Below, one piece after another: positions 1-64,000 of a stretch of 64,000 bases of DNA. Source of the DNA: Nostoc sp. WHI (GTDB taxonomy: Bacteria > Cyanobacteriota > Cyanobacteriia > Cyanobacteriales > Nostocaceae). The first letter of the stretch is position 1. Each line of letters opens with the position of its first letter. The notes under the pieces were generated by a model. The model was not told where the DNA came from. It worked only from the letters and a program-made list of their open reading frames with translations, and did no database searches. A program made the position numbers and the translations under genes. The DNA lies in assembly GCF_015714725.1 (NCBI RefSeq), contig NZ_WBKM01000248.1, positions 1-64,000 on the forward strand, written 5' to 3'.

Positions 1-395
1 ATAGCGTTGTCTACCGATCCATCGAGATCACGTAGTTTGTATGAAACATTTATATTTGTTACACCCGTAGTATTCAGATGAATTAGCAGAAAGGGTGCAT
101 CTGCTGTACCTGAACCATTAAGGGCAACTACTGGGTTAGAGAGTTCAAACTCCGCAACACCACCAGTGTTAAAAGTATTGGGATTAGTTTGGCCAGCATT
201 GACATCTACAGGACTAGATGTGCCATCAGCAACAACTGTTTGCGGATCTACACCTGTAGCAGATGTTAAAGTGTCTCCACGATAGCCAATAATGCTGGAA
301 ACACCGCTCCAATCATCATCTATTGTGATTAGTGCTGTATCTGTCCAATCTTGTGTAAAGGCACCTTCAGCCAAGTTATGGTATTGATTCCCCAT
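1..395 (-). CDS. N-terminal part of a large secreted nuclease/adhesin-type protein (runs off the window)
   Basis: An open frame reads leftward from ATG at 395 to the window edge, giving about 131 residues with no stop. It starts MGNQYHNLAEGAFTQDW and continues with short Asp/Thr/Asn-rich stretches such as DDDWSGVSSIIGYRGD, NTFNTGGVAEFEL and NPVVALNGSGTADAPF. This opening is familiar from very large cyanobacterial exported proteins that carry endonuclease/exonuclease/phosphatase (ExeM/NucH-like) or calcium-binding repeat regions further on. There is no classical signal peptide, which fits export by a type I system with a C-terminal signal. The catalytic part lies outside the window, so the enzyme class is inferred from the N-terminus alone. 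Confidence 0.65.
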   Translation of the reverse strand, partial: MGNQYHNLAEGAFTQDWTDTALITIDDDWSGVSSIIGYRGDTLTSATGVDPQTVVADGTSSPVDVNAGQTNPNTFNTGGVAEFELSNPVVALNGSGTADAPFLLIHLNTTGVTNINVSYKLRDLDGSVDNA

Positions 396-780
396 TTTGG
401 TAAATCTCCAAGTATTTAAAACTTTGTCAGGATAATGCTTGTTTCGGTTCTTTAGTTGGTTAATAACACCATCCATTCTCTAGAGCAGTTAAGCTGTACT
501 TAACTTCCAACACTTATTGCTGAAAACACTAATGCAGCACGGCGTAATTCATAATTCAAAATGAATACAGCGCAAGCGTTTCATTAATTTTGAATAGGTG
601 GTTTATTTGTACCGTAACTTAACTAGTCAAAGAGTTTTGGAGCGGATTCATAATTTCTGCAAAAGTTATGCTCTGTATCCTTTACAAAAAGTGATTTTCA
701 TGCACAGCATAATTATTTAGATTTTTAGCTACTTGCTTTTTAAGTATACATAAGTCAACTATAAGTAAGTTTAAGATTCG

Positions 781-827
781 ATAAAGGGCGTTGAAAAATC
801 TAAATATGATTTAGCAACGCCCTTTAT
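781..827. terminator. 13-bp perfect stem-loop downstream of the alpha/beta hydrolase gene
   Basis: ATAAAGGGCGTTG at 781-793 is the exact inverted complement of CAACGCCCTTTAT at 815-827, with a 21-nt loop. It lies about 125 bp past the stop of the minus-strand hydrolase and could end its transcript. There is no clear T-run, so a repeat element is an alternative. The rest of the gene-free stretch 396-952 is AT-rich and shows nothing else I can name. Confidence 0.4.
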
Positions 828-952
828 TGAATTTAGTTAAGCCTCGACACTGAAAAATCCAGTTACACAATTATGGTTGAAATTAGATGAGTGAAAAAGA
901 CAGCTATGCAGAAGGCAGGAAATTAGATGAGCTTTAACTACTGAAGAAAATA

Positions 953-1849
953 CTAATTCAGCAAAGGCAAAAATTGGCGAATTAACCCAATTGTCACTGC
1001 TGGTAATTCCAACTGCGGTGTTAGCCCCACATTTTCCAACTGTTGAAAAAATCGGATCGCTTGAGGATTCATTTCGGCGAGGCGACGACCAATTGAGGGG
1101 CCTGTAAATTCTGACTTTTTTCCCCAAATAATAGCAGTGGGAGTTGTTAGTTGTTGAATGTAAAGGGATAAATCGAAGCACAAATCACCACGGACAAAAG
1201 ACAGTGCTGCATACTCAGCATTAGGCTGTTGGGCAGATTCTAGGTAAGCATCTACAATTTCTTGGTAGACTCGATTAGACTGGGCAAATTGCCGTTGTTC
1301 TAAAAAGCTGCGAATACCGCCACTGGTGGCTACTCCAGTGCTGTATAATAAGCGGTCAACAATGGGAACACTGACTAACTGGGCAAAAAAGCTGCGGGAG
1401 TAGTCTTCTCCAAAGTCGGAAAGTCCGGCGGGGGTAGTGAGAATTAAAGACTTGAATAAATCAGGATGAGCGATCGCTACTCGAATTATAAATGCTGCGG
1501 TCAGAGAAGAAGCGATCGCTGTTACGGGTCCCGTACAAGTCTGCTCAAAAAATTCCCGAATCGTTGTCAAATAATCTTCAATCTTATAACTTTGCGCCGG
1601 ATGCTCAGACCTACCCCAACCGATCAAATCTGGCGCAATAACCCTATATTCGGCGGCAAAGGCCGGATAAACTTTCGACCACTCATAAGCAGAAGATCCA
1701 CCACCAAAGCCGTGCAAGAATACCAAAGTTTCTTGGTCATCTTTGGCACTCACATCATCCTGCCAAGGTGAACCAGTGGCAGTATAGTACACCATTTTAC
1801 CTAGTGAGGTCATTACGGATCGTTGTTCAAATCCCAATGGCTGAAACAT
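953..1849 (-). CDS. alpha/beta-fold hydrolase
   Basis: A protein of about 298 residues with the alpha/beta hydrolase layout. The oxyanion segment is HGFGGGSSAYEW, followed by VIAPDLIGWGRSEHP. The usual nucleophile elbow G-x-S-x-G is replaced by AIASSLTAA, where the middle Ser is the likely nucleophile; this variant occurs in cyanobacterial and plastid members of the family. The ATG at 1849 (MFQPLGFEQ) is preferred to the in-frame start at 1903 because the fold begins there and the extra 18 residues look like leader. The substrate cannot be read from the sequence. It is transcribed alone. The stretch 1850-2301 upstream is AT-rich and holds no gene I can support. Confidence 0.8.
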   Translation of the reverse strand: MFQPLGFEQRSVMTSLGKMVYYTATGSPWQDDVSAKDDQETLVFLHGFGGGSSAYEWSKVYPAFAAEYRVIAPDLIGWGRSEHPAQSYKIEDYLTTIREFFEQTCTGPVTAIASSLTAAFIIRVAIAHPDLFKSLILTTPAGLSDFGEDYSRSFFAQLVSVPIVDRLLYSTGVATSGGIRSFLEQRQFAQSNRVYQEIVDAYLESAQQPNAEYAALSFVRGDLCFDLSLYIQQLTTPTAIIWGKKSEFTGPSIGRRLAEMNPQAIRFFQQLENVGLTPQLELPAVTIGLIRQFLPLLN

Positions 1850-2301
1850 AAGTATTTTTTGTTCCCTGTAGTGATTAATTGGCATCAGTGACACTCGCAT
1901 CACCTTGGAATGATTACTTGTTTAGTTCAAACTCTCCACTCATTGATTATTATCGGCGAACTAATCACTCTAAGACATCTCACTATCGTCATATTAAGTA
2001 GATATAAAATCACTGGATTGCTTGTAAAGATTTGGTGATTTTTTCTCACAGAAAACAGTGGATTAACGTTACAATTACTGTTTTTTAAGGTTTTTACGTG
2101 GTAACGGGTATCACTCAAGCGTGCATCTAGGATGAGTTTTTATGATAATCTATGAAGAAAGTCATAAATACTTTTTAACGTCAAAAATAATCAAAACGCT
2201 AATTTTAATGAGCTATTAATTGTAGTTATACATATATAAAAAATAGCTGTTGATGTATTATTAATCTGATTCTTTTCTAAGTAATAGTAAGGCGGGATGT
2301 C

Positions 2302-2910
2302 ATGGTAAAGCAGGCTATTCTTCAATCAAACAAAGTACCAAGGATTGGAGACGCTAAATTTGCGCTTGACAACTTTAATATACAAAACGAAATCACAACT
2401 TCAGCTTGGCGTGGCCAGTCTGAGTCAGCGATTGAGGCTGCCGGAGTGACTGTACCTACTTGTATTAGTTTAGACTTAGAAGACTTAAAGTGTTTTGAGG
2501 CAGTAGAGCGTCAGTATGAGCGCTGGGGAGTCATTTTTCATAATTGTCTAGCAATAGAGCCATCAAATCCAGCATTTCCAACTCATTCAGGGCTAACAGT
2601 TTTAATAGGAGCGCCCAAAAGCGGATTTTTAGAAGCTACTTTCTTGCATCCGGTTAACTCGGTTGGTGTCTTTGTCACCAGTTCGCAACGGCTAGTACTT
2701 TCCGCCTACGATAGCGATCGCCAATTGCTGGGACAAAGTATACTACCAGGCGCTAATCTTGCCAATTCTGACTCGGCAATTTCCCCCAATACCTTATTAT
2801 CTATAACTGCGAATAACATCCACAGCGTTACCTTCTGTGCTTTTGATGGTCAATTCACCCTCAATAACTTTCGTTTTTGTCTTGAACTTAAAACGTTAAA
2901 AACTCAGTGA
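2302..2910 (+). CDS. Conserved cyanobacterial protein, beta-rich, unknown function
   Basis: A 202-residue protein without signal peptide or membrane segment. The second half is rich in alternating hydrophobic strands and Gly/Asn turns (GVIFHNCLAIEPSNPAF, GFLEATFLHPV, VGVFVTSSQRLVLSAYD, IHSVTFCAFDGQFTLNNFRF). This is the look of a jelly-roll or carbohydrate-binding beta sandwich, of the kind found in exported cyanobacterial proteins. I recognise it only as a cyanobacterial hypothetical family. AGTAATAGTAAGGCGGG just upstream is a plausible ribosome-binding region. It stands alone between unrelated genes. Confidence 0.6.
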   Translation: MVKQAILQSNKVPRIGDAKFALDNFNIQNEITTSAWRGQSESAIEAAGVTVPTCISLDLEDLKCFEAVERQYERWGVIFHNCLAIEPSNPAFPTHSGLTVLIGAPKSGFLEATFLHPVNSVGVFVTSSQRLVLSAYDSDRQLLGQSILPGANLANSDSAISPNTLLSITANNIHSVTFCAFDGQFTLNNFRFCLELKTLKTQ

Positions 2911-3102
2911 TAAAATTGAGCCTACTCGCCCCAGTCCTAATAGGGTTCAGTTAAGGCTAAAAGTCTCCGACTTTACTCAAAAAGTCTTTATTCCCTTGCT
3001 CTGAGCAATTTAAAATGGTATCTTAGTTTCCGTTATCATGTACCAGCCTAATCTACTGTCCGTGAAAACCGAGCATATCGTGGCTTCAGCCTTCATATTT
3101 TC

Positions 3103-3921
3103 ATGATCTCTGGTAAAACTTATACATTAAGTAGTTTCATCATCAAGAAGCTAAACACTGTGGCACAGGCTTCGTCTCCTTGGCAGAAATTGATCAACCA
3201 GATCCCCAACTGGTTCCTTCCCAAGTTCAAGACAAAAGGAGCTACAAAGCAGCAAACTTTTAAGCGCTTCTCTGGGACTGGGGGCTTTTTTGGCTTTCTG
3301 ACAATTGTCGTTGCTATGCTGTTGTGGAACTGGAAACTGCTATTAGCTCTGTTAATCGGCGTTGGGGTAATGCTATTAATTTACTCAATGCAGGAGTGGG
3401 ACTGGCAATTACGCTGGTCTAATATACGCAAGTTTTTAAAGGGTTCAAACCGTCGGTTAGCTTTAGCGGTCGTCAGTGGTGGTATTGCTACTGTCAGCAG
3501 TTACATGGCAGCTACAATTTGGGTGGAATCTCACAGTCCTTGGATTGCTGCTGGTGCTATTGTGCAAGGTATGGTAACACTATTAACTTTAATGTTATTG
3601 GTATGGCAAATTGTCAACTTCTATGGAAATCGAGAAGAAGACCACCTCGATCAGTTGTTGGTCAATTTAACAGAAAAAGATCCATTGAAACGGTTGATTG
3701 CCCTACGTCAACTAACTAAATTCATCACCCATAAGCGAGTTGATTCTTCAGTGCAGCAAGATGTAGTCGAATGCTTGCAACTCCTAGTCAGTCGAGAAGA
3801 AGAAGTTGTGATTCGAGAGGCAGCTTTTAAGAGTTTGCAAGCTTGCGATCGCCTACAAATGCTACCACTCAAAACAGCAGCAACTTTCGTACCCGTATCC
3901 GCAAAAGTTAACCACACTTAG
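3103..3921 (+). CDS. Membrane protein with armadillo-like C-terminal helices, conserved in cyanobacteria
   Basis: A 272-residue protein. Residues about 65-100 form a long hydrophobic hairpin (FFGFLTIVVAMLLW, LLLALLIGVGVMLLIY), and residues about 120-170 form a second one (LALAVVSGGIATVSSYMAA, VTLLTLMLLVWQIVNF). The C-terminal 90 residues are soluble helices of HEAT/armadillo type (KDPLKRLIALRQLTKF, SREEEVVIREAAFKSLQ). So four membrane segments and a cytosolic helical repeat are likely. No catalytic motif is visible and the function is unknown. The stop is followed at once by a short tandem repeat block. Confidence 0.6.
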   Translation: MISGKTYTLSSFIIKKLNTVAQASSPWQKLINQIPNWFLPKFKTKGATKQQTFKRFSGTGGFFGFLTIVVAMLLWNWKLLLALLIGVGVMLLIYSMQEWDWQLRWSNIRKFLKGSNRRLALAVVSGGIATVSSYMAATIWVESHSPWIAAGAIVQGMVTLLTLMLLVWQIVNFYGNREEDHLDQLLVNLTEKDPLKRLIALRQLTKFITHKRVDSSVQQDVVECLQLLVSREEEVVIREAAFKSLQACDRLQMLPLKTAATFVPVSAKVNHT

Positions 3922-3922
3922 G

Positions 3923-4078
3923 TGAGTTATGAGTGCTGAGTTATGAGTGCTGAGTGCTGAGTGCTGTTAGCGGTAGCGGGGCGTTTAGCCCGTACCGAGT
4001 AGAGAACCTCACTTTTTTACTCAGAACTCTGAACTGTTTTGCCCAATGCCCAATGCCCAATGCCCAATGCCCCATGCC
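3923..4078. repeat. Two STRR blocks around a 35-bp dispersed repeat
   Basis: Positions 3923-3967 hold tandem copies of GAGTGCT interleaved with GAGTTAT. Positions 4041-4078 hold four to five copies of the heptamer CCCAATG. Between them, about 3961-3995, lies GTGCTGTTAGCGG...TTTAGCCCGTAC, whose reverse complement closely matches the two elements at 57396-57429 and 57481-57514. The last copy of the second block runs into the stop codon of the minus-strand ATPase gene. Such heptanucleotide repeats are typical of heterocystous cyanobacteria. Confidence 0.8.
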
Positions 4079-4827
4079 TATTTTCGAGACAGCCGTCCAT
4101 TGCAAACTTGCACTACTGGATGATTGCACCGCCGCACCAGTTGTTCATCGTGGGTGGTAACAATTACCGTAGCCCCAAAGGTATTTAACTTCTGGAGAAT
4201 CTGTATTACTTGCCAGGAATTATCTGGATCGAGATTTCCAGTAGGCTCATCCGCCAAAAGTAGTGGTGGTGTACCGACGATCGCACGGGCAATACTCACC
4301 CGTTGTTGCTCTCCTCCAGACAGTTGATCTGGAAAGCAGTCAGCCTTATTCAGCAAACCCACTAGTTTCAACGTTGGTTCTAAACGTCGTTGAATTTCTT
4401 TACGGGTATACCCTTGAGCTTGCAGCACAAAAGTCACATTTTCCGCTACTGTCCGTTGGGTAATAAGTTTGTAATCTTGAAATACAATACCAATACGTCG
4501 CCGCAATAATGACAAGCGATCGCCCCGTAAACCCGCTACATTACATTCATCAACAATTACTTCTCCCTGTGTGGGTAACTCCTGTCCATACAGTAATTTC
4601 AAAAGCGTAGATTTACCAGAACCGCTTGGCCCTGTGATAAAGAGAAATTCTCCCTTTTTTACCTCAAGGTTTGCATTCAACAAGGCATGAGTGCCATTAG
4701 CATAGGTTTTGGTTACAGATTGCAATTGCACTTTTATAGCAGTATTGCTAGTGTGCTGTTGAGTTTCACAATCCTTTGTATGAAAAGATTTGTCTGTCTT
4801 TGCTTGAGTTTTGATGGCGGTTGTCAT
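4078..4827 (-). CDS. FtsE-like ABC transporter ATP-binding protein
   Basis: A 249-residue ABC ATPase: Walker [10 protein letters not shown] at residues 66-74, Q-loop Q117, signature LSGGEQQR at 169-176, Walker [13 protein letters not shown] at 189-200, and an H-loop THD. The motifs and length match the FtsE/LolD branch that works with an FtsX-type permease in cell-wall or division control. The first 30 residues are a polar, poorly conserved extension. No FtsX-like permease is adjacent: the neighbour at 3103 has hydrophobic hairpins but not the FtsX layout. The partner, and so the exact role, is inferred. Confidence 0.75.
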
Positions 4828-5013
4828 TTGAATAAGATACGAACTGGGTTATGACACACTAAGCTCTGAGCTAAATATCTAATTAGGGTTCTAATTTTAG
4901 GAAAGCTACTTTGTATTGATTCCTATTAGGGATAGGAATGACGCAAAACTACACCCTGTAAAGACAATTCATGAATTGCCTCTACCTAAAAATCAGAGTT
5001 TCGGCTATTGTTT

Positions 5014-5205
5014 ACAAACTCAGTGCTGAGTGCTGAGTCCTGAGTGCTGAGTGAAGAAAAGTACTCAGCACTGATGTACTTGGGTTTTAGCCCCGCCCCT
5101 TGTGGGCGGAATCTTCTTATAGGGAGAAGGTTGATACCCGCAAGAGTCTGGGCGGTCTTTCAACTCAGCACTCAGCACTTGTAACTCAGCACTCTTCATG
5201 TAAGT
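5014..5205. repeat. Dispersed STRR-based repeat (copy 1; copy 2 at 57.4 kb)
   Basis: Tandem AGTGCTG/AGTCCTG units, then GTACTCAGCACTGATGTAC, then a GC-rich hairpin CCGCCCCTTGTGGGCGG, then more CAGCACT units. The same order occurs at 57357-57535, so this is a dispersed composite element. It lies in the gene-free stretch 4828-5351 between the FtsE-like and wecG-like genes; the rest of that stretch shows only the terminator at 5255. Confidence 0.75.
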
Positions 5206-5254
5206 CCTGAGAGATAGAAATGAAATTTAGATTTGATATACCCCCCAAAATAAG

Positions 5255-5279
5255 AATTCCCAGGTTTTGCCTGGGAATT
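5255..5279 (-). terminator. Factor-independent terminator-like hairpin of the wecG-type gene
   Basis: AATTCCCAGG / CCTGGGAATT is a perfect 10-bp stem with a five-base loop. On the minus strand it is followed by CTTATTTTGG, a weak T-rich tract. It lies about 70 bp beyond the stop of the minus-strand glycosyltransferase gene, in the right orientation to end its transcript. Confidence 0.6.
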
Positions 5280-5351
5280 TCAAATCCAACAAAGAAAAAT
5301 TAAGATTTTTTGAAGACCTTAGTATCAACTAAGTAATAACACCCAACACTC

Positions 5352-6107
5352 TTAACTAATTGCTCCCCTTGCAGTCAACCGATAAACAAAAGCTTTCACG
5401 GCAAAAGCTGGCAAAGCCAACATCCGCCGCCAACGCCAAGGTTCTTGATACAACCGATACAACCATTCCAAATTATTATTTCCCAGCCAAGCAGGAGCGC
5501 GAGTTTTAGTTCCCGACCAAATATCAAAACTACCACCAACGCCAATCCAAATTGCTTGGGGACACAAATGTCGGTTTTCGGCAATCCATAACTCTTGACG
5601 TGGCACTCCCAAACCGACAAAAATCACTTGTGGCTGCAATTGGGCGAGAGTTTGCCGCAATTGTGCTTCTTCTTCTGGGGAATGGTAGCCGGAGTGAGTG
5701 CCTACTATACTCAAATCTGGAATTTGCTGCTGCCAAAAATCTGCCACTTTTAAAGCCACTCCAGGCGCCGCTCCATAGAAAAATACTTTTGCCCCTGTCT
5801 TCTTTTGCCCAAGTTCTTGCAAAAGTTTTTCTGCTAATTCAATCCCCGGAAAACGCTGCACTTTTTGCCATAACAGCCAGCGCAAATACAGAACAACCCC
5901 GGCTCCATCTGGAATCACTAGTTCAGCATTTTTAATCACCTGAGCTAGGAGTTTATTTTGCTCTGCCTGCATAGTCATTTCTGCATTGAGCGTTACCACA
6001 TGAATTCCTTTGCCTTGTTGGAGGCATTCTATCAACCAGCCTGGATAGTTAGTCATCACATGAACTGGTATTCCCAACACCGAAAATGCTTGATTGCGTT
6101 CAGACAT
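5352..6107 (-). CDS. WecG/TagA/CpsF family glycosyltransferase
   Basis: A 251-residue member of the GT26 family, which transfers N-acetylmannosamine-type sugars to undecaprenyl-linked acceptors on the cytosolic membrane face. Visible signatures are VVTLNAEM at about 37-44, PDGAG at 66-70 (the Asp is the likely catalytic base), FYGAAPG, VFVGLGVPRQELWI, and GVGGSFDIWSGTKTRAP before a basic, amphipathic C-terminal tail that docks to membrane in characterised TagA. The length is normal for the family. It is not part of a visible operon. Its acceptor cannot be read from sequence; exopolysaccharide or lipopolysaccharide synthesis is likely. Confidence 0.85.
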   Translation of the reverse strand: MSERNQAFSVLGIPVHVMTNYPGWLIECLQQGKGIHVVTLNAEMTMQAEQNKLLAQVIKNAELVIPDGAGVVLYLRWLLWQKVQRFPGIELAEKLLQELGQKKTGAKVFFYGAAPGVALKVADFWQQQIPDLSIVGTHSGYHSPEEEAQLRQTLAQLQPQVIFVGLGVPRQELWIAENRHLCPQAIWIGVGGSFDIWSGTKTRAPAWLGNNNLEWLYRLYQEPWRWRRMLALPAFAVKAFVYRLTARGAIS

Positions 6108-6452
6108 AGCCTATTCTTAATCAACCTCACACCACATTTCCTTGATCGTTAAGTCTATCAAATTTTTTATATTAGGATTTACACAGAAGAGATTCATTAA
6201 TGGTAAATTCATTCACAAACTCACAAATATCGAGTGTGGTTTTTGCAACCTCGCTATATAAAGTTGCAAGAGCTGCAACAAGAGAAAGCATAACTAAACT
6301 AATTAGTCTTGGCACTTGTATTTGGGCTGAACCAGTCCCAATTTTATTGTTTAAGAATTGTTCACAAGGCAAGTGAATGGCAGTGGTAATGCGCCTATAT
6401 GTTAGCTTTACTTAAACTGGATTTGTACAAATGTCTTTAATCTGCGCCTCTT

Positions 6453-6708
6453 AGAGGATGTTTGAAAAGTCCTCTTGTCGGTATCAAAAGTTTTAGATCC
6501 CTCTAAATCTCCCGATAAATTGGGAGACTTTGATTCCGGTTCCCCCCTTTTTTAGGGGAGCCACTGCGGTCTTCTCCCAAGGGGAGACGCTAAAAGCGAT
6601 AGCGAGTCATCGAGCGTCTGGGGTCTCCCCAAGTTGAGCAAGTGGCGTGGGTTAGGGGGGATCTAAAAGTGCCCAAAGTCACAGCGAAACACTTTTCAAA
6701 CAACCTCT
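6453..6708. mobile_element. MITE copy 1 with internal secondary insertion
   Basis: Terminal inverted repeats AGAGGATGTTTGAAAAGT (6453-6470) and ACTTTTCAAACAACCTCT (6691-6708), with TTA at both borders. It has no coding capacity. The core, including CTCCCGATAAATTGGGAGA and GACTTTGATTCCGGTTCCC, is shared with the copy at 14414-14760. An 87-bp palindromic insert (6560-6646, bounded by GCCACT/AGTGGC and containing GGGAGACGC / GCGTCT) sits in the centre. It fills most of the gene-free stretch 6108-6768, just upstream of the response regulator gene. Confidence 0.75.
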
Positions 6709-6768
6709 TAAAACTTTTTAGAAAACTCGACTTTACAGTTAAGGTAGTGTAACGGGCTGAAGTTGGCT

Positions 6769-7488
6769 ATGAGTAAAATTCGGATTGCGCTAATTGAAGA
6801 TCATGACCTGACTCGTGTGGGTATTCGGACAGCACTACTGCAAAAGGATGAAATTGAAATTGTAGGGGAAGCTGGTAATGCTACTGAGGGATTAAAAATG
6901 TTAAAAATGGTACAACCAGATATCGCTATCGTAGATATTGGTTTACCAGATAAGGATGGCATTGAGTTAACACGGGAGGTAAAATCTACTACTAAAGGCC
7001 AGGAGCTAGCCACAAAGGTGTTAATTTTGACGCTGCGGGATAACAAAGAAGCTGTGTTAGCAGCTTTTGCTGCTGGTGCAGACTCATACTGTATGAAGGA
7101 TATCAAATTCGATAATTTGCTGGAAGCAGTGCGAGTAACTTACAATGGCAACGCTTGGATCGATCCCGCGATCGCCAGAATTGTATTACAACAAGCACAA
7201 CAAAATCCCCAAAAGTCGGAATCGGCTTTTGTAAATATCAAGACTGTTGGTTCTAACCATGATTCTCTGGGGAATTTGGAAGGAATTCAACCCTACACCC
7301 TGACAGAAAGGGAATTAGAAGTGCTACAGTTGATTGTCGAAGGTTGTAGCAATGCAGTAATTGCGGAAAAACTTTATATCACTGTTGGAACTGTTAAAAC
7401 TCACGTTCGCAACATTTTGAATAAGCTATGTGCTGACGACCGTACCCAAGCGGCAGTTCGCGCCTTGCGTTCTGGGTTAGTGGGATAA
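6769..7488 (+). CDS. NarL/FixJ-type response regulator (REC + LuxR HTH)
   Basis: A 239-residue response regulator. The receiver domain fills residues 1-125, with acidic pocket EDHD at 10-13 and phospho-acceptor D56 in IVDIGLPDKDG. A linker follows, then a LuxR-type helix-turn-helix at about 178-222 (LTERELEVLQLIVEG, then IAEKLYITVGTVKTHVRNIL). It should act as a phosphorylation-controlled DNA-binding regulator. The ATG at 6769 is chosen over TTG at 6763, which would add only two residues. No sensor kinase is adjacent; the partner-switching pair starts 131 bp downstream on the same strand, so it may share control with them. Confidence 0.88.
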   Translation: MSKIRIALIEDHDLTRVGIRTALLQKDEIEIVGEAGNATEGLKMLKMVQPDIAIVDIGLPDKDGIELTREVKSTTKGQELATKVLILTLRDNKEAVLAAFAAGADSYCMKDIKFDNLLEAVRVTYNGNAWIDPAIARIVLQQAQQNPQKSESAFVNIKTVGSNHDSLGNLEGIQPYTLTERELEVLQLIVEGCSNAVIAEKLYITVGTVKTHVRNILNKLCADDRTQAAVRALRSGLVG

Positions 7489-7619
7489 AGTTAAATTTAG
7501 TAAACAGTGATTAGTAACTAATAACTGTTGAGAATAATTACTTCCTAATTTGTTTGCTTGTCAGGTCGGATAAATATCACATTATCTTCTCATTCAAGTA
7601 GCTAAAAATTAAGTCAAAT

Positions 7620-9293
7620 ATGGCTGAGATAGGAGTTGAGAAACTTAAGCTCATGGTGGTAGATGATGAGCCGGATAACTTAGATCTACTCTACCGCACT
7701 TTTAGGCGAGATTTTCAAGTATATAAAGCCAATCATGCCTTTGGCGCTCTGGAAATCTTGGATCAATTTGGCGAAATGGCGGTGATTATTTCTGACCAAA
7801 GAATGCCAGAAATGAATGGCACCGAATTTTTTAGTCGCACTGTAGAGGGCTTTCCAGACACGATTCGGATTTTGTTAACTGGTTTTACTGATGTTGAAGA
7901 TTTGGTAGATGCAATTAATTCCGGTCAGGTATTTAAGTACATCACCAAACCCTGGAATCCAGAACGGCTCAGGGCGTTAGTTGAGCAAGCCAGTGATACA
8001 TATCGCATAGTTAAGAAGCGCACGCAAGAATTGCGTCGGGCTTTACGGCGAGAATCTTTGTTTAATGAGGTAACGACGGCAATTAGGGAGTCTCTAGACT
8101 ACGATAGTATGCTGCAAAAGATTGTAGCAACTATTGGACAAACATTTGAAGCTACCAGTTGTTTGCTCAGACCAGTAGAGGGCGATCGCCTCATACAAGA
8201 TCAGTTCTTCTACCACGATCCTCAATCAGATGTATTAGATTCTTTCTTCGACCCCAGTCTTTTAATTGAAAAAGTTCTGGAAACCCGTCATTATCAACTC
8301 GCTCAAGAAACACACGACGGCAACCTCAGTCACCACCTGGTTGTGCCACTTAGCTACCAGCAGCATCTGCTCGCTGTGCTAGCCCTCCACCAATGGGGAC
8401 GCGATCGCCCTTGGCAAGACGAAGACATCCAACTGATTGCAGGTGTTGCTGAACAAGCAGCCTTAGCCCTCTCTCAAGCAAAATTCTACCAGCGCCTCCA
8501 AGAACAGCAACAGCAGATTCACAATGAGTTGGAAGTAGCCCGCCAAATTCAATACAATTTGCTACGCCAAACTTTACCTGACATCAAAGGTGTGAAGGTG
8601 CAAGCCTGCTGCTACCCAGCGCGGGAAGTAGGAGGTGATTTTTTTGAAGTGTTTGTCCATCCCAAAGGCGATTTGTGGTTAGCAGTGGGTGACGTTTCCG
8701 GCAAGGGTGTGCCAGCTGCTTTATTTATGGCTAGTATTATTTCAGTTTTGCGCCGGGAATTATCTCAAGAAACACCAGCCGAGCCAAATGTGGTCATGCA
8801 AAACCTTAACCACGCTCTCAGTGAAGACTTGATCAGCAACAATTATTTTATCACCCTTGTCTTAGTTTGTTATACCCCTAGCACTAAGGAACTCGTCTAC
8901 ACTAATGCCGGTCATATCTATCCACTGTTATGGTCACGCCAAGGTGCTTTAGCCGACAATCCCAATTACCTCAAAGTCCGTAGCATTCCTTTAGGAATCT
9001 TGCCTAAGTGGCAGGCACAGTCTGGTCGCTTAGTTCTTGATGCTGGAGATACATTGTTACTAGCCAGCGATGGCATTACAGAAGCAATGGTATCAAATAA
9101 TTTAAATCCATCAGTAAAAACCGTGTCTGGCGGTGAGCCACTCAACCGTTCTATGCTGAATCAGGATGGTCTTTGGCAACTGCTACAAGAAGAGGAACAA
9201 CCACTTTCTCTTAACCATTTACTCAGTCGCATCCAGGCAGATAACCACATTCAAGAAGACGATCAAACTATACTCTCGCTGGAGATTTTGTAA
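7620..9293 (+). CDS. Response regulator with GAF domain and SpoIIE-type PP2C phosphatase
   Basis: A 557-residue protein. The N-terminal receiver domain has the acidic pair DDE at 15-17, phospho-acceptor D59 in ISDQRMPEMNG, and K in YITKPW. A GAF domain covers about 150-290 and a short coiled coil (QEQQQQIHNELEVARQIQ) about 295-320. The PP2C/SpoIIE phosphatase domain covers about 330-557, with REVGGDFFEVF, GDVSGKGVPAALFMA, TNAGHIYPLLW and LLASDGITEA carrying the metal-binding Asp/Gly residues. Family members dephosphorylate an anti-sigma-factor antagonist in a partner-switching pathway, here under control of phosphorylation and GAF ligand. The stop is three bases before the anti-sigma gene, so they are co-translated. 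Confidence 0.9.
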   Translation: MAEIGVEKLKLMVVDDEPDNLDLLYRTFRRDFQVYKANHAFGALEILDQFGEMAVIISDQRMPEMNGTEFFSRTVEGFPDTIRILLTGFTDVEDLVDAINSGQVFKYITKPWNPERLRALVEQASDTYRIVKKRTQELRRALRRESLFNEVTTAIRESLDYDSMLQKIVATIGQTFEATSCLLRPVEGDRLIQDQFFYHDPQSDVLDSFFDPSLLIEKVLETRHYQLAQETHDGNLSHHLVVPLSYQQHLLAVLALHQWGRDRPWQDEDIQLIAGVAEQAALALSQAKFYQRLQEQQQQIHNELEVARQIQYNLLRQTLPDIKGVKVQACCYPAREVGGDFFEVFVHPKGDLWLAVGDVSGKGVPAALFMASIISVLRRELSQETPAEPNVVMQNLNHALSEDLISNNYFITLVLVCYTPSTKELVYTNAGHIYPLLWSRQGALADNPNYLKVRSIPLGILPKWQAQSGRLVLDAGDTLLLASDGITEAMVSNNLNPSVKTVSGGEPLNRSMLNQDGLWQLLQEEEQPLSLNHLLSRIQADNHIQEDDQTILSLEIL

Positions 9294-9296
9294 GTA

Positions 9297-9722
9297 ATGA
9301 AAAGTGAGCTTCATGTACCAAGTGATTTGGATTATCTTAATATTGTTGAAAACTGGTTGCTAGGATGTTTGAAACTCCAGCTAGGAGAATCTGTAGATTG
9401 GTCGCGGCAATCAAGTCGTTTGAGACTGGCTTTGGTAGAAGCCTACTCAAATGCAGTCCGTCATGCCCACAAGGACAAACCAAATTTACCGATTTTACTG
9501 CGTTTAGAACTGAAAGACCGGGATCTTGCGATAGAAATTTGGGACTACGGCGAAGGCTTTGATATCTCTAACTACTACGCTCCAAACCCTTTGGAAAAAC
9601 AAGAAGGTGGTTATGGCTGGCTAATTATGAGTCGTCTCATGGATAAAGTAGATTACCAGTTGCAGATTAATGGCGCTAACTGTCTCAAGTTAGAAGCTAC
9701 TTTACCCGAATTAGTCAAATAA
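9297..9722 (+). CDS. RsbW-like anti-sigma regulatory kinase (GHKL ATPase)
   Basis: A 141-residue GHKL ATPase of the RsbW/SpoIIAB kind. The N-box is EAYSNAVRHAH, the G1 region is EIWDYGEGFD, and the G2/lid region is KQEGGYGWLIMSRLMDKVDY. Such proteins phosphorylate an STAS-domain antagonist and bind a sigma factor or other target. It starts three bases after the phosphatase gene, which fits a phosphatase/kinase pair acting on the same antagonist. No STAS gene is adjacent, so the antagonist must be encoded elsewhere (the small gene at 28874 has only a faint STAS resemblance). Confidence 0.85.
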   Translation: MKSELHVPSDLDYLNIVENWLLGCLKLQLGESVDWSRQSSRLRLALVEAYSNAVRHAHKDKPNLPILLRLELKDRDLAIEIWDYGEGFDISNYYAPNPLEKQEGGYGWLIMSRLMDKVDYQLQINGANCLKLEATLPELVK

Positions 9723-9826
9723 ATAAAAGTTACTGTTTTTCAAGTAATATGATTTATCTGGATTTTAGATGAGTATATTTTGTTTTGGGTATTATTCAGA
9801 TAGTGCCTAAGTATTATACTTATTTA

Positions 9827-10258
9827 CTACTTTTCCTGACGTAAAGAAAGTAACTCTTGAGGAGAAGCTAAAAGTTTGATTCTAGTGTATAAAATTTGCT
9901 GCTGTTGGTTGAGGATAAATAACCACAAGACATTGACACCACACCATGAGGTTTGTGCTTTGCCTGTCACTTGGACTTGAATTGTAGCATTTTCCAAAGT
10001 CTCGCTTATTCCAGCATTGGGGTAAGCTTTAATGTTTTGGGCTTCTTGTTTTAAGTAGGCTGCGATCGCATCTGTCCCAACAATATCAGATTCAAATGGT
10101 GGACGCATCACACCATCTTTGGCAAATAAAGCAGCAGTTACCTCAAATTCTCCAGCATTTAACGTTTCAAAATAGCGCAGTACACTTATTTCTGCAATTC
10201 CCTCAATCTGAAATTCTTCTTTCGGCTGGGCTGGGGATATAAATTCAGTAGAAGTCAT
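9827..10258 (-). CDS. CTDH: stand-alone homologue of the OCP C-terminal domain (NTF2 fold)
   Basis: A 143-residue NTF2-like protein that lines up over its length with the C-terminal domain of orange carotenoid protein: SVLRYFETLNAGEF, DGVMRPPFESDIVG, TGKAQTSWCGVNVLW and LLASPQELL all have clear OCP counterparts. Y29 and W112 correspond to OCP Tyr201 and Trp288, which hydrogen-bond the ketocarotenoid. Cys106 lies where characterised CTDHs have a redox-sensitive Cys used in dimer formation. Known CTDHs bind carotenoid as dimers, take it from membranes and pass it to helical carotenoid proteins. No HCP gene is directly adjacent; one lies 2.7 kb away at 12988. Transcribed alone, divergent from queG. 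Confidence 0.9.
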   Translation of the reverse strand: MTSTEFISPAQPKEEFQIEGIAEISVLRYFETLNAGEFEVTAALFAKDGVMRPPFESDIVGTDAIAAYLKQEAQNIKAYPNAGISETLENATIQVQVTGKAQTSWCGVNVLWLFILNQQQQILYTRIKLLASPQELLSLRQEK

Positions 10259-10494
10259 ATAATTACCTGTATTATGTTAACTGAATATTAATTTCAATAC
10301 AAAAATAAGTAAAAAGAAAGCTGCTGTTGATATAGATTGCTACAGATCTACAAATCTTCCTCACGATGGAAGTTTTAATTGGTATCTTCTAAAAAACTTA
10401 TATATATAAAGTAATTAACAAATGTTAATAAAAAGTGTTGATTACGTAATGTATAATTGAGATGCCTTTAGGTAGGCAAAATCTAGATAAAAAA

Positions 10495-11442
10495 ATGAAT
10501 CAGTATTCCGTAACCAGCAGCAGTGTAGTGAAAGAAAGAGCCAGCGAGTTGGGCTTTCACAAAGTTGGAATTGCTGCTGTAGATAGAGTAGATGATACAG
10601 AAGCGCAGAGGCTGCAAGCATGGATTGAACTGGGTTATCATGCCGATATGAAATGGATGGCTAACCCGAAGCGTCAGGATATCCGCTTAGTGATGCCAGA
10701 AGCGCGATCGCTAGTGTGTGTAGCACTAAACTACTACACACCACATCAACGTCCCGAAAGCGAAGAATACGCCAAAATTTCTCGTTATGGCTGGGGAAGG
10801 GATTATCATAAGGTGATGCATAAAAAACTCAAGCAGCTAGCCAGATGGCTGGAATCACTTGATGAAGGCGTACAAGCTATTTATTATGCAGACACTGGCC
10901 CAGTGCAAGATAAAGTGTGGGCACAACAAGCCGGAATTGGTTGGATTGCCAAAAACGGTAATGTGATTACACGGGAGTATGGCTCTTGGGTATTTTTGGG
11001 AGAAGTGTTAACAAATCTGGAATTAGAAAGCGATCGCCCGCATACACAACATTGCGGTAGTTGTACTCGTTGTCTTGAGGCTTGTCCCACGGGTGCAATT
11101 ACTCAGCCATTTGTGGTTGATGCCAATCGCTGTATAGCTTATCATACTATTGAAAATCGGGACGACAAATTGCCAGAGGCACTTACACCCCATTTGCAAG
11201 GCTGGGTTGCTGGTTGTGATATCTGTCAAGATGTTTGTCCTTGGAATCAGCGTTTTGCCCGCACAACTGATGTCGCCGAGTTTCAGCCTTATCCTGGGAA
11301 TATTGCTCCTCAACTGCTAGAATTAGCCCAAATTTCAGATCAGGAGTGGGATAAACAATTTGCAGCATCCGCCTTGCGGCGGATTAAGCCAAAGATGTTA
11401 CGACGGAATGCTCAAGCTAATCTTGACCGAAATAGGGGATAG
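10495..11442 (+). CDS. queG: Epoxyqueuosine reductase QueG
   Basis: A protein of about 315 residues that reduces epoxyqueuosine to queuosine in tRNA wobble position 34, using cobalamin and two [4Fe-4S] clusters. The N-terminal cobalamin-binding half includes WMANPKRQDIR, ARSLVCVALNYY and YADTGPVQDKVWAQQAGIGW. The ferredoxin-like cluster motifs are CGSCTRCLEACPTGAI and CDICQDVCPWN. An upstream in-frame ATG at 10462 would add 11 residues; I prefer 10495 because TATAAT at 10452-10457 looks like a -10 box too close to 10462 for translation from there. Confidence 0.9.
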   Translation: MNQYSVTSSSVVKERASELGFHKVGIAAVDRVDDTEAQRLQAWIELGYHADMKWMANPKRQDIRLVMPEARSLVCVALNYYTPHQRPESEEYAKISRYGWGRDYHKVMHKKLKQLARWLESLDEGVQAIYYADTGPVQDKVWAQQAGIGWIAKNGNVITREYGSWVFLGEVLTNLELESDRPHTQHCGSCTRCLEACPTGAITQPFVVDANRCIAYHTIENRDDKLPEALTPHLQGWVAGCDICQDVCPWNQRFARTTDVAEFQPYPGNIAPQLLELAQISDQEWDKQFAASALRRIKPKMLRRNAQANLDRNRG

Positions 11443-11644
11443 GTTATAGGAAATAGAAAACAGGGAAATAACAGAGATATTAAATGTGGTTTCAAGAAGA
11501 AAGTTTTTAAGCATAAATTCATCAAAAAGAATTTATGCCAAGATATGTAGTACAAGACACAAAACCTCTTTGTTAAGTTAAGAAGCTTTGAAGTATGAGT
11601 ATTTCTCTATGTCCTATCAACTGTTTAAGCATCCAAGCGAAAGA

Positions 11645-12289
11645 ATGACCCAGAAAGTAATTATTTTTGATTTTGATGGCACAATTGCTGATACAGTAGA
11701 TGCCCTTGTGAGTATTGCTAATCGTCTAGCTGTAGACTTTGGTTATAGACAAATAACTCCAGAGCAATTGTCCCTCCTCAAGAACTTAACATCTAGGGAA
11801 ATTATTAAGTATTCAGGAGTTTCTCTATTTAAAATACCTTTTTTAGTTAAAAAAGTTAAAGGAGAATTAAAAAGTAAAATCCCTGAATTAAAGCCTATTC
11901 CGGGAATTAAAGAAGCATTAATAGAACTCCAAAATCAAGGATATAAGCTGGGAATTATCACTTCTAATTCCAAAGAAAATGTTACGCAATTCCTCACAAT
12001 TAATGATTTAAATCACCTGTTTGATTTTATCTACTCAGGAATTACAATTTTTGGTAAAACAACAATAATCAATAACGTATTAAGACAAAAGCAACTCAAA
12101 CCTCAAGAAGTTATTTATGTCGGAGATGAAACCAGAGACATAGAAGCCTCAAGAAAAGCAAATATCCAAGTAATTGCGGTAACTTGGGGCTTTAACTCCC
12201 CAGAGGTACTAGCCAAGCAAAATCCAGATTATTTAATTCACCAACCTAGCGAACTATTAGAAGTGATGAAGTTAGGAGTTAGGAGTTAG
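11645..12289 (+). CDS. HAD-family phosphatase, phosphoglycolate-phosphatase-like
   Basis: About 214 residues from ATG 11645 (MTQKVIIFDFDGTIADT). HAD motif I is DFDGT, motif II is ITSNS, the motif III Lys is in the KTTIINNVLR region, and motif IV is GDETRDIEA. A cap of about 65 residues between motifs I and II puts it in subfamily IA with phosphoglycolate phosphatases. Upstream ATG 11588 would add 19 polar residues absent from the family; the closer start follows GAAAGA. The last codons lie within three copies of the heptamer GTTAGGA (12271-12290), so a tandem repeat supplies the C-terminus. The substrate is unknown. Confidence 0.85.
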   Translation: MTQKVIIFDFDGTIADTVDALVSIANRLAVDFGYRQITPEQLSLLKNLTSREIIKYSGVSLFKIPFLVKKVKGELKSKIPELKPIPGIKEALIELQNQGYKLGIITSNSKENVTQFLTINDLNHLFDFIYSGITIFGKTTIINNVLRQKQLKPQEVIYVGDETRDIEASRKANIQVIAVTWGFNSPEVLAKQNPDYLIHQPSELLEVMKLGVRS

Positions 12290-12393
12290 GTTTTTATTCT
12301 GATATTATGAATAACTGTTAATTAATCAATAGTCAAAAGTCCATAGTGAAAACATTAGCTATTGACGATTGACTATTGATGGCTAGGGAAAAC

Positions 12394-12768
12394 TTACTTT
12401 TTCGGTTGACCCTTTTCTATAGCTTGTTTTACTAAATCATCAGTGACGCTAGTTATACCTTGAGTCTTAGAATTCCCAACTTCCTTAGCTAACTCTAGAA
12501 AATCATCAGGATTACCAGTTGGCTGTGCTTGAGTTTTTGTCTCTTGTGGTTTAGAGATTTCATATTTAGGTGCAGTCGCTGCTTCAGCTGCTGCTGCACC
12601 TTCGCCTGTGCGATCAATTTCACTGACACTGAATTGCTGTGCAGCTGCATAATCAGCTTCAAAATCAACCTTTGGCGCTTTTTCTTCACCACTAGCAATG
12701 TTTTCGGCAGCTAATTGAGCGTCATGGGTGGGAGCTTCATTTAAATTGGGCTTTATTTCATCAGGCAT
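12394..12768 (-). CDS. Small acidic, Ala/Glu/Gln-rich protein, unknown function
   Basis: A 124-residue soluble protein, low in complexity and acidic (GEGAAAAEAATAPKYEISKP and similar), with no membrane segment and no motif I recognise. It looks largely disordered apart from two short potential helices near the C-terminus (NPDDFLELAKEVG, TDDLVKQAIEKG). It diverges from the HCP gene across a 219-bp intergenic region, so shared regulation is possible. The coding preference looks normal for the window, and the reading frame is long for such composition, so I think it is real. Confidence 0.55.
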   Translation of the reverse strand: MPDEIKPNLNEAPTHDAQLAAENIASGEEKAPKVDFEADYAAAQQFSVSEIDRTGEGAAAAEAATAPKYEISKPQETKTQAQPTGNPDDFLELAKEVGNSKTQGITSVTDDLVKQAIEKGQPKK

Positions 12769-12987
12769 ACTAAAACCTTAGGTAAATTTTTAATTGCTTA
12801 CTGGGGAATCTTAGCAAAGCAATTCGCTACTTACTTACCTCCTTGGGAGAGAATTTTACCTCTATTAAAAGGTAGATAAAATCTGCAATATCTAATTAAT
12901 AGAACTCTTTCTATAGGAAGTAGAATCAAATTCTCAAATTCTGGTAAGCCTTAGCTTGGCCTGTTAAATTACCTTGGAAACAAATTT

Positions 12988-13518
12988 ATGACTGCAAGTT
13001 ACGATAAAACCATTTCTCAAGCCCAGAGCAATGAAACTCAAAAAGTAGTGGACGCGTTTAACGGCTTAGACACCGATGCCAAACTAGCTTGGTTTTATTT
13101 TGTTTATAAAAAAATGGGTGATTCCGTCACTCCAGCTGCTCCAGCTGCTGCAGAACCAGAACTAACACCAATTCTATTTGGAGACTATTTTGAATTGTCA
13201 GATGAGCAGCAACTAGCAATTATGCGGGATATAGTGAACCGTAAAGATACAGAATATTCTCGTGCCTATGGAGCAGTAAAAGAAAATAACCAACTGTTTG
13301 TTTGGTATGCTTGGGCGGTAGCTATGGGAGATACGGTAGTTGATTTACCAGGCAATTACCAAGCAACTAAAGCGATTAATGATTTGCTTTCCCAAATTGA
13401 AGAACTAGATTTTGAAGAGCAAATGTCGGTGTTGCGGACAATAGCTGGTGAAATGGGTTACACCGATGTTAAGCCGATCGCAACGCAAGCAGAAACAGGC
13501 AAAACATCGAGTTTATAA
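12988..13518 (+). CDS. HCP: helical carotenoid protein (OCP N-terminal domain homologue)
   Basis: A 176-residue all-helical protein matching the N-terminal domain of orange carotenoid protein: FNGLDTDAKLAWFYFVYKKMG, then QLAIMRDIVNRKDTEYSRAYG, LFVWYAWAVAMGD and VLRTIAGEMGYT. Carotenoid-tunnel residues Tyr44, Trp110 and Tyr111 of OCP correspond to Y40, W106 and Y107; OCP Trp41 is replaced by Y37. It stops after the helical domain, with a short polar tail and no C-terminal NTF2 domain. HCPs bind ketocarotenoid and, depending on clade, quench singlet oxygen or phycobilisome excitation; the clade cannot be set from here. The likely carotenoid donor (CTDH) lies 2.7 kb upstream on the other strand. 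Confidence 0.9.
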   Translation: MTASYDKTISQAQSNETQKVVDAFNGLDTDAKLAWFYFVYKKMGDSVTPAAPAAAEPELTPILFGDYFELSDEQQLAIMRDIVNRKDTEYSRAYGAVKENNQLFVWYAWAVAMGDTVVDLPGNYQATKAINDLLSQIEELDFEEQMSVLRTIAGEMGYTDVKPIATQAETGKTSSL

Positions 13519-13602
13519 TCATATCAAAACCGGATTTATCAGCCTTGGCGAATAAAATTCGCGGGTACACAAACTAAGTCCGCGATCGCGGACTTCAATA
13601 AC

Positions 13603-14367
13603 TCATAACCCAGCAAGGTGATTTAAATCGGCTGGTGTCAAATTAGAGTGTACCACTTGACCATCACGGAACCAAACGATGCGCTGGGTTTGACGGGCAA
13701 CTTCTGGTTCATGAGTTACCATGACAACGGTGATCCCACTGGCATTAAGTTCGCCAAAAATATCTAATACTTCTTGGGTTGTGCGCGAATCAAGGGCACC
13801 AGTGGGTTCATCGGCTAGGAGAACTACGGGACGGTTGACGATCGCACGAGCGATCGCTACTCTTTGTTGTTGCCCGCCAGATAGTTGAGTTGGTTTGTTG
13901 TTGAGGCGATTTGCTAAACCGACTCGCGTCAGTGCAACTGTGGCGCGATCGCTTCTTTCTTTTTGGTTCACACTAGCATACACCATTGGCAGCATCACAT
14001 TTTCTAGTGCTGTTAGTTGGGGCAATAGATGGAATTGTTGGAACACAAACCCCAACTTTTTGTTACGGATATGTGCTAAGGATTTATCATCCATTTGTGC
14101 GACATCGATGTTATCTAAATAATAATGTCCTTTAGTCGGGCGGTCTAGACAGCCGATAATATTCATGGCTGTGGATTTACCAGAACCAGAAGGCCCCATA
14201 ATTGCACAATATTCGCCTTCTTGGATGGTCAAATTTACATCATTTAGGGCTTTTACTTCAGTTTCACCACTCCCATATATTTTAAAAATATTCTCCAACC
14301 GAATAATTGTTGATTTAGGGACGGGACTGGGAATTAAAGAATCGGTAATTGAAATAGTGTTTGCCAT
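13603..14367 (-). CDS. MacB/DevA-type ABC transporter ATP-binding protein
   Basis: A 254-residue ABC ATPase: Walker [11 protein letters not shown]-loop [18 protein letters not shown], signature LSGGQQQR, Walker [14 protein letters not shown] and H-loop THE. This is the MacB/LolD/DevA branch, which drives tripartite export rather than import. The first 20 residues are a polar extension. Heterocystous cyanobacteria have several DevBCA-type exporters of this kind, but no membrane-fusion protein or permease is adjacent here, so a specific link to heterocyst glycolipid export cannot be claimed. The gene starts just beside the MITE at 14414. Confidence 0.8.
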
Positions 14368-14413
14368 AACGATTTAGTTATTAGTTGGTAGAGACGCAAT
14401 TAATCGCGTGTTT

Positions 14414-14760
14414 AGAGGATGTTTTAAAAGTCCTATTGTATGGTATCAAAACGTTCTAGATCCTCCTAAATCCCCCGATAAATTGGGGGACTTTGATTCC
14501 GGTTCCCTGCTTTTTAAGGCTACAGTGTACACACAAACAAAATCAAAAACCTCACCCTGTCCTGACGGACATCCCTCTCCTTGGTAAGGAGAGGGACAGG
14601 TTTTGCGTAGCAAAAGCAGGGTGAGGTTTCTTTGGACTATTCGATAAACCGTAAATTGCTTCAAGAGAGACTTATGTGTACACGGTAGCTTTTTAAAGGG
14701 GGTTAGGTGGTATCAATAAAGTGCCTAAAATCATAGCCAAATACTTTTCAAACATCCTCT
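14414..14760. mobile_element. MITE copy 2, interrupted by a second palindromic element
   Basis: Outer inverted repeats AGAGGATGTTTTAAAAGT (14414-14431) and ACTTTTCAAACATCCTCT (14743-14760) enclose the same core as the element at 6453. Inside lies a 167-bp element (14521-14687) with ends TACAGTGTACACACAAA and CTTATGTGTACACGGTA, which are inverted repeats with three mismatches. It is flanked by direct repeats GCTTTTTAA (14509 and 14688), consistent with a target duplication. The inner element folds: AACCTCACCCTG pairs with CAGGGTGAGGTT, enclosing CCCTCTCCTT / AAGGAGAGGG. No coding capacity. Confidence 0.8.
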
Positions 14761-15425
14761 GACAAGATAGACGCAATATCTACGACGGGCGTAGATGCAG
14801 CACCGCTACTAAAGCCTATGCCTAATACTTGTATTGTATATTCTAAGGAGCGATCGCACTTGATGAACAAAATTTAATTTTTTCGCTATCAGGAAAAATT
14901 CAGTATATTTATGCTATCTTTATAGGCTTTCAGAGAAATCACTGGCTCTTTAAAGAGTAAATAAAGAATTTATTTGAGCGATCGCTGTTTCTACATAGTC
15001 TTATACTCTAGAGATTAAAGCATCTTCAAAAAGGCTAGAAGATTAAGAGAGGACTGATTTTGTTAAATCTATTGACACAATAAACACCTCAGCCCAATTA
15101 AACATAGATATAGATTCATGGGTAATTTGCCTCTACACTTTTCAACTTTCAATAGTTCCCGGAAAATCCTGATTTGCCCATGAATATTGATAGTAACGTT
15201 GATTGCTACCTATGTAATTAGTATCTGTCTAATTTAGATATCTCTACACCAGCAGAATTCTATACGATATGTGCTTGGCTGAGTGGCAAATAGTAACAAC
15301 ATGTTTTTGCCCTCAATTATCTCCAACTTTTTGGACTTAGAACAAGATGCGGATTTGGGTCTTTGGCATTGATAGCCTTTGATAACTCTTCAGCAATTCA
15401 CTTCTGTATAATCCCAAAGACATTT
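14761..15425 (+). promoter_or_regulatory. Long leader/regulatory region upstream of hepC
   Basis: A 665-bp AT-rich gene-free stretch between the MITE and hepC, with two HIP1 octamers (near 14851 and 14978) and no supportable open frame. In related heterocystous cyanobacteria, HEP-island genes have long upstream regions controlled during differentiation, so regulatory sites are expected here. I cannot point to a specific promoter or operator with confidence. Confidence 0.35.
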
Positions 15426-16157
15426 ATGACAACTTCAATAATTCCAACTCTACAGGATTTATATGATGTAACTGGGCAACACCAAGATAATCGCTCTGGG
15501 TACTGCACACTCCAGTGGCGACGGGGTAAACTGTTGGTGAAGCTGCCTGGACGAGTTAAACAACCATATCTGCCTTCGTTAAATAATCAGCGATCGCTAG
15601 TAGAATGCTTACAACATTCTCCTGTAAATTTGGTAAGCATAGATCCAAAACTAGGTGAGGCTTTGCTCCGATTTTGGGCAGATGCATGTGAACAAGCTCA
15701 TAAGCCAATATTCCTACACATACCCCCTGGCAATAAACTGCCGAAACAAGCCAATCAACCCTTACAACGACTAATTGATTGGATTGCTGCTTTAATGTTG
15801 CTGTTATTAGTTAGTCCAGTAATGCTGGGATTGGTTGTGTTGATGCAGGCTTACTCGCCAGGGTCACTTTTTTGCCGTGAGTGGCATGTTGGAGAACGAG
15901 GTAGACTCTTTCGAGCGATTAGGTTCTGCTCAACTACAAAGCACAATATCACACCGCTAGGGCGTTGGATGCGTAAATACAGTCTCGACAATCTACCGCA
16001 GTTGTTTAACGTGCTGCGGGGTGACATAAGTTTGACCGGATCTCGTTCTTGGACTTTAGAAGATGCAGTACAGCTAAATAAACTACCAGAAATTACAGCT
16101 TTATGGGAAGTAGAAGCCCAGCCCCACCTGTTACATCTGGATAGCCAAACACTTTGA
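15426..16157 (+). CDS. hepC: HepC: heterocyst envelope polysaccharide sugar transferase
   Basis: A 243-residue protein. The N-terminal half is poorly conserved; then one membrane segment (WIAALMLLLLVSPVMLGLVVL, about residues 120-142) leads into the bacterial sugar-transferase (WcaJ/RfbP-like) domain with LFCREWHVGERGRLF, LGRWMRKYSLDNLPQLFNVL and GDISLTGSRSW. Such enzymes load the first sugar phosphate onto the lipid carrier. The order hepC-hepA-glycosyltransferases matches the HEP island of Anabaena, where this gene is needed for the heterocyst polysaccharide layer. The ATG at 15426 is preferred to TTG at 15363. The domain lacks the long hydrophobic N-terminus of full-size WbaP enzymes. Confidence 0.85.
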   Translation: MTTSIIPTLQDLYDVTGQHQDNRSGYCTLQWRRGKLLVKLPGRVKQPYLPSLNNQRSLVECLQHSPVNLVSIDPKLGEALLRFWADACEQAHKPIFLHIPPGNKLPKQANQPLQRLIDWIAALMLLLLVSPVMLGLVVLMQAYSPGSLFCREWHVGERGRLFRAIRFCSTTKHNITPLGRWMRKYSLDNLPQLFNVLRGDISLTGSRSWTLEDAVQLNKLPEITALWEVEAQPHLLHLDSQTL

Positions 16158-16287
16158 GAATTCTTAGACCAATTCTTTGTGAAACTGCACAAAATCAGGC
16201 TTAGTGAAACAAGGGGCTTAAGCCTCTTGTTCTATGCAACCTCACAGGTAATCGGTATTACATGTCAAATTATTATTAGAAGAATCC

Positions 16288-18138
16288 ATGCTTTTCAAAC
16301 TTCCTCAATCATTCCGCAATCTGCTCAAAGCTACCAGCTTTTGGCAGGATAACTATTTAATATTGCAAGAATTTAAACACTTTCGCAAAATTGCAACTTT
16401 AGCTCTAATATTTTCAGTTCTGGCGGCAACTTTTGAAGGTGTAAGTATTGGTTTCTTGCTTTCCTTTTTGCAAAGCTTAACTAGTCCCAATGCTCAACCT
16501 GTCCAAACAGGAATAGGTTGGTTTGATATTTGGGTTTTGGGAGCAAAGACATCGGCAATCAATCGTCTGTATCGCGTATCTTTGCTGATTTTATTAAGTA
16601 CTTGGTTACGTGCAACCTTCAATTACTTTTCCCAAGTCTACACCGAATTATCTCAACTACATCTTGCTGATCGTTTACGTAAGCAAATTTTTGAACAGTT
16701 ACAATCATTATCGCTAAGTTACTTTGCCAAAACTCGTTCTGGTGAACTGATTAACACAATTACTACAGAAATTGAAAGGATCAGACAGGGTTTCAGTGGT
16801 GGAGCCTTTTTAGTGACTAGAGGATTGACAACTCTTGTCTACTTAATATCAATGTTTTTGATATCATGGCAACTAACACTGATTTCAGCATTACTATTTA
16901 CACTTTTAGGTGTAGGGTTGTCTACTCTAAACGCTAGAGTCAGAGAATCAAGTTTTGGCATGACAACTGCCAATTCTAATTTTACATCAACAGCCATAGA
17001 ATTTATTAATGGCATTCGCACTGTTCACTCCTGTGGTACTCAAGAATTTGAGCGCCAGCGTTACTACAAAGCTAGCAATAAGGTAGTAAGTACTACAACT
17101 AAAGTTGTATTTACCTGGACACTTGTCAAGCCAATTGCTGAAGGTGTAGCTACTACAGTATTGGTCGGAATGATTATTTTGGCGTTCACTAGTTTGGTTA
17201 CTAATGGAACGCTACAAGTTTCTTCTTTGCTAACCTTTTTCTTTGTACTATTTCGCTTTATTCCGTTTGTTCAAGATATTAATGGTACAAGAGCATTTCT
17301 CAGCACTCTACATGGTTCAGCAGATAATATTAAAAATCTGTTAAAAAGTGATGATAAATATTACTTTCAGAATGGCACAATTGAGTTTAAAGGTTTAAAA
17401 AGGTCAATAGACTTAATTTCTGTAGATTTTGGCTACGATGATCAGAATTTAGTGTTGCATAATATTACCCTGACGATTGAAAAGGGAAAAATGACAGCAT
17501 TAGTTGGAGCATCTGGTGCTGGTAAAACAACCCTTGCTGATTTAATTCCTCGATTTTATAATGCTACAGAGGGATATCTTTATATTGATGAAGTTGATAT
17601 CCGGCAGTTTGAAATTAACTCCCTACGCCGTAAAATAGCTGTCGTTAGTCAGGATACTTTTATCTTCAATACTAATGTTTGGCAAAATATTGCTTACGGG
17701 ACTCCAGGAGCAACTAATGATGAAATTAAAATAGCTGCTGAACTAGCGAATGCATTAGAATTTATTTTGGAAATGCCGGAAGGTTTTGATACCCAATTGG
17801 GAGATAGAGGTGTTAGATTATCTGGAGGACAAAGGCAGCGAATTGCTATTGCGCGCGCTCTACTACGTAACCCAGAGATTTTGATTTTGGATGAGGCAAC
17901 TAGTGCATTAGATTCGGTATCTGAGCGCTTAATTCAAGATTCATTAGAAAAGCTATCTGTTGGTAAAACAGTGATTGCGATCGCTCACCGTCTTTCTACT
18001 ATTTCTAAAGCAGATAAAGTTGTAGTTTTAGAACAGGGACGGATAGTAGAGCAAGGTAATTATAAAGAACTACTTGATCTCAAAGGTAAGCTTTGGAAAT
18101 ATCATCAAATGCAGTATGAAGTGAGTCAACCAGATTAG
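16288..18138 (+). CDS. hepA: HepA: ABC exporter for heterocyst envelope polysaccharide
   Basis: A 616-residue half-transporter with fused domains. Six membrane helices lie within residues about 35-320 (LALIFSVLAATFEGVSIGFLL, TTLVYLISMFLIS, TVLVGMIILAF and others). The ATPase domain covers about 360-610: Walker A VGASGAGKTT at about 405-414, signature LSGGQRQR, Walker B ILILDEATSALDS, and an H-loop AHRLS. The length and position directly after hepC identify HepA, required in Anabaena for depositing heterocyst envelope polysaccharide, which points to export of the polymer or its units. It works as a homodimer. A 130-bp gap separates it from hepC, enough for its own promoter. Confidence 0.88.
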   Translation: MLFKLPQSFRNLLKATSFWQDNYLILQEFKHFRKIATLALIFSVLAATFEGVSIGFLLSFLQSLTSPNAQPVQTGIGWFDIWVLGAKTSAINRLYRVSLLILLSTWLRATFNYFSQVYTELSQLHLADRLRKQIFEQLQSLSLSYFAKTRSGELINTITTEIERIRQGFSGGAFLVTRGLTTLVYLISMFLISWQLTLISALLFTLLGVGLSTLNARVRESSFGMTTANSNFTSTAIEFINGIRTVHSCGTQEFERQRYYKASNKVVSTTTKVVFTWTLVKPIAEGVATTVLVGMIILAFTSLVTNGTLQVSSLLTFFFVLFRFIPFVQDINGTRAFLSTLHGSADNIKNLLKSDDKYYFQNGTIEFKGLKRSIDLISVDFGYDDQNLVLHNITLTIEKGKMTALVGASGAGKTTLADLIPRFYNATEGYLYIDEVDIRQFEINSLRRKIAVVSQDTFIFNTNVWQNIAYGTPGATNDEIKIAAELANALEFILEMPEGFDTQLGDRGVRLSGGQRQRIAIARALLRNPEILILDEATSALDSVSERLIQDSLEKLSVGKTVIAIAHRLSTISKADKVVVLEQGRIVEQGNYKELLDLKGKLWKYHQMQYEVSQPD

Positions 18139-18275
18139 AAACAATCCCCAAACTTTCGTTAAAATTAAATCAATTTCCAAAAATATTTGTAATAGATCAA
18201 TCGACTGTAGGGGCATAGCTATGTATCTATATCAGATATTTGATGAAATGGTATTGCTGAACAAGAACGGAAAAC

Positions 18276-19436
18276 ATGGATCAGAAAATGTTTAACAAAG
18301 ACCTAATTTATCAATGCTCTAATTTTGAGGAAACTGGGGGCGGAGGTGTTGAAACTTATTTAGCTTCTTTGTTTGAACATCGACCAACTGATGTTAGCGA
18401 TCGCGTGATAAAATCGCTCAATAATGTTGATCAAAGTCAGTTAAAGTTGCTGCACATCCACAGCCCAGATTTACTATTGCAGCTGACAGGCGAATGTCCT
18501 ACTGTCTTCAGCGTTCATAATCACTCATTGTATTGTCCTAGCGGTACAAAATATTTAGCAGGGCAGCGCACAATCTGCGATCGCAACTTTTCTTATTTAG
18601 GATGTACTTGGGGTAAACTAGTAGATAAATGTGGTAGCCGTAGACCTTTAAGAACTGTTAGAGAATTTCAAACCACTCATCAGTTCTTAGATGTCTTAAA
18701 AAAGACAAAAATTACTTTTGTTGCTAATAGTGAATATGTGCGGCAACAATTGATTCAAAATGGTGTTCCCCCAGAGCAAACTGTAACTCTACACTGTGGT
18801 ATCTCTCTACCACAAATAGCAACTACACCTCTGAGTTTAGAAGTCCACCAAAATCATAGAATTTTGTTTGCTGGACGGATTGTTTCTGATAAAGGTCTGG
18901 AATGGCTACTCAAAACCTTAATACATACAGACCCGCAAATTAAACTTGATATTGCAGGTGAAGGATGGGAACGACCCCGCTTAGAAAAGTTAGCAAACAC
19001 CCTCAAATTGAGTAATCGAATAACTTGGCATGGTTGGTGCGATCGCGATAAATTAAATCAACTTTATCAACAGTGTTTTGCCGTCATCTTTCCCAGTGTT
19101 TGGCCTGAACCTGCGGGTCTTGTAACTTTAGAAGCTTATGCTCGTTATCGACCTGTAATTGGTAGTGCAGTCGGAGGAATTCCAGAACATTTACAAGATG
19201 GAGAAACAGGTATTCTTGTTCCAGGAAATGATATCAAAAAGCTGGCCGACGCTATTCATGAATTGTATATAGATCATCAAAAAAGCCGATATATGGGTGA
19301 ACAAGGTCATGCTTTATTGATGAAAGAATTTACAATGGAGGCTCATATAAATAATCTGCGAACAATTTATGCAAAAACAATAGCAGAATTTCCCTCCATA
19401 GCGAAAAAATCATATAGCATCTCTCAAATTAAATAA
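18276..19436 (+). CDS. Family 4 glycosyltransferase of the hep cluster
   Basis: A 386-residue GT-B glycosyltransferase. The N-terminal acceptor domain contains GGGGVETYLASL and a Cys-rich stretch (VHNHSLYCPSG, ICDRNFSYLGCTWG, KCGSRRP). The C-terminal nucleotide-sugar domain has RILFAGRIVSDKG, IAGEGWERP and the E-x7-E region (PSVWPEPAGLVTLEAYARYRP). The Cys-rich stretch recurs in GT4 enzymes of polysaccharide loci and may bind metal. It follows hepA in the same direction and should add one sugar of the repeating unit. An in-frame ATG at 18288 would shorten it by four residues. Confidence 0.85.
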   Translation: MDQKMFNKDLIYQCSNFEETGGGGVETYLASLFEHRPTDVSDRVIKSLNNVDQSQLKLLHIHSPDLLLQLTGECPTVFSVHNHSLYCPSGTKYLAGQRTICDRNFSYLGCTWGKLVDKCGSRRPLRTVREFQTTHQFLDVLKKTKITFVANSEYVRQQLIQNGVPPEQTVTLHCGISLPQIATTPLSLEVHQNHRILFAGRIVSDKGLEWLLKTLIHTDPQIKLDIAGEGWERPRLEKLANTLKLSNRITWHGWCDRDKLNQLYQQCFAVIFPSVWPEPAGLVTLEAYARYRPVIGSAVGGIPEHLQDGETGILVPGNDIKKLADAIHELYIDHQKSRYMGEQGHALLMKEFTMEAHINNLRTIYAKTIAEFPSIAKKSYSISQIK

Positions 19437-19500
19437 GCTTAGTTTGGTCAAAACATCAAATGGTGCATCTTTTACTTAGAAAAATCGAAAGAGAAAAAAT

Positions 19501-20493
19501 ATGTCATTGCATCAAGAATACCAACAACCTTTAGTTAGCGTTATTATCCCTACCTATAATCGACCAGAGTATCTCAAGCAAGCGATCGCTAGTGCTATTA
19601 AACAGACTTATCAAAATATTGAAATTATTGTTTCTGATAATTGTAGTTCAGAAAATCCTCAAGCACTTGTGGCATCTTTTGGTGATTCACGCATCAGATT
19701 TTGGCGGCATCAGCAAAACGTAGGCATGTTAGCTAATCAGCAACACGCCTTCAAAATGGCGCAAGGTAAATATGTTGCTAGTCTCCATGACGATGATATG
19801 TGGAATGAAGACTTTTTAGCAAAGCTTGTACCAGTACTAGAAGAAAACTCTGAGTTAATTCTCGCTTTTTGTGACCAATATATCATAGATGCAAATAGCA
19901 TAATTAATCATGTTGGAACTGAAGAAAATACACATGGTTATAAGCGGGATAAACTAGCAAAAGGAATTCATCAACCTTTCTCCAAAATTGGATTGATAGA
20001 TAAAAGCATACCCACTGCCGCATCTTGTGTAATTCGCAATAATTTTATTGATTGGGATAGTATTCCCTCAGAAGTTGGCGGGATGTGGGATTTATATTTA
20101 ACTTACCTTTGTTGCATATCTGGTCGTGGTGCTTATTACTATCCAGAAAGATTAACGCGATATCGCGCCCATGAGCAAACTGATACTATGCTTAGTGGTA
20201 GTCGAGATGTGCAGGCAAAAATCCGCAAAGCTAAAAGCGAAATTTTTTGTTATCAAGTCTTTATGCAAGACACTCGTCTACAGGAATTTCAGAAATACTT
20301 TGAACAGAAATGGTTAGAAGCTAATACAACTTTGGGAATTGGTTTGCTCCGAAGTGAACAAATATCAGCAGCACGTCCTTATTTTTGGCAGGCATTGAAA
20401 AAACAAAAATTTAATGTGCGAACTATAGCCGCACTTGGTCTTAGTTTTACTCCGCAAACTTTAGCGAGTAAGCTAATAAGAACATCGAAATAG
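19501..20493 (+). CDS. Family 2 glycosyltransferase of the hep cluster
   Basis: A 330-residue GT-A enzyme. The N-terminal fold has VSVIIPTYNRPEYLKQAIAS at about 11-30, IEIIVSDNCS, the metal-binding DDDMW (DxD) near residue 100, and a later W-rich acceptor region (EVGGMWDLYLTYL). The C-terminal 100 residues are helical. It lies 64 bp after the preceding glycosyltransferase, in the same orientation, and is most simply a further sugar-adding step in the heterocyst polysaccharide pathway. AAAGAGAAAAAATATG gives a purine-rich ribosome-binding region. The sugar cannot be predicted. Confidence 0.85.
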   Translation: MSLHQEYQQPLVSVIIPTYNRPEYLKQAIASAIKQTYQNIEIIVSDNCSSENPQALVASFGDSRIRFWRHQQNVGMLANQQHAFKMAQGKYVASLHDDDMWNEDFLAKLVPVLEENSELILAFCDQYIIDANSIINHVGTEENTHGYKRDKLAKGIHQPFSKIGLIDKSIPTAASCVIRNNFIDWDSIPSEVGGMWDLYLTYLCCISGRGAYYYPERLTRYRAHEQTDTMLSGSRDVQAKIRKAKSEIFCYQVFMQDTRLQEFQKYFEQKWLEANTTLGIGLLRSEQISAARPYFWQALKKQKFNVRTIAALGLSFTPQTLASKLIRTSK

Positions 20494-20572
20494 TATAGCA
20501 ACCATATCTGAGTTGTGAAAGTTATTTTTAAACAACCCGCAAAGGAAAGAAAAGAAGATTATTTTTAAACTC

Positions 20573-20602
20573 TTTCTCTGCGCCTCCGCGTCTCTGCGTG
20601 AG
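20573..20602. repeat. Interspersed CTCTGCG-type repeat upstream of a hep glycosyltransferase
   Basis: TTTCTCTGCGCCTCCGCGTC followed by TCTGCGTGAG. Related versions occur at 24284-24315, 25515-25541, 30985-31017 and 39499-39562, each in an intergenic space. It is a known style of interspersed repeat in Nostoc-type genomes. Confidence 0.6.
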
Positions 20603-20626
20603 CTTTTATCTTCAGGAAGTTAGTGT

Positions 20627-21829
20627 ATGAAACTTTGTATTGTTACTCATAAAATCAAAAAAGGCGATGGTCAGGGACGAGTAAACTACGAAGTTACTCA
20701 AGAAGCAATCCGTCGTGGTCATCACCTGACATTATTAGCTAGTGAAGTCGCACCAGAACTAGAAGACAATAGCCAAGTTAATTGGATTTCAATTCCAGTT
20801 AAAAGCTATCCCACCGAATTTGTTCGTAATTTCATATTTGCCCAAAAAAGTGCAGATTGGTTGCATCAAAATCGCTCTGACATTGATTTAGTTAAAATCA
20901 ATGGAGCAATTAATATGGCTGCGGCTGATGTGAATGCTGTACATTTTGTCCACAGTTCATGGTTGCGATCGCCTGTTCATATTTCTCGCAACCGTCGAGA
21001 TTTGTATGGTTTTTACCAGTGGCTATTTACGGCTTTTAATGCTCGTTGGGAAAAACAAGCCTTCCAAAAAGCGCAGATTGTCGTAGCTGTATCGGAAAAA
21101 GTAGCCCAAGAATTAGTCAACATTGGTGTACCACGTTCTCACATTCGCGTAATTGTCAATGGCGTAGACCTAGAAGAGTTTACCCCTGGTGAAAGCAATC
21201 GCCAAAAATTAGGTTTACCAGAGAATGTCACCCTAGCATTATTCGCCGGAGATATCCGCACACCAAGAAAGAACTTAGATACAGTGCTGCACGCCTTGGC
21301 GAAAGTTCCCGATTTACATCTGGCGGTGGTAGGTCATATCGAAGGTAGTCCCTTCCCACAACTAGCCGCCTCTTTGGGATTAAGCGATCGCGTGCATTTT
21401 ATCGGATTTCGCCGTGATATCCCTGAAATTATGCGAGCAGTAGATTTATTTGTTTTTCCTTCCCGATACGAAGCTTGCAGCCTCGTATTGTTAGAAGCAC
21501 TTTCTTCAGGACTGCCAGTGATTACAGCCACGGCAACCGGGGGTGCAGAGTTGGTGACATCAGAATGTGGCATCGTCTTATCCAACTCAGATGATATCGA
21601 GGCTTTAGCTGTGGCGCTGATGTCCTTGGTGAGCGATCGTCCGCTAATGCAGCAGATGAGTCAAGCCGCTCGCTCTGTGGCAGAACAACATAGCTGGACT
21701 ACTATGGCACAAACTTATGTGGATTTATTCGAGGAGTTAAGCAAGAATGCGGAACACCGTTCTTATACCGACTTATCGCCGTCCACAAGACCTATCACGC
21801 TGCCTTTTGGCGCTACAGGAGCAAACTAA
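20627..21829 (+). CDS. Family 4 glycosyltransferase of the hep cluster
   Basis: A 400-residue GT-B enzyme: N-terminal KKGDGQGRVNYEVTQEAIRRG (glycine loop), VAVSEKVAQEL, then VIVNGVDLEEF, ALFAGDIRTPRKNLD and FPSRYEACSLVLLEALSSG with the E-x7-E pair, closing with SWTTMAQTYVDLFEELSK. The last 27 residues (from about 21749) read through the start of the next gene in another frame, an 83-base overlap. Either the overlap couples the two genes translationally, or a small frameshift has removed the normal stop near 21750. Otherwise complete. Confidence 0.85.
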   Translation: MKLCIVTHKIKKGDGQGRVNYEVTQEAIRRGHHLTLLASEVAPELEDNSQVNWISIPVKSYPTEFVRNFIFAQKSADWLHQNRSDIDLVKINGAINMAAADVNAVHFVHSSWLRSPVHISRNRRDLYGFYQWLFTAFNARWEKQAFQKAQIVVAVSEKVAQELVNIGVPRSHIRVIVNGVDLEEFTPGESNRQKLGLPENVTLALFAGDIRTPRKNLDTVLHALAKVPDLHLAVVGHIEGSPFPQLAASLGLSDRVHFIGFRRDIPEIMRAVDLFVFPSRYEACSLVLLEALSSGLPVITATATGGAELVTSECGIVLSNSDDIEALAVALMSLVSDRPLMQQMSQAARSVAEQHSWTTMAQTYVDLFEELSKNAEHRSYTDLSPSTRPITLPFGATGAN

Positions 21830-22691
21830 ACCAGTTGATCAGGTGATAGTGGTTGTCCGCGATACAGATGCAGAAACTTGGCAATTCCTAGCGCAATTCA
21901 AAGCGCACAATCTGCCACTGCATACTGTAAAAGTGACACAATCGGGGGTAGTAGCAGCCCTCAACGCCGGACTAGCTGAGGTGGAGGGCGATATTGTTTC
22001 CATTACTGATGATGATGCTGCACCCCACCCAGATTGGTTACAGCGCATCGCTGCCCACTTTATCTGTGATAGTTGCATTGGCGGTCTTGGTGGGCGTGAT
22101 TGGGTACACCACGGCAGCAAATTAGAAGACGAATCCCGTTTAATAGTCGGACAGTTGCAATGGTTTGGGCGAGTGATTGGCAACCATCACCTGGGAGTAG
22201 GACAACCCCGCGAAGTCGATGTTCTCAAGGGCGTAAACATGAGTTTTCGTAAAGAGGCAATCGGGCAATTGCGCTTTGACGAACGGATGCGTGGTACTGG
22301 TGCACAGGTACACTTTGAAATGGCATTTACTCTAACATTAAAGCGGGCTGGTTGGAAGATAATTTATGATCCTAACGTTGCCGTAGATCACTATCCGGCA
22401 CAACGTTTTGATGAAGATCAGCGAAATAACTTTAATGAAATTGCCTTTATTAACTTAGTCCATAATGAAACTTTAGTTTTACTAGAGCATCTGCCATTTA
22501 TCCGCCGGATTGTATTTTTATTCTGGGCAATATTCGTGGGTACATGCGATAGCTTGGGCTTAGTACAATGGCTGAGATTTTTACCCAGTCAAGGGCAGTT
22601 TGCGGGTAAAAAGTTGATAGCATCCTGGCGTGGGCGTTGGCAGGGATATAAACAATTCAAAATTCAAAATTCAATTTCTTCTTATCTCTAG
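21747..22691 (+). CDS. Family 2 glycosyltransferase of the hep cluster
   Basis: A 314-residue GT-A enzyme: NTVLIPTYRRPQDLSRCLLAL at the start, DQVIVVVRD, the DxD-type motif SITDDDAAPHPDW, GLGGRDWV, and VLKGVNMSFRKEA with MRGTGAQVHFEMAF as the acceptor/ED region. One hydrophobic segment near the C-terminus (RRIVFLFWAIFVGTCDSLG) may anchor it to the membrane. Its ATG lies inside the 3' end of the upstream glycosyltransferase gene, so the two are probably co-expressed. The C-terminal residues KQFKIQNSI are encoded by a short tandem repeat (AATTCAAA units, 22654-22675). Confidence 0.85.
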   Translation: MRNTVLIPTYRRPQDLSRCLLALQEQTKPVDQVIVVVRDTDAETWQFLAQFKAHNLPLHTVKVTQSGVVAALNAGLAEVEGDIVSITDDDAAPHPDWLQRIAAHFICDSCIGGLGGRDWVHHGSKLEDESRLIVGQLQWFGRVIGNHHLGVGQPREVDVLKGVNMSFRKEAIGQLRFDERMRGTGAQVHFEMAFTLTLKRAGWKIIYDPNVAVDHYPAQRFDEDQRNNFNEIAFINLVHNETLVLLEHLPFIRRIVFLFWAIFVGTCDSLGLVQWLRFLPSQGQFAGKKLIASWRGRWQGYKQFKIQNSISSYL

Positions 22692-22724
22692 TGGTCTGTC
22701 AAGTTGAAATTGATGGGTAAACAA

Positions 22725-22781
22725 GTTTGTAGTAAGGACTTTAGTCCTTATTTTCTAAGCACTAAAGTGCTTACTACAAAC
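22725..22781. repeat. Cloverleaf-forming palindromic repeat
   Basis: Outer arms GTTTGTAGTAA / TTACTACAAAC enclose two small perfect hairpins, GGACTTTAGTCC and GCACTAAAGTGC. The whole can fold as a three-way junction. It lies between the glycosyltransferase and the Wzy-like gene and may act on the polycistronic RNA or simply be a dispersed repeat. Confidence 0.7.
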
Positions 22782-22809
22782 CTTTGGTAAATCCAAAATC
22801 TAAAATTGA

Positions 22810-24252
22810 ATGAATTCTAAGCAGATACTTTACAATAGTTTTTTACAAGAAAACTATTCTCCCGAAGAGCGATCGCTACAGGGTTGGATGGCGATCGCAG
22901 GCTTCCTATTACTAACTGTAGTTTGCTATTTTGCTGGTGCTACTGCTGCATTACGTCTGATTTATCCAGTAACAGCTTTAATAGTAGCCGTATTTTTATA
23001 CTTGCGGCATCCCATTCTCTACATCAGCTTTACTTGGTGGATCTGGTTCCTTACCCCCTTAGCTACCCGCTTAGTTGACTATCGAGTGGGCTGGGATGCT
23101 ACCCGTCAAATGCTCATAGCACCCTATTTAGTGGTATTTGTCACCATAGCAACATTCTTGCGACACTTTCCTAGCGCTTCTCGTAAAGGGGGATTGCCGT
23201 TTGTTTTGGCTTTTATCGGAGTGTTCTATGGCTTTCTAATCGGTCTGATTTATAATCAACCTATCCCTGTAGCACGCGGATTAATGGATTGGCTCAGTCC
23301 GATCATTTTCGCTTTTCACTTATTTATGAACTGGCGAGATTATCCCAGTTATCGCCAGAACATTCAGCGAACATTTCTTTGGTGTGTGTTGATTTTAGGA
23401 GCTTATGGTGTATATCAATTTGTGGTAGCTCCTGAGTGGGATAGATATTGGCTCATCGAATCAAAACTATTCATGAGTTCTGGCAATCCTGTGCCTTTCG
23501 GGATGCGCGTATGGAGTACGTTGCACTCAGTCGGCCCCTTTGGTTCCGTCATGCAGGCTGGTTTGCTGTTGTTATTTACCAGTTCAGGAAACTTAATTTT
23601 TCCTGCTTCTGCTGTTGGTTACTTATCCTTCCTATTGACACAAGCCCGTACTAATTGGGGAGGCTGGTTATTGGGAGTAATTATGATTATGGGTTCAGTC
23701 AAAACCCGAATTCAAATGCGCTTAATTACCATAATTGTAGTGATGGCAATTTGTGTTGTGCCATTAACAACTATCGAGCCAATTGCTGGGGTTGTAGCAG
23801 CCCGTTTAGAAACTTTTTCTAATCTTGAAAAAGATAATAGTTTTAAAGATAGATCGGGAAGTTATGACAAAAACCTTGGTTTAGCTCTTTCTAATGGTCT
23901 AGGTAACGGCTTAGGAAATATCTGGAAGGTCAATGAAAAAACTGGTCAAATCGAAGTTGTGGTGATTGATAGTGGCATTTTAGATATGTTTTTCACCCTT
24001 GGTTGGTTTGGAGCTATTTTTTATATGGGTGGATTAATTTTGTTGATTATTAGTGTTAGCAGCTATGGCGAAGGTCGTTTTGATAGTTTTATCAGTGCTG
24101 CCCGCGCCATTGGTATCAGTTCTTCTACACAGCTAATTATTGGTAGCGGGATGTTGAGTGTGGCAGGCATGGTTCTTTGGGGATTTTTAGCTATGGCTAT
24201 GGCAGGACATAAATATTATCAACATCAAGAAATTACAGCAAAAAGGGCGTAA
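22810..24252 (+). CDS. O-antigen ligase/polymerase-like membrane protein (Wzy-like)
   Basis: A 480-residue polytopic protein with about 10-12 membrane segments (MAIAGFLLLTVVCYFAGA, LIVAVFLYL, GLPFVLAFIGVFYGFLIG, LITIIVVMAICVVPLTT, MLSVAGMVLWGFLAMAMAG and others). A large extracytoplasmic loop follows ARLETFSNLEKDNSFKDRS. The layout and ARTNWGGWLLG motif are typical of the O-antigen ligase/Wzy superfamily. In this cluster it is the natural candidate for polymerising the heterocyst polysaccharide repeat unit or ligating it. Sequence in this superfamily diverges fast, so polymerase versus ligase cannot be decided. Confidence 0.75.
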   Translation: MNSKQILYNSFLQENYSPEERSLQGWMAIAGFLLLTVVCYFAGATAALRLIYPVTALIVAVFLYLRHPILYISFTWWIWFLTPLATRLVDYRVGWDATRQMLIAPYLVVFVTIATFLRHFPSASRKGGLPFVLAFIGVFYGFLIGLIYNQPIPVARGLMDWLSPIIFAFHLFMNWRDYPSYRQNIQRTFLWCVLILGAYGVYQFVVAPEWDRYWLIESKLFMSSGNPVPFGMRVWSTLHSVGPFGSVMQAGLLLLFTSSGNLIFPASAVGYLSFLLTQARTNWGGWLLGVIMIMGSVKTRIQMRLITIIVVMAICVVPLTTIEPIAGVVAARLETFSNLEKDNSFKDRSGSYDKNLGLALSNGLGNGLGNIWKVNEKTGQIEVVVIDSGILDMFFTLGWFGAIFYMGGLILLIISVSSYGEGRFDSFISAARAIGISSSTQLIIGSGMLSVAGMVLWGFLAMAMAGHKYYQHQEITAKRA

Positions 24253-24366
24253 GAGAAGATTTTTTGTCTAAAACTCCTGATTCTTTCTTTGCGTCTTTGC
24301 GCCTTTGCGCGAAACAAAATTCATACATCTATTTCTAGTGAATAAACTTAAACAAAGGTTGAAATT

Positions 24367-25488
24367 ATGAAAGTAATTATTGTAATGCCACTAGCCGAGC
24401 AACGAGGCGGCGGTGAAATGATGCTTTGGGATTTGGTACAGCAGGGACGTAATGCCGGTGTTGAGTGGCTGGTGATATTTTTAGAAGACGGCCCGATGGT
24501 AGAACAAGTAAAGTCCCTGGGTATTGATGCGCGAGTTGTGGAAAGTGGACGTTTACGCCAAATCCACCGTTTTATTGGCGCTGTTTTTCGGATAGCTGCG
24601 ATCGCACGCCGCGAACGTGCAGATATAATTGTCAATTGGATGTGGATTACGCATATATCTGGAGGTTTGGCGGCAATGTTGGCGGGGTTGCCTGCTGTGT
24701 GGTATCAACTAGAAGTACCTAGTGACAAAACTTGGTTGGTACGAATTGCTACTTTAATACCCGCTCGTGCAATTATCACTCTCTCGCAAGATGGTAAGCA
24801 AGCACAGGCAGAGATTTGGCCCCACAGACCAACACCTTTGGTTTATCCTGGTGTCGCACTAGACCGATTTGAGCCTAATGCTTTGCCTTCTCCTGAAGAA
24901 ACACGGCGGAAACTGGGCTTACCTTTACATGGGCCGTTGATTGGAATTGTTGGACGATTGCAACGATGGAAGGGAATGCACGTATTGGTGCAAGCAATGC
25001 CCAAAATTTTACAGAAGTATCCTGATGCTCATTGTGTAGTGGTTGGCGGTAAGCACGATTTAGAACCAGATTATGAGGACTTCTTAAAAGCGGAAATCGC
25101 CGCCTTGGGCTTGAAAGACCAAGTAATTATGGCTGGGTTACAGCGTAATATTCCAGAGTGGGTGCAGGCGATGGATGTATTTGTCCATGCCTCAGATAAA
25201 GAGCCGTTTGGGATTGTAATTATTGAGGCGATGGCGCTGGGTAAACCTGTGATTGCTGGCAGTGCAGGCGGCCCAACAGAGATTATTACCGATGGCATGA
25301 ATGGACTATTAACACCTTACGGCGATGCAGAGAAATTAGCGATCGCAATTCTCCGCTATCTGGACGAACAAGAATTTGCCCAAAGTGCGGGAATGGCTGC
25401 CAGGCAACGCGCCCTCGATTTCTCAACGCAGAATTATGCCCAAAATTTTATTAGTGCAATTCGTTCTGCGATGCCGAGTATTTCTTAA
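24367..25488 (+). CDS. Family 4 glycosyltransferase of the hep cluster
   Basis: A 373-residue GT-B enzyme: N-terminal MPLAEQRGGGEMMLWDLV (glycine loop), TLSQDGKQAQAEIW, LVYPGVALDRF, GIVGRLQRWKGMHVLVQAMP, VMAGLQRNIPEWVQAMDVF and the E-x7-E region KEPFGIVIIEAMALGKPVIA. It is the last intact gene of the hep run, 114 bp after the Wzy-like gene, with a CTCTGCG-type repeat in the gap. It should add a sugar to the lipid-linked unit on the cytosolic side. Confidence 0.85.
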   Translation: MKVIIVMPLAEQRGGGEMMLWDLVQQGRNAGVEWLVIFLEDGPMVEQVKSLGIDARVVESGRLRQIHRFIGAVFRIAAIARRERADIIVNWMWITHISGGLAAMLAGLPAVWYQLEVPSDKTWLVRIATLIPARAIITLSQDGKQAQAEIWPHRPTPLVYPGVALDRFEPNALPSPEETRRKLGLPLHGPLIGIVGRLQRWKGMHVLVQAMPKILQKYPDAHCVVVGGKHDLEPDYEDFLKAEIAALGLKDQVIMAGLQRNIPEWVQAMDVFVHASDKEPFGIVIIEAMALGKPVIAGSAGGPTEIITDGMNGLLTPYGDAEKLAIAILRYLDEQEFAQSAGMAARQRALDFSTQNYAQNFISAIRSAMPSIS

Positions 25489-25548
25489 AGTTCCTACAAA
25501 AATCGTTCTTTTACACTCTTCTCTGCGCCTCTGGGTGAAACAAAAAAT

Positions 25549-26010
25549 ATGTTGATTGATAGCCGGAAATTGCCAATAGATGAAGTTATTAATGCCGAAG
25601 TTTGTATAGTTGGTGCTGCCCCAGCAGGAATTACACTCGCAAGAGAATTAATTGGGCATCAAGCAAAATTAACTAATCATTGGAGCAAAATAGATATTTG
25701 TAGTGTGAAGCGATCGCAGCTAGTATTTGCAGAAGAATTTGCTAGTGCAGGACTGGGTAAATTGCAGATTGAATTAGATGGAGATCGTCCAGTTGCTTCT
25801 CTTAGTACTCATCATAATATGGGAACAACACGTATGCTTCATGACCCAAAACAAGGAGTAGTAGATGCAAATTGTCAAGTTCACGGCATCTCTAATTTAT
25901 TCATAACAGGTAGCTCTGTTTTCCCTACAGGAGGCTATGCTAATCCTACGCTTACTATTGTCGCTTTAGCAATTCGATTGGCAGACCATCTGAAAGCTGA
26001 ATTGTTTTAA
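25549..26010 (+). pseudogene. GMC-family oxidoreductase with a large internal deletion
   Basis: A 153-residue frame joins the two ends of a GMC oxidoreductase. Residues 1-38 are the FAD-binding start (NAEVCIVGAAPAGITLAREL, with Ala where GxGxxG normally has its second Gly). Residues 65-153 are the C-terminal substrate/FAD domain (EEFASAGLGKLQIEL, HHNMGTTRMLHDP, DANCQVHGISNLFITGSSVF, GYANPTLTIVALAIRLAD) with the catalytic His and Asn-Pro. Complete enzymes have about 500-550 residues, so roughly 350 are missing. Without the central FAD-binding and substrate domain it is unlikely to be active. A full-length relative probably belonged to the hep cluster. Confidence 0.85.
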
Positions 26011-26112
26011 TAAGTACAACTTTACATAAAATCGTCACAGTTTTAAACGTAGCGATCGCTATGCTCAACGAGTTGTCCAGTATTCAATATCTCGACACAA
26101 AAATTATCAAAA

Positions 26113-26310
26113 TTAAAAAGCTTTAGACAGTCCTGCTTGTTTCAAAACTGTGTTAGCTGTATGTCGTGACTTAATGAAACTATCTACCACAAAACGACGG
26201 TCTGTGATTGGACTATACCAAATTTCATGGTCTCCCTTGCCTTGCCTTTCAAAGTAGCACCCAGCTTCCAAAAGCATCTTTTTCAACTCAGGAGTAAAAG
26301 ACAAACCCAT
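26113..26310 (-). CDS. hicA: HicA-family toxin (mRNA interferase)
   Basis: A 65-residue protein with the HicA double-stranded-RNA-binding-like fold: LKKMLLEAGCYFERQGKGDHEIWYS carries the conserved GKGDHE segment with the catalytic His, and HTANTVLKQAGLS forms the last helix. HicA toxins cleave mRNA when the antitoxin is lost. It directly abuts the upstream antitoxin gene (stop TAA at 26311-26313, toxin ATG ending at 26310), so translation is coupled. The order antitoxin then toxin is the reverse of classical hicAB. Confidence 0.85.
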   Translation of the reverse strand: MGLSFTPELKKMLLEAGCYFERQGKGDHEIWYSPITDRRFVVDSFIKSRHTANTVLKQAGLSKAF

Positions 26311-26556
26311 TTATGAAGCCACCTCTATCAACTCTTCTCGATGGCTGGTTAATTCAAAGCTGATAGAACCCACATAATCAGAAGGCACAATTCGATTCAA
26401 AATAAGGAGTTCTGGTATCATTTCTTTGAGTTTTTGCGTAAGAGACTCAATCGTAGAAGCTTCTGTTACCAATCCTGGCACGTTTTCACTACTTGCTACC
26501 CAAACTTCTGCATCTTTATCCCAAAATGCTTGAACCTTAAATGTGTTTTGTGTCAT
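26311..26556 (-). CDS. HicB-like antitoxin (DUF1902 type)
   Basis: An 81-residue protein with the partial RNase H-like fold of HicB antitoxins: FKVQAFWDKDAEVWVASSEN, VPGLVTEASTIESLTQKLKEMIPELL. The pattern W-D-x-E-x-x-V-W-x-A is typical of DUF1902 members, which lack a C-terminal DNA-binding domain. It is the first gene of a two-gene unit with the HicA toxin. Autoregulation, if any, would need another DNA-binding element because no HTH or ribbon-helix-helix segment follows the core. Confidence 0.8.
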   Translation of the reverse strand: MTQNTFKVQAFWDKDAEVWVASSENVPGLVTEASTIESLTQKLKEMIPELLILNRIVPSDYVGSISFELTSHREELIEVAS

Positions 26557-26660
26557 GTTCGAGCGTTACATACAAATTTACTACAGTAATTCAAGTTTAA
26601 AACAATTGAATAGCTTCTTGGGTGAAGTATGGCATCGTCCCAATATTGAATGAAATATTA

Positions 26661-27395
26661 TCAATCATCGAATAATTCTTTTGGAATAATTACTGGTTTC
26701 TTAGACTTTAAGATTCTCTCAGAACCTCCAAGACTAAGATTTAGTTCAGTTTTTATTATTCTTAGATCAGCTATCTTATGGTGATAGCGCTTGAATTTAT
26801 CTTTAATTTCAATATCTAAAAAGGTAGTTTGGAATTGAGCATCCTGAGACAGAGAAAGCATTTCAGGCTTAATCTCAATTTCATTAGCAGCAAGAAATGT
26901 ATTTACAATAACTTGGAGTGTTAAAGGCTTTTTGTGGTCGAGATGACTCTCGTAGATAGCGACTTTTTCGCCTGTAATGTCACATTTCACTTTGCCAGTC
27001 TCATCAGCAAATTTACCAAAAAATTGTTCTTTAGTCTTCTTGAGGTCGTCTTGAACTGCATTTCGACAAGCCTCAAAGAATTCTTGATATAGTGACTTTT
27101 CTCTTGCAGCTATAGCTGTTGGGTAGGAGAAGTCAGTCTTACTGCCATCTTCACGCTCTATCCAGAAACAACTTGTAGGCATATCGGTTCTATCCTTATA
27201 GAGGCGCTTTACACCACATCCAATCTTTTTGTCAGCTTCAGGATGACGCTCAATGAGGGCGAGAAGCATTTCATGATCATCAGTATTAACCGTCTGACCA
27301 TTACGATACCTTTCAAGCATTTGCTTAAAGTATTCTTTGGCGTTCTTCTGAAATTTGAACTCTTTGCCATTCAGAACAATGGGCTGTCTTGCCAT
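26661..27395 (-). CDS. DUF3223 (DCL-like) protein with HNH-like zinc/nuclease segment
   Basis: A 244-residue soluble protein. Residues 1-100 fit the DUF3223/DCL domain (VLNGKEFKFQKNAKEYFKQML, RHPEADKKIGCGVKRLYKD, SCFWIEREDGSKTDFSY). Residues about 130-175 contain KCDITGEKVAIYESHLDHKKPLTL, reminiscent of HNH-type endonucleases (a C-x-x-T-G start and the central LDH-x-x-P). DCL homologues in plants act in rRNA maturation; bacterial fusions to HNH-like domains are found near mobile or defence genes. Its function here is unknown. It is transcribed alone, 105 bp upstream of the toxin-antitoxin pair on the same strand. Confidence 0.65.
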   Translation of the reverse strand: MARQPIVLNGKEFKFQKNAKEYFKQMLERYRNGQTVNTDDHEMLLALIERHPEADKKIGCGVKRLYKDRTDMPTSCFWIEREDGSKTDFSYPTAIAAREKSLYQEFFEACRNAVQDDLKKTKEQFFGKFADETGKVKCDITGEKVAIYESHLDHKKPLTLQVIVNTFLAANEIEIKPEMLSLSQDAQFQTTFLDIEIKDKFKRYHHKIADLRIIKTELNLSLGGSERILKSKKPVIIPKELFDD

Positions 27396-27646
27396 TAGCT
27401 TTTCCTAAAGATGTTACCTGATACGTAACTAATAATTACACTTACGTTATACAAGCTATATTGTATATGTAATTACATAGTTTTTATAGACATTCCAGTG
27501 TCCGGCAAGGGAGAGGCTATATTTGTGTGATTCGTGAATTTTCTGTCTAGCTTAATGTTTGTAACCAGGAAGCACCCGTGAGATTGGTATCGACTGTAGC
27601 CAATGTCAACTAGTGGTAAACTGCGGTAGCTGCAATAAGGCGATCG

Positions 27647-27835
27647 CTTCAGCTAAAACAACCAAGTACAGACACAGAAGGGCAAATGCTCGCCAACAAC
27701 ATCGACGAGGCTATGCAACTTTTGGATATGATCATTGCAAAGGGTAAAACTCAGGAATCTTGTTGGATAAAAATCAGAAGGCTAGCTCAACCTTCCTACA
27801 AAGTAGCACACATAAAATCTTGCAACTGTCCAGCT
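27647..27835 (+). pseudogene. Possible remnant related to the adjacent DUF928 gene region
   Basis: The 27 bp at 27647-27673 are identical to 28595-28621 inside the DUF928 gene. An open stretch in the frame TDTEGQMLANNIDEAMQLL follows and runs to TAG near 27838, with no start codon upstream. It may be the 3' part of a decayed relative or of a neighbouring gene. The surrounding gene-free stretch 27396-27880 shows nothing else. Confidence 0.3.
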
Positions 27836-27880
27836 TAGGCTACTGTATTATATAGATTCAAGCAATGTAGTACAAGTGGT

Positions 27881-28810
27881 ATGGACATCATGAAACATAG
27901 ATATTGGGCAAGCTATCTGCTTGCTGCTTTGGCATTTCTTCCCTTAGATCATGTAATCACTGCTCAGGTTTTGGCAACAGAGTCGGTTTTTCAAGTGGCA
28001 CAAGCCAAATCTGCTTACACCCAATATATGCAACTTGGCTATAATGAAACCAGACGGAGAAACTATCGAAAAGCTTTAGGATATTTTCAGCAAGCAGAGC
28101 GGGTACGTCCTGGTGATCGGTATGCTACTGCTGCAATTAGAAATATTACAGGTTACATTCAACGTGGAAGTAGCAGAAATCGTATTGCCTTCGTCCCAGG
28201 TAGACCTGGTAGAGTAAGGTCAGCAGGAACACGGGGAAATTGCTTTCAAACTGGACAATTTCTCATTCCCCTGACACCAACAGATAAGGAAGCTCAACGA
28301 ACCACAGCAGAGCATCCCACATTCTTTTTCTACATTCCTCAAACCTCTGTACCAGTACAAGCACTGGAATTTGTTTTGCAGGATGATGACAACAGTGACC
28401 CAGTGTATAAAGAAACTTTTAAACCTGCTGGACAAACTGGTATTGTTAGTGTAGGTTTACCTGCTAATCAGCCATCTCTACAAATTGGTAAAGAGTATAC
28501 TTGGACTTTTTCAATGATTTGTGATCCTCGTAACCGCGATAAAGACTCATACGTAGAAGGCAAAATAGTGCGATCGCAAGATGAAAACCTATCTCTTCAG
28601 CTAAAACAACCAAGTACAGACTTAGATCGCGCAGTCCTATTTGCAACAGCTGGGTTTTGGGAAGACTCTCTGAGAACTTTGGCTAATTTACGCCGCCAGC
28701 GTCCTAATGACCCCGAAGTTCAGAAATATTGGGAAGATTTGTTGAATTCAGTAGACATTAAAGAAGTTGTAAACAAGCCTTTATTGCCCTGTTGTACCGC
28801 CCAGAAATAA
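27881..28810 (+). CDS. DUF928 domain protein, probably exported
   Basis: A 309-residue protein with an N-terminal hydrophobic export segment (YLLAALAFLPLDHVITA) followed by TPR-like helices (MQLGYNETRRRNYRKALGYFQQAERVRPGD). The DUF928 beta-sandwich includes PTFFFYIPQTSVPVQALEFVLQ, KEYTWTFSMICDP and VEGKIVR, then a helical tail (FWEDSLRTLANLRRQRPND). DUF928 proteins are common in cyanobacteria, often near CHAT-protease or surface genes; their function is not known. An in-frame ATG at 27890 is an equally good start. Confidence 0.75.
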   Translation: MDIMKHRYWASYLLAALAFLPLDHVITAQVLATESVFQVAQAKSAYTQYMQLGYNETRRRNYRKALGYFQQAERVRPGDRYATAAIRNITGYIQRGSSRNRIAFVPGRPGRVRSAGTRGNCFQTGQFLIPLTPTDKEAQRTTAEHPTFFFYIPQTSVPVQALEFVLQDDDNSDPVYKETFKPAGQTGIVSVGLPANQPSLQIGKEYTWTFSMICDPRNRDKDSYVEGKIVRSQDENLSLQLKQPSTDLDRAVLFATAGFWEDSLRTLANLRRQRPNDPEVQKYWEDLLNSVDIKEVVNKPLLPCCTAQK

Positions 28811-28873
28811 ATTCAGGACTTACACACTACGCTTCGAGAAAGTAACCAAACCAGAAACGGGAGAAGAACAAAA

Positions 28874-29158
28874 ATGACACCTTATTTATGCGATTTAGCA
28901 ATAGAATTTGATGCTCAAGTTAGTTACGAAGCTAAAGATATTGAAAATTTAATAAAGCAAACTAAGATAGCGTTGTCAGAATCAAGTAAGACAAAAGTAG
29001 TTGTCATACTCAAAAACGCTCATTATTTAACAACCAAAGCTTTTTCTGTTTTGTATAACTACATACGCGAATCGAACTCTAGCTTAATGCTTATATTGGT
29101 TTCTTGCGAAAAAGCTAAGATTTTCCCACCACTGCTGGATTATGTTCAGACAGCGTGA
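28874..29158 (+). CDS. Small protein of unknown function, faintly STAS-like
   Basis: A 94-residue soluble protein: TKVVVILKNAHYLTTKAFSV, then LYNYIRESNSSLMLILVSCE. The alternation of strand, helix, strand and the position of the LTTKAFSVLYNY helix resemble an STAS (anti-sigma antagonist) domain, but the usual D-S-S/T phosphorylation site is not clear. GGGAGAAGAACAAAAATG offers a good ribosome-binding site. It lies 63 bp after the DUF928 gene in the same direction and may be co-transcribed. I cannot assign a function. Confidence 0.5.
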   Translation: MTPYLCDLAIEFDAQVSYEAKDIENLIKQTKIALSESSKTKVVVILKNAHYLTTKAFSVLYNYIRESNSSLMLILVSCEKAKIFPPLLDYVQTA

Positions 29159-29237
29159 ATGCGCGATCGCTAAAATGCTGGAGGCAATTACTAAGGTTTA
29201 TGTCCAATGATTTAATTTCAAAACTTAAAACATCCTC

Positions 29238-29894
29238 TTAAATTTCTACCGGATGTTGCCCATAATAGGGCAAAGCCTCTGACCAATTAGGAGATTTGCC
29301 CTCTTGCCAATCGAGATTAGCTAGTTCCAAGATACTCGTCACCGTCGCTGCTAACCCAGATTTGGCTTCAATTAGCTGATCACTGGTATTCCAATTAGCT
29401 AAAGTTTCTTGCCATCCTTCTGGTGTCATAACTGTATCTGGTAAACACGCTCTTAGTCCAGAAGCATCTGGCTCAAACTGATAAATAGCAACAAAAAATT
29501 GACCCCGTTGTGCTGGCATTTCCACAGCAATAGTTTTTGGATTTTGACTTTTACCGGCTTCTGACCAAGCTACTGCTGCTAAAGTTGAAATCGCAAATAC
29601 AGGAATATCTAATTGTTGTCCCAAAGTACGAGCGGTGACAACACCAATACGAGTACCCGTAAAGCCGCCAGGGCCTTTTGCAACTGCGATATAAGACAAA
29701 TCTGCCCAAGTTTGGGGTTTGATAAATTCAATTAAATGTTGATGTATTAAGCTAGATAAATCACGTCCCAAATTCCAAACTTGAGAGCGAGTTTCGCCTG
29801 CAAAATTACTAATTGCTAGTCCTAATTCGGGAGTGCTGGTGTGGAGTGATAAAGCGTATTTTGTGGTTGTGAGGTGTTTTAGTTCTGTGGTCAA
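29238..29894 (-). CDS. tsaB: TsaB, tRNA threonylcarbamoyladenosine biosynthesis
   Basis: A 218-residue ASKHA-fold protein that pairs with TsaD in making t6A at position 37 of ANN-decoding tRNAs. Visible: SLHTSTPELGLAISN (strand 1), LIHQHLIEFI, YIAVAKGPGGFTGTRIGVVTA (the family signature) and PVFAISTLAAVAW. The start is TTG at 29892-29894, preserved in the coding logic because the family begins right there (MTTELKHL). The first codons and upstream DNA are duplicated at 31126-31232 (see that entry). Confidence 0.88.
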   Translation of the reverse strand: MTTELKHLTTTKYALSLHTSTPELGLAISNFAGETRSQVWNLGRDLSSLIHQHLIEFIKPQTWADLSYIAVAKGPGGFTGTRIGVVTARTLGQQLDIPVFAISTLAAVAWSEAGKSQNPKTIAVEMPAQRGQFFVAIYQFEPDASGLRACLPDTVMTPEGWQETLANWNTSDQLIEAKSGLAATVTSILELANLDWQEGKSPNWSEALPYYGQHPVEI

Positions 29895-29956
29895 AGTTAA
29901 TTAAAATATATATTTTTATAGAGTTAATGTGATTTATTCAAGCATATAATATCAAG
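29854..29956. repeat. Direct repeat A: tsaB start and upstream DNA, duplicated at 31126-31232
   Basis: About 103 bp covering the first 13 codons of tsaB and 60 bp upstream recur in the same orientation at 31126-31232 with about 90% identity (for example GTGAGGTGTTTTAGTTCTGT, then GGTCAAAGTT). The two copies bracket a MITE and the coiled-coil gene. Confidence 0.8.
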
Positions 29957-30120
29957 TTCGGCAAATCACTTACGATATGTCATTGCGAATGCAACGTTCG
30001 CGCTTGCGTCTCGTAGAGAAGTGAAATGTTCGCGCAGCGTCTCGTAGAGAAGCAATCGCAAGGTTTTGGGATTGCCGCGCGACCCTCGCAATGACATAAG
30101 TATTAAGTCGAACATGATAT
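29949..30120. mobile_element. MITE-like element with TATGTCATTGCGA inverted repeats
   Basis: Perfect 13-bp inverted repeats TATGTCATTGCGA (29976-29988) and TCGCAATGACATA (30086-30098) extend imperfectly outward to ATATCAAGTTCG (29949) and CGAACATGATAT (to 30120). The centre holds two copies of GCGTCTCGTAGAGAAG. No coding capacity. It fills most of the gene-free stretch 29895-30253 upstream of tsaB. Confidence 0.7.
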
Positions 30121-30253
30121 AACATAGCGGTTCTTAATTGAAAAGTATAATCAACTACTTTTATAAGGTTTTACTGAATAATTAAAAAGTAACAAATCAG
30201 TTGAGTAACAACCAGTCAAACGGGTTTTTTGCAAGGTTTGTGAGAGATCGCAG

Positions 30254-30892
30254 TTAAGATGGGGGATTTGGATTACCGCCTTGCTGTCTCAGTAGATAGT
30301 CTAAAACTCGGTCAATTCGCTCTAAGGCAGCACCCGTAGTAAGTTTAAACTCCTGAAACTGAGATTTTTGTTCCTCATAGTTTCGGTCAAGCCTGATCAT
30401 GAGTGCTTCTAATCGTTCAGTTCGTGCCTTTGTTTCCTCTATCTCACTACCTGTCTTTGTAAATAGGCGTTGTGTGTGAGTGATAAAACTATCAAGCTTA
30501 TCAGAAACTTGGTCAACATTTCCCCCTATCGGGTCAACACGTGTCCCTAGTTGATCAAGGTGAAATTGGGTACGGTCTTGTTTGATGGTCAACTGATCAA
30601 GGTGAAATTGGGTACGATCTTGTTTGATGGTCAACTGATCAAGGTGAGATTGAGTACGGTCTTGTTTTATGGTTAACTCGTCAAGCCGCACCCCTATCTG
30701 ATCAAGATGAACTTGGGTACGGTCTTGTTTGATGGTCAACTGGTCAAGATGAACTTGGGTACGGTCTTGTTTTATGGTTAACTGGTCAAGCCGTCTGCTT
30801 GTTGATTCTCCGTAGCTGGCAGTAGACACTAGCAACTGCTTAACAGTTTCGAGTTCATCTTCTACATTGTCTAGTCGCTGTGCGTTGGTCAT
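30254..30892 (-). CDS. Coiled-coil protein with 14-residue tandem repeats
   Basis: A 212-residue protein. Residues 35-125 are five to six copies of a 14-residue repeat LDQLTIKQDRTQ(V/F)H, encoded by a 42-bp DNA repeat at about 30542-30790. Fourteen residues are two heptads, so the repeat should form a regular left-handed coiled coil. The C-terminal 85 residues continue as helix (SDKLDSFITHTQRLFTK, ETKARTERLEALMIRLD) without repeats. Membrane segments and enzymatic motifs are absent. Similar DUF-type coiled coils are common in cyanobacteria and vary in repeat number. It lies between the two tsaB-derived direct repeats. Confidence 0.7.
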   Translation of the reverse strand: MTNAQRLDNVEDELETVKQLLVSTASYGESTSRRLDQLTIKQDRTQVHLDQLTIKQDRTQVHLDQIGVRLDELTIKQDRTQSHLDQLTIKQDRTQFHLDQLTIKQDRTQFHLDQLGTRVDPIGGNVDQVSDKLDSFITHTQRLFTKTGSEIEETKARTERLEALMIRLDRNYEEQKSQFQEFKLTTGAALERIDRVLDYLLRQQGGNPNPPS

Positions 30893-30927
30893 ACTGTTTT
30901 CTCTTGGTTGGCTTCTTTATATTATAT

Positions 30928-31044
30928 GATCGCCTTATCGCCTCCCTAATAGGACTACGCAAAAACCCTCTCAAACTCTCATTCCTCCGTGATCTCTGCG
31001 TCCTCTGCGGTTCGTTTTCCGGATCGCCTTATCGCCTTCCTAAT
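30928..31044. repeat. Short direct repeats flanking a CTCTGCG-type repeat
   Basis: GATCGCCTTATCGCCTCCCT at 30928 and GATCGCCTTATCGCCTTCCT at 31022 bracket GTGATCTCTGCGTCCTCTGC (30992-31011). Part of the gene-free stretch 30893-31231, which also contains the second tsaB-derived repeat. Confidence 0.55.
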
Positions 31045-31125
31045 AATAACTTTTGTTAGTTGTGGGACGCTTAAAAATTCTCTTGTCACCCATCGTTATC
31101 TCCATCTGTATAATACATTAGCCTC

Positions 31126-31232
31126 GCGTATTTTTTGGTTGTGAGGTGTTTTAGTTCTGTGGTCAAAGTTGATTAAAATATTGATTTTTTAGAGTTGACT
31201 TGATTTATCTATTCAACCACATCATAGTCAAG
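31126..31232. repeat. Direct repeat B: truncated duplicate of the tsaB 5' region
   Basis: Same orientation and about 90% identity to 29854-29956. The minus strand again encodes TTELKHLTT after a TTG, but the frame then diverges, so it is a gene fragment. Its outer end coincides with the first base of the terminal CRISPR repeat at 31232. Confidence 0.75.
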
Positions 31233-31929
31233 TTTCCATCCCCGTGAGGGGAAGTGATTGAAAAACTGTTCCAGAATGGAGGTTCGACACTATCTAAGGC
31301 GCAGTTTCCATCCCCGTGAGGGGTAAGTGATTGAAAAACTCACGTAACAATTGAGAAGAAGGAAGACAAAGATGGGTTTCAATCCCCGTGAGGGGAAGTG
31401 ATTAAGTAAACTTTACGAGTGTCGGTCAATATGTGATCATAATTGCATATTGTTTCCATCCCCGTGAGGGGAAGTAATTGAGTAAACAATTCTGGACTGG
31501 CAACCCCGACCTCAATGCTGAATAGTTTCCATCCCCGTGAGGGGAAGTGATTGAGTAAACGATTTTGATGACCGTAGACCTGAACACTCAAGGATTTAGT
31601 TTCCATCCCCGTGAGGGGAAGTGGTTGAGTAAACAAGAATACAGTGTTGTAGATATTGTATCCAGTCCAGAAGGTTTCCATCCCCGTGAGGGGAAGTGAT
31701 TGAGTAAACTGAGAGAAATGAAACTCGCGGATTGTCGAGCAGGGGGGTTTCCATCCCCGTGAGGGGAAGTGATTGAGTAAACTGGGACGTATAACTGTAT
31801 TAAATACTGTAAACAACAAAAGTTTCCATCCCCGTGAGGGGAAGTGATTGAGTAAACTGTAACGTTTAGTTGCGTCTGGGAGACTTCTAAAAGGTTTCCA
31901 TCCCCGTGAGGGGAAGTGATTGAGTAAAC
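31232..31929 (-). CRISPR. Orphan CRISPR array, 10 repeats and 9 spacers
   Basis: Repeats of 36 bp start at 31232 (35 bp), 31304, 31376, 31452, 31525, 31599, 31674, 31747, 31822 and 31894. Spacers are 36-40 bp, all different. On the minus strand the repeat begins GTTTACTCAATCAC and ends GGGGATGGAAAC, with the hairpin CCCCTCACGGGG in the middle. The GAAAC end is the usual crRNA-sense 3' end in cyanobacteria, so transcription should run leftward. The three leftmost repeats are degenerate (TTGAAAAAC ends, an extra T, GTTTCAATC), as expected of the leader-distal end. No cas gene lies within the window. Confidence 0.95.
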
Positions 31930-32236
31930 CCCACCCTTCTAGAACCCTTACTGTGACTGGTCTTCAAAGGTCATTTTCGAGTGGGTCTAATTTACTTGTC
32001 AATAAGCCTAAATTATTGACAAAAATCTAATAGTACATCCGCTCAAACGCTTACACAGCAGCTTGTCGAGGGGGTCAACGAAAGAATCAGGGTTTGAGCG
32101 ATCGCCATACCCCCCCCACAAAACTTACGTGTCCAAAGTCAAAATAAATACTTTTGCTTTCATTAGGAAACTTGTGATTCAATTGTCAAGGTTCTGTTAC
32201 TAATGGACATGAACTTAACATACTACTGTTAAATTG
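31930..32236 (-). promoter_or_regulatory. Probable CRISPR leader
   Basis: The gene-free stretch on the side of the perfect repeats, upstream of the array in the inferred sense. It contains a perfect 10-bp inverted repeat TTGTCAATAA (31996-32005) / TTATTGACAA (32013-32022) with a 7-bp spacer, about 70-90 bp from the first repeat. This may be a regulator or integration-factor site. The leader assignment is an inference from repeat degeneracy. Confidence 0.55.
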
Positions 32237-32485
32237 TCAAGTCGGCACTAATTCACCAGGACGCAACTTCGACCACTTACCCATTTCCCGCTTAAAGCTC
32301 AGACAACCAACAACATCCCATTCCATTTCAATTACATCATCTTTAGTCCGAATGTTGACATTGATAGAAGGTTCATTCGGGTCAAAATCTGGTGTTTCAG
32401 TCAAGTGAGGCTGTTGGTGCTGCCCTTCAACGGCATGATAGGTAAAACAGCTGTCTACATAGTGGCAGTTCACGCAAATACACAT
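32237..32485 (-). CDS. ycf34: Ycf34 family iron-sulfur protein
   Basis: An 82-residue protein conserved in cyanobacteria and some plastids. It has CICVNCHYVDSCFTYHAVE with three clustered Cys near the N-terminus, then INVNIRTKDDV, EWDVVGCLSF with a fourth Cys, and KWSKLRPGELVP. In Synechocystis, Ycf34 binds an iron-sulfur cluster and affects photosynthetic electron transport. Four Cys are present here, consistent with a cluster. It is transcribed alone, divergent from the CCA-adding enzyme gene, with a shared 86-bp intergenic region. Confidence 0.92.
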   Translation of the reverse strand: MCICVNCHYVDSCFTYHAVEGQHQQPHLTETPDFDPNEPSINVNIRTKDDVIEMEWDVVGCLSFKREMGKWSKLRPGELVPT

Positions 32486-32571
32486 AATAGAACCAACTCC
32501 AGACGCCTTTATTGTTAATCTAGCTTAAGCCCAACTGTTATTCATGAGTTGCTGGGTTGATTTTTATTACA

Positions 32572-33849
32572 ATGCGTGAATCAGTTTTTTCTACCCTCGC
32601 TCCCGAAAATTGGCCTTTTAGCTTGGAATGGCTGCCACAACCTGCTTACATGGTAGGTGGCGCTGTCCGAGATGCCATCCTGGGCAGAACTCGTGAATAC
32701 CTGGATCTAGATTTTGTTATACCATCTAACGCGGTAAAAGTTGCCAGAGCGATCGCTCATCATTACCAAGCTGGTTTTGTGTTACTTGATCGAGAACGAC
32801 AAATTGCCCGTGTGGTTTTTCCCCACGCTACAGCTGATTTTGCCCAACAGGAAGGAAATAGTTTAGAAGTTGACTTGCACAGACGAGATTTTACAGTCAA
32901 TGCGATCGCTTATAATCCGCATACGCAAGAAATTATCGATCCTCTGCAAGGTGATGCAGACTTACAACAGGGTATTTTGCGAATGATATCACCCGCCAAC
33001 CTAGAAGATGACCCTTTGCGGTTAATGCGTGCTTATCGCCAAGCCGCCCAACTAGGTTTTACCATTGAGCCAGCTACCCAAGCCGCAATTCGTTCCTTAG
33101 CATCACATATCAGCAAAGTTGCCGCAGAACGAGTTAGGGTAGAAATCGGCTATCTGCTGGGAAATTCTCAGGGTACTCCCTGGATAACAAGTGCTTGGGA
33201 AGATGGTTTAATTGCCCCTTTCTTCAAAAATGCCACTCGTGAAAGCTTAATCAAACTAGCAGCAGTTGACAATGCAGCTGTTTCACTAACCCAAAATTGG
33301 CCACAATTAGGGACACAATTACAAGAGTATGTCCGCGATAGTATTAAAACCACTTGGTTAGGTATTGCTAAACTTGCTTGTCTTGTTAACCCAAATCCAG
33401 AATTAGCAGAGATAGAATTACAGAAACTAACCTATAGTCGTGCCGAAATCCGGGGTGTAACCACTGCGATAAAAGTGTTACCACAGCTTCAAGTAATCGA
33501 TATGTCATTGCGAGAACAGTACTTTTTGTTCTATAACGCAGATATTGTTTTTCCTGCTACAGTAGTGCTAGCTGTAGCATTTGATAATTTGGTAGAGGCG
33601 ATGTCTGGCGACAAGGCGCTGCGATCGCTTATCTTGCCATTTTTGATCAACCGCTACCTGAACCCTGATGATCTGGTCGCTCATCCCACTCCCTTAGTGA
33701 GCGGGAAGGAATTAATTATAACATTAGATATTCCGGCTTCGCCAATAATAGGCAAACTGCTCTCAGAAATTGCCGTAGCGCAAGCTGAGGGGAAAGTCTC
33801 AACATCCACAGAGGCGATCGCATTTGCACGTCAGTTACTTGAGGGTTAA
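32572..33849 (+). CDS. CCA-adding tRNA nucleotidyltransferase (or A-/CC-adding enzyme)
   Basis: A protein of about 425 residues of the class II poly(A) polymerase/CCA family. The N-terminal catalytic domain has YMVGGAVRDAILGR and LDLDFVIPS (GG and the catalytic DxD), then DLHRRDFTVNAIAYN, the RRDFT motif, DPLQGDADLQQGILRMI and DPLRLMRAYRQAAQLGF for template-like nucleotide selection. The C-terminal half is helical and more variable. Cyanobacteria may split CCA synthesis between two such enzymes; which nucleotides this one adds cannot be read safely. Start is ATG 32572; TTG 32557 would add five residues. Confidence 0.85.
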   Translation: MRESVFSTLAPENWPFSLEWLPQPAYMVGGAVRDAILGRTREYLDLDFVIPSNAVKVARAIAHHYQAGFVLLDRERQIARVVFPHATADFAQQEGNSLEVDLHRRDFTVNAIAYNPHTQEIIDPLQGDADLQQGILRMISPANLEDDPLRLMRAYRQAAQLGFTIEPATQAAIRSLASHISKVAAERVRVEIGYLLGNSQGTPWITSAWEDGLIAPFFKNATRESLIKLAAVDNAAVSLTQNWPQLGTQLQEYVRDSIKTTWLGIAKLACLVNPNPELAEIELQKLTYSRAEIRGVTTAIKVLPQLQVIDMSLREQYFLFYNADIVFPATVVLAVAFDNLVEAMSGDKALRSLILPFLINRYLNPDDLVAHPTPLVSGKELIITLDIPASPIIGKLLSEIAVAQAEGKVSTSTEAIAFARQLLEG

Positions 33850-33965
33850 ATATACCTGAGCAATTTGCTTGATGATTATGATGATAATGCCACTATTGCC
33901 AGCCCAAAGAGTGAGATGATTAGGGAAATTTTATGAGCGATCGCAAAGCTAAAAAAGGAATAAAT

Positions 33966-35141
33966 ATGATTGTGAAGTCGAGAAAAAAACTCAAATTTTT
34001 AGTGATTGGATGCTTTTTATCCGCTTTGATACTAAGTCTTGCCCTGGTATCTCATGATAGCAGTTTTGCAGCCGCAGCAGAAAAAAGTTCATTAGTTCGC
34101 TTACAGAATTTACAAAAGATCGTTGTCAATTCCAGCTTCATCAGTCCTTTGGTTGAACTATTTGGTAACGTATTTATTGGTAAAAAAGTTTTTGTTGCGT
34201 CTAATACTACACTTAGTGCAGATCCGGACACTCAAATCTGTCTTGGTAATGAAACAAACCTTCAGGACAACATTTTATTATTAGCATTACGAAATACCCC
34301 AGCTCCTTCATCCAACTGTGGAAAGCGCTCAAGCAGTACCGGAGAACGAGTCAGCATTGCACATCAAGCAAAAATAAAGAATTCCAAAATTGGTAACTTT
34401 ACATTTATAGGTTTCCTTGCTGATTTAAACAATGTTGTTTTAGAAGATGGCGCTTTTGTATTGCATGGTGCAAAGATTTCAAACGTACGCATTGGCAAAG
34501 ACCGTTTAGTGCCAATTGGTGCTGTCATTACAACCCAAGCTCAAGCCAACGCTCTATCATTAAAAACGAAAGCTAACGCTGAATTTCAGGAGGAGGTGTT
34601 GAAGGTAAATGAAGAGTTTGCCGAACACTATGGTCAACTTTATAAAAAATCGGGTTTTGATGCGGTGACAGGAATTGGTATTGCACCTAAAACGTCCTGG
34701 AATTCCAATCCAGTTAAACCAACTATTGGACAGAATGTGCAGTTTGAAGAATTTACTCGAATTGTTGGAAATGTCCAACTAGGTAGTAACAGCGTAGTAG
34801 GTAGACGAACCTCAATTCGTGCGGACGAAGGCTCGCCCATTGTCATTGGTGACAATGCGAAGATCGAAGATCGTGTTACTTTCCACGCTTTGAAAGGTAC
34901 TAGTATTCGTATTGGTAAAAACTTGAACACAGATGACAATATTGTTTTTCACGGCCCATTGGAGGTTGGCGATAACCTGACTATTGAAGACGACGTTATA
35001 TTGTTTCGCTCCAAGGTTGGCAATAATGTAACCATTGGTACCGGAGCGATTGTCGTTGGTGTAACTCTTCAAGATGGAGTCAAAGTTCCAGAAGCAGCAG
35101 TTGTTACAACTCAAGAGCAGGCAGATGCATTAAAAGCTTGA
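33966..35141 (+). CDS. Exported tandem gamma-carbonic-anhydrase-like left-handed beta-helix protein
   Basis: A 391-residue protein: an N-terminal export segment (FLVIGCFLSALILSLALVS, residues 11-29), then two left-handed beta-helix domains (about 55-230 and 250-391), each resembling archaeal Cam. Domain 2 has IRADEG (R285, D287, E288 = Cam Arg59, Asp61, Glu62), H307 (His81) and H329 in VFHGP (His122), but D324 in place of His117. Domain 1 has H133 in IAHQ (His117), but L106 and K138 in place of His81 and His122. In Cam trimers, His81/His122 come from one subunit and His117 from the next, so the fused halves could complete one site. Start 33966 follows AAGGAATAAAT; 33933 is an alternative. Activity is unproven. 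Confidence 0.75.
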   Translation: MIVKSRKKLKFLVIGCFLSALILSLALVSHDSSFAAAAEKSSLVRLQNLQKIVVNSSFISPLVELFGNVFIGKKVFVASNTTLSADPDTQICLGNETNLQDNILLLALRNTPAPSSNCGKRSSSTGERVSIAHQAKIKNSKIGNFTFIGFLADLNNVVLEDGAFVLHGAKISNVRIGKDRLVPIGAVITTQAQANALSLKTKANAEFQEEVLKVNEEFAEHYGQLYKKSGFDAVTGIGIAPKTSWNSNPVKPTIGQNVQFEEFTRIVGNVQLGSNSVVGRRTSIRADEGSPIVIGDNAKIEDRVTFHALKGTSIRIGKNLNTDDNIVFHGPLEVGDNLTIEDDVILFRSKVGNNVTIGTGAIVVGVTLQDGVKVPEAAVVTTQEQADALKA

Positions 35142-35198
35142 ACACAGGACTAAAGGTGAAATGAGCTGTCGATGCTGTTGACAAAGTGAATTTGAATT

Positions 35199-35250
35199 CA
35201 CAGGTAGCAAACTATAACGATATATTAGGAATTATAGTTTGCTACCTGTG
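35199..35250. terminator. Perfect 19-bp stem-loop after the gamma-CA-like gene
   Basis: CACAGGTAGCAAACTATAA (35199-35217) pairs exactly with TTATAGTTTGCTACCTGTG (35232-35250) across a 14-nt loop, 58 bp after the stop codon. There is no T-tract. It may stop the RNA or stabilise its 3' end. The rest of the 645-bp gene-free stretch (35142-35786) is AT-rich, with a looser inverted pair ATAGGACT / AGTCCTAT near 35300 and 35395, and nothing else I can name. Confidence 0.5.
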
Positions 35251-35786
35251 AGGTTGCATAGAAAAAGGGGCTTAACTCACATTTCTCATAAAGCCTGATA
35301 TAGGACTGCGATTTGATTTGTGAAAACATCCTGAGACTGAAAAGCCCGTTTTATCAGAGTTTTATCTGAAATCTTGTTCAGAAATCAGACAAGAGTCCTA
35401 TAAATCGAAGTAATAAGAGGGCGATGAGGAGATGAGAGGAGAATTAGAACTTAAAATTTTAACCTCAGTGTCTCAAGTTTAAGCTCAAATGCTTTGGCAT
35501 AGTCATTGTTTTTTTGTAATGTTTTTATGAACTATTAGTCACTAGGGATGTGTCAACTACTTAGTACTCAGTTTTTATTTTTAAAAGTTTGGTATCCTCA
35601 TAACCAATACTTAGGACTCTAAATGTCGAGTCTAGGATTAGTCGTATTGCTGAATTAAGTAAAAAATACAGAAATTTCATAATTAACAATTAATCACCGT
35701 AAATTTAAAGATGACTTTAAAAATGATTTTGTAGATATATTTTGTGAGAAAGTTAAAAGAAGGGTATATTCACTGATTTCAAATTT

Positions 35787-36269
35787 ATGGATTCTTTATC
35801 TATTAATTCCTTACTGGAAGAGTTGAAAAATCCCAATGCCACAGTCCGCGAAAAGGCAACCAGAAAAATCTGGCGGATCTGGTTTCAGCAAAAGGGAATT
35901 TATGGGCTGGAAATAATTGACCGTAGTCAAAAGTTACTGGATGCAGGTGAAATTCCTGAAGCCGAAACAGCACTGACGGCACTCATCAAAGACCAGCCAG
36001 ATTTTGCCGAAGCTTGGAATCGGCGAGCTTTTCTATATTACAGTATTGGTGATTATCAAAAATCTCTGGCAGATTGTCAGATGGTTGTGCAGATAAATCC
36101 GATACATTTTGGGGCGCTTCACGGTATGGGCTTGTGTTATGCGGCACTAGGAGAGTATGGTCAAGCTATCCAAGCTTTTAAACGTGCTTTAGAAATTCAG
36201 CCCTATTCCTTAGTGAATCAAAAGTTGATTCTAGAATGTACATTTAGATTCAGCTACAACGGCAGATAG
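35787..36269 (+). CDS. TPR-repeat protein
   Basis: A 160-residue soluble protein. Residues 1-35 are helical (LLEELKNPNATVREKATRKIW). Then three tetratricopeptide repeats occupy about 45-150: SQKLLDAGEIPEAETALTAL, AWNRRAFLYYSIGDYQKSL and ALHGMGLCYAALGEYGQAI. It is a scaffold for protein contacts with no catalytic motif. It lies 21 bp upstream of the broken substrate-binding protein gene, in the same direction. Confidence 0.8.
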   Translation: MDSLSINSLLEELKNPNATVREKATRKIWRIWFQQKGIYGLEIIDRSQKLLDAGEIPEAETALTALIKDQPDFAEAWNRRAFLYYSIGDYQKSLADCQMVVQINPIHFGALHGMGLCYAALGEYGQAIQAFKRALEIQPYSLVNQKLILECTFRFSYNGR

Positions 36270-36290
36270 GAGAGAGGATTATACTGTTTT

Positions 36291-36989
36291 ATGAATCCGT
36301 CATCACCCTCATCAACAGCAATTCATCGCCTTAGTCGCCGCAGTTTTATTCAATACGGTTCTATCTGGATTAGTGGTAGCGTCATTGCAGCTTGTGCTAA
36401 CAACAACCAACCGTTAATTAGCAGATCTCGATTAGATAAAGTTATATTTGGCACAAACTGGATAGCGCAAGCAGAACACGGCGGATTTTACCAAGCGATG
36501 TCTACGACGGGCTGCGCCTACGCCACTGGTATTTACAAAGACTACGGTTTAGATGTCACCATCAAAATGGGTGGTCCCCAGGTTCCGAGTGGTACTCAAT
36601 TGTTGATGGGGGGTGCGGTAGATTTCTTCATGGGTTATGGCATTGATGCTGTCAACGCCATAGCACAAAGTATTCCCAAAATTACAGTCGCAGCAATCTT
36701 TCAGAAAGACCCCCAATGTCTCGTTGCCCATCCTAACACAGCAACTAAAAGCCTTGCTGACCTCAAAGGCAAACCAATTTATGTCTCTGCTGCCGCTAAC
36801 GTCACCTATTGGCCTTTACTCCAAGCAAAGTATGGTTTTACCGATGATCAAAAGCGCCCTTACAACTTTAATCCTGCTCCCTTTCTGACTGACAAAAACT
36901 CAGTTCAGCAAGGTTATATCACATCTGAACCCTTCGCAATTGAAAAGCAAGGCGGGTTTAAGCCAGTGATATTTTTATTAGCAGATTAG
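36291..36989 (+). pseudogene. Truncated NMT1/SsuA-type ABC substrate-binding protein
   Basis: 232 residues with a twin-arginine start SRRSFIQYG, lipobox-like VIAAC, then GTNWIAQAEHGGFYQA, GPQVPSGTQLLMGGAVDFFMGYG, AIFQKDPQCLVAHP and YITSEPFAIEKQGGFKP. Members usually have 320-360 residues; this one stops at FLLAD, losing about 100 C-terminal residues of the second lobe. An 8-9 residue insertion (MSTTGCAY) after GFYQA comes from a 30-bp dispersed repeat at 36495-36524. The truncation point is followed within 135 bp by the inserted methyltransferase/nuclease gene. It is probably non-functional. Confidence 0.75.
36495..36524. repeat. Dispersed 30-bp repeat inside a coding frame
   Basis: GCGATGTCTACGACGGGCTG followed by CGCCTACGCC. 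Its reverse complement, with one mismatch, is at 45963-45991. Here it lies in frame in the substrate-binding protein gene. Confidence 0.85.
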
Positions 36990-37123
36990 CATGGTTAATA
37001 CCAAGATTTCCAAATCCAATGTTAATTACAAGGATGCATACACCTTGCGATTTGTCAATAAAGGGGTAGGCTATTACAATAAGTAAGCGATCGCTTGCTA
37101 TTCTCCAGATTTTTAGCTACCTT

Positions 37124-39178
37124 TCAAAGTGGAGTATCTAATTCAGTCTCAACATCTGAGTTTATTTCCACTTCAACGCTTTCAACAACTTGGCGTAATG
37201 CTAAAAAAGCCTCCTTTAAGGGTTGACTAACTGCACTGTCGGGTTCTGCAAGCACAAGCTTTTGATATTCCTCCACAAACTGCATCCGTAAGCGATGAAA
37301 TAAGTGCAGAAAATGCCGTAAAAAACCAAGACAATCAAGCACTACAATTTCTATACCTTCTGTCTTTTCATAGAGATTGGTAGCATAATCTTCTACATCT
37401 TTATCTATAGTTTCAGTCGTTATAAATATGTAGTTATCAATTTTATATCCAGTTTTTTCTACTCTTCGTGTAATTTTTTGAAGGGCATTATTGATGTCAT
37501 TTATAGTAATACGTTTCATTTTCATCTCGTAGCTGGTTACTAAATTGTTACCATTTATAAGCCTAATTTCAATATTACCTAAAGAACCAGTTTGTTTATC
37601 AGCTGCATTGTGGCTTTCAAGGGGTAAACATCGTTCTCCTAAATGCTCTGAGGCTGATTGATAAGCAGCAGCCACAATAAGTACTGGTAAACGACTTGCT
37701 CTCGGACAATCCAAATGCTGTCTAATAAGTTTTACAATTGCTTCAGCAGAAAGAGGAATTGCCTGATCATCTAGAGTGTTTAAATTAGCAATAAGACTTT
37801 GAATTCGTTGGTCTTTCTCTTTTTTAATAATCAAAAGCCATTTTATAGTTTCTACAAGAAGGTCTTCTGTTGCTACACGCTCTGTATAAACATCGTCAAA
37901 TAGCTGAATAACAGTCTCGTATAATATTAGAGGTTTTCCTATCAACTTAGCATCTAAAGTTAGAGGCATTGCTTTAGTACGAAGCGCGGGTGTAAGAAAA
38001 GCAGTTGTTGGATTACATACATCTTGTAAGTTACGTTCATTAATGAAAAAGGCTATGTATGATTCATCGTAAAAACGACCTGAGTAAGAATCTTTTGTGC
38101 CAATTTCAGTGAATGGCTTACGAATATCTAGATGAGGTTGATGAACTTTTGCTAATAAGCAAGCTAATAAAAGCCTTATTCCAGCCTTATTTTGAGGGTG
38201 TCTACATACAAATTCAACTCTATCAATAATTTCTGGAGCAATCATCATTGAATTGCCCATTCTAATGTATTCGGATGCTCTATCAAAGGCTGAGTTAAGA
38301 ATCTCTGGAGGCATTGACATAATAGCTTTTTTAGATTTTTTGGACTTACTTTGAGATATTTGTACAAATTTAAATTCTAGGTCATAGTTTATCCAGAGAA
38401 CTTCTGTACGTAACTTTTTGACAGAGTGACAGGACTTCGACGGTGCTGGAATACGTCGCCAATCACCATATAATTCCTCCATCAGCGTACAGTCGTATCC
38501 TGAAATAGCAACTTTAGCATTGACATTGTGAAGGACATGAGCTAATTTACGATGTTCTTCATCTGTCATCTCGTAGCCATAAGCATTACTGTCTCCACGG
38601 GAATCATGTGGATAGGGAGGGTCACAGTAAAAGAGTGTTTCTTCGCTGTCATATCTTTGAATAACTTCAATTGCTGGACAGTTTTCTATTTGAACTCGCT
38701 GAAATCTTTGAACTATTTTAGAAAGGTCATCTATACTTCCTAACCATCTTGAGACAGCCCCAGCCATACCTGCACGACTTGTTAACAAACAGTGTGCCCA
38801 TCTACCGTAGCTTGCTGTCTGAGCTAATCCTGTTCTCACCTGTCTAGCTCGGACAAAAAATCGCCTAGCTCTCTCTAAATTAGATAACTCTTTAGTTGGT
38901 TGAGAAATGGCAAGTTCAAATTCACGTCTTGAGAAAGGAGTGAAAGTGATAGCCCTGATGAGTTCATTTTTCTCATCCCGTAATACGCGAAAAAAGTTAA
39001 CTAGTTCGCCATCAATATCATTGTAAGTTTCTACAGGTGATGGTTCTTTGTTTATTAGAACTGCTGCTGAACCTCCAAAAGGCTCACAGTAATGAGTAGT
39101 TGTTGACAAGAGTGGTAGAAGCCAGTCAAGATGACTGTATTTACCTCCATACCAACCGAATGCTATCAGCTTACTCAT
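37124..39178 (-). CDS. Fused adenine-specific DNA methyltransferase and putative restriction nuclease
   Basis: A 684-residue protein. Residues 1-270 are a D12-class (Dam-like) N6-adenine methyltransferase: AFGWYGGKYSHL (SAM motif), YCEPFGGSAAVLI, NDIDGELVNFFRVLR and catalytic DPPY at 186-189. Residues about 285-684 form a separate helical and beta domain; GNIEI (E536) and SYEMKMK (E551, K553) resemble a PD-(D/E)xK nuclease core, with a layout recalling SacI-family enzymes. A single-chain restriction-modification enzyme is the best guess; a solitary methylase with an unknown partner domain is possible. It sits on the opposite strand inside a decayed ABC transporter operon, a sign of transfer. 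Confidence 0.7.
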   Translation of the reverse strand: MSKLIAFGWYGGKYSHLDWLLPLLSTTTHYCEPFGGSAAVLINKEPSPVETYNDIDGELVNFFRVLRDEKNELIRAITFTPFSRREFELAISQPTKELSNLERARRFFVRARQVRTGLAQTASYGRWAHCLLTSRAGMAGAVSRWLGSIDDLSKIVQRFQRVQIENCPAIEVIQRYDSEETLFYCDPPYPHDSRGDSNAYGYEMTDEEHRKLAHVLHNVNAKVAISGYDCTLMEELYGDWRRIPAPSKSCHSVKKLRTEVLWINYDLEFKFVQISQSKSKKSKKAIMSMPPEILNSAFDRASEYIRMGNSMMIAPEIIDRVEFVCRHPQNKAGIRLLLACLLAKVHQPHLDIRKPFTEIGTKDSYSGRFYDESYIAFFINERNLQDVCNPTTAFLTPALRTKAMPLTLDAKLIGKPLILYETVIQLFDDVYTERVATEDLLVETIKWLLIIKKEKDQRIQSLIANLNTLDDQAIPLSAEAIVKLIRQHLDCPRASRLPVLIVAAAYQSASEHLGERCLPLESHNAADKQTGSLGNIEIRLINGNNLVTSYEMKMKRITINDINNALQKITRRVEKTGYKIDNYIFITTETIDKDVEDYATNLYEKTEGIEIVVLDCLGFLRHFLHLFHRLRMQFVEEYQKLVLAEPDSAVSQPLKEAFLALRQVVESVEVEINSDVETELDTPL

Positions 39179-39239
39179 AAGTTTGCTATTTTATGTAACC
39201 CTCTACTTTAACACTAAGTGGTTTAGTTAAACTTTTTTT

Positions 39240-39488
39240 TCACTATTAATTACATTACAAATCACAATCGTTCCCTTTATTGCTGTGGCAATTTTCGGTT
39301 TACTAATTGCAATTTTGTTCACCCAAAGTAAATGGACTGAACGCAGTTTATTTCCTTATGCAGTAATTTTACAAACAACTCCGATAATTGCGATCGCACC
39401 TTTAATCATTCTCTGGTTAAAAAATAACACCTTCTCTGACTTTATATTAAGTAAGTGGTATGAAAGTGCTGTTAAAGAAGAGAATTAG
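39240..39488 (+). pseudogene. Fragment of the ABC transporter permease
   Basis: The open frame reads LLITLQITIVPFIAVAIFGL, then ILFTQSKWTERSLFPYAVIL and QTTPIIAIAPLIILWLKNNTF, the middle of an SsuC/TauC-type permease including the EAA-loop-like APLIILW. The N-terminal helices are missing (cut by the inserted gene) and the frame ends with FILSKWYESAVKEEN, which resembles a permease C-terminus, so an internal part is lost too. No ATPase gene follows. It belongs with the truncated binding protein at 36291 as remains of one transporter. Confidence 0.75.
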
Positions 39489-39578
39489 GTTTAGATTTTC
39501 TCACGCAGAGAGTTGACCCCTCAGCGAACCTTTGCGCTTTCCTTAGCGTCCCTTTGCGTTAAAAAAAGGATATAAGCT

Positions 39579-40919
39579 ATGACGACAACATTAGATGCCC
39601 TAATTAATTCTCTAGAAAGTATAGAAATTATCACTGACTCCGCCCAAGTCGCAAAATTATCCCACGATTATCACACCTTTAGCCCGGTGCTAGTGCCAAA
39701 ACTAGAGGGAAAAGTCGGGGATATTGTAGCGCGTCCCGCCAATGAAGCAGAGGTTTTAAAAGTTGCAGCCGCCTGCGCGAAACACCGTGTACCTGTGACA
39801 GTCAGGGGTGCAGGTACCGGGAATTATGGGCAATGCGTACCGTTGCATGGTGGCGTAATTTTAGACATGACGCGGATGCAAGAGATTCCTTGGGTGAAAC
39901 CGGGGATGGCGCGGGTAGAAGTTGGGGTGAAGTTGGCAGCTTTGGATAAAAAAGCCAGAGAAATTGGCTGGGAAATCCGCATGGCACCTTCGACGTACCG
40001 CACAGCCACAATTGGCGGATTCATTGCTGGCGGGAGTGGGGGCATTGGCTCGATACAATATGGGTTACTAGGCGATCGCGGTAATATCCTAGCATTACGA
40101 GTAGTAACTGTAGAAGATGAACCCCGTGTCATCGAATTACGCGGCGACGATGTACAAAAGGTGAATCATGCTTGGGGAATTAACGGTATTATCACTGAAG
40201 TAGAAATCCCTTTAGCGCCAGCTTATCCTTGGGCAGAAGTCATTGTTACATTTGATGAGTTTATGACAGCAGCAAAGTTTGGTCAGGCTCTTGGCAATGC
40301 TGATGGGATGATTAAGAAGTTGATTTCTGTCTTTGCATCCCAAATTCCGCAATACTTTCACGCCCTACAACAGTACATTCCTGAAGGTACTCACCCAGTA
40401 TTTTTGATAATTGCTGAATCGAGTTTGGAATTTTTACCGGGTTTGGTGCAGCAATACGGCGGCCAGATTACTTATCAAAAAGCAGCGCAGGAAGCAGGAA
40501 AAGCTACACATTTAGGAGAGTTTACCTGGAACCACACTACTTTACACGCTCGGAGTGTAGATACTACAATTACCTATTTACAAAGTATGTTTCCTGTGGA
40601 TAAAAGTCTGCAACTGGTAGAGCAGATGTATAAGCATTTTGGTGATGAGGTAATGATGCATTTGGAATTTTTTCGGGTGAACGGTGTCGTAATTCCTGGT
40701 GCTTTACAACTTGTGCGCTACACCACAGAAGAACGTCTCAACGAGATTATCCGCTATCACGAAGAACAGGGTGTGATGATTGCCAATCCTCACACCTATA
40801 TTATTGAAGAGGGAGGAAGAAAAGTTATTGATCCTGAGCAGTTAAAATTTAAGGAAATAGTAGACCCTTATGGGTTAATGAATCCTGGTAAAAGCAAAGT
40901 TCTCCAATTAAAAATTTAA
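39579..40919 (+). CDS. FAD-linked oxidase (GlcD/VAO family)
   Basis: A 446-residue flavoenzyme. The FAD-binding PCMH fold has KVGDIVARPANEAEVLKVAAAC, VPVTVRGAGTGNYGQCVPLHGGVILD and GWEIRMAPSTYRTATIGGFIAGGSGG, and the C-terminal region is PYGLMNPGKSKVL, which is typical of the family. The substrate is probably a small hydroxy acid or related organic compound. It lies directly downstream of the transporter remnants in the same direction, so it may once have worked with that importer. A CTCTGCG-type repeat occupies the gap (39499-39562). Confidence 0.85.
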   Translation: MTTTLDALINSLESIEIITDSAQVAKLSHDYHTFSPVLVPKLEGKVGDIVARPANEAEVLKVAAACAKHRVPVTVRGAGTGNYGQCVPLHGGVILDMTRMQEIPWVKPGMARVEVGVKLAALDKKAREIGWEIRMAPSTYRTATIGGFIAGGSGGIGSIQYGLLGDRGNILALRVVTVEDEPRVIELRGDDVQKVNHAWGINGIITEVEIPLAPAYPWAEVIVTFDEFMTAAKFGQALGNADGMIKKLISVFASQIPQYFHALQQYIPEGTHPVFLIIAESSLEFLPGLVQQYGGQITYQKAAQEAGKATHLGEFTWNHTTLHARSVDTTITYLQSMFPVDKSLQLVEQMYKHFGDEVMMHLEFFRVNGVVIPGALQLVRYTTEERLNEIIRYHEEQGVMIANPHTYIIEEGGRKVIDPEQLKFKEIVDPYGLMNPGKSKVLQLKI

Positions 40920-41000
40920 TAATTCTGAATTCTAAATATTATCTGTGGTTTGATTTCCAAAACCGGGGGGAGAACCCAAAACAACATCCTAAAATCACCC

Positions 41001-42047
41001 ATGATTGAAATTGATGGTTCTTACGGAGAAGGAGGTGGACAAGTTCTTCGCACTTCCTTAAGTCTAGCCGCTATCACTGGACAACCCATCTTAATTACAG
41101 GTATTCGCGCTGGACGCAAAAAGCCAGGATTAGCAGCACAACACTTAACAGCAGTTCGCGCTACGGCGAGAATTTGTAATGCCCAACTCCGAGGTGATGC
41201 TTTGGGTTCAATGGTGCTGGAATTCATCCCAGGTAGTGCTGTGCAAGCTGGAATTTATACCTTTGATGTTAGTAAAGCACAACAAGGTGGTTCTGCGGGT
41301 GCGATCGCTCTAGTTTTACAGACAATTCTCTTACCTCTGGCACTAGCAACTGGCAGTTCCCAAATAATACTAAAGGGTGGAACTCATGTAAACTTTAGCC
41401 CAACAGTGACGTACATTGAGCAAGTTTATTTGCCGATATTGCAACGCATGGGAGTAGAGGCAAAAGTCAAGTTAGGTGCTTGGGGGTGGTATCCCCAAGG
41501 TGGGGGAGAGGTAGAATTACAGGTGGATGGCGGTGGTAAACTCAACGAAATCAACTTGCTGGAACGGGGAGATTTACAACAGGTGCGAGTACTAGCAGTG
41601 GTGACGGAATTGCCTTCGCATATTCCCCAACGAATGGCGAATCGTGCCGAAAGTTTGTTAAGGGAAGCCCATTTGAAAGTTGCTGTACAAACCTTGCGAG
41701 AAAGAGGTGTGGCACCAGGGGCGGGTATTTTTTTAACTGCTGAATATCAGAATAGCTTGACTGGCTTTGGTGGATTTGGGCGTTTGCGGTTGTCGGCGGA
41801 GACAGTTGCAGAGATTGCTTGTCAGCAACTACTCAAGTTTCATCAAACAGGTGCACCAGTGGATGAACATTTAGCAGATCAGTTATTATTGCCAGCTGCT
41901 TTAGCTTCACAGGAAAGTCAGTATCGAGTGGCTGAGGTGAGTGGGCATTTGACGACAAATGCAGCCGTAATTGAACAGTTTGGACTGGCGCAGATAACAG
42001 TAAATGAAGTTGAGAAAATAGTGTCGGTGATGCGTTTGACTGGTTGA
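41001..42047 (+). CDS. rtcA: RNA 3'-terminal phosphate cyclase RtcA
   Basis: A 348-residue enzyme that converts RNA 3'-phosphate ends to 2',3'-cyclic phosphates using ATP. Visible: IEIDGSYGEGGGQVLRTSLSL (the family N-terminal signature), HLTAVRATARIC, KGGTHVNFSPTVTYIEQVYL and RGVAPGAGIFLTAEY. The ATG at 41001 is preferred to TTG 40950 because the conserved fold begins there. No rtcB ligase is adjacent. The DUF488 operon starts 65 bp after its stop on the same strand, so RNA- or nucleic-acid-linked roles may be grouped here. Confidence 0.92.
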   Translation: MIEIDGSYGEGGGQVLRTSLSLAAITGQPILITGIRAGRKKPGLAAQHLTAVRATARICNAQLRGDALGSMVLEFIPGSAVQAGIYTFDVSKAQQGGSAGAIALVLQTILLPLALATGSSQIILKGGTHVNFSPTVTYIEQVYLPILQRMGVEAKVKLGAWGWYPQGGGEVELQVDGGGKLNEINLLERGDLQQVRVLAVVTELPSHIPQRMANRAESLLREAHLKVAVQTLRERGVAPGAGIFLTAEYQNSLTGFGGFGRLRLSAETVAEIACQQLLKFHQTGAPVDEHLADQLLLPAALASQESQYRVAEVSGHLTTNAAVIEQFGLAQITVNEVEKIVSVMRLTG

Positions 42048-42112
42048 AATAGATTATAACTTATAGTAAAAGCTATACTTTTGGTAATTGAATCAGCAAT
42101 CAGTATGATCTC

Positions 42113-42781
42113 ATGGAACTATTTACTATTGGTCACTCTAATCACAGCATTCAAGCTTTTATAGAGCTTTTGCAAAAGTATGATGTAACTGCACTAGCTG
42201 ATGTAAGGTCGTACCCTTATAGTCGTTATTTACCTCACTTTAACCAATTAACACTTAAAAATGCACTCTTAAGCGAAAATATCAGTTATGTATTTCTTGG
42301 GCAAGAATTGGGAGCTAGACCAGATAATCCAGAGTGTTATGTTGATGGCAAAGCTTTATATGAAAGGATTGCTGCCACTGAGCTATTTAGAAAGGGAATT
42401 CAGCGTGTACTTAAGGGTGTAAAAACTCACAGAGTTGCCCTGATGTGTGCAGAAAAAGACCCTATAGTTTGTCATCGTGCGATTTTAGTCTGCCAACATT
42501 TACGAAACCAGCATGATTTAGAAATTAATCATATCAAAAGTCATGGCAATTTAGAATCACATTATGAACTTGAAGACAGGCTATTAGCTAAACATGGCTT
42601 CAAGGAATTGGCCCTCGTACCAGCACCAGTTCAATTATCTCTTTTTACTGATAGTCTATCTAATATTCAGCCCAAGAAATTACCCTCCAAAGAAGAATCA
42701 CTACAAGAGGTTTACAGATTGCAGGCTGATGAAATTGCCTATGTAGAAAAAAGAGGAGTTGGAAATGAGTCATTCCGTTAA
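42113..42781 (+). CDS. DUF488 protein, first gene of a three-gene overlapping operon
   Basis: A 222-residue protein of the DUF488 family: ELFTIGHSNHSIQAFIELL, then ALADVRSYPYSRYLPHFNQ and LMCAEKDPIVCHRAILV, the C-x-E-x-x-P-x-x-C-H-R signature. The C-terminal 70 residues are a polar extension not needed for the core. The conserved Asp, Arg, Cys and His suggest a nucleic-acid- or nucleotide-linked enzyme, but the reaction is not established. Its last 17 bases overlap the next gene. Confidence 0.75.
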   Translation: MELFTIGHSNHSIQAFIELLQKYDVTALADVRSYPYSRYLPHFNQLTLKNALLSENISYVFLGQELGARPDNPECYVDGKALYERIAATELFRKGIQRVLKGVKTHRVALMCAEKDPIVCHRAILVCQHLRNQHDLEINHIKSHGNLESHYELEDRLLAKHGFKELALVPAPVQLSLFTDSLSNIQPKKLPSKEESLQEVYRLQADEIAYVEKRGVGNESFR

Positions 42782-43211
42782 CTTATTCACGATTGGCTTT
42801 ACTCAAAAAAGCGCCCAAAAATTTTTTGATACTCTGGTTAAGGCCGGCGTTAAGCGTGTCATAGATACGAGACTGAATAATGTCTCTCAATTAGCAGGAT
42901 TTAGCAAGAAGTCAGATTTAGAATACTTTCTAAATAAGATTGGCAATATTGAATACACTCACCTAATTGAGTTAGCACCTACAAAAGATATCTTAGATGA
43001 ATATAAGAAAAATAAAAGTGGTTGGGTAATTTATGAGCAGAAATTTCTGCAACTTATGGCCGAGCGAGAAATTGAGAAGAAAGTTAAACCAGATATATTA
43101 GATGGCGGATGTCTTTTATGTAGTGAAGCCAAACCCCATTACTGTCATCGCCGCTTAGTGGCAGAATATTTAAATGGCAAATGGGGTGATGTCAAAATAT
43201 GTCATCTTTGA
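42765..43211 (+). CDS. Second, shorter DUF488-family protein
   Basis: A 148-residue protein with the same fold: NLFTIGFTQKSAQKFFDTL, RVIDTRLNNVSQLAGFSK and LLCSEAKPHYCHRRLVAEYL, again the C-x-E-x-x-P-x-x-C-H-R signature, while the D-x-R is followed by a different loop (LNNVSQ instead of SYPYSR). The ATG at 42765 follows AAGAGGAG with 6-bp spacing, so it is preferred to TTG 42759. It overlaps both neighbours (17 and 13 bp). Two divergent DUF488 paralogues side by side suggest a heteromeric complex or two related reactions. Confidence 0.75.
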   Translation: MSHSVNLFTIGFTQKSAQKFFDTLVKAGVKRVIDTRLNNVSQLAGFSKKSDLEYFLNKIGNIEYTHLIELAPTKDILDEYKKNKSGWVIYEQKFLQLMAEREIEKKVKPDILDGGCLLCSEAKPHYCHRRLVAEYLNGKWGDVKICHL

Positions 43212-44122
43212 AGCGTATTATTTGTCTTGCCAACTCCTGGAAACTCAAAGAACGTTACATTGCGGGGATTGATTTGGATACAGATCAATGGATTCGTCCT
43301 GTATGTGACCGATTTCCTAATGATGGTCGAGTTCCGAGAGACATTCGACTTGTGGATGGGAGAGAACCGGAATTATTAGATATTCTTGCTATTCCTTTAG
43401 CAGACACAGGTGAAGACTTCGGGTTTGAAAGTGAGAATCTCACTATACTATCGGGAAAATGGCAACTATTAGGCAAAGCTATACCAACAAATTTATTTCC
43501 CTATTGTGGGAACCATCCTCATATTCTTTACAATTCTATCAAGTATGTCAACATTTCCTATCTACAATCTCTGCCTTTTCAGCAAAGACGTACACTACAA
43601 CTAATTCATGTTATCAACTTTTCTGTACAGGCTCAAAGAAGTTATGGCGGAGTAATACAGTGGAAAGGTACGCTAGAAACCTCTTCTGGTCAAAAGTTAA
43701 CAGATGCTAATATAACCGATCCAGTATTTGTCGCAAAATTGGAAGTGGGATACCAAACCACAGGTGAGTATCTAGTAACGGTTAGCTTGGGTATGCCTTG
43801 GACACCTGAGAATTGGGAAGGTGAAGCTCCTTCCTGGAAACTCATAGCAGGCGTGATAGAAATTCCTAAATCTGCCAATCAACAAAATTCTGTGGATTTA
43901 GTTGATAGGAGTGATTTAATTGCACAAACAGATAGAGAAATGCAGCGAATAGGTTTGAATGTAGAGCAAGGATGTAAGTATTTGCAGCAAAACTTTAATA
44001 AACGATCACGCCAACTTTTGACTTTAACTGAATTAGCCCAATTCTTGAGCTATCTCCAGTCTCTCTCCAATGCCCCTTCATTAAGTAAACCTGACGATGA
44101 TGACTTCAATGACATTCCCTAG
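43199..44122 (+). CDS. Protein with N-terminal dual-OB-type domain
   Basis: A 307-residue protein. Residues 1-90 (KRIICLANSWKLKERYIAGI, DQWIRPVCDRFPNDGRV, LLDILAIPLADT) fit the dual OB-fold domain known from bacterial proteins found beside DUF488 genes. The remainder has beta segments (AGVIEIPKSA and others), one helical region and an acidic tail (SKPDDDDFNDIP). OB folds usually bind single-stranded nucleic acid. Its ATG overlaps the DUF488 stop region by 13 bp, so the three genes form one translational unit. The role is unknown. The stretch 44123-44477 after it holds an STRR (AATTACG/AATTATG units, 44441-44476) and nothing else visible. Confidence 0.65.
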   Translation: MSSLKRIICLANSWKLKERYIAGIDLDTDQWIRPVCDRFPNDGRVPRDIRLVDGREPELLDILAIPLADTGEDFGFESENLTILSGKWQLLGKAIPTNLFPYCGNHPHILYNSIKYVNISYLQSLPFQQRRTLQLIHVINFSVQAQRSYGGVIQWKGTLETSSGQKLTDANITDPVFVAKLEVGYQTTGEYLVTVSLGMPWTPENWEGEAPSWKLIAGVIEIPKSANQQNSVDLVDRSDLIAQTDREMQRIGLNVEQGCKYLQQNFNKRSRQLLTLTELAQFLSYLQSLSNAPSLSKPDDDDFNDIP

Positions 44123-44477
44123 TAAAGCTCTTTACTTAAATATGGAACAGAGCATTTGAATTTACCTCTGCTAGGGCCATATAAGTAGTTGCACACAATT
44201 AATTACACACAATGTGGGCTGAAATTATTGTCTGGTCAAGAATCACTATGTAATTAATTCTGTTTGGTTACTTATTTAGGTTAAGTCAGTTTGCGATCGC
44301 AAATCCAAGAGACTGGGTATTGTTAGCTGTGGCTGTTCCCAATCGGGTGTAAGACTCTTGCACCTAGTGAATTATCCTCTTGGATAAGTATTAGAACTTT
44401 GCTAATAAACCTCTGAGCTTCGTCGATGCACCTCTGAGCTTGAATTGTTAATTACGAATTATGAATTATGAATTATT

Positions 44478-45929
44478 TTAACTCCCCCTCTTCTCTTGCC
44501 GTTCTTTGAGTTTCAGCATGATTTCTGCGTGCATCTCGCGGGTAATCGGGTAAAAATACGTTAAAACTAAGCCACAAATCAAACAAACTGTAGGTATGGG
44601 GCCAACGGCAATGCGAATCGCAAACAGTGCCAATTCCGGTTGGATGGGTGGTGGACTTCCGGCTACTGATTCTTTGAAACCCGATAATTGCAAAGCATTT
44701 CCCACCAAAAACAGCCCAAAAGCTAAACCAAATTTTTGTAGCAAAACCATAAAGCCATAAAAAATCCCTTCTCTGCGTTGTCCGGTTTGGAGTTCATCTA
44801 ATTCAATCACATCTGGAATCATCGACCAGGGAATTAGATAAGCTGTGGACACACCAATACCCGCCATGACAGCCATAAAATACATCAAAACTATTTGACC
44901 AGGCTGTAAGAAAAATAGTCCGGCGGCGGCTATTATCCACAAACTCATTCCCAGAAAATAAACAACTTTTTTCCCAACTTTTTTACTCAGCGCTTCCCAG
45001 ACAAATAGCATCAACAAAGCAGTTCCTTGGACTGCAATCAGCACTGGGGGTACGTCTTCAAATTTTAGACGCATACAATCGACTACAAAATAGGGAATAA
45101 TGCTAGCTGTAATCTGCACACCTAGCCAGGAAAAAAGATATATACCAATAACAAATAGAAAAGGGCGGTTGCTGAAGACAATTTTTAGCTGTTCAAAGAA
45201 GGGGAGAGATGCAGGTTCCTCGACTTGGATGCGTTTGGCTTCAAAAGCCAGGATGCGATCGCGGACTCCAAAAACGCACCAATATAATCCTAAAATCGAA
45301 ATTACAGTACAAACTCCTGCTAAAACGAGATATGCTTGTTGGCGATCGGGAATCTGCCAAAAAATAATTAGCGCTAAAATCAATGACAGAATGCTACCAC
45401 CAATGGAAAATGTAAAGCGATAGCTGTTAAGGCTGGTGCGTTCGTCATAATCTTGAGTTAATTCTGGAGTCATTGCCGTATAAGGCAAATTTACAACCGT
45501 GTAAAAAGATTGAGATACTATCCCAATCGCTACGTAGTACCAGAACAATGGCCCAATATTATCACTCTGATTTGCACTAAATTGCGGTACAATCCACTGC
45601 AAGAAGAAGAAAATCCCAAAGGGGATTGCCCCATAAAACATCCAAGGAAGACGACGACCCCAACGCCGAGATTTCGTTTTATCAGTCAGGAACCCGACAA
45701 GCGGATCATTTACGCCATCCCAGATTTTGCCAATCAACAAAATACTGCCAGCTAAACCCGCAGGGATACCAGCGACATTGGTAAAGAAAATCAGCAGATA
45801 AAAGACGGAGATATTTGCAGTAATTGCTGGGCCTAAATCCCCTGCACCGTAAGCCAGTTTTGTTTTAAAGTCGAGTTTTTTACTGAGAGGATTTCGTTGA
45901 GCATCGCCATCAACAGCAGAATCGTTCAT
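44478..45929 (-). CDS. GPH-family sugar/cation symporter (MFS)
   Basis: A 483-residue transporter with about 12 membrane segments. It has the MelB/GPH marks: LAYGAGDLGPAITANISVFY, KIWDGVNDPLVGFLTDKTKSR, RRWGRRLPWMFYGAIPFGI and YTAMTPELTQDYDERTSLNSYR. The conserved Asp residues in helices 2 and 4 region (DGVNDP, TDKT) form the cation and sugar sites in MelB. The sugar is not predictable. ATG 45929 is preferred to GTG 45941. It stands alone. A copy of the 30-bp dispersed repeat lies upstream (45963-45991). Confidence 0.85.
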   Translation of the reverse strand: MNDSAVDGDAQRNPLSKKLDFKTKLAYGAGDLGPAITANISVFYLLIFFTNVAGIPAGLAGSILLIGKIWDGVNDPLVGFLTDKTKSRRWGRRLPWMFYGAIPFGIFFFLQWIVPQFSANQSDNIGPLFWYYVAIGIVSQSFYTVVNLPYTAMTPELTQDYDERTSLNSYRFTFSIGGSILSLILALIIFWQIPDRQQAYLVLAGVCTVISILGLYWCVFGVRDRILAFEAKRIQVEEPASLPFFEQLKIVFSNRPFLFVIGIYLFSWLGVQITASIIPYFVVDCMRLKFEDVPPVLIAVQGTALLMLFVWEALSKKVGKKVVYFLGMSLWIIAAAGLFFLQPGQIVLMYFMAVMAGIGVSTAYLIPWSMIPDVIELDELQTGQRREGIFYGFMVLLQKFGLAFGLFLVGNALQLSGFKESVAGSPPPIQPELALFAIRIAVGPIPTVCLICGLVLTYFYPITREMHAEIMLKLKERQEKRGS

Positions 45930-45962
45930 AATAACTTGCACCCATACTAAAATATAAAGTTT

Positions 45963-45991
45963 GCGTAGGCGTAGCCCGTCGTAGACATCGC
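45963..45991. repeat. Dispersed repeat, inverted copy of 36495-36524
   Basis: GCGTAGGCGTAGCCCGTCGT followed by AGACATCGC, the reverse complement of the copy in the transporter gene with one base different. It lies in the divergent promoter region between the symporter and the phosphoribosyltransferase. Confidence 0.85.
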
Positions 45992-46027
45992 CTTCTATAC
46001 TAGCTATCTACCACTCCCGTTAGACTT

Positions 46028-46546
46028 ATGCCAGACCTTTATGTTTCTTGGTCAGATTATCACCAAAAAATTGAACAACTGGCTATTCAGATTTATCAAT
46101 CCAGTTGGGAATTCAACCAGATTATCTGTCTTGCTAGAGGGGGACTACGAGTTGGAGATATTCTCTCCCGTATATACCAGCAACCACTGGCAATTTTAGC
46201 AACCTCATCTTACAGTGGTCGTGGCAAGCAAGAAAGAAATAATTTAATTTTCTCCCGCCACTTGACGATGACTGCCGAAAAGTTAGGTTCGCGCATTCTC
46301 CTAGTGGATGATTTGGTAGATTCTGGGATCACACTCCAACAGACTATACCTTGGCTCAAGCAAAATAGTGATTCCCCCATTGAGGAAATTCGCACCGCCG
46401 TACTTTGGTATAAAGCCTGTTCAGTTATGGCACCCGATTATTATGTCGATTACTTATCTGACAACCCCTGGATTCATCAACCCTTTGAACACTACGAGCA
46501 GACGAACCTCGCAGAACTGGCAGCTAAAGTAAGTCAACTGGATTGA
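46028..46546 (+). CDS. Phosphoribosyltransferase (xanthine/hypoxanthine PRTase-like)
   Basis: A 172-residue type I PRTase: YVSWSDYHQKIEQLAIQI, FNQIICLARGGLRVGDILSR and the PRPP-binding loop ILLVDDLVDSGITL (residues about 92-105). The C-terminal hood (WIHQPFEHYE) recalls the Gpt/xanthine PRTase group in which a Trp/Phe-rich end closes the purine site. It probably salvages purine bases, although several relatives of this length have no proven substrate. Confidence 0.8.
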   Translation: MPDLYVSWSDYHQKIEQLAIQIYQSSWEFNQIICLARGGLRVGDILSRIYQQPLAILATSSYSGRGKQERNNLIFSRHLTMTAEKLGSRILLVDDLVDSGITLQQTIPWLKQNSDSPIEEIRTAVLWYKACSVMAPDYYVDYLSDNPWIHQPFEHYEQTNLAELAAKVSQLD

Positions 46547-46961
46547 CTCATCCCATTTCCCGAAATACCTAATACAGATATAAGCGTCCGGCAATCATCA
46601 GCAGGTTTGATCAACCAACGGCATGATCCGGGTTGTAGCGGTTGTGATTGATAAGTTGGAATTGATGGGAAGCGACATCCATAAATGGCATGAAAGCTGC
46701 GATCGCTAGTCCTGAACTGGTAGCCGCTTTTAATGCCGAAACTGATAGAAATACCGTTAAAGTCGCCATCGGCTCGGAGTGCGTCACAGATGGCCCAGAT
46801 ATAGGTGACTGCCCTTGAAATTTGTGAGTATGATGTAGACCAAACCAGAAAACTAAATAACCAGATTGGGGCATTAAGTATTATCGGAACAGAAAACTGG
46901 GATCAGTGACCTTAGATAAGCACTACAAAAGGTTTTCGGCGCTGAAACCCTTGTTTTTCCG

Positions 46962-47000
46962 TTGAGTGGTTGCTTGGATAATCGCCAAGCAACCACTCAA
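46962..47000. terminator. Perfect 16-bp stem-loop upstream of the histidine kinase gene
   Basis: TTGAGTGGTTGCTTGG pairs exactly with CCAAGCAACCACTCAA across the loop ATAATCG. There is no T-run on either side. It lies 80 bp before the kinase start, in the gene-free stretch 46547-47079, which otherwise shows no supportable gene. Confidence 0.5.
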
Positions 47001-47079
47001 TAAAATCCTTACATGATAAGACTTTTAACTTTAACCCGGTTTTGTATTCCAATGATTCTCTCTCCCCAATTAAAAAACT

Positions 47080-49119
47080 ATGAAAATCCCTGAATTGCTA
47101 CTTGATTCCATGCTCTCCTGCACAACGATGCCCTGCACCAACGAACTGGCACGACTCAAAGCAGTGTATCAGTTTCAGGGTTTGGAGACTTTACCCAATC
47201 AGGCATTGGATGACTTGACAGCACTGGCAGCTGATCTGTGCCAAACTCCAATGGCACTGATGAGTTTTATCGGAGCTGATCGCCAGTTGGTTAAGTCTAA
47301 GGTCGGCACCACATTGACAGAAATTCGCCGAAACCTCGCGTTTTGTAACTACACCATTGGCCAGTCAGATGTCTTTGTGATTCCAGATACCCTAGCTGAT
47401 CCCCACTTTGCCACCCATCCTTTAGTCCTAAATGCTCCTAATATCCGGTTTTATGCTGGAGTTCCTTTAGTAACGGCTGGTGGTTGCGTCCTGGGTACAC
47501 TCTGCGTCATGGACTCCGAACCGCGTGACCTGAACCAGAAACAACGGAAGGGATTGCAAACGCTCACCCAGCAAGTCATGGTGCAATTGGAGCTAAAGCG
47601 CAACACCACAAAGCTGCGTCAAATCATCCCTGAAATCAAACAACTCAAACAGCAGTTGATTACTCAGGAATTGCTCGGTCAACAAGATTCAATTTTGTTT
47701 AATTTGGCAAATCAAATCCGTAATTCTCTGGATCTGAACACGATTTTACAAACGGCGGTCAATGAGATTCATACTCTGTTGCAAGTTGATCGCTGTGACT
47801 TTGTGTGGTGTCTGCCCAACAAAGATCAGTTCAATTTTATGGTGACTCACGAAGCGACTAACCCAGAGATCCGCATGGCGCTGGGGGAACTTCCCCTTGG
47901 GCATGGCTCCGTTCTGGCAAAAGCCATCTTAAATCTAGATATGCTAAAGATTGAGGATGTTTCTGCTACCTCAGTGGCACTTACCCCGGAGGATTACACC
48001 CTGCTGCGCCAACTGGCAGTAACCTCGGTGCTGTTGCTGCCACTAAGAACCCATTCTGGTCAATTGGGTGCCATTATTTGCCATCACTGTCGCGGTTCTC
48101 GCCAATGGAATGATAGTGAAGTCCGGTTACTCAAAGCTGTCACCGATCAAGTGGCGATCGCCCTTGACCAGGCAGAACTGCTTGCCCAAACCCAAGCAAC
48201 CGCTTTTGCTGCCCAAACTCAAGCAACTTATCTGGGGAACGCCCTGAGCCAGTTGCAGCAAACCCAAATGCAACTAGTGCAGCAAGAGAAGATGTCGAGC
48301 CTGGGGCAATTGGTGGCCGGAGTTGCTCACGAAATCAACAACCCGGTCAACTTTATTAACGGCAATATTGCTTATGCAACTGACTATGTGCGGGATTTGC
48401 TGGAACTATTGGGTCTTTATCAGGCAACCTATCCCAATATGACTGCTGCTATTCAGGAAAAGATGGAGACGATGGACTTTGATTTCTTGACGCAAGATTT
48501 GCCCAGTCTATTGTCGTCCATGCGAATGGGTGGAGAACGAATTCGGCAAATTGTCCTATCTCTGCGGAATTTCTCACGCCTGGATGAAGCCGAGATGAAA
48601 CCTGTAGATATCCATGAAGGAATTGAAAACACGTTGTTGATTTTGAAGAGTCGCTTAAAATTAACCAGTGCCAAGTTTGAGATTCAGGTGATTAAAGCCT
48701 ACGAAAATTTACCGCCTGTTGATTGTTATGCGGGGCAATTGAATCAAGTATTCATGAATCTTTTGGGCAATGCGATCGATGCCTTAGATGAAACGCCTAA
48801 TCCGATCATTACCATTCACACAGAACTCATTAGACAAAAATCGGCTAATTTTAATCTATCCCAACCCTCCGACACCGATAGTGTAGTGATTCGGATTCGA
48901 GATAACGGTTCTGGGATGACAGAAACAACCCTGCAAAAACTGTTCAATCCATTCTTCACCACTAAACCCATCGGCAAGGGAACCGGGCTGGGACTGTCCA
49001 TCAGCTATCAAATTGTGGTTGAAAAACATGGTGGCATTTTGAAATGCTCATCAGAACTGGGGAAAGGCAGCGAGTTCTGGATTCAAATTCCGATTGAGCC
49101 TTTGGTTAAAAATAGTTGA
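47080..49119 (+). CDS. Histidine kinase with two GAF domains
   Basis: A 679-residue soluble sensor kinase. GAF 1 spans about 25-175 (LTALAADLCQTPMALMSFIG, RFYAGVPLVTAGGCVLGTLC). GAF 2 spans about 215-375 (RNSLDLNTILQTAVNEI, VLLLPLRTHSGQLGAII); it looks phytochrome-like but lacks a convincing Cys-His bilin site. A coiled coil leads to the phospho-acceptor H-box GVAHEINNPVNFI and the HATPase domain ([36 protein letters not shown]). No membrane segment, so it senses a cytosolic cue. The single-domain response regulator 97 bp downstream is the likely phosphate acceptor. Confidence 0.9.
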   Translation: MKIPELLLDSMLSCTTMPCTNELARLKAVYQFQGLETLPNQALDDLTALAADLCQTPMALMSFIGADRQLVKSKVGTTLTEIRRNLAFCNYTIGQSDVFVIPDTLADPHFATHPLVLNAPNIRFYAGVPLVTAGGCVLGTLCVMDSEPRDLNQKQRKGLQTLTQQVMVQLELKRNTTKLRQIIPEIKQLKQQLITQELLGQQDSILFNLANQIRNSLDLNTILQTAVNEIHTLLQVDRCDFVWCLPNKDQFNFMVTHEATNPEIRMALGELPLGHGSVLAKAILNLDMLKIEDVSATSVALTPEDYTLLRQLAVTSVLLLPLRTHSGQLGAIICHHCRGSRQWNDSEVRLLKAVTDQVAIALDQAELLAQTQATAFAAQTQATYLGNALSQLQQTQMQLVQQEKMSSLGQLVAGVAHEINNPVNFINGNIAYATDYVRDLLELLGLYQATYPNMTAAIQEKMETMDFDFLTQDLPSLLSSMRMGGERIRQIVLSLRNFSRLDEAEMKPVDIHEGIENTLLILKSRLKLTSAKFEIQVIKAYENLPPVDCYAGQLNQVFMNLLGNAIDALDETPNPIITIHTELIRQKSANFNLSQPSDTDSVVIRIRDNGSGMTETTLQKLFNPFFTTKPIGKGTGLGLSISYQIVVEKHGGILKCSSELGKGSEFWIQIPIEPLVKNS

Positions 49120-49216
49120 AGTGTGTATAAAGTTATCAAAATATCAATCGTTGAAGTCTTGCTTTGGGAATGCTAGGGTAAACGCCAACGATGAGTCAAT
49201 CATCGACTTGTAAAGT

Positions 49217-49600
49217 ATGTCAAATGGTACGACAAGCTCACTGATCGTTCTCGCGCTTGATGATAGCCCTGTAATTCATCAACTGATTAAACGAGCGTTA
49301 GAACCTGGCTATCAGGTGATGACAGCCGCTAACGCAGTTGATGCTTTGTCGATTATTTATTATCAACCGATTTCAGTGTTGCTCTTGGATGTGCAGATGC
49401 CGGATGTAAACGGGTTGGAGTTTTGTCGCACGGTGCGAAGTCTGCCCCAGTTTCAGCATTTGCCTGTGATTATGGTGACATCTCAAGATTCTCCCTTCGA
49501 CCGAGTGAAGGGGCATCTGGCGGGTGCAACAGAATATCTGATCAAACCTTTTGATGCTGAACAATTACGCGAAGCTGTACGAAAATTTATTGGCACCTAA
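49217..49600 (+). CDS. Single-domain CheY-like response regulator
   Basis: A 127-residue receiver domain: acidic pocket LDDS at about 14-17, phospho-acceptor Asp in VLLLDVQMPDVNG (about 57), the conserved Thr/Ser in IMVTSQD, and Lys in YLIKPFD. No output domain, so it acts by protein contact or phosphotransfer. It follows the histidine kinase in the same direction. Chemotaxis genes lie beyond on the opposite strand, so cross-talk with CheA is possible. Confidence 0.88.
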   Translation: MSNGTTSSLIVLALDDSPVIHQLIKRALEPGYQVMTAANAVDALSIIYYQPISVLLLDVQMPDVNGLEFCRTVRSLPQFQHLPVIMVTSQDSPFDRVKGHLAGATEYLIKPFDAEQLREAVRKFIGT

Positions 49601-49749
49601 TCTGCTTGTTCATCATCCAATTTGAGATATTAGATTGCGAATTTGTAGGATGGAGAAAACATCGGCGCAGAATGAGGATTTGCTAAGATTGGCACAGCCA
49701 GTTTTCTATCCTGACAGCCTTGCGGCAGCGATCGCAAAGATTCCTAACT

Positions 49750-50340
49750 ATGACTCAAACAGCACTCAATGTCCCAAAGTTGATGACAATAGAGGAATAC
49801 CTTGCCTATGACGACGGTACTGACACGCGCTATGAACTTGTAGATGGAGAGTTAGTAGAAATGCCGACTGAAAGCCAGGGCAATTTAGACATTGCTAAAT
49901 ATCTGCTATTTGAGTTGGCAAAACATTTTCCAATTGCATTAATTGCTGTGGGAACAGAGGTTGAAGTAACTGGGCGACGGGCAAAGTGTCGGTTGCCAGA
50001 TATGCTGGTTCATACAGAAGAATCACAAACTGCCTTGGTAGGAGCAAGGCGGGCAACCTTAACACGGGATATGCCGCCACCTGCGATCGTAATTGAGGTG
50101 GTGTCACCGGGACAAGACAACCGTGATCGAGACTATCGTTACAAACGCACAGAATATGCGGCGCGAGGGATTGCAGAATACTGGATTATTGACCCGGAAA
50201 TGCAGCAAGTGACGCTGTGCTTATGGGTGAACGGGCAATATGAAGACACGATTTATCCGGGTGACACTCCCTTGGTATCGACGGTCATTCCTGGTTTTAA
50301 GCTGAGTGCTGCTCAGATTTTGGCATTTGGACATGGATAG
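49750..50340 (+). CDS. Uma2-family (DUF820) nuclease-fold protein
   Basis: A 196-residue protein of the Uma2 family, very common in cyanobacteria: [76 protein letters not shown] and [13 protein letters not shown]. The E, PD and E-V-x-S positions follow a PD-(D/E)xK nuclease core. The native substrate is unknown; mobile-element and defence roles have been suggested. ATG 49750 is preferred to TTG 49720. It is convergent with cheB. Confidence 0.85.
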
Positions 50341-50362
50341 CATTGATGGGTTATGGCTACAC

Positions 50363-51493
50363 CTAACTCAGCCGATAACTGGAAATGCGATTCAATAGCA
50401 TGGGAGCAATTTCGCCGATCGCCAAAATATGTTGGGCGGCTCCCAGAGCGATCGCTTCTTTGGGCATCCCGAAGATAACGCAGGTTTGTTCATCCTGGGC
50501 AATGGTGGTGCTTCCGGCTTGGGCGATCGCTTGTAATCCATCTGCGCCATCCCGTCCCATGCCAGTCAGCAAAATGCCAACTGCCGATCGCGGGTAGCAG
50601 GTGGCAACGGCTTGAAACAACGCTGTAACGGAGGGACGATGCCCGGAAACGGCAGGGGTGCCGACGGTGATTAATCGCCCTTGAGTGTCGAGTTGCAGGT
50701 GTTGTCGTTCGGGGGCAAAGTAGACGATACCCGGTTTGGGAAATTCTCCCGCTTGGGCGATCGTCACGCGCAGAGAACATTCTGCTGCCAGCCAATCTAC
50801 CAGTCCTTGCAGAAATCCTTCGCTGATATGTTGGACACACAAAATCGGTACGGGAAAGTTTGCAGGCAGTTGTTTCAAGATTGTGTGCAATGCCTGGGGG
50901 CCACCTGTAGATGCTCCGATCGCTACGACTTTCGGCAGGGGGAACGGGGAATTACGAATGGGGAATTGCGAGTTATTGACAGGTTTCGGGCTGAATGCTT
51001 CTGGCTGACTTTTAGGGCTAACAGGCTGGGTTTTGGGTTCTACCGTCGTAGTTCTGGAAGTGTGACGAGTAAAGACTGTAACCCCTGCCAGAACTTTAAT
51101 CCGGTTGATTAATTCGTGCTTGACCTGTTCATAGTCTGAAAGTGAGTCGATGCTGGGTTTGGGGAAGACATCCAAAGCACCTGCTTGCAACAGTTTAAAA
51201 ACATTGCGGGAATCTTCTTGGGTGTTGACGGAGGTGCTGATCACCAAAATGGGACGGGGATACTCTGCCATAATGCGGCGGGTTAGTTCCAGTCCATCCA
51301 TTTTTGGCATGTGCAGATCGGTGCAGATTACCTGGGGCTGTACGGCTGGAATTCGCTCCAATGCTTCCACGCCATTGGGAGCAGTTCCCACCACATTCAC
51401 TTCCGGGGAACTCGCCAAAATCCGCTTGAGGATGGTTAAGGCGACAAGGGAATCCTCCACCAGAAAGACGCGAATCGGGGCAGAGTTTTTCAT
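50363..51493 (-). CDS. cheB: CheB chemoreceptor methylesterase
   Basis: A 376-residue protein. The receiver domain (1-125) has LVEDS and phospho-acceptor D59 in VICTDLHMPKMDG. The methylesterase/deamidase domain (about 185-370) has the catalytic triad regions GASTGGPQAL (Ser), CVQHISEGF (His) and GMGRDGADG (Asp). It removes methyl groups from receptor glutamates for adaptation. The interdomain linker (NNSQFPIRNSPFPLPK) is encoded by a short tandem repeat (50940-50974). It is the last gene of the che cluster, 58 bp after cheA. Confidence 0.93.
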   Translation of the reverse strand: MKNSAPIRVFLVEDSLVALTILKRILASSPEVNVVGTAPNGVEALERIPAVQPQVICTDLHMPKMDGLELTRRIMAEYPRPILVISTSVNTQEDSRNVFKLLQAGALDVFPKPSIDSLSDYEQVKHELINRIKVLAGVTVFTRHTSRTTTVEPKTQPVSPKSQPEAFSPKPVNNSQFPIRNSPFPLPKVVAIGASTGGPQALHTILKQLPANFPVPILCVQHISEGFLQGLVDWLAAECSLRVTIAQAGEFPKPGIVYFAPERQHLQLDTQGRLITVGTPAVSGHRPSVTALFQAVATCYPRSAVGILLTGMGRDGADGLQAIAQAGSTTIAQDEQTCVIFGMPKEAIALGAAQHILAIGEIAPMLLNRISSYRLS

Positions 51494-51551
51494 CAGTTGA
51501 TAGTAAGTTCACATCCTACGAGAAAATTATTCTTCATTCATCCGAAAACCC

Positions 51552-53861
51552 CTATACTAACCGCTTCAGAGTTGACAACAAGGCTTCTTGATTAAAGCTG
51601 CCTTTGATAATATAGGCATTGGCTCCGGCTTCAGCACCCCGACGTTTATCTTCATCGCTGGCAAGGGAAGTAACCAGGATAATCGGTAGATCGCTATATT
51701 CCTGATATTGGCGGATTTTGGCAGTTAACCCCAAGCCATCGAGATTTGGCATTTGCACATCGGTGACAACGGCATCAACTGTATGCGATCGCAGTTTCTT
51801 CAATCCATCCAAACCATCCACAGCCGTAATCACTTCATAACCTGCGGTTTCTAAAATCCGCTTTTCTTGGGTGCGTGTGGCAATGGAATCTTCGACTAAT
51901 AAAACGGTTTGTTTTGGGGGCGCAAGTTGACGAGTTTGGGTGTGATAGGTGGACTGCGATCGCGATCGGGCTGACTTCACCAAATCTTGGGCATTCAACA
52001 CCATACACACATCTCCAGTGCCTAAAATTGTTGCTCCAGACACATTGCGGACTCGTTTAAGTAACTGACTCTGAGGTTTAATCACGACATCTTGCTCATC
52101 CACTAAGGCATCTACCACCACACCCAGTTTTTCTTGCCCAACCTGAAGAATGATACAGGAAAGCGCCGTTTGTTGAGTTAACCCAGATGTCATCGGGGGC
52201 AATTCTAATAGATCAGCCAATTGCACAATCGAAATGGGTTGGCTATCCCGAATTACTGTGTCATGTCCCTCTAAAGGAAAAATTTCTTCTGACTTGATTA
52301 GGCAGGCGGTTTGCACAAACTCGACTGGGATGGCGTAGGGCATTTCGTTCACCTGCACAATTAAGACATGGGCGGTTGCTAGGGTGATACTAAGATTGAC
52401 GCGCAGCGTACATCCCCGTCCAGGAAACGATTCTACCTCAATCGTGCCTTTCAATTTCTCGACATTGGTTTGCACCACATCCAGCCCTACACCCCGTCCT
52501 GATACTTCTGTCACCAGGGGTGCTGTTGAAAACCCTGGTGTGAAGATCAACGCCTGGATCTGGCTGGGAGTCATTGCCTCTGATTCTTCCTCCCGGCAAA
52601 TGCCCCGTTTCACTGCTATTTGTTTGATTTTATCCAATTCCAGCCCCCGTCCATCATCACTGATTTCCAGCACAATGTTGGTGGGAGTTTGGTAAGCCCT
52701 GAGCCGAATCGTTGCCGTTGTTGGTTTTCCTAGCCGTTCCCGTTCCTGTGGTGATTCAATCCCGTGATCGATCGCATTCCGCAGAATATGCATCAAAGGA
52801 TCTTTCATTTCTTCCAACAGACGTTTGTCGGCAAGGGTGTCTTTGCCTTCTAGGATCAACTCCACCAATTTTCCCTGCTGCCGCGCCAGATCGCTTACCA
52901 TCCGGGGGAAGAGGTTGAAGATGGTTGCAAAAGGCAGCAATCGCAGGGTACGAATCCCCTCTTCTAGATCGCCACTCAGTTGTTCCAGTCGAGTTGTGTC
53001 TTCGGAAAGAGAACTCCGCAGAGTATTCACCAAATGACCCAATTGCTCTAGTCGTTTTTCAGAGTGATGATGAAAACTTTCCAAACGTTGGAGGGCGACG
53101 TTACCCTGTTGCTCTCGGCTGAAGGCAAACCGATTAGTAAATAGCTCTCGGTTCCATTCTTCCCACAGATTGGCGATCGCCTCAATTTCTCCCAGCCGAT
53201 GAGCAATCCGAATTTTGGTTACAGTTAATTCCCCTGCCTGCGTCATCAACGTATCCAGCTGGCGAGTGCCAACACGGATGGTTTCGATGCGGTAGCTATT
53301 GGATTTTGGATTTTGGATTTTGGATTTTAGATTTTGGATTGATCCGTTTTCCTCTTGCTCTTGATTTATGTCAAAGGTATTGTTTTTTACTGTATTTGTG
53401 AATTCAATACCGTTGACTTCTGGCTCCTGACTCCCTATCTCTCCCGCGTCTCCCTCTTTTCCCTTCCAAGCTCCCATCAATTCTGCCAGAGCATAAAAGG
53501 TGTCAACCCTGGCAGGTTCTCCGGTGACGGCTTCGTGAACGAGTTTGCGGATGGCGGCGATCGCATGAGCGAGGCGTTCATAGGGTGCGTCTATCGCATT
53601 ATTCAACGAGGACACAGGGTTTTCTTGCCGCTTGAGTTGAGTCAAAATATGCTCAATCTGATGTGCCAGCGTGCCTACATCTTTAACTCCCAGCATATTG
53701 GCATCACCTTTAAGAGAATGCGCCTCCCGCATTAATGCTTCTAGGACAGCCAGATCATCGGGATGGTTTTCCAGATGCAGCAATCCATCATCCAGGTTTT
53801 GCAGGTGTTCTTCGCTGGCTACTTTGAAAACGGATCTCAGTTCTTCATCGTTGATCATCAT
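51552..53861 (-). CDS. cheA: CheA hybrid histidine kinase with C-terminal receiver
   Basis: A 769-residue kinase. HPt domain: H48 in REAHSLKGDANMLG. A linker of about 70 residues follows, part of it (SIQNLKSKIQNPKSN, about 175-189) encoded by an STRR at 53299-53341. The P3/HATPase region has VRVG-like TIRVGTRQLDTLMTQAGEL, HILRNAIDHGIESPQERERLG, EISDDGRGLELDKI and FTPGFSTAPLVTEVSGRGVGLDVV. The CheW-like P5 domain covers about 490-630 and a receiver domain about 650-769 (VLLVEDS, AVVTDVQMPNLDG). A P2 domain is not evident. It signals from the four receptors here; the fused receiver may be a phosphate sink. Confidence 0.93.
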   Translation of the reverse strand: MMINDEELRSVFKVASEEHLQNLDDGLLHLENHPDDLAVLEALMREAHSLKGDANMLGVKDVGTLAHQIEHILTQLKRQENPVSSLNNAIDAPYERLAHAIAAIRKLVHEAVTGEPARVDTFYALAELMGAWKGKEGDAGEIGSQEPEVNGIEFTNTVKNNTFDINQEQEENGSIQNLKSKIQNPKSNSYRIETIRVGTRQLDTLMTQAGELTVTKIRIAHRLGEIEAIANLWEEWNRELFTNRFAFSREQQGNVALQRLESFHHHSEKRLEQLGHLVNTLRSSLSEDTTRLEQLSGDLEEGIRTLRLLPFATIFNLFPRMVSDLARQQGKLVELILEGKDTLADKRLLEEMKDPLMHILRNAIDHGIESPQERERLGKPTTATIRLRAYQTPTNIVLEISDDGRGLELDKIKQIAVKRGICREEESEAMTPSQIQALIFTPGFSTAPLVTEVSGRGVGLDVVQTNVEKLKGTIEVESFPGRGCTLRVNLSITLATAHVLIVQVNEMPYAIPVEFVQTACLIKSEEIFPLEGHDTVIRDSQPISIVQLADLLELPPMTSGLTQQTALSCIILQVGQEKLGVVVDALVDEQDVVIKPQSQLLKRVRNVSGATILGTGDVCMVLNAQDLVKSARSRSQSTYHTQTRQLAPPKQTVLLVEDSIATRTQEKRILETAGYEVITAVDGLDGLKKLRSHTVDAVVTDVQMPNLDGLGLTAKIRQYQEYSDLPIILVTSLASDEDKRRGAEAGANAYIIKGSFNQEALLSTLKRLV

Positions 53862-53921
53862 AGTGTTATGGAATTTTAGATTTTAAATTTTGGATTTTGG
53901 ATTGAAGTTTTTTTCTCTTCA

Positions 53922-55502
53922 CTAAATAGTTGCCTTGAGTGCTTGCGCTGACTCGTTTAGTTGTTCAGTACCAGAGCGGATCTGGCTAATACCACTGGCA
54001 GTTTCACGCGCAGCAATATTCAGGTCATTCATGGCAGAGACAATTTGCTGAATAGCGATCGCCTGCTGGTTAATATTGAGTGAAATCTGTTGGCTGTTAA
54101 GTACGATGTTATTCACTGCATCTTCTACACCTGCAAAGGACTCTGATGTTTCCTGGGCAATTCGCGTCCCTTCTTCCACAGTTTTAGTTCCTTCATAGGT
54201 GACAACGACAGTGGTGCTGATGGCAGATTGAATGTCGCCTACTAGGGTGTTGATCTTTTCGGTTGATTTTTTGCTTTGGTCTGCCAGTTTGCGAATTTCA
54301 GCAGCAACAACTGCAAAGCCTTTACCGTGTTCCCCTGCCCGGACTGCTTCTACAGCAGCATTTAATGCCAGCATGTTGGTCTGACTTGCCAACTCACCCA
54401 CCAGATAAGAGATACTGCCAATCTGCTTAGTTTGTTCATTTAAGCGTGTGATTTGATTGGCAATGGCTCCCACTTTCTCCCGTAGGGTTGCCATACCCTT
54501 CAGTGTGTGTTTTACAGCTTCAGTACCGTTGCCTGCAAGGGTCAATGCCTGCCGTGCGCCTGCTGCCGCAGATTCTGCCTGTTCAGCTGACTGCTGCGAT
54601 GAAACTCCCAATTCATCGATCGTGATAGTGGTTTGATTCACGGAAGCTGCTTGTCTAGTAGCAGTCCGTTCTTGCTGCTCAACCGTCGCGGCGATTTCAT
54701 TGGTGGAGGCAGCCATTGTTTGAACAATTTGAGCAATTTTGCCGCTCAACGGTTTAGCAATTTTGTTGCTCAGAAACAGTCCTAGCAAGATTGCCCCCAA
54801 AGGCCCGGCAATGATACCAGTAATCACCCAACCTGCTGTCAGCCGAGAATCGGTATTGGCTGCTTGAGTGGCATCATCAGCAACCGTATGATTGATTTTG
54901 ATCAGTTGCAGCAATGATTCAGTTGTAACTGCAAATGAATCATCATTTTCTGCAATAGCGTTTTGGCTGATTTTTGTGAGTTGAGCGGCAGCAGCGATCG
55001 CCGCCTTCATTTCTGGAGAATTCTCTCGTCCCTGACTTAACAATTCAAACCGTCTGGCATTGGGGTTAATAATCCCTAAGCGGGCAAAGTCTTGGTAAGC
55101 CCGAAGATATGTAGAATGATCCTGCTTCCACTCCTGCCACTGTTGCTTAAACGTCTGGTAGAGCTTGTCTTCTTCGGGAGTGCGGGGCGCGGGTTCATAT
55201 TCCTCAAAGCCCACGTCGATTTGCTTCCAGGCTACCTGTATCCGATTTAGCTCAGACTGTCTCGCTGAGGAGGCTAGCTCAGGGTTGACAAGCGCCCGCT
55301 CTGCCGCCTGGATCTGGGTCTGCCCTTCATAAATTCTCCACAACCCGTTAATACTGGGTAGGCTGGTATGGCTGAGGGTGTCGATATGTCTAGTTAATTG
55401 ATGAGTACCCCGCCAGCCCACAGACCCTACAGCCAAAACGACACCGCCCATCAGCAAAAATGAACCCATCAATTGTCCATGCAAAGACATATTTTTCAAC
55501 AT
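53922..55502 (-). CDS. Methyl-accepting chemotaxis protein (4HB-type sensor)
   Basis: A 526-residue receptor: first membrane helix [20 protein letters not shown], a periplasmic four-helix-bundle domain (about 35-210), a second helix [22 protein letters not shown], then directly the long cytoplasmic coiled coil with the signalling tip [20 protein letters not shown], followed by [17 protein letters not shown] recognisable HAMP domain is missing or very short. No C-terminal NWETF pentapeptide for CheR/CheB tethering. It is the third of a set of three consecutive receptors upstream of cheA. Confidence 0.9.
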
Positions 55503-55523
55503 ACCTGTAACTCCAATACACTT

Positions 55524-56930
55524 TTAAACAACGGTTTTTAGCTCCTGGGCGGCATCATTCAGCCGTTGCGTACCGACTTTGATCTGACTGATGCCAGAAG
55601 CGGTTTCTCTGGCGGCAATGTTGAGCGAGTTCATCGCTTCTACCACTTGTTGCACCGCGATCGCCTGTTGATTGGAAGTCAGGGAAATTTGCTGACCATT
55701 CACCGCGATCGTTTTGATCGCATCTACAATCTTTTCTACGGTTTTCGTGCCTTCACCAGTCACCATAACAGTGGAATTGGTCGATTTTTGAATGTCATTG
55801 ACCAGTACATTAATTTTTTCCGCCGATCGCTTACTCTGGTCTGCTAGTTTGCGAATTTCGGCAGCCACAACTGCAAAGCCTTTGCCATGTTCCCCGGCTC
55901 GCACCGCTTCCACTGCCGCATTCAGCGCTAGCATATTAGTCTGACTGGCCAAGTCACTAACTAGGGTGGAGATCGTGCCGATTTGATTGGTTTGTTCGCT
56001 CAGGTGAAGAATTTGGGTTGCAATGTCGCCTACTTTCTCACGCAAACTCGATTCGCTAGTCTGACCCTCTTGATTGCGACCGTCTACCAGCAACAATACC
56101 TGCCGCGCTCCTGCGGCTGAGGCTTCTGCTTGTTCGGCAGACTGGCGCGAGGAAGCCCCCAACTCATCCATTGTGGTGGTGGTTTGGTTGACAGAACTGG
56201 CTTGTTGGATGGTGGCGCGTTCTTGCTGCTCAATCGTCGTGGCAATTTCAGTTGTAGAAGTCGCGATCGCACTGGCAGAGGCGTTCATCTGTTGGGAAGT
56301 GCGGCTAATGACCCAGATGCCAATTAAAACAGATAGCACAAGGGAGAGTCCACTTGCTAGCATCACCGTGAACTTGAGGACATTGAGCGCCTCTTGCTGC
56401 TGTTTCGCGGCGGTTGCAAAAGTCTCATCTTCTCGCTGCTGCATTTCTTCAATCACGTCTACGACATCCTCAACCAGAGCGCTGACATTTCCCTTGCTCC
56501 AGGTTTCAATGGCTTCTTTGACTTTGCCCTGATCCACCTTTGTAATCAGGTCATCCTGAAAAGCAAGCAGTTTATTCAGCAGTTCCTCTACTTTGGTTAA
56601 AGATTGTCGCTCCTGTTCCGATCTGGCAAGTGTCATCAGTTTTGCTAGAAAGTCCCTGGAGTTCTTGTGAGCCTTCCGGTAGTTATCAAGCGACTGAGGA
56701 TTTTTTTCTAACAAATAACCTCGGGTTGACTTAGAACCACTTTGCAGACTAACAGCAAGATCATCAATTGTTGAATTAATCTCATAAGAAGATAGTAAAT
56801 TTTCTGATCGTTGGTTCACAGTGTTAATATTGATGACTGTCGCACCGGCAGAAACTAACAATGCCAGCACGGGAACGGCATACCCGGCAATAATCCAGTA
56901 TCTTAATCTCCAGTTTCGTTTGCTTTGCAT
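55524..56930 (-). CDS. Methyl-accepting chemotaxis protein (CHASE3-like sensor)
   Basis: A 468-residue receptor: TM1 [19 protein letters not shown], a periplasmic CHASE3-like bundle (about 35-185, with [20 protein letters not shown]), TM2 [20 protein letters not shown], and the cytoplasmic coiled coil with tip [20 protein letters not shown]. As in its neighbours, no clear HAMP and no C-terminal CheR-binding pentapeptide. GGAGATCACAAAATG gives a good ribosome-binding site. The stop is 21 bp before the next receptor gene. Confidence 0.9.
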
Positions 56931-57053
56931 TTTGTGATCTCCTGTAAGTGAATGAGTTCGAGAATTTCCAGATATTGCTGTGACACAATTTTGGATTTTA
57001 GATTTTAGTTAGATTGACCCCAGCCTAAAGCTACGGTGAAACACAAGTATCTT

Positions 57054-57250
57054 GACCTGCATCTTAGTTACATCGACCTGCATCTTAGTTGCATCGACCC
57101 GCATCTTAGTTACATCGACCCGCATCTTAGTTACATCGACCCGCATCTTAGTTACATCGACCCGCATCTTGGTTACATCGACCCGCATCTTAGTTACATC
57201 GACCCGCACCTTAATTGCATCGACCCGCACCTTAGTTGCATTGACCCGCA
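57054..57250. repeat. 21-bp minisatellite, nine full copies plus a partial one
   Basis: Units GACCCGCATCTTAGTTACAT(C), 21 bp, begin at 57054, 57075, 57096, 57117, 57138, 57159, 57180, 57201 and 57222, with a partial unit from 57243. Central copies are identical; end copies carry one to four changes. Because 21 is a multiple of three, both strands stay open (the minus strand would read MRVDVTK repeats), but there is no ribosome-binding site or flanking coding signal, so I treat it as non-coding. It lies in the gene-free stretch 56931-57530 between two receptor genes. Confidence 0.9.
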
Positions 57251-57356
57251 AAAATTAACTTCATCAACGTTACGCATTCACTCTAAAAGATTTGTGTGAC
57301 TTCACAGCAGGAGGAAGAGTCATTTCTCCCTGTCCCCCTGCCCCCTGCCTTTACTA

Positions 57357-57535
57357 AACTGAGTGCTGAGTCCTGAGTGCTGAGTGAAGAAAAGTACGGG
57401 CTAAACCCTAGCTTTCCGCTAACAGCACTGATGTACTTGGGTTTTAGCCCCGCCCCTTGTGGGCGGTCTTTCAACTCAGCACGGGCTAAACCCTAGCTTT
57501 CCGCTAACAGCACTCGGAACTCAGCACTCTTCATA
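57357..57535. repeat. Dispersed STRR-based repeat (copy 2) carrying two identical small inserts
   Basis: Same order as 5014-5205, but with the 26-bp sequence GGGCTAAACCCTAGCTTTCC+GCTAAC added twice (57398-57423 and 57483-57508), each time inside a CAGCAC unit. The last bases form the stop region of the downstream receptor gene (TGA at 57531-57533). Confidence 0.8.
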
Positions 57536-58985
57536 CAACACTCTGTAATTTGGAGGCTGCATCATTGAGTTGATGAGTAGTAACGCGAGTCTGACTGATG
57601 CCACTGGCTGTTTCTCTGGCAGAGCTATTGAGGGCATTCATTGCCTGTAAGATTTGCTGCACCGCCGTTGCTTGCTGATTGGCGTTGAACGAGATTTGCT
57701 GAATATTCAACACCATACCGTTGACGGCATCGGTGACATTACTAAATACTTCCACCGTCTGCTTAGTCATTACCGCCCCCTGTTGAGCAGTTTTTGTGCT
57801 TTCATCCGTCATCACAACGGTTGAGTTGATGGCGGATTGAATGTCATTCACCAGCCCATTAATTTTTTCCGCCGATCGCTTGCTCTGGTCTGCAAGTTTG
57901 CGAATTTCGGCGGCGACGACTGCAAATCCTTTGCCCTGTTCCCCGGCTCGGACTGCCTCCACTGCTGCATTTAGCGCCAGCATATTAGTCTGATTTGCTA
58001 GGTCACTCACCAACCCGGAAATACTGCCAATTTGCTTGGTTTGTTCGGTCAGGCGCAACATTTGGTCTGCTACCGTACTGACTCTATTACTTAAAGCAGA
58101 CATTCCTTCCAGGTTGCGGCTGAGTGATTGATTGCCTTGATCGGCCAAATTTAAGACCTGTTGAGCGCTGGTGGAAGCAGTTGCGGCTTGCTGGGCAGAC
58201 TGTTGGGCAGAGGCGCTGAGTTCATCCATTGTGGTGGTGGTTTCGCTGACCGAGGTTGCCTGTTGATTGGCTGTGCGCTCTTGCTGCTCAACCGTAGCCG
58301 CAATTTCATTAGAAGAGGAGGCGATCGCGTTGGCAACCTGCATAATCGGTTGCACAATTTCCCTGGCAATGAAGAACAATACAAATGAGCCGAATAGGAT
58401 TGCGATCGTGGTTCCTCCCAAGGAAACCAAGTCTGCCATGAATGCTGTCTGCTTCGCTATCTGTTGCCTGTCTGCCAGCAAGCGATCCTCGATCTGCGTC
58501 ATCTCTGCTAGTTTGCTCCGAATCTCATCCATGATGTGCTTGCCTTTATTGGAAAGGATCAGAGTCATGGCTTCCTGGCGTTTTCCCTGCTGTGTCAAAT
58601 CAATGGTTTCAGCAAGTTCTGCCATTTTGTCTTTTGCCAGTTGCTTAACCTGATTCAGCCGTGTCACTTGCTCCGGGTTGTCCTGAATCAGCTTGTTAAC
58701 TTCATCAAAGCTTTTCTCAAAATTGGCAACGGATGTGTTGTAAGGCTCCAAATAGTTCGCCTTTTGGGTCAGGATAAAGCCACGCTGTCCGGTTTCGGCA
58801 TCGACTAGCAGCTTGCTAATATTTTCTAGATTTCCCTCAACTTGGTAAGTGTGGCTGACCCAGCCATTGGACTCCACTAACTTGTTGGTCGTGAGCTTGG
58901 AGACAATGCCAATCACAACCATGACTACAAATACCGAACCAAACCCAAAGGTAACAACCCGACCGAGCTTGAAATTATATTGCAT
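57531..58985 (-). CDS. Methyl-accepting chemotaxis protein (CHASE3 sensor)
   Basis: A 484-residue receptor: TM1 [20 protein letters not shown], a periplasmic CHASE3 domain (about 35-180: [39 protein letters not shown]), TM2 [20 protein letters not shown], then the cytoplasmic coiled coil with tip [23 protein letters not shown] 58985 is chosen over GTG 59000 because GAAGAGG lies 6-7 bp before it. No clear HAMP. It follows cheW; an STRR of GAATTAC units (59054-59087) lies between. Confidence 0.9.
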
Positions 58986-59090
58986 ATTAAACCTCTTCAC
59001 AAAAATAATGAAACAATTACAAACTCTGAAACCCAGACTAAGTAAAACCTTGTTAATTACGAATTACGAATTACGAATTACGAATTAGTA

Positions 59091-60167
59091 TTAGACCTCT
59101 TCATTGACAACCAACACTTCTGAAGTGAGCAGTTTAGACAAATTAATGATGCTCATCATCCGATCGCGATAAGGTGCGACACCCTGGAGATAGTCGTCCT
59201 TGGCAGAATGCAGGGCAATTGGAGCCGTAGTCATTTGGGAGGGATGAATATACGTCACATCAAAAATGTCATCGACGGCAATCCCCGCCACTCGTTGCTC
59301 CAGGCGCACGACAACGGCTTGCTGATGGGATGTACTCCCCACCATAGGCGATCGCACTCCCTTCATCGGCAAATCAACTACATCATTGATGTTAATTAAG
59401 GTGATAATTTCGCCCCGTAAATTGATGTTGCCAAGAATGTGCGGTGGACAGCAGGGAATCGGAGTAATCTTGTGAATCTCGGTAAACTCATGCACCGTTT
59501 CCAAGCCAAACCCAAAGTACTCACCCCCCAACCCTACAACCGCCAGAGGCAAGAGCCACGCCGAATCCTCGTCAGCGATCGCACACCGCAGACTTTCAGT
59601 TCGCTCTCGAAAAACCTGCCGCTCTTGGGAATCGAAATGATCATATAATCCGTGATTTAAGGCTGAATCAGAGGGGTGTTTTGGTGCGTCTGAGCCGTTG
59701 TGAAAATCAGAATTTGGACTAAGCGCAGTCTCTATCAGGGCGTATTGCACCAACAGCTCAGGATTAAGCAATGTAACGATGCCTTCCTCAACGTTGGCAA
59801 TGCCAGTTACCAATCCATCCGGCAAACTCTCTTTTGACTCACCACAGATATTTGCAGCGATCTGATCAGCTGCGATCGCTTGCACACTATCTACTTGACT
59901 AACGATAATTCCGATTCGTTGAGTCTCCCATTCCAGCACAATCATGCTGTCAGTCAATTGAAAAGGGGGACGTGTTTGTTCTAAACGGTGATATAAATCC
60001 ATCACCGGGAGAAACTTTCCTCGCAGATTAATCACGCCTAAAATTGTCTCAGGAGTTTCTGCGATCGCCGTCACTTCTGGCAGAAAGAAGAGTTCTTGCA
60101 CGGCTGTAGCCGGAATGCCATAGCGTGAGCGATTCAGGTTAAACATTAAATAGGATTGATGATTCAT
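59091..60167 (-). CDS. cheW: CheW-type coupling protein with two CheW domains
   Basis: A 358-residue protein with two CheW folds. Domain 1 (about 5-145): LMFNLNRSRYGIPATAVQEL, TILGVINLRGKFLPVMDL and VLEWETQRIGIIVSQVDSV. Domain 2 (about 205-350): LLPLAVVGLGGEYFGFGLET, HILGNINLRGEIITLININ and AVVVRLEQRVAGIAVDDIF. A polar linker joins them. Single-domain CheW is about 150 residues, so this is a tandem form that could bridge receptors and CheA in arrays. It lies between receptor genes within the cluster. Confidence 0.9.
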   Translation of the reverse strand: MNHQSYLMFNLNRSRYGIPATAVQELFFLPEVTAIAETPETILGVINLRGKFLPVMDLYHRLEQTRPPFQLTDSMIVLEWETQRIGIIVSQVDSVQAIAADQIAANICGESKESLPDGLVTGIANVEEGIVTLLNPELLVQYALIETALSPNSDFHNGSDAPKHPSDSALNHGLYDHFDSQERQVFRERTESLRCAIADEDSAWLLPLAVVGLGGEYFGFGLETVHEFTEIHKITPIPCCPPHILGNINLRGEIITLININDVVDLPMKGVRSPMVGSTSHQQAVVVRLEQRVAGIAVDDIFDVTYIHPSQMTTAPIALHSAKDDYLQGVAPYRDRMMSIINLSKLLTSEVLVVNEEV

Positions 60168-60365
60168 AGCGATATTGATTTTAAATTTGTAGATAATGGA
60201 GAGCAGGGGGACATCGGCTGTTACGGCTAAAGAAACGTGAGTTCGACAAGTCTTATTTGACCTCTCCCCCAGCCCCTCTCCGACGCGGAGAGGGGAGCAA
60301 AAAGCTTAATTTTTCGTTGCTCCTCCCTTTCCGTTTCGGAGAGGGAGAGGTTCATGGAACTCACG

Positions 60366-61814
60366 CTAAACCACAGCCTTGAGATTGAGCGCGACCTCAT
60401 TGAGTTGTTTTGTTTCCACCCTAGTTTGACCAATGCCAGAAGCCGTTTGATCAGCCCCAACTTTGAGGCTATCCATCACCTGAACTACTTGCTGAACCGC
60501 AACGGCTTGTTGCTTGGCAGTTAGGGAAATTTGCTGACTATTGAGGAAAACACTATTGATCGCGTCAGCCACTCCAGCAAAGGTTTCAGCCGTTCCTTGA
60601 GCCGTTTTGACTCCTTGCTCTACTTGCTTTGTCCCTTCATCGGTTACAGTCGCGGTGGCTTTAATCGCAACTTGAATCTGACTCACCAGCCCCCGAATTT
60701 TCTCAGCAGACTGCTTGCTTTGATCTGCCAATTTGCGGATTTCACTAGACACAACGGTAAATCCTTTACCCTGTTCTCCAGCCCGTACCGCTTCTACAGC
60801 CGCATTCAGGGCTAACATATTGGTTTGATTGGCAATATCTCCGACTAAAGTAGAAATGCTACCAATTTGGTCTGCTTGTTCACTCAACCTCTGAATTCCT
60901 TCGGCAATTTGCTCAACCTTTTGTTTGAGAAATGCCATGTCTTCTAAGGTATGCGCTACATCTTTCGTGCCAGAGGATGCCAGATTAGACACTTGTTGAG
61001 CGCTGATCGTCGCAATGTCCGCTTGTTCCACAGACTGACGGCAGGAAATCCCCAATTCATTCATAGTGGCAGTAGTCTGGCTCACGGCTGTTGCTTGCTG
61101 AGTAGCAGTTCGTTCTTGTTGCTCAACGGCGGCGGCAATTTCTGAGGCCGAACTGGCGATCGCATCTACCGAACGATTCACCGTCTTGGTCACTCTTGCC
61201 CAAATCAGAGAAGCGGCTATACTGGAAAGAATTAGCCCTAACAGACCAATAATCAGTGAGCCAAATATTAGATAGCGCATTGAATTCGTTGTGGTTTGAG
61301 TCAAGTGCGCTAAAATTTCTTGCTGATGCTGATTAAATTCTGTATTCAGTTGATCTAGCTCTCCAACAACCGTTTTCGATTCTTGCAAGTATAAGGTTAT
61401 TGCATCTTTTAGCTTGCCTTGCTCAATTAGACGAAAGGTTTCCTTGCACAGGTCATCAAACTGATTTTCCATTTTGAGCATCCGGTCAAAAACTTTTTTC
61501 TGCCCCGGGTCATCAATGAAAGGTCTTGTAGTTTCTACCGCCTTGTCATAGAGCTGTTTCTGCTTCTCAAATTCTTGCAGTGGATTATTATTCTGAACCA
61601 GGAGGTAGCCCCGCGCTTGACGACCCATCATTGATGTTCTCAAAATCATCTCGTCTGTTCCAATGATCGCTTCCTGAGCGCGTCCTACCTCTTTGAAAGT
61701 TTGGGCAGTTTGATTACCCACTACAAAAATCATGCCGCTTAAGCCAAGTAGCAACGTGACGGGGAGTGAGAATCCCAAAAATATTTGTCCTCTCAGTTTG
61801 AAATTGTTAAGCAT
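60366..61814 (-). CDS. Methyl-accepting chemotaxis protein (CHASE3/4HB-like sensor)
   Basis: A 482-residue receptor: TM1 [20 protein letters not shown], a periplasmic bundle (about 35-190: [20 protein letters not shown]), TM2 [20 protein letters not shown], then the cytoplasmic coiled coil with tip [20 protein letters not shown] followed by [35 protein letters not shown] is a strong ribosome-binding site. It comes right after cheR (37-bp gap). A GC-rich inverted repeat (CTCTCC..GGAGAG type, about 60260-60350) separates it from cheW. Confidence 0.9.
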
Positions 61815-61851
61815 TTGTTACTCCTTTGGCAGTGGTTTAAATGATTCGATA

Positions 61852-63417
61852 TCAGTTATTTGTCTCCATTCCTAATTGCTTAAGAACGTGTGCTTTTAGT
61901 TCAGCAGTGGTTTTTTGGCTACTGTCATCGATCGCTTGGTCTTGGGGGAGATTTTCCAAAATTTCTAGAAGCGATCGCCAGATTTTTTGAGCCTGTTTTT
62001 CATTTCCCTGTCGTTCATATATAGAACCCAATTGCAGGTGAGCATTAACAGAATTGGGAGCAAGATAAATAATACGTTTTAAGAATAATTTTGCATTTTT
62101 ATGATCTCCTTGCTCTTCGGCAATTTGAGCCAACAAATGATAGGGTTCAATTGCCAATGGGTTGATCTTGATTGCTTGCTGACACGCCTGATTCGCCTGG
62201 GAGTAATCACCAAAATTCGCGTAAGCTTCTGCTATCAAACAATATGCCTGAAAGTGTTGGGGGACAAGGGCAATCAGTTGTTCCGCTATTTGAATGACAT
62301 CGGCATAAGCTTCTTGAGTTAGCGATCGCTTGGCTGCATCCAAAAGGCTTTGCTGAGTGTTTATGCTGACATCGAAACCCGTTCCTAAGCTGGGAAGAGA
62401 AGGTTTAGAAATTTCGGTTTCCCTGCTCTCAATTTTGGGGGCAGGGGTTAGAAGATGTAAGGCTTTACTCTTCTCGTAGAGTTGGTTATGTCGCTGATAA
62501 ACCGCAGATTGCGGAAAGTTTTTGATTTGAAACGGTTCAGTTTTTTGTCCGTGTAATTCTGTGTGACCTGTGAGCAGAAACCCTCCCGGTGCGAGAGAGC
62601 AGTAAAATTTATCTACCACTTGTGCGATCGCCTTGAAGTCAAAATAAATAAACACATTGCGGCAAATAATCAAATCAAAGTCGTGAATGCTAGATGTGTA
62701 AGCGGGGTAGCTATCCTGCAACAAGTTTCCAGGTTGAAATGTGACCATTGCTTGAATAGCGGGATCGATTTTCCAACCTTGTTTGTGGGATCGAAAGTAG
62801 CTATTTTTGATCTCTGGAGTGGTTGTCCGAAAAGACCAATCGCTGTAAATTCCTTGTTGAGCCAGGGCGATCGCGGGTTGATTAATATCTGTGCCTAAAA
62901 TCAGAATCTCCCATGTCTGATAGTCCGGGATCAGTTCTTTCACCAGAATGGCAAGTGAGTAAGCTTCTTCACCAGTCGAACACCCGGCGCTCCAAAGCCG
63001 TAATGTCGGCCGATAAAATTGTCCATTAAAGTTGCAGTGAGTTAAACTAAGCTGCCGTTTCCGCTCGATCAACTCTGGGATCAGCTGATTTTTGAGCAGC
63101 GACATCTGTCCCTGATCTCGAAAAAAATAAGTTTCAGTGACAGTGAGTAAAGATATCAGTTCTTGCCACTCTGTTGCACCGGGAATCAGTTGATTTCTTG
63201 CCACCAAGCGCTGGTAGTAATCATTGAGTGAGGATAATCCCAATGCGCGGATGCGTGTCCAGATATTTTTCTTGAATGTATCTTGATGCTGTGGCTGGAT
63301 GTGAATGCCGAATGTATCAGCAACCAAATCAACCATTTGTAACAAACTCAGGTCATCACTGGGTTGAGAATTGGGTTCAAATAAAATGGGGCGATCGCTG
63401 ATCATCTGATTCATCAC
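61852..63417 (-). CDS. cheR: CheR chemoreceptor methyltransferase with TPR extension
   Basis: A 521-residue protein. The CheR N-terminal helical domain covers about 25-85 (IWTRIRALGLSSLNDYYQRL). The SAM-dependent methyltransferase domain (about 90-310) has LRLWSAGCSTGEEAYSLAIL, GTDINQPAIALAQQGIY, LIICRNVFIYFD and GGFLLTGHTE. TPR repeats cover about 370-490 (AYCLIAEAYANFGDYSQANQ, YHLLAQIAEEQGDHKNAKLF). It methylates receptor glutamates. TPR-fused CheRs may bind receptors lacking the pentapeptide tether, which suits this cluster. First gene of the che run. The stretch 63418-63790 upstream shows no gene. Confidence 0.93.
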   Translation of the reverse strand: MMNQMISDRPILFEPNSQPSDDLSLLQMVDLVADTFGIHIQPQHQDTFKKNIWTRIRALGLSSLNDYYQRLVARNQLIPGATEWQELISLLTVTETYFFRDQGQMSLLKNQLIPELIERKRQLSLTHCNFNGQFYRPTLRLWSAGCSTGEEAYSLAILVKELIPDYQTWEILILGTDINQPAIALAQQGIYSDWSFRTTTPEIKNSYFRSHKQGWKIDPAIQAMVTFQPGNLLQDSYPAYTSSIHDFDLIICRNVFIYFDFKAIAQVVDKFYCSLAPGGFLLTGHTELHGQKTEPFQIKNFPQSAVYQRHNQLYEKSKALHLLTPAPKIESRETEISKPSLPSLGTGFDVSINTQQSLLDAAKRSLTQEAYADVIQIAEQLIALVPQHFQAYCLIAEAYANFGDYSQANQACQQAIKINPLAIEPYHLLAQIAEEQGDHKNAKLFLKRIIYLAPNSVNAHLQLGSIYERQGNEKQAQKIWRSLLEILENLPQDQAIDDSSQKTTAELKAHVLKQLGMETNN

Positions 63418-63790
63418 TACATGATTTTCAAGCGGATACGCTTAGGTTTCCCATTTCAATCTCTTGATTCAGATTTGGATGATATATTGCATTGATTATT
63501 TAACTACCGTTACATCTATTTAGAGTTCAGCCGTGATATCTGCGAAATGGGACACGCTGTAAAGTTTTCTAACGCAAATTTAGCAAAACCATTGATTAAA
63601 TCAATTTTGAGCAGACCGTCAATTATGTTTGTCGAATCGCAGGCCTTTGGGATTGCGTCGGAAGCCTCCCAATGACCTTATAATATGTAATTAATTCTGC
63701 ACAGGTACTTAAAAGCAAGATATAGCAATCCGATTTGATTAAATTATTTATGCAAGAGGTCTGATGATCTTCCAAGCTACTTTTTAGTTT

Positions 63791-64000
63791 CTACGATTTG
63801 GTGGTTTGTCTCACCGGAATTTCAATCCAAAACTCTGTACCTAACCCTGGCTGAGAATCACATCTAAATATACCACTGTGTTGCTCCACAACAATTTGGT
63901 AACTAATTGACAACCCCAAGCCAGTGCCTTTTCCCACTGGCTTGGTAGTGAAAAATGGATCGCAGATTCTTGCCTTTAGGACTTCGGGTATTCCTGGGCC
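63791..64000 (-). CDS. C-terminal end of a histidine kinase (runs off the window)
   Basis: The minus strand reads from the window edge to TAG at 63791-63793 and gives about 69 residues: [39 protein letters not shown] and [10 protein letters not shown]. This is the G1-F-G2 part of a HATPase domain and is very like the end of the kinase at 47080 ([20 protein letters not shown]). The sensor part lies outside the window. Confidence 0.9.

Follow-up and report, generated by a model that had tools for sequence, protein, structure and literature searches.

A tandem γ-carbonic anhydrase-like protein of Nostoc sp. WHI whose two domains carry complementary parts of the Cam active site

The window, the whole stretch of 64,000 nucleotides analyzed here (source genome 8.56 Mb; completeness 99.5%, contamination 6.6%), encodes at 33966..35141 on the forward strand a double γ-carbonic anhydrase (γ-CA)-like protein of 391 amino acids (an in-frame alternative start at 33933 would yield 402). 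Two Cam-type β-helix domains in tandem, termed half 1 and half 2, follow a hydrophobic, positively charged N-terminus. Residues 1–38 (33966..34079), which comprise KSRKK, a hydrophobic stretch, and SSFAAAAEK, form a probable signal peptide by sequence and hydrophobicity. In the family alignment (see below), 108 rows have residues ahead of the domain, and 104 of these contain a hydrophobic 15-mer there (mean Kyte-Doolittle value of at least 1.6). From this N-terminal hydrophobicity, the double γ-CA-like protein appears to be exported. In Pfam, Hexapep alone scored above its cut-off. The best NCBIfam match was CcmM (NF053794; 181 bits, below the curated cut-off of 550), and the carbonic anhydrase model NF040597 scored 167.8 bits (below the curated cut-off of 380). 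A sequence search of the PDB retrieved Cam, CcmM, and relatives.

All parts of the gene discussed here lie on the forward strand. The left-handed β-helix of half 1 (residues 53–200; 34122..34565), delimited by the AlphaFold2 model and structural matches, is followed by a C-terminal helix (residues 202–229; 34569..34652; AlphaFold2 model), a linker (residues 230–243; 34653..34694), and the left-handed β-helix of half 2 (residues 244–389; 34695..35132), which was delimited by PDB sequence match, AlphaFold2 model, and alignment and has no Cam-like C-terminal helix. A preliminary description of the locus had proposed two left-handed β-helix halves, each resembling Cam, which was confirmed by the fold model and by structural and PDB sequence matches. 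Alignment with Cam also bore out its residue assignments. In half 1, H133 (34362..34364) occupies the position of His117, and L106 (34281..34283) and K138 (34377..34379) those of His81 and His122. In half 2, H307 (34884..34886) and H329 (34950..34952) occupy the positions of His81 and His122, and the variable D324 (34935..34937) that of His117; the stretch R285-A-D287-E288 (34818..34829) provides the equivalents of Cam Arg59, Asp61, and Glu62. Beyond that description, half 1 was found to hold N98, Q100, and D101 (N98-L-Q100-D101; 34257..34268) and, in its C-terminal helix, N215, which correspond to Cam N73, Q75, D76, and N202. Neither domain contains His81, His117, and His122 together; the chain as a whole does, with H133 from half 1 and H307 and H329 from half 2 as the putative metal ligands.

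Pattern and profile searches identified 109 different members of this protein family, the window protein included, in several phyla. Its close relatives (clade A; 54–76% identity) come from other cyanobacteria, one Burkholderiales, one Chloroflexota bin, and a Deinococcus deserti plasmid. A distant set (26–35% identity) is frequent in Nostocales and, according to record titles, also present in Chloroflexi, Actinomycetota, Gammaproteobacteria, other Pseudomonadota, Cytophagales, Hymenobacter, Planctomycetaceae, Eremiobacterota, and a Methanoperedenaceae archaeon; for metagenome bins, such titles may be wrong (one reads Klebsiella pneumoniae). Wide distribution as a rule was rejected, since counts of genomes per group showed the family to be scattered. 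Matches at a set threshold were present in 27/388 genomes of the window's order (one of them split into two frames), 13/386 of its phylum (the split one included), 34/200 of the order of G703 (two doubles), 5/201 of the phylum of G705 (four doubles), 1/150 of the family of G707, 2/148 of the order of G704, 3/118 of the phylum of G708, and 56/119 of the order of G714 (six doubles); doubles were called by model coverage, the query genome is counted in each group, and scoring was confined to 4–15 candidates in each genome.

Several members have features of their own. The clade A copy on D. deserti plasmid 3 (L232:4944-6086; WP_012694801.1) carries the product name "carbonate dehydratase," shares 64.3% identity with the window protein across 92% of the latter, and shows the same split of residues; it is a fellow family member, known here by that product name alone. 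A planctomycete member (L138:79-1701) has N-terminal repeats (FFAY...GGV) ahead of the double domain, and six archaeal rows (L168 and L213–L217) have 39–41 additional C-terminal residues; in L168 and the fragment L218, the extension holds a hydrophobic stretch resembling a membrane anchor. The gene at L056:4453-5624 (G051) is split into two overlapping frames, and the sole match in L014 (G048) covers residues 325–390 at 73% identity. C92 and C118 of the window protein (34239–34319 in the window) are conserved in 29/29 clade A rows; outside the clade, 70 of 81 rows are gapped at C118 and none has cysteine there, and a disulfide between the two would fit an exported protein. Among the papers listed in searches of the PMC literature, a body that mostly excludes subscription papers, none had a title or abstract opening describing a two-domain γ-CA with a split site, and no account of dGCA1 (9lin) was found.

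Upstream of the double gene lies a gene on the same strand (32557..33849) that we take, from its sequence, to be cca-like; DNA similarity to other Nostoc ends near its 3′ end. Stretches within 29247–33837 match the Nostoc loci L131 and L133, as well as a congeneric locus, L046, at 81–89% identity, and the contig thus belongs with Nostoc. In L131 and L133, a distant double gene plus a small partner gene adjoin cca, and in L046 a distant double gene does; the window, compared over 29247–33849, has the clade A gene in that place beside cca. Neither the distant double form nor the partner gene was found in the window's genome. Judged from the one flank that is shared, one form has probably been exchanged for a distant homologue at this site. 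Further upstream, a CRISPR-like array (31231–31940) comprises 10 repeats (GTTTCCATCCCCGTGAGGGGAAGTGATTGAGTAAAC in several copies) at a spacing of 72–76 nt.

Of 80 loci, 54 have the small partner gene next to the double gene in the same orientation (55 ORFs of 135–234 amino acids; 54 downstream and one upstream of the double gene, from 145 nt of overlap to a gap of 299 nt), in records of Nostocales, Chloroflexi, Pseudomonadota, Actinomycetota, and Bacteroidota (examples are L097:9122-9676, L109:9353-9973, and L090:7334-7882). A hydrophobic stretch near the start is present in 52 of the 55. Judged by this arrangement, the partner and the double γ-CA gene are a two-gene module. It is not universal: among 38 selected genomes the partner was found in 11, which led to rejection of the partner as a constant part, and at E ≤ 0.01 it was absent from 16 clade A carriers (the window's genome included), six archaeal genomes, and four Eremiobacterota/Planctomycetes genomes among the 38. 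Its motifs (W, Y-E, and R-V-R-A...S-x-W-S) may resemble those of a fibronectin type III domain. No match that counts was obtained in Pfam (10 proteins; two rows far below cut-off), NCBIfam (four proteins), or PADLOC (one protein), and a PDB profile search returned nothing convincing.

Conservation of the divided residues was assessed in a family alignment of 140 ORFs, reduced to 109 distinct ones; its 110 rows contain the window gene twice (P0001 and L009), each covers more than 300 of 420 model positions, L091 and L150 are truncated at the N-terminus, and redundancy leaves ∼23 effective sequences at 70% identity. Eight fragments among 83 matching ORFs had been omitted from the initial comparison set. 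H133, H307, H329, N215, R285, D287, and E288 are present in 110/110 rows; Q100 is found in 109 (one gap), D101 in 108, and N98 in 97 (12 aspartates and one gap). Independent variation of the three histidines, looked for as a refutation of their common role, did not occur (0 exceptions in 110 rows). The conservation of R285, D287, E288, and H307 is partly selected, because these residues were contained in the motifs of the pattern scan; H133, H329, N215, Q100, and D101 lie outside them. An Asn202 equivalent is kept in half 1 only, and the complementary positions of the three histidines, Asn73, Gln75, and Glu62 have been vacated almost throughout. Histidine occurs in no row at the His81 (seven gaps) and His122 positions of half 1 and in a single row at the His117 position of half 2; in half 2, the Asn73 position is never asparagine and the Gln75 position never glutamine (one asparagine). 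The Glu62 position of half 1 is glutamate in three of the 110 rows and a gap in 70.

The split is imperfect at three further positions. Arginine is retained at the R59 position of half 1 in 23 rows and aspartate at its D61 position in 25, and aspartate occurs at the D76 position of half 2 in 41 (each of 110). These cases fall mainly in clade A, to which the window protein belongs (23/29, 19/29, and 28/29 rows, respectively); the window protein itself has S84 and D86 at the R59 and D61 positions of half 1 and D302 at the D76 position of half 2. The three histidines and N73, Q75, and N202 are unaffected. The acidic loop with Glu84 of Cam has no counterpart in half 2 in the alignment with Cam; the E84 position is K310 in the window protein, lysine or arginine in 29/29 clade A rows, and glutamate in 61 of the 81 others. 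Control domains retrieved by profile (n = 68; one domain per locus, with one row gapped at the three histidines and L229 taken from a tandem protein) were intact: all three histidines were present in 67, R59 in 67, D61 in 68, E62 in 67, N73 in 66, Q75 in 67, and D76 in 66. N202 was present in 28/28 of a smaller control set, which was chosen by motif and is thus partly selected. The complementary conservation, together with the intact controls, therefore suggests that one ancestral site was divided, with little lost overall except the acidic loop.

The division extends to the surfaces of the helices. The hexapeptide phase, read manually, served to assign faces and coil positions; it places R59, D61, E62, H81, and H122 on or just after face b, and N73, Q75, D76, and H117 on face a, which precedes it. 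Over four coils, the mean information of outward residues was 3.48 bits for face a and 1.61 for face b in half 1, and 1.60 and 3.41 bits, respectively, in half 2. When the a/b labels were swapped per coil, a contrast of this size was attained in 1/256 arrangements (four coils), 4/1024 (five), and 20/4096 (six), and, with the catalytic positions removed, in 1/256, 10/1024, and 80/4096. Also without the catalytic positions, charged residues made up 1.4% of face a and 21% of face b in half 1, and 32.5% of face a and 8.1% of face b in half 2, compared with 6% (a), 8.6% (b), and 34% (c) in control domains. Thus, face a of half 2 looks solvent-exposed, and face b of half 1 partly so; the latter, at 21% charged and 36% hydrophobic, is only partly exposed in character. 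Judged by conservation and charge, the split matches the Cam trimer interface as published: one face stays conserved and uncharged in half 1, the other in half 2. This surface pattern argues against a homotrimer with three metal sites.

AlphaFold2 models of single chains placed both halves of the window protein confidently (pTM 0.85; block pLDDT in half 2 only about 71–81 for residues 251–340), and a distant member, L097 (28% identical), gave a pTM of 0.84. Of the Cam-type fold, the left-handed β-helix, the hexapeptide repeats, and the C-terminal helix (after half 1 only) were found. The top structural matches of half 1 were CcmM structures, and structural alignments span mainly half 1. The half 1 helix is joined to the start of half 2, and the spacing from N215 to W245 is 29 or 30 residues in 110/110 rows; the tail after half 2 has a median length of two residues (39–41 in the six archaeal rows). 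In Cam, according to PMC4519908, the metal is bound by H81 and H122 of one monomer and H117 of its neighbor. PMC8000050, the residue numbers of which were matched to those of Cam in the present analysis, describes, for three modeled trimers and one crystal structure, R59 pairing with D76 of the neighboring chain and contact between N-terminal residues of one chain and the C-terminal end of the next. In an engineered γ-CA, as reported in PMC12648627, the equivalents of E62 and E84 touch the residue before the neighbor's N202 equivalent. Mapped by alignment onto the double protein, each of these inter-subunit pairs, as described in those sources, is split alike, with the first member in half 2 and the second in half 1.

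Cam from Methanosarcina thermophila (1thj, 1qrf) shares with the double protein the β-helix, the C-terminal helix, the total of active-site residues, and a metal located, in the double protein putatively, at a domain interface. Cam, however, forms a homotrimer in which every chain has the full set of residues and three sites result, whereas here the residues are divided over two nonequivalent domains of one chain; Cam also has the acidic loop that half 2 does not. The N-terminal domain of CcmM (3kwc, 7o4z, 7d6c), which is the best NCBIfam match, provides the top structural matches of half 1, and likewise has no long acidic loop, is a single domain with all three histidines, and the double protein scores far under the CcmM cut-off. 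CcmM is a cytosolic carboxysome protein with RuBisCO-binding repeats; no such repeat was detected in the double protein by Pfam. A parallel to a divided site is provided by CA1/CA2/CAL of plant mitochondrial complex I, in which, as described in PMC7567890 and PMC7447434, loss of histidines in some subunits leaves one complete site between two of them. These are separate chains in a closed trimer within complex I, whereas the present case concerns one two-domain chain in prokaryotes.

In a tree of 27 representatives without control domains, the half 1s and the half 2s each formed one group (support 100/99). When 15 control domains were added (16 had been found; single-domain genes and the archaeal repeat proteins L219 and L229), support was 94/69 for the half 1 group and 100/99 for the half 2 group. 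One group per half fits a single fusion or duplication before the family spread. The archaeal L219 (G1543; 325-2511, reverse strand) is an ORF of 729 amino acids that comprises three similar Cam domains, none of which has lost any of the three histidines, and possibly a single-chain γ-CA trimer; L229 starts with two Cam domains of the same kind (all three histidines present). Since these repeated archaeal domains keep all histidines, fusion alone does not bring about the split.

The divided residues, their conservation, the face pattern, and the confident two-domain models are direct observations, and we consider it probable that they reflect an exported γ-CA-like enzyme in which two Cam subunits are fused, with one interface within the chain, one metal site, and likely catalysis on CO2/bicarbonate. 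Two adjacent subunits of an ancestral Cam trimer would have been joined into one chain, half 1 representing the subunit that contributes His117, Asn73, Gln75, Asp76, and the Asn202 helix, and half 2 the neighbor that contributes His81, His122, Arg59, Asp61, and Glu62. The halves would meet in cis at a single Cam-type interface, holding one metal ion, presumably Zn or Fe, with its catalytic surround, and would probably serve, in an extracytoplasmic location, to interconvert CO2 and bicarbonate. Of the ancestral ring, the remaining subunit and two interfaces would have been lost, in line with half 2 having no C-terminal helix and with its unused face being charged, so that the resulting fold would amount to two thirds of a Cam trimer. 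One composite metal site per chain, as the preliminary description had suggested, is thereby supported by face conservation, surface charge, the constant linker, and the published trimer contacts. Homotypic trimer rings, (1,1,1) and (2,2,2), were not adopted as the leading interpretation, since a complete site would exist in neither and the faces required for them have drifted.

A composite site could also be real but formed in trans, half 1 and half 2 of different chains pairing in a domain-swapped dimer or a larger ring. Such pairing would produce identical conservation and face patterns, and known γ-CAs are oligomers; because single-chain models place both halves confidently, the spacing between them is a constant 29–30 residues, and face a of half 2 is exposed in character, we regard it as unlikely. 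That the histidines are relics in a structural or sensor protein without metal seems most improbable: although neither half on its own retains the whole site, the three histidines persist in 110/110 rows while the complementary positions drift, and the surface pattern matches. It is conceivable, though not likely, that a metal is bound at the composite site of a protein that is no carbonic anhydrase and whose role is instead to sense bicarbonate or to convert a different small substrate. Some γ-CA relatives have little or no measured activity according to PMC12648627 and PMC7447434, the former also describing an enzyme that is nearly inactive despite having all three histidines, and the E84 position is lysine or arginine in the window's clade. 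On the other hand, N73, Q75, N202, and E62, which PMC4519908 ties to CO2 hydration in Cam, are each kept in the fitting half, and, according to the same source, the acidic loop is missing from T. elongatus CcmM, which is nevertheless active.

PMC8000050 describes γ-CAs as requiring the trimer for function, since each site sits between two subunits. We lean toward the view that the fused, single-site enzyme proposed above represents an old, widespread, exported γ-CA family freed from the obligate trimer, with two thirds of the ring, a single site, and ligands complementary between domains. The proposed one-site, two-domain γ-CA architecture is well supported. If it is true, H133 and H307/H329 would be equally essential, and separated halves would complement each other. 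The family would then be a natural case of subfunctionalization inside one chain, by which a symmetric oligomer became an asymmetric single-chain enzyme, and it points to predicted exported proteins with a patchy distribution across bacterial phyla and archaea, together with a conserved partner gene of no matched family.
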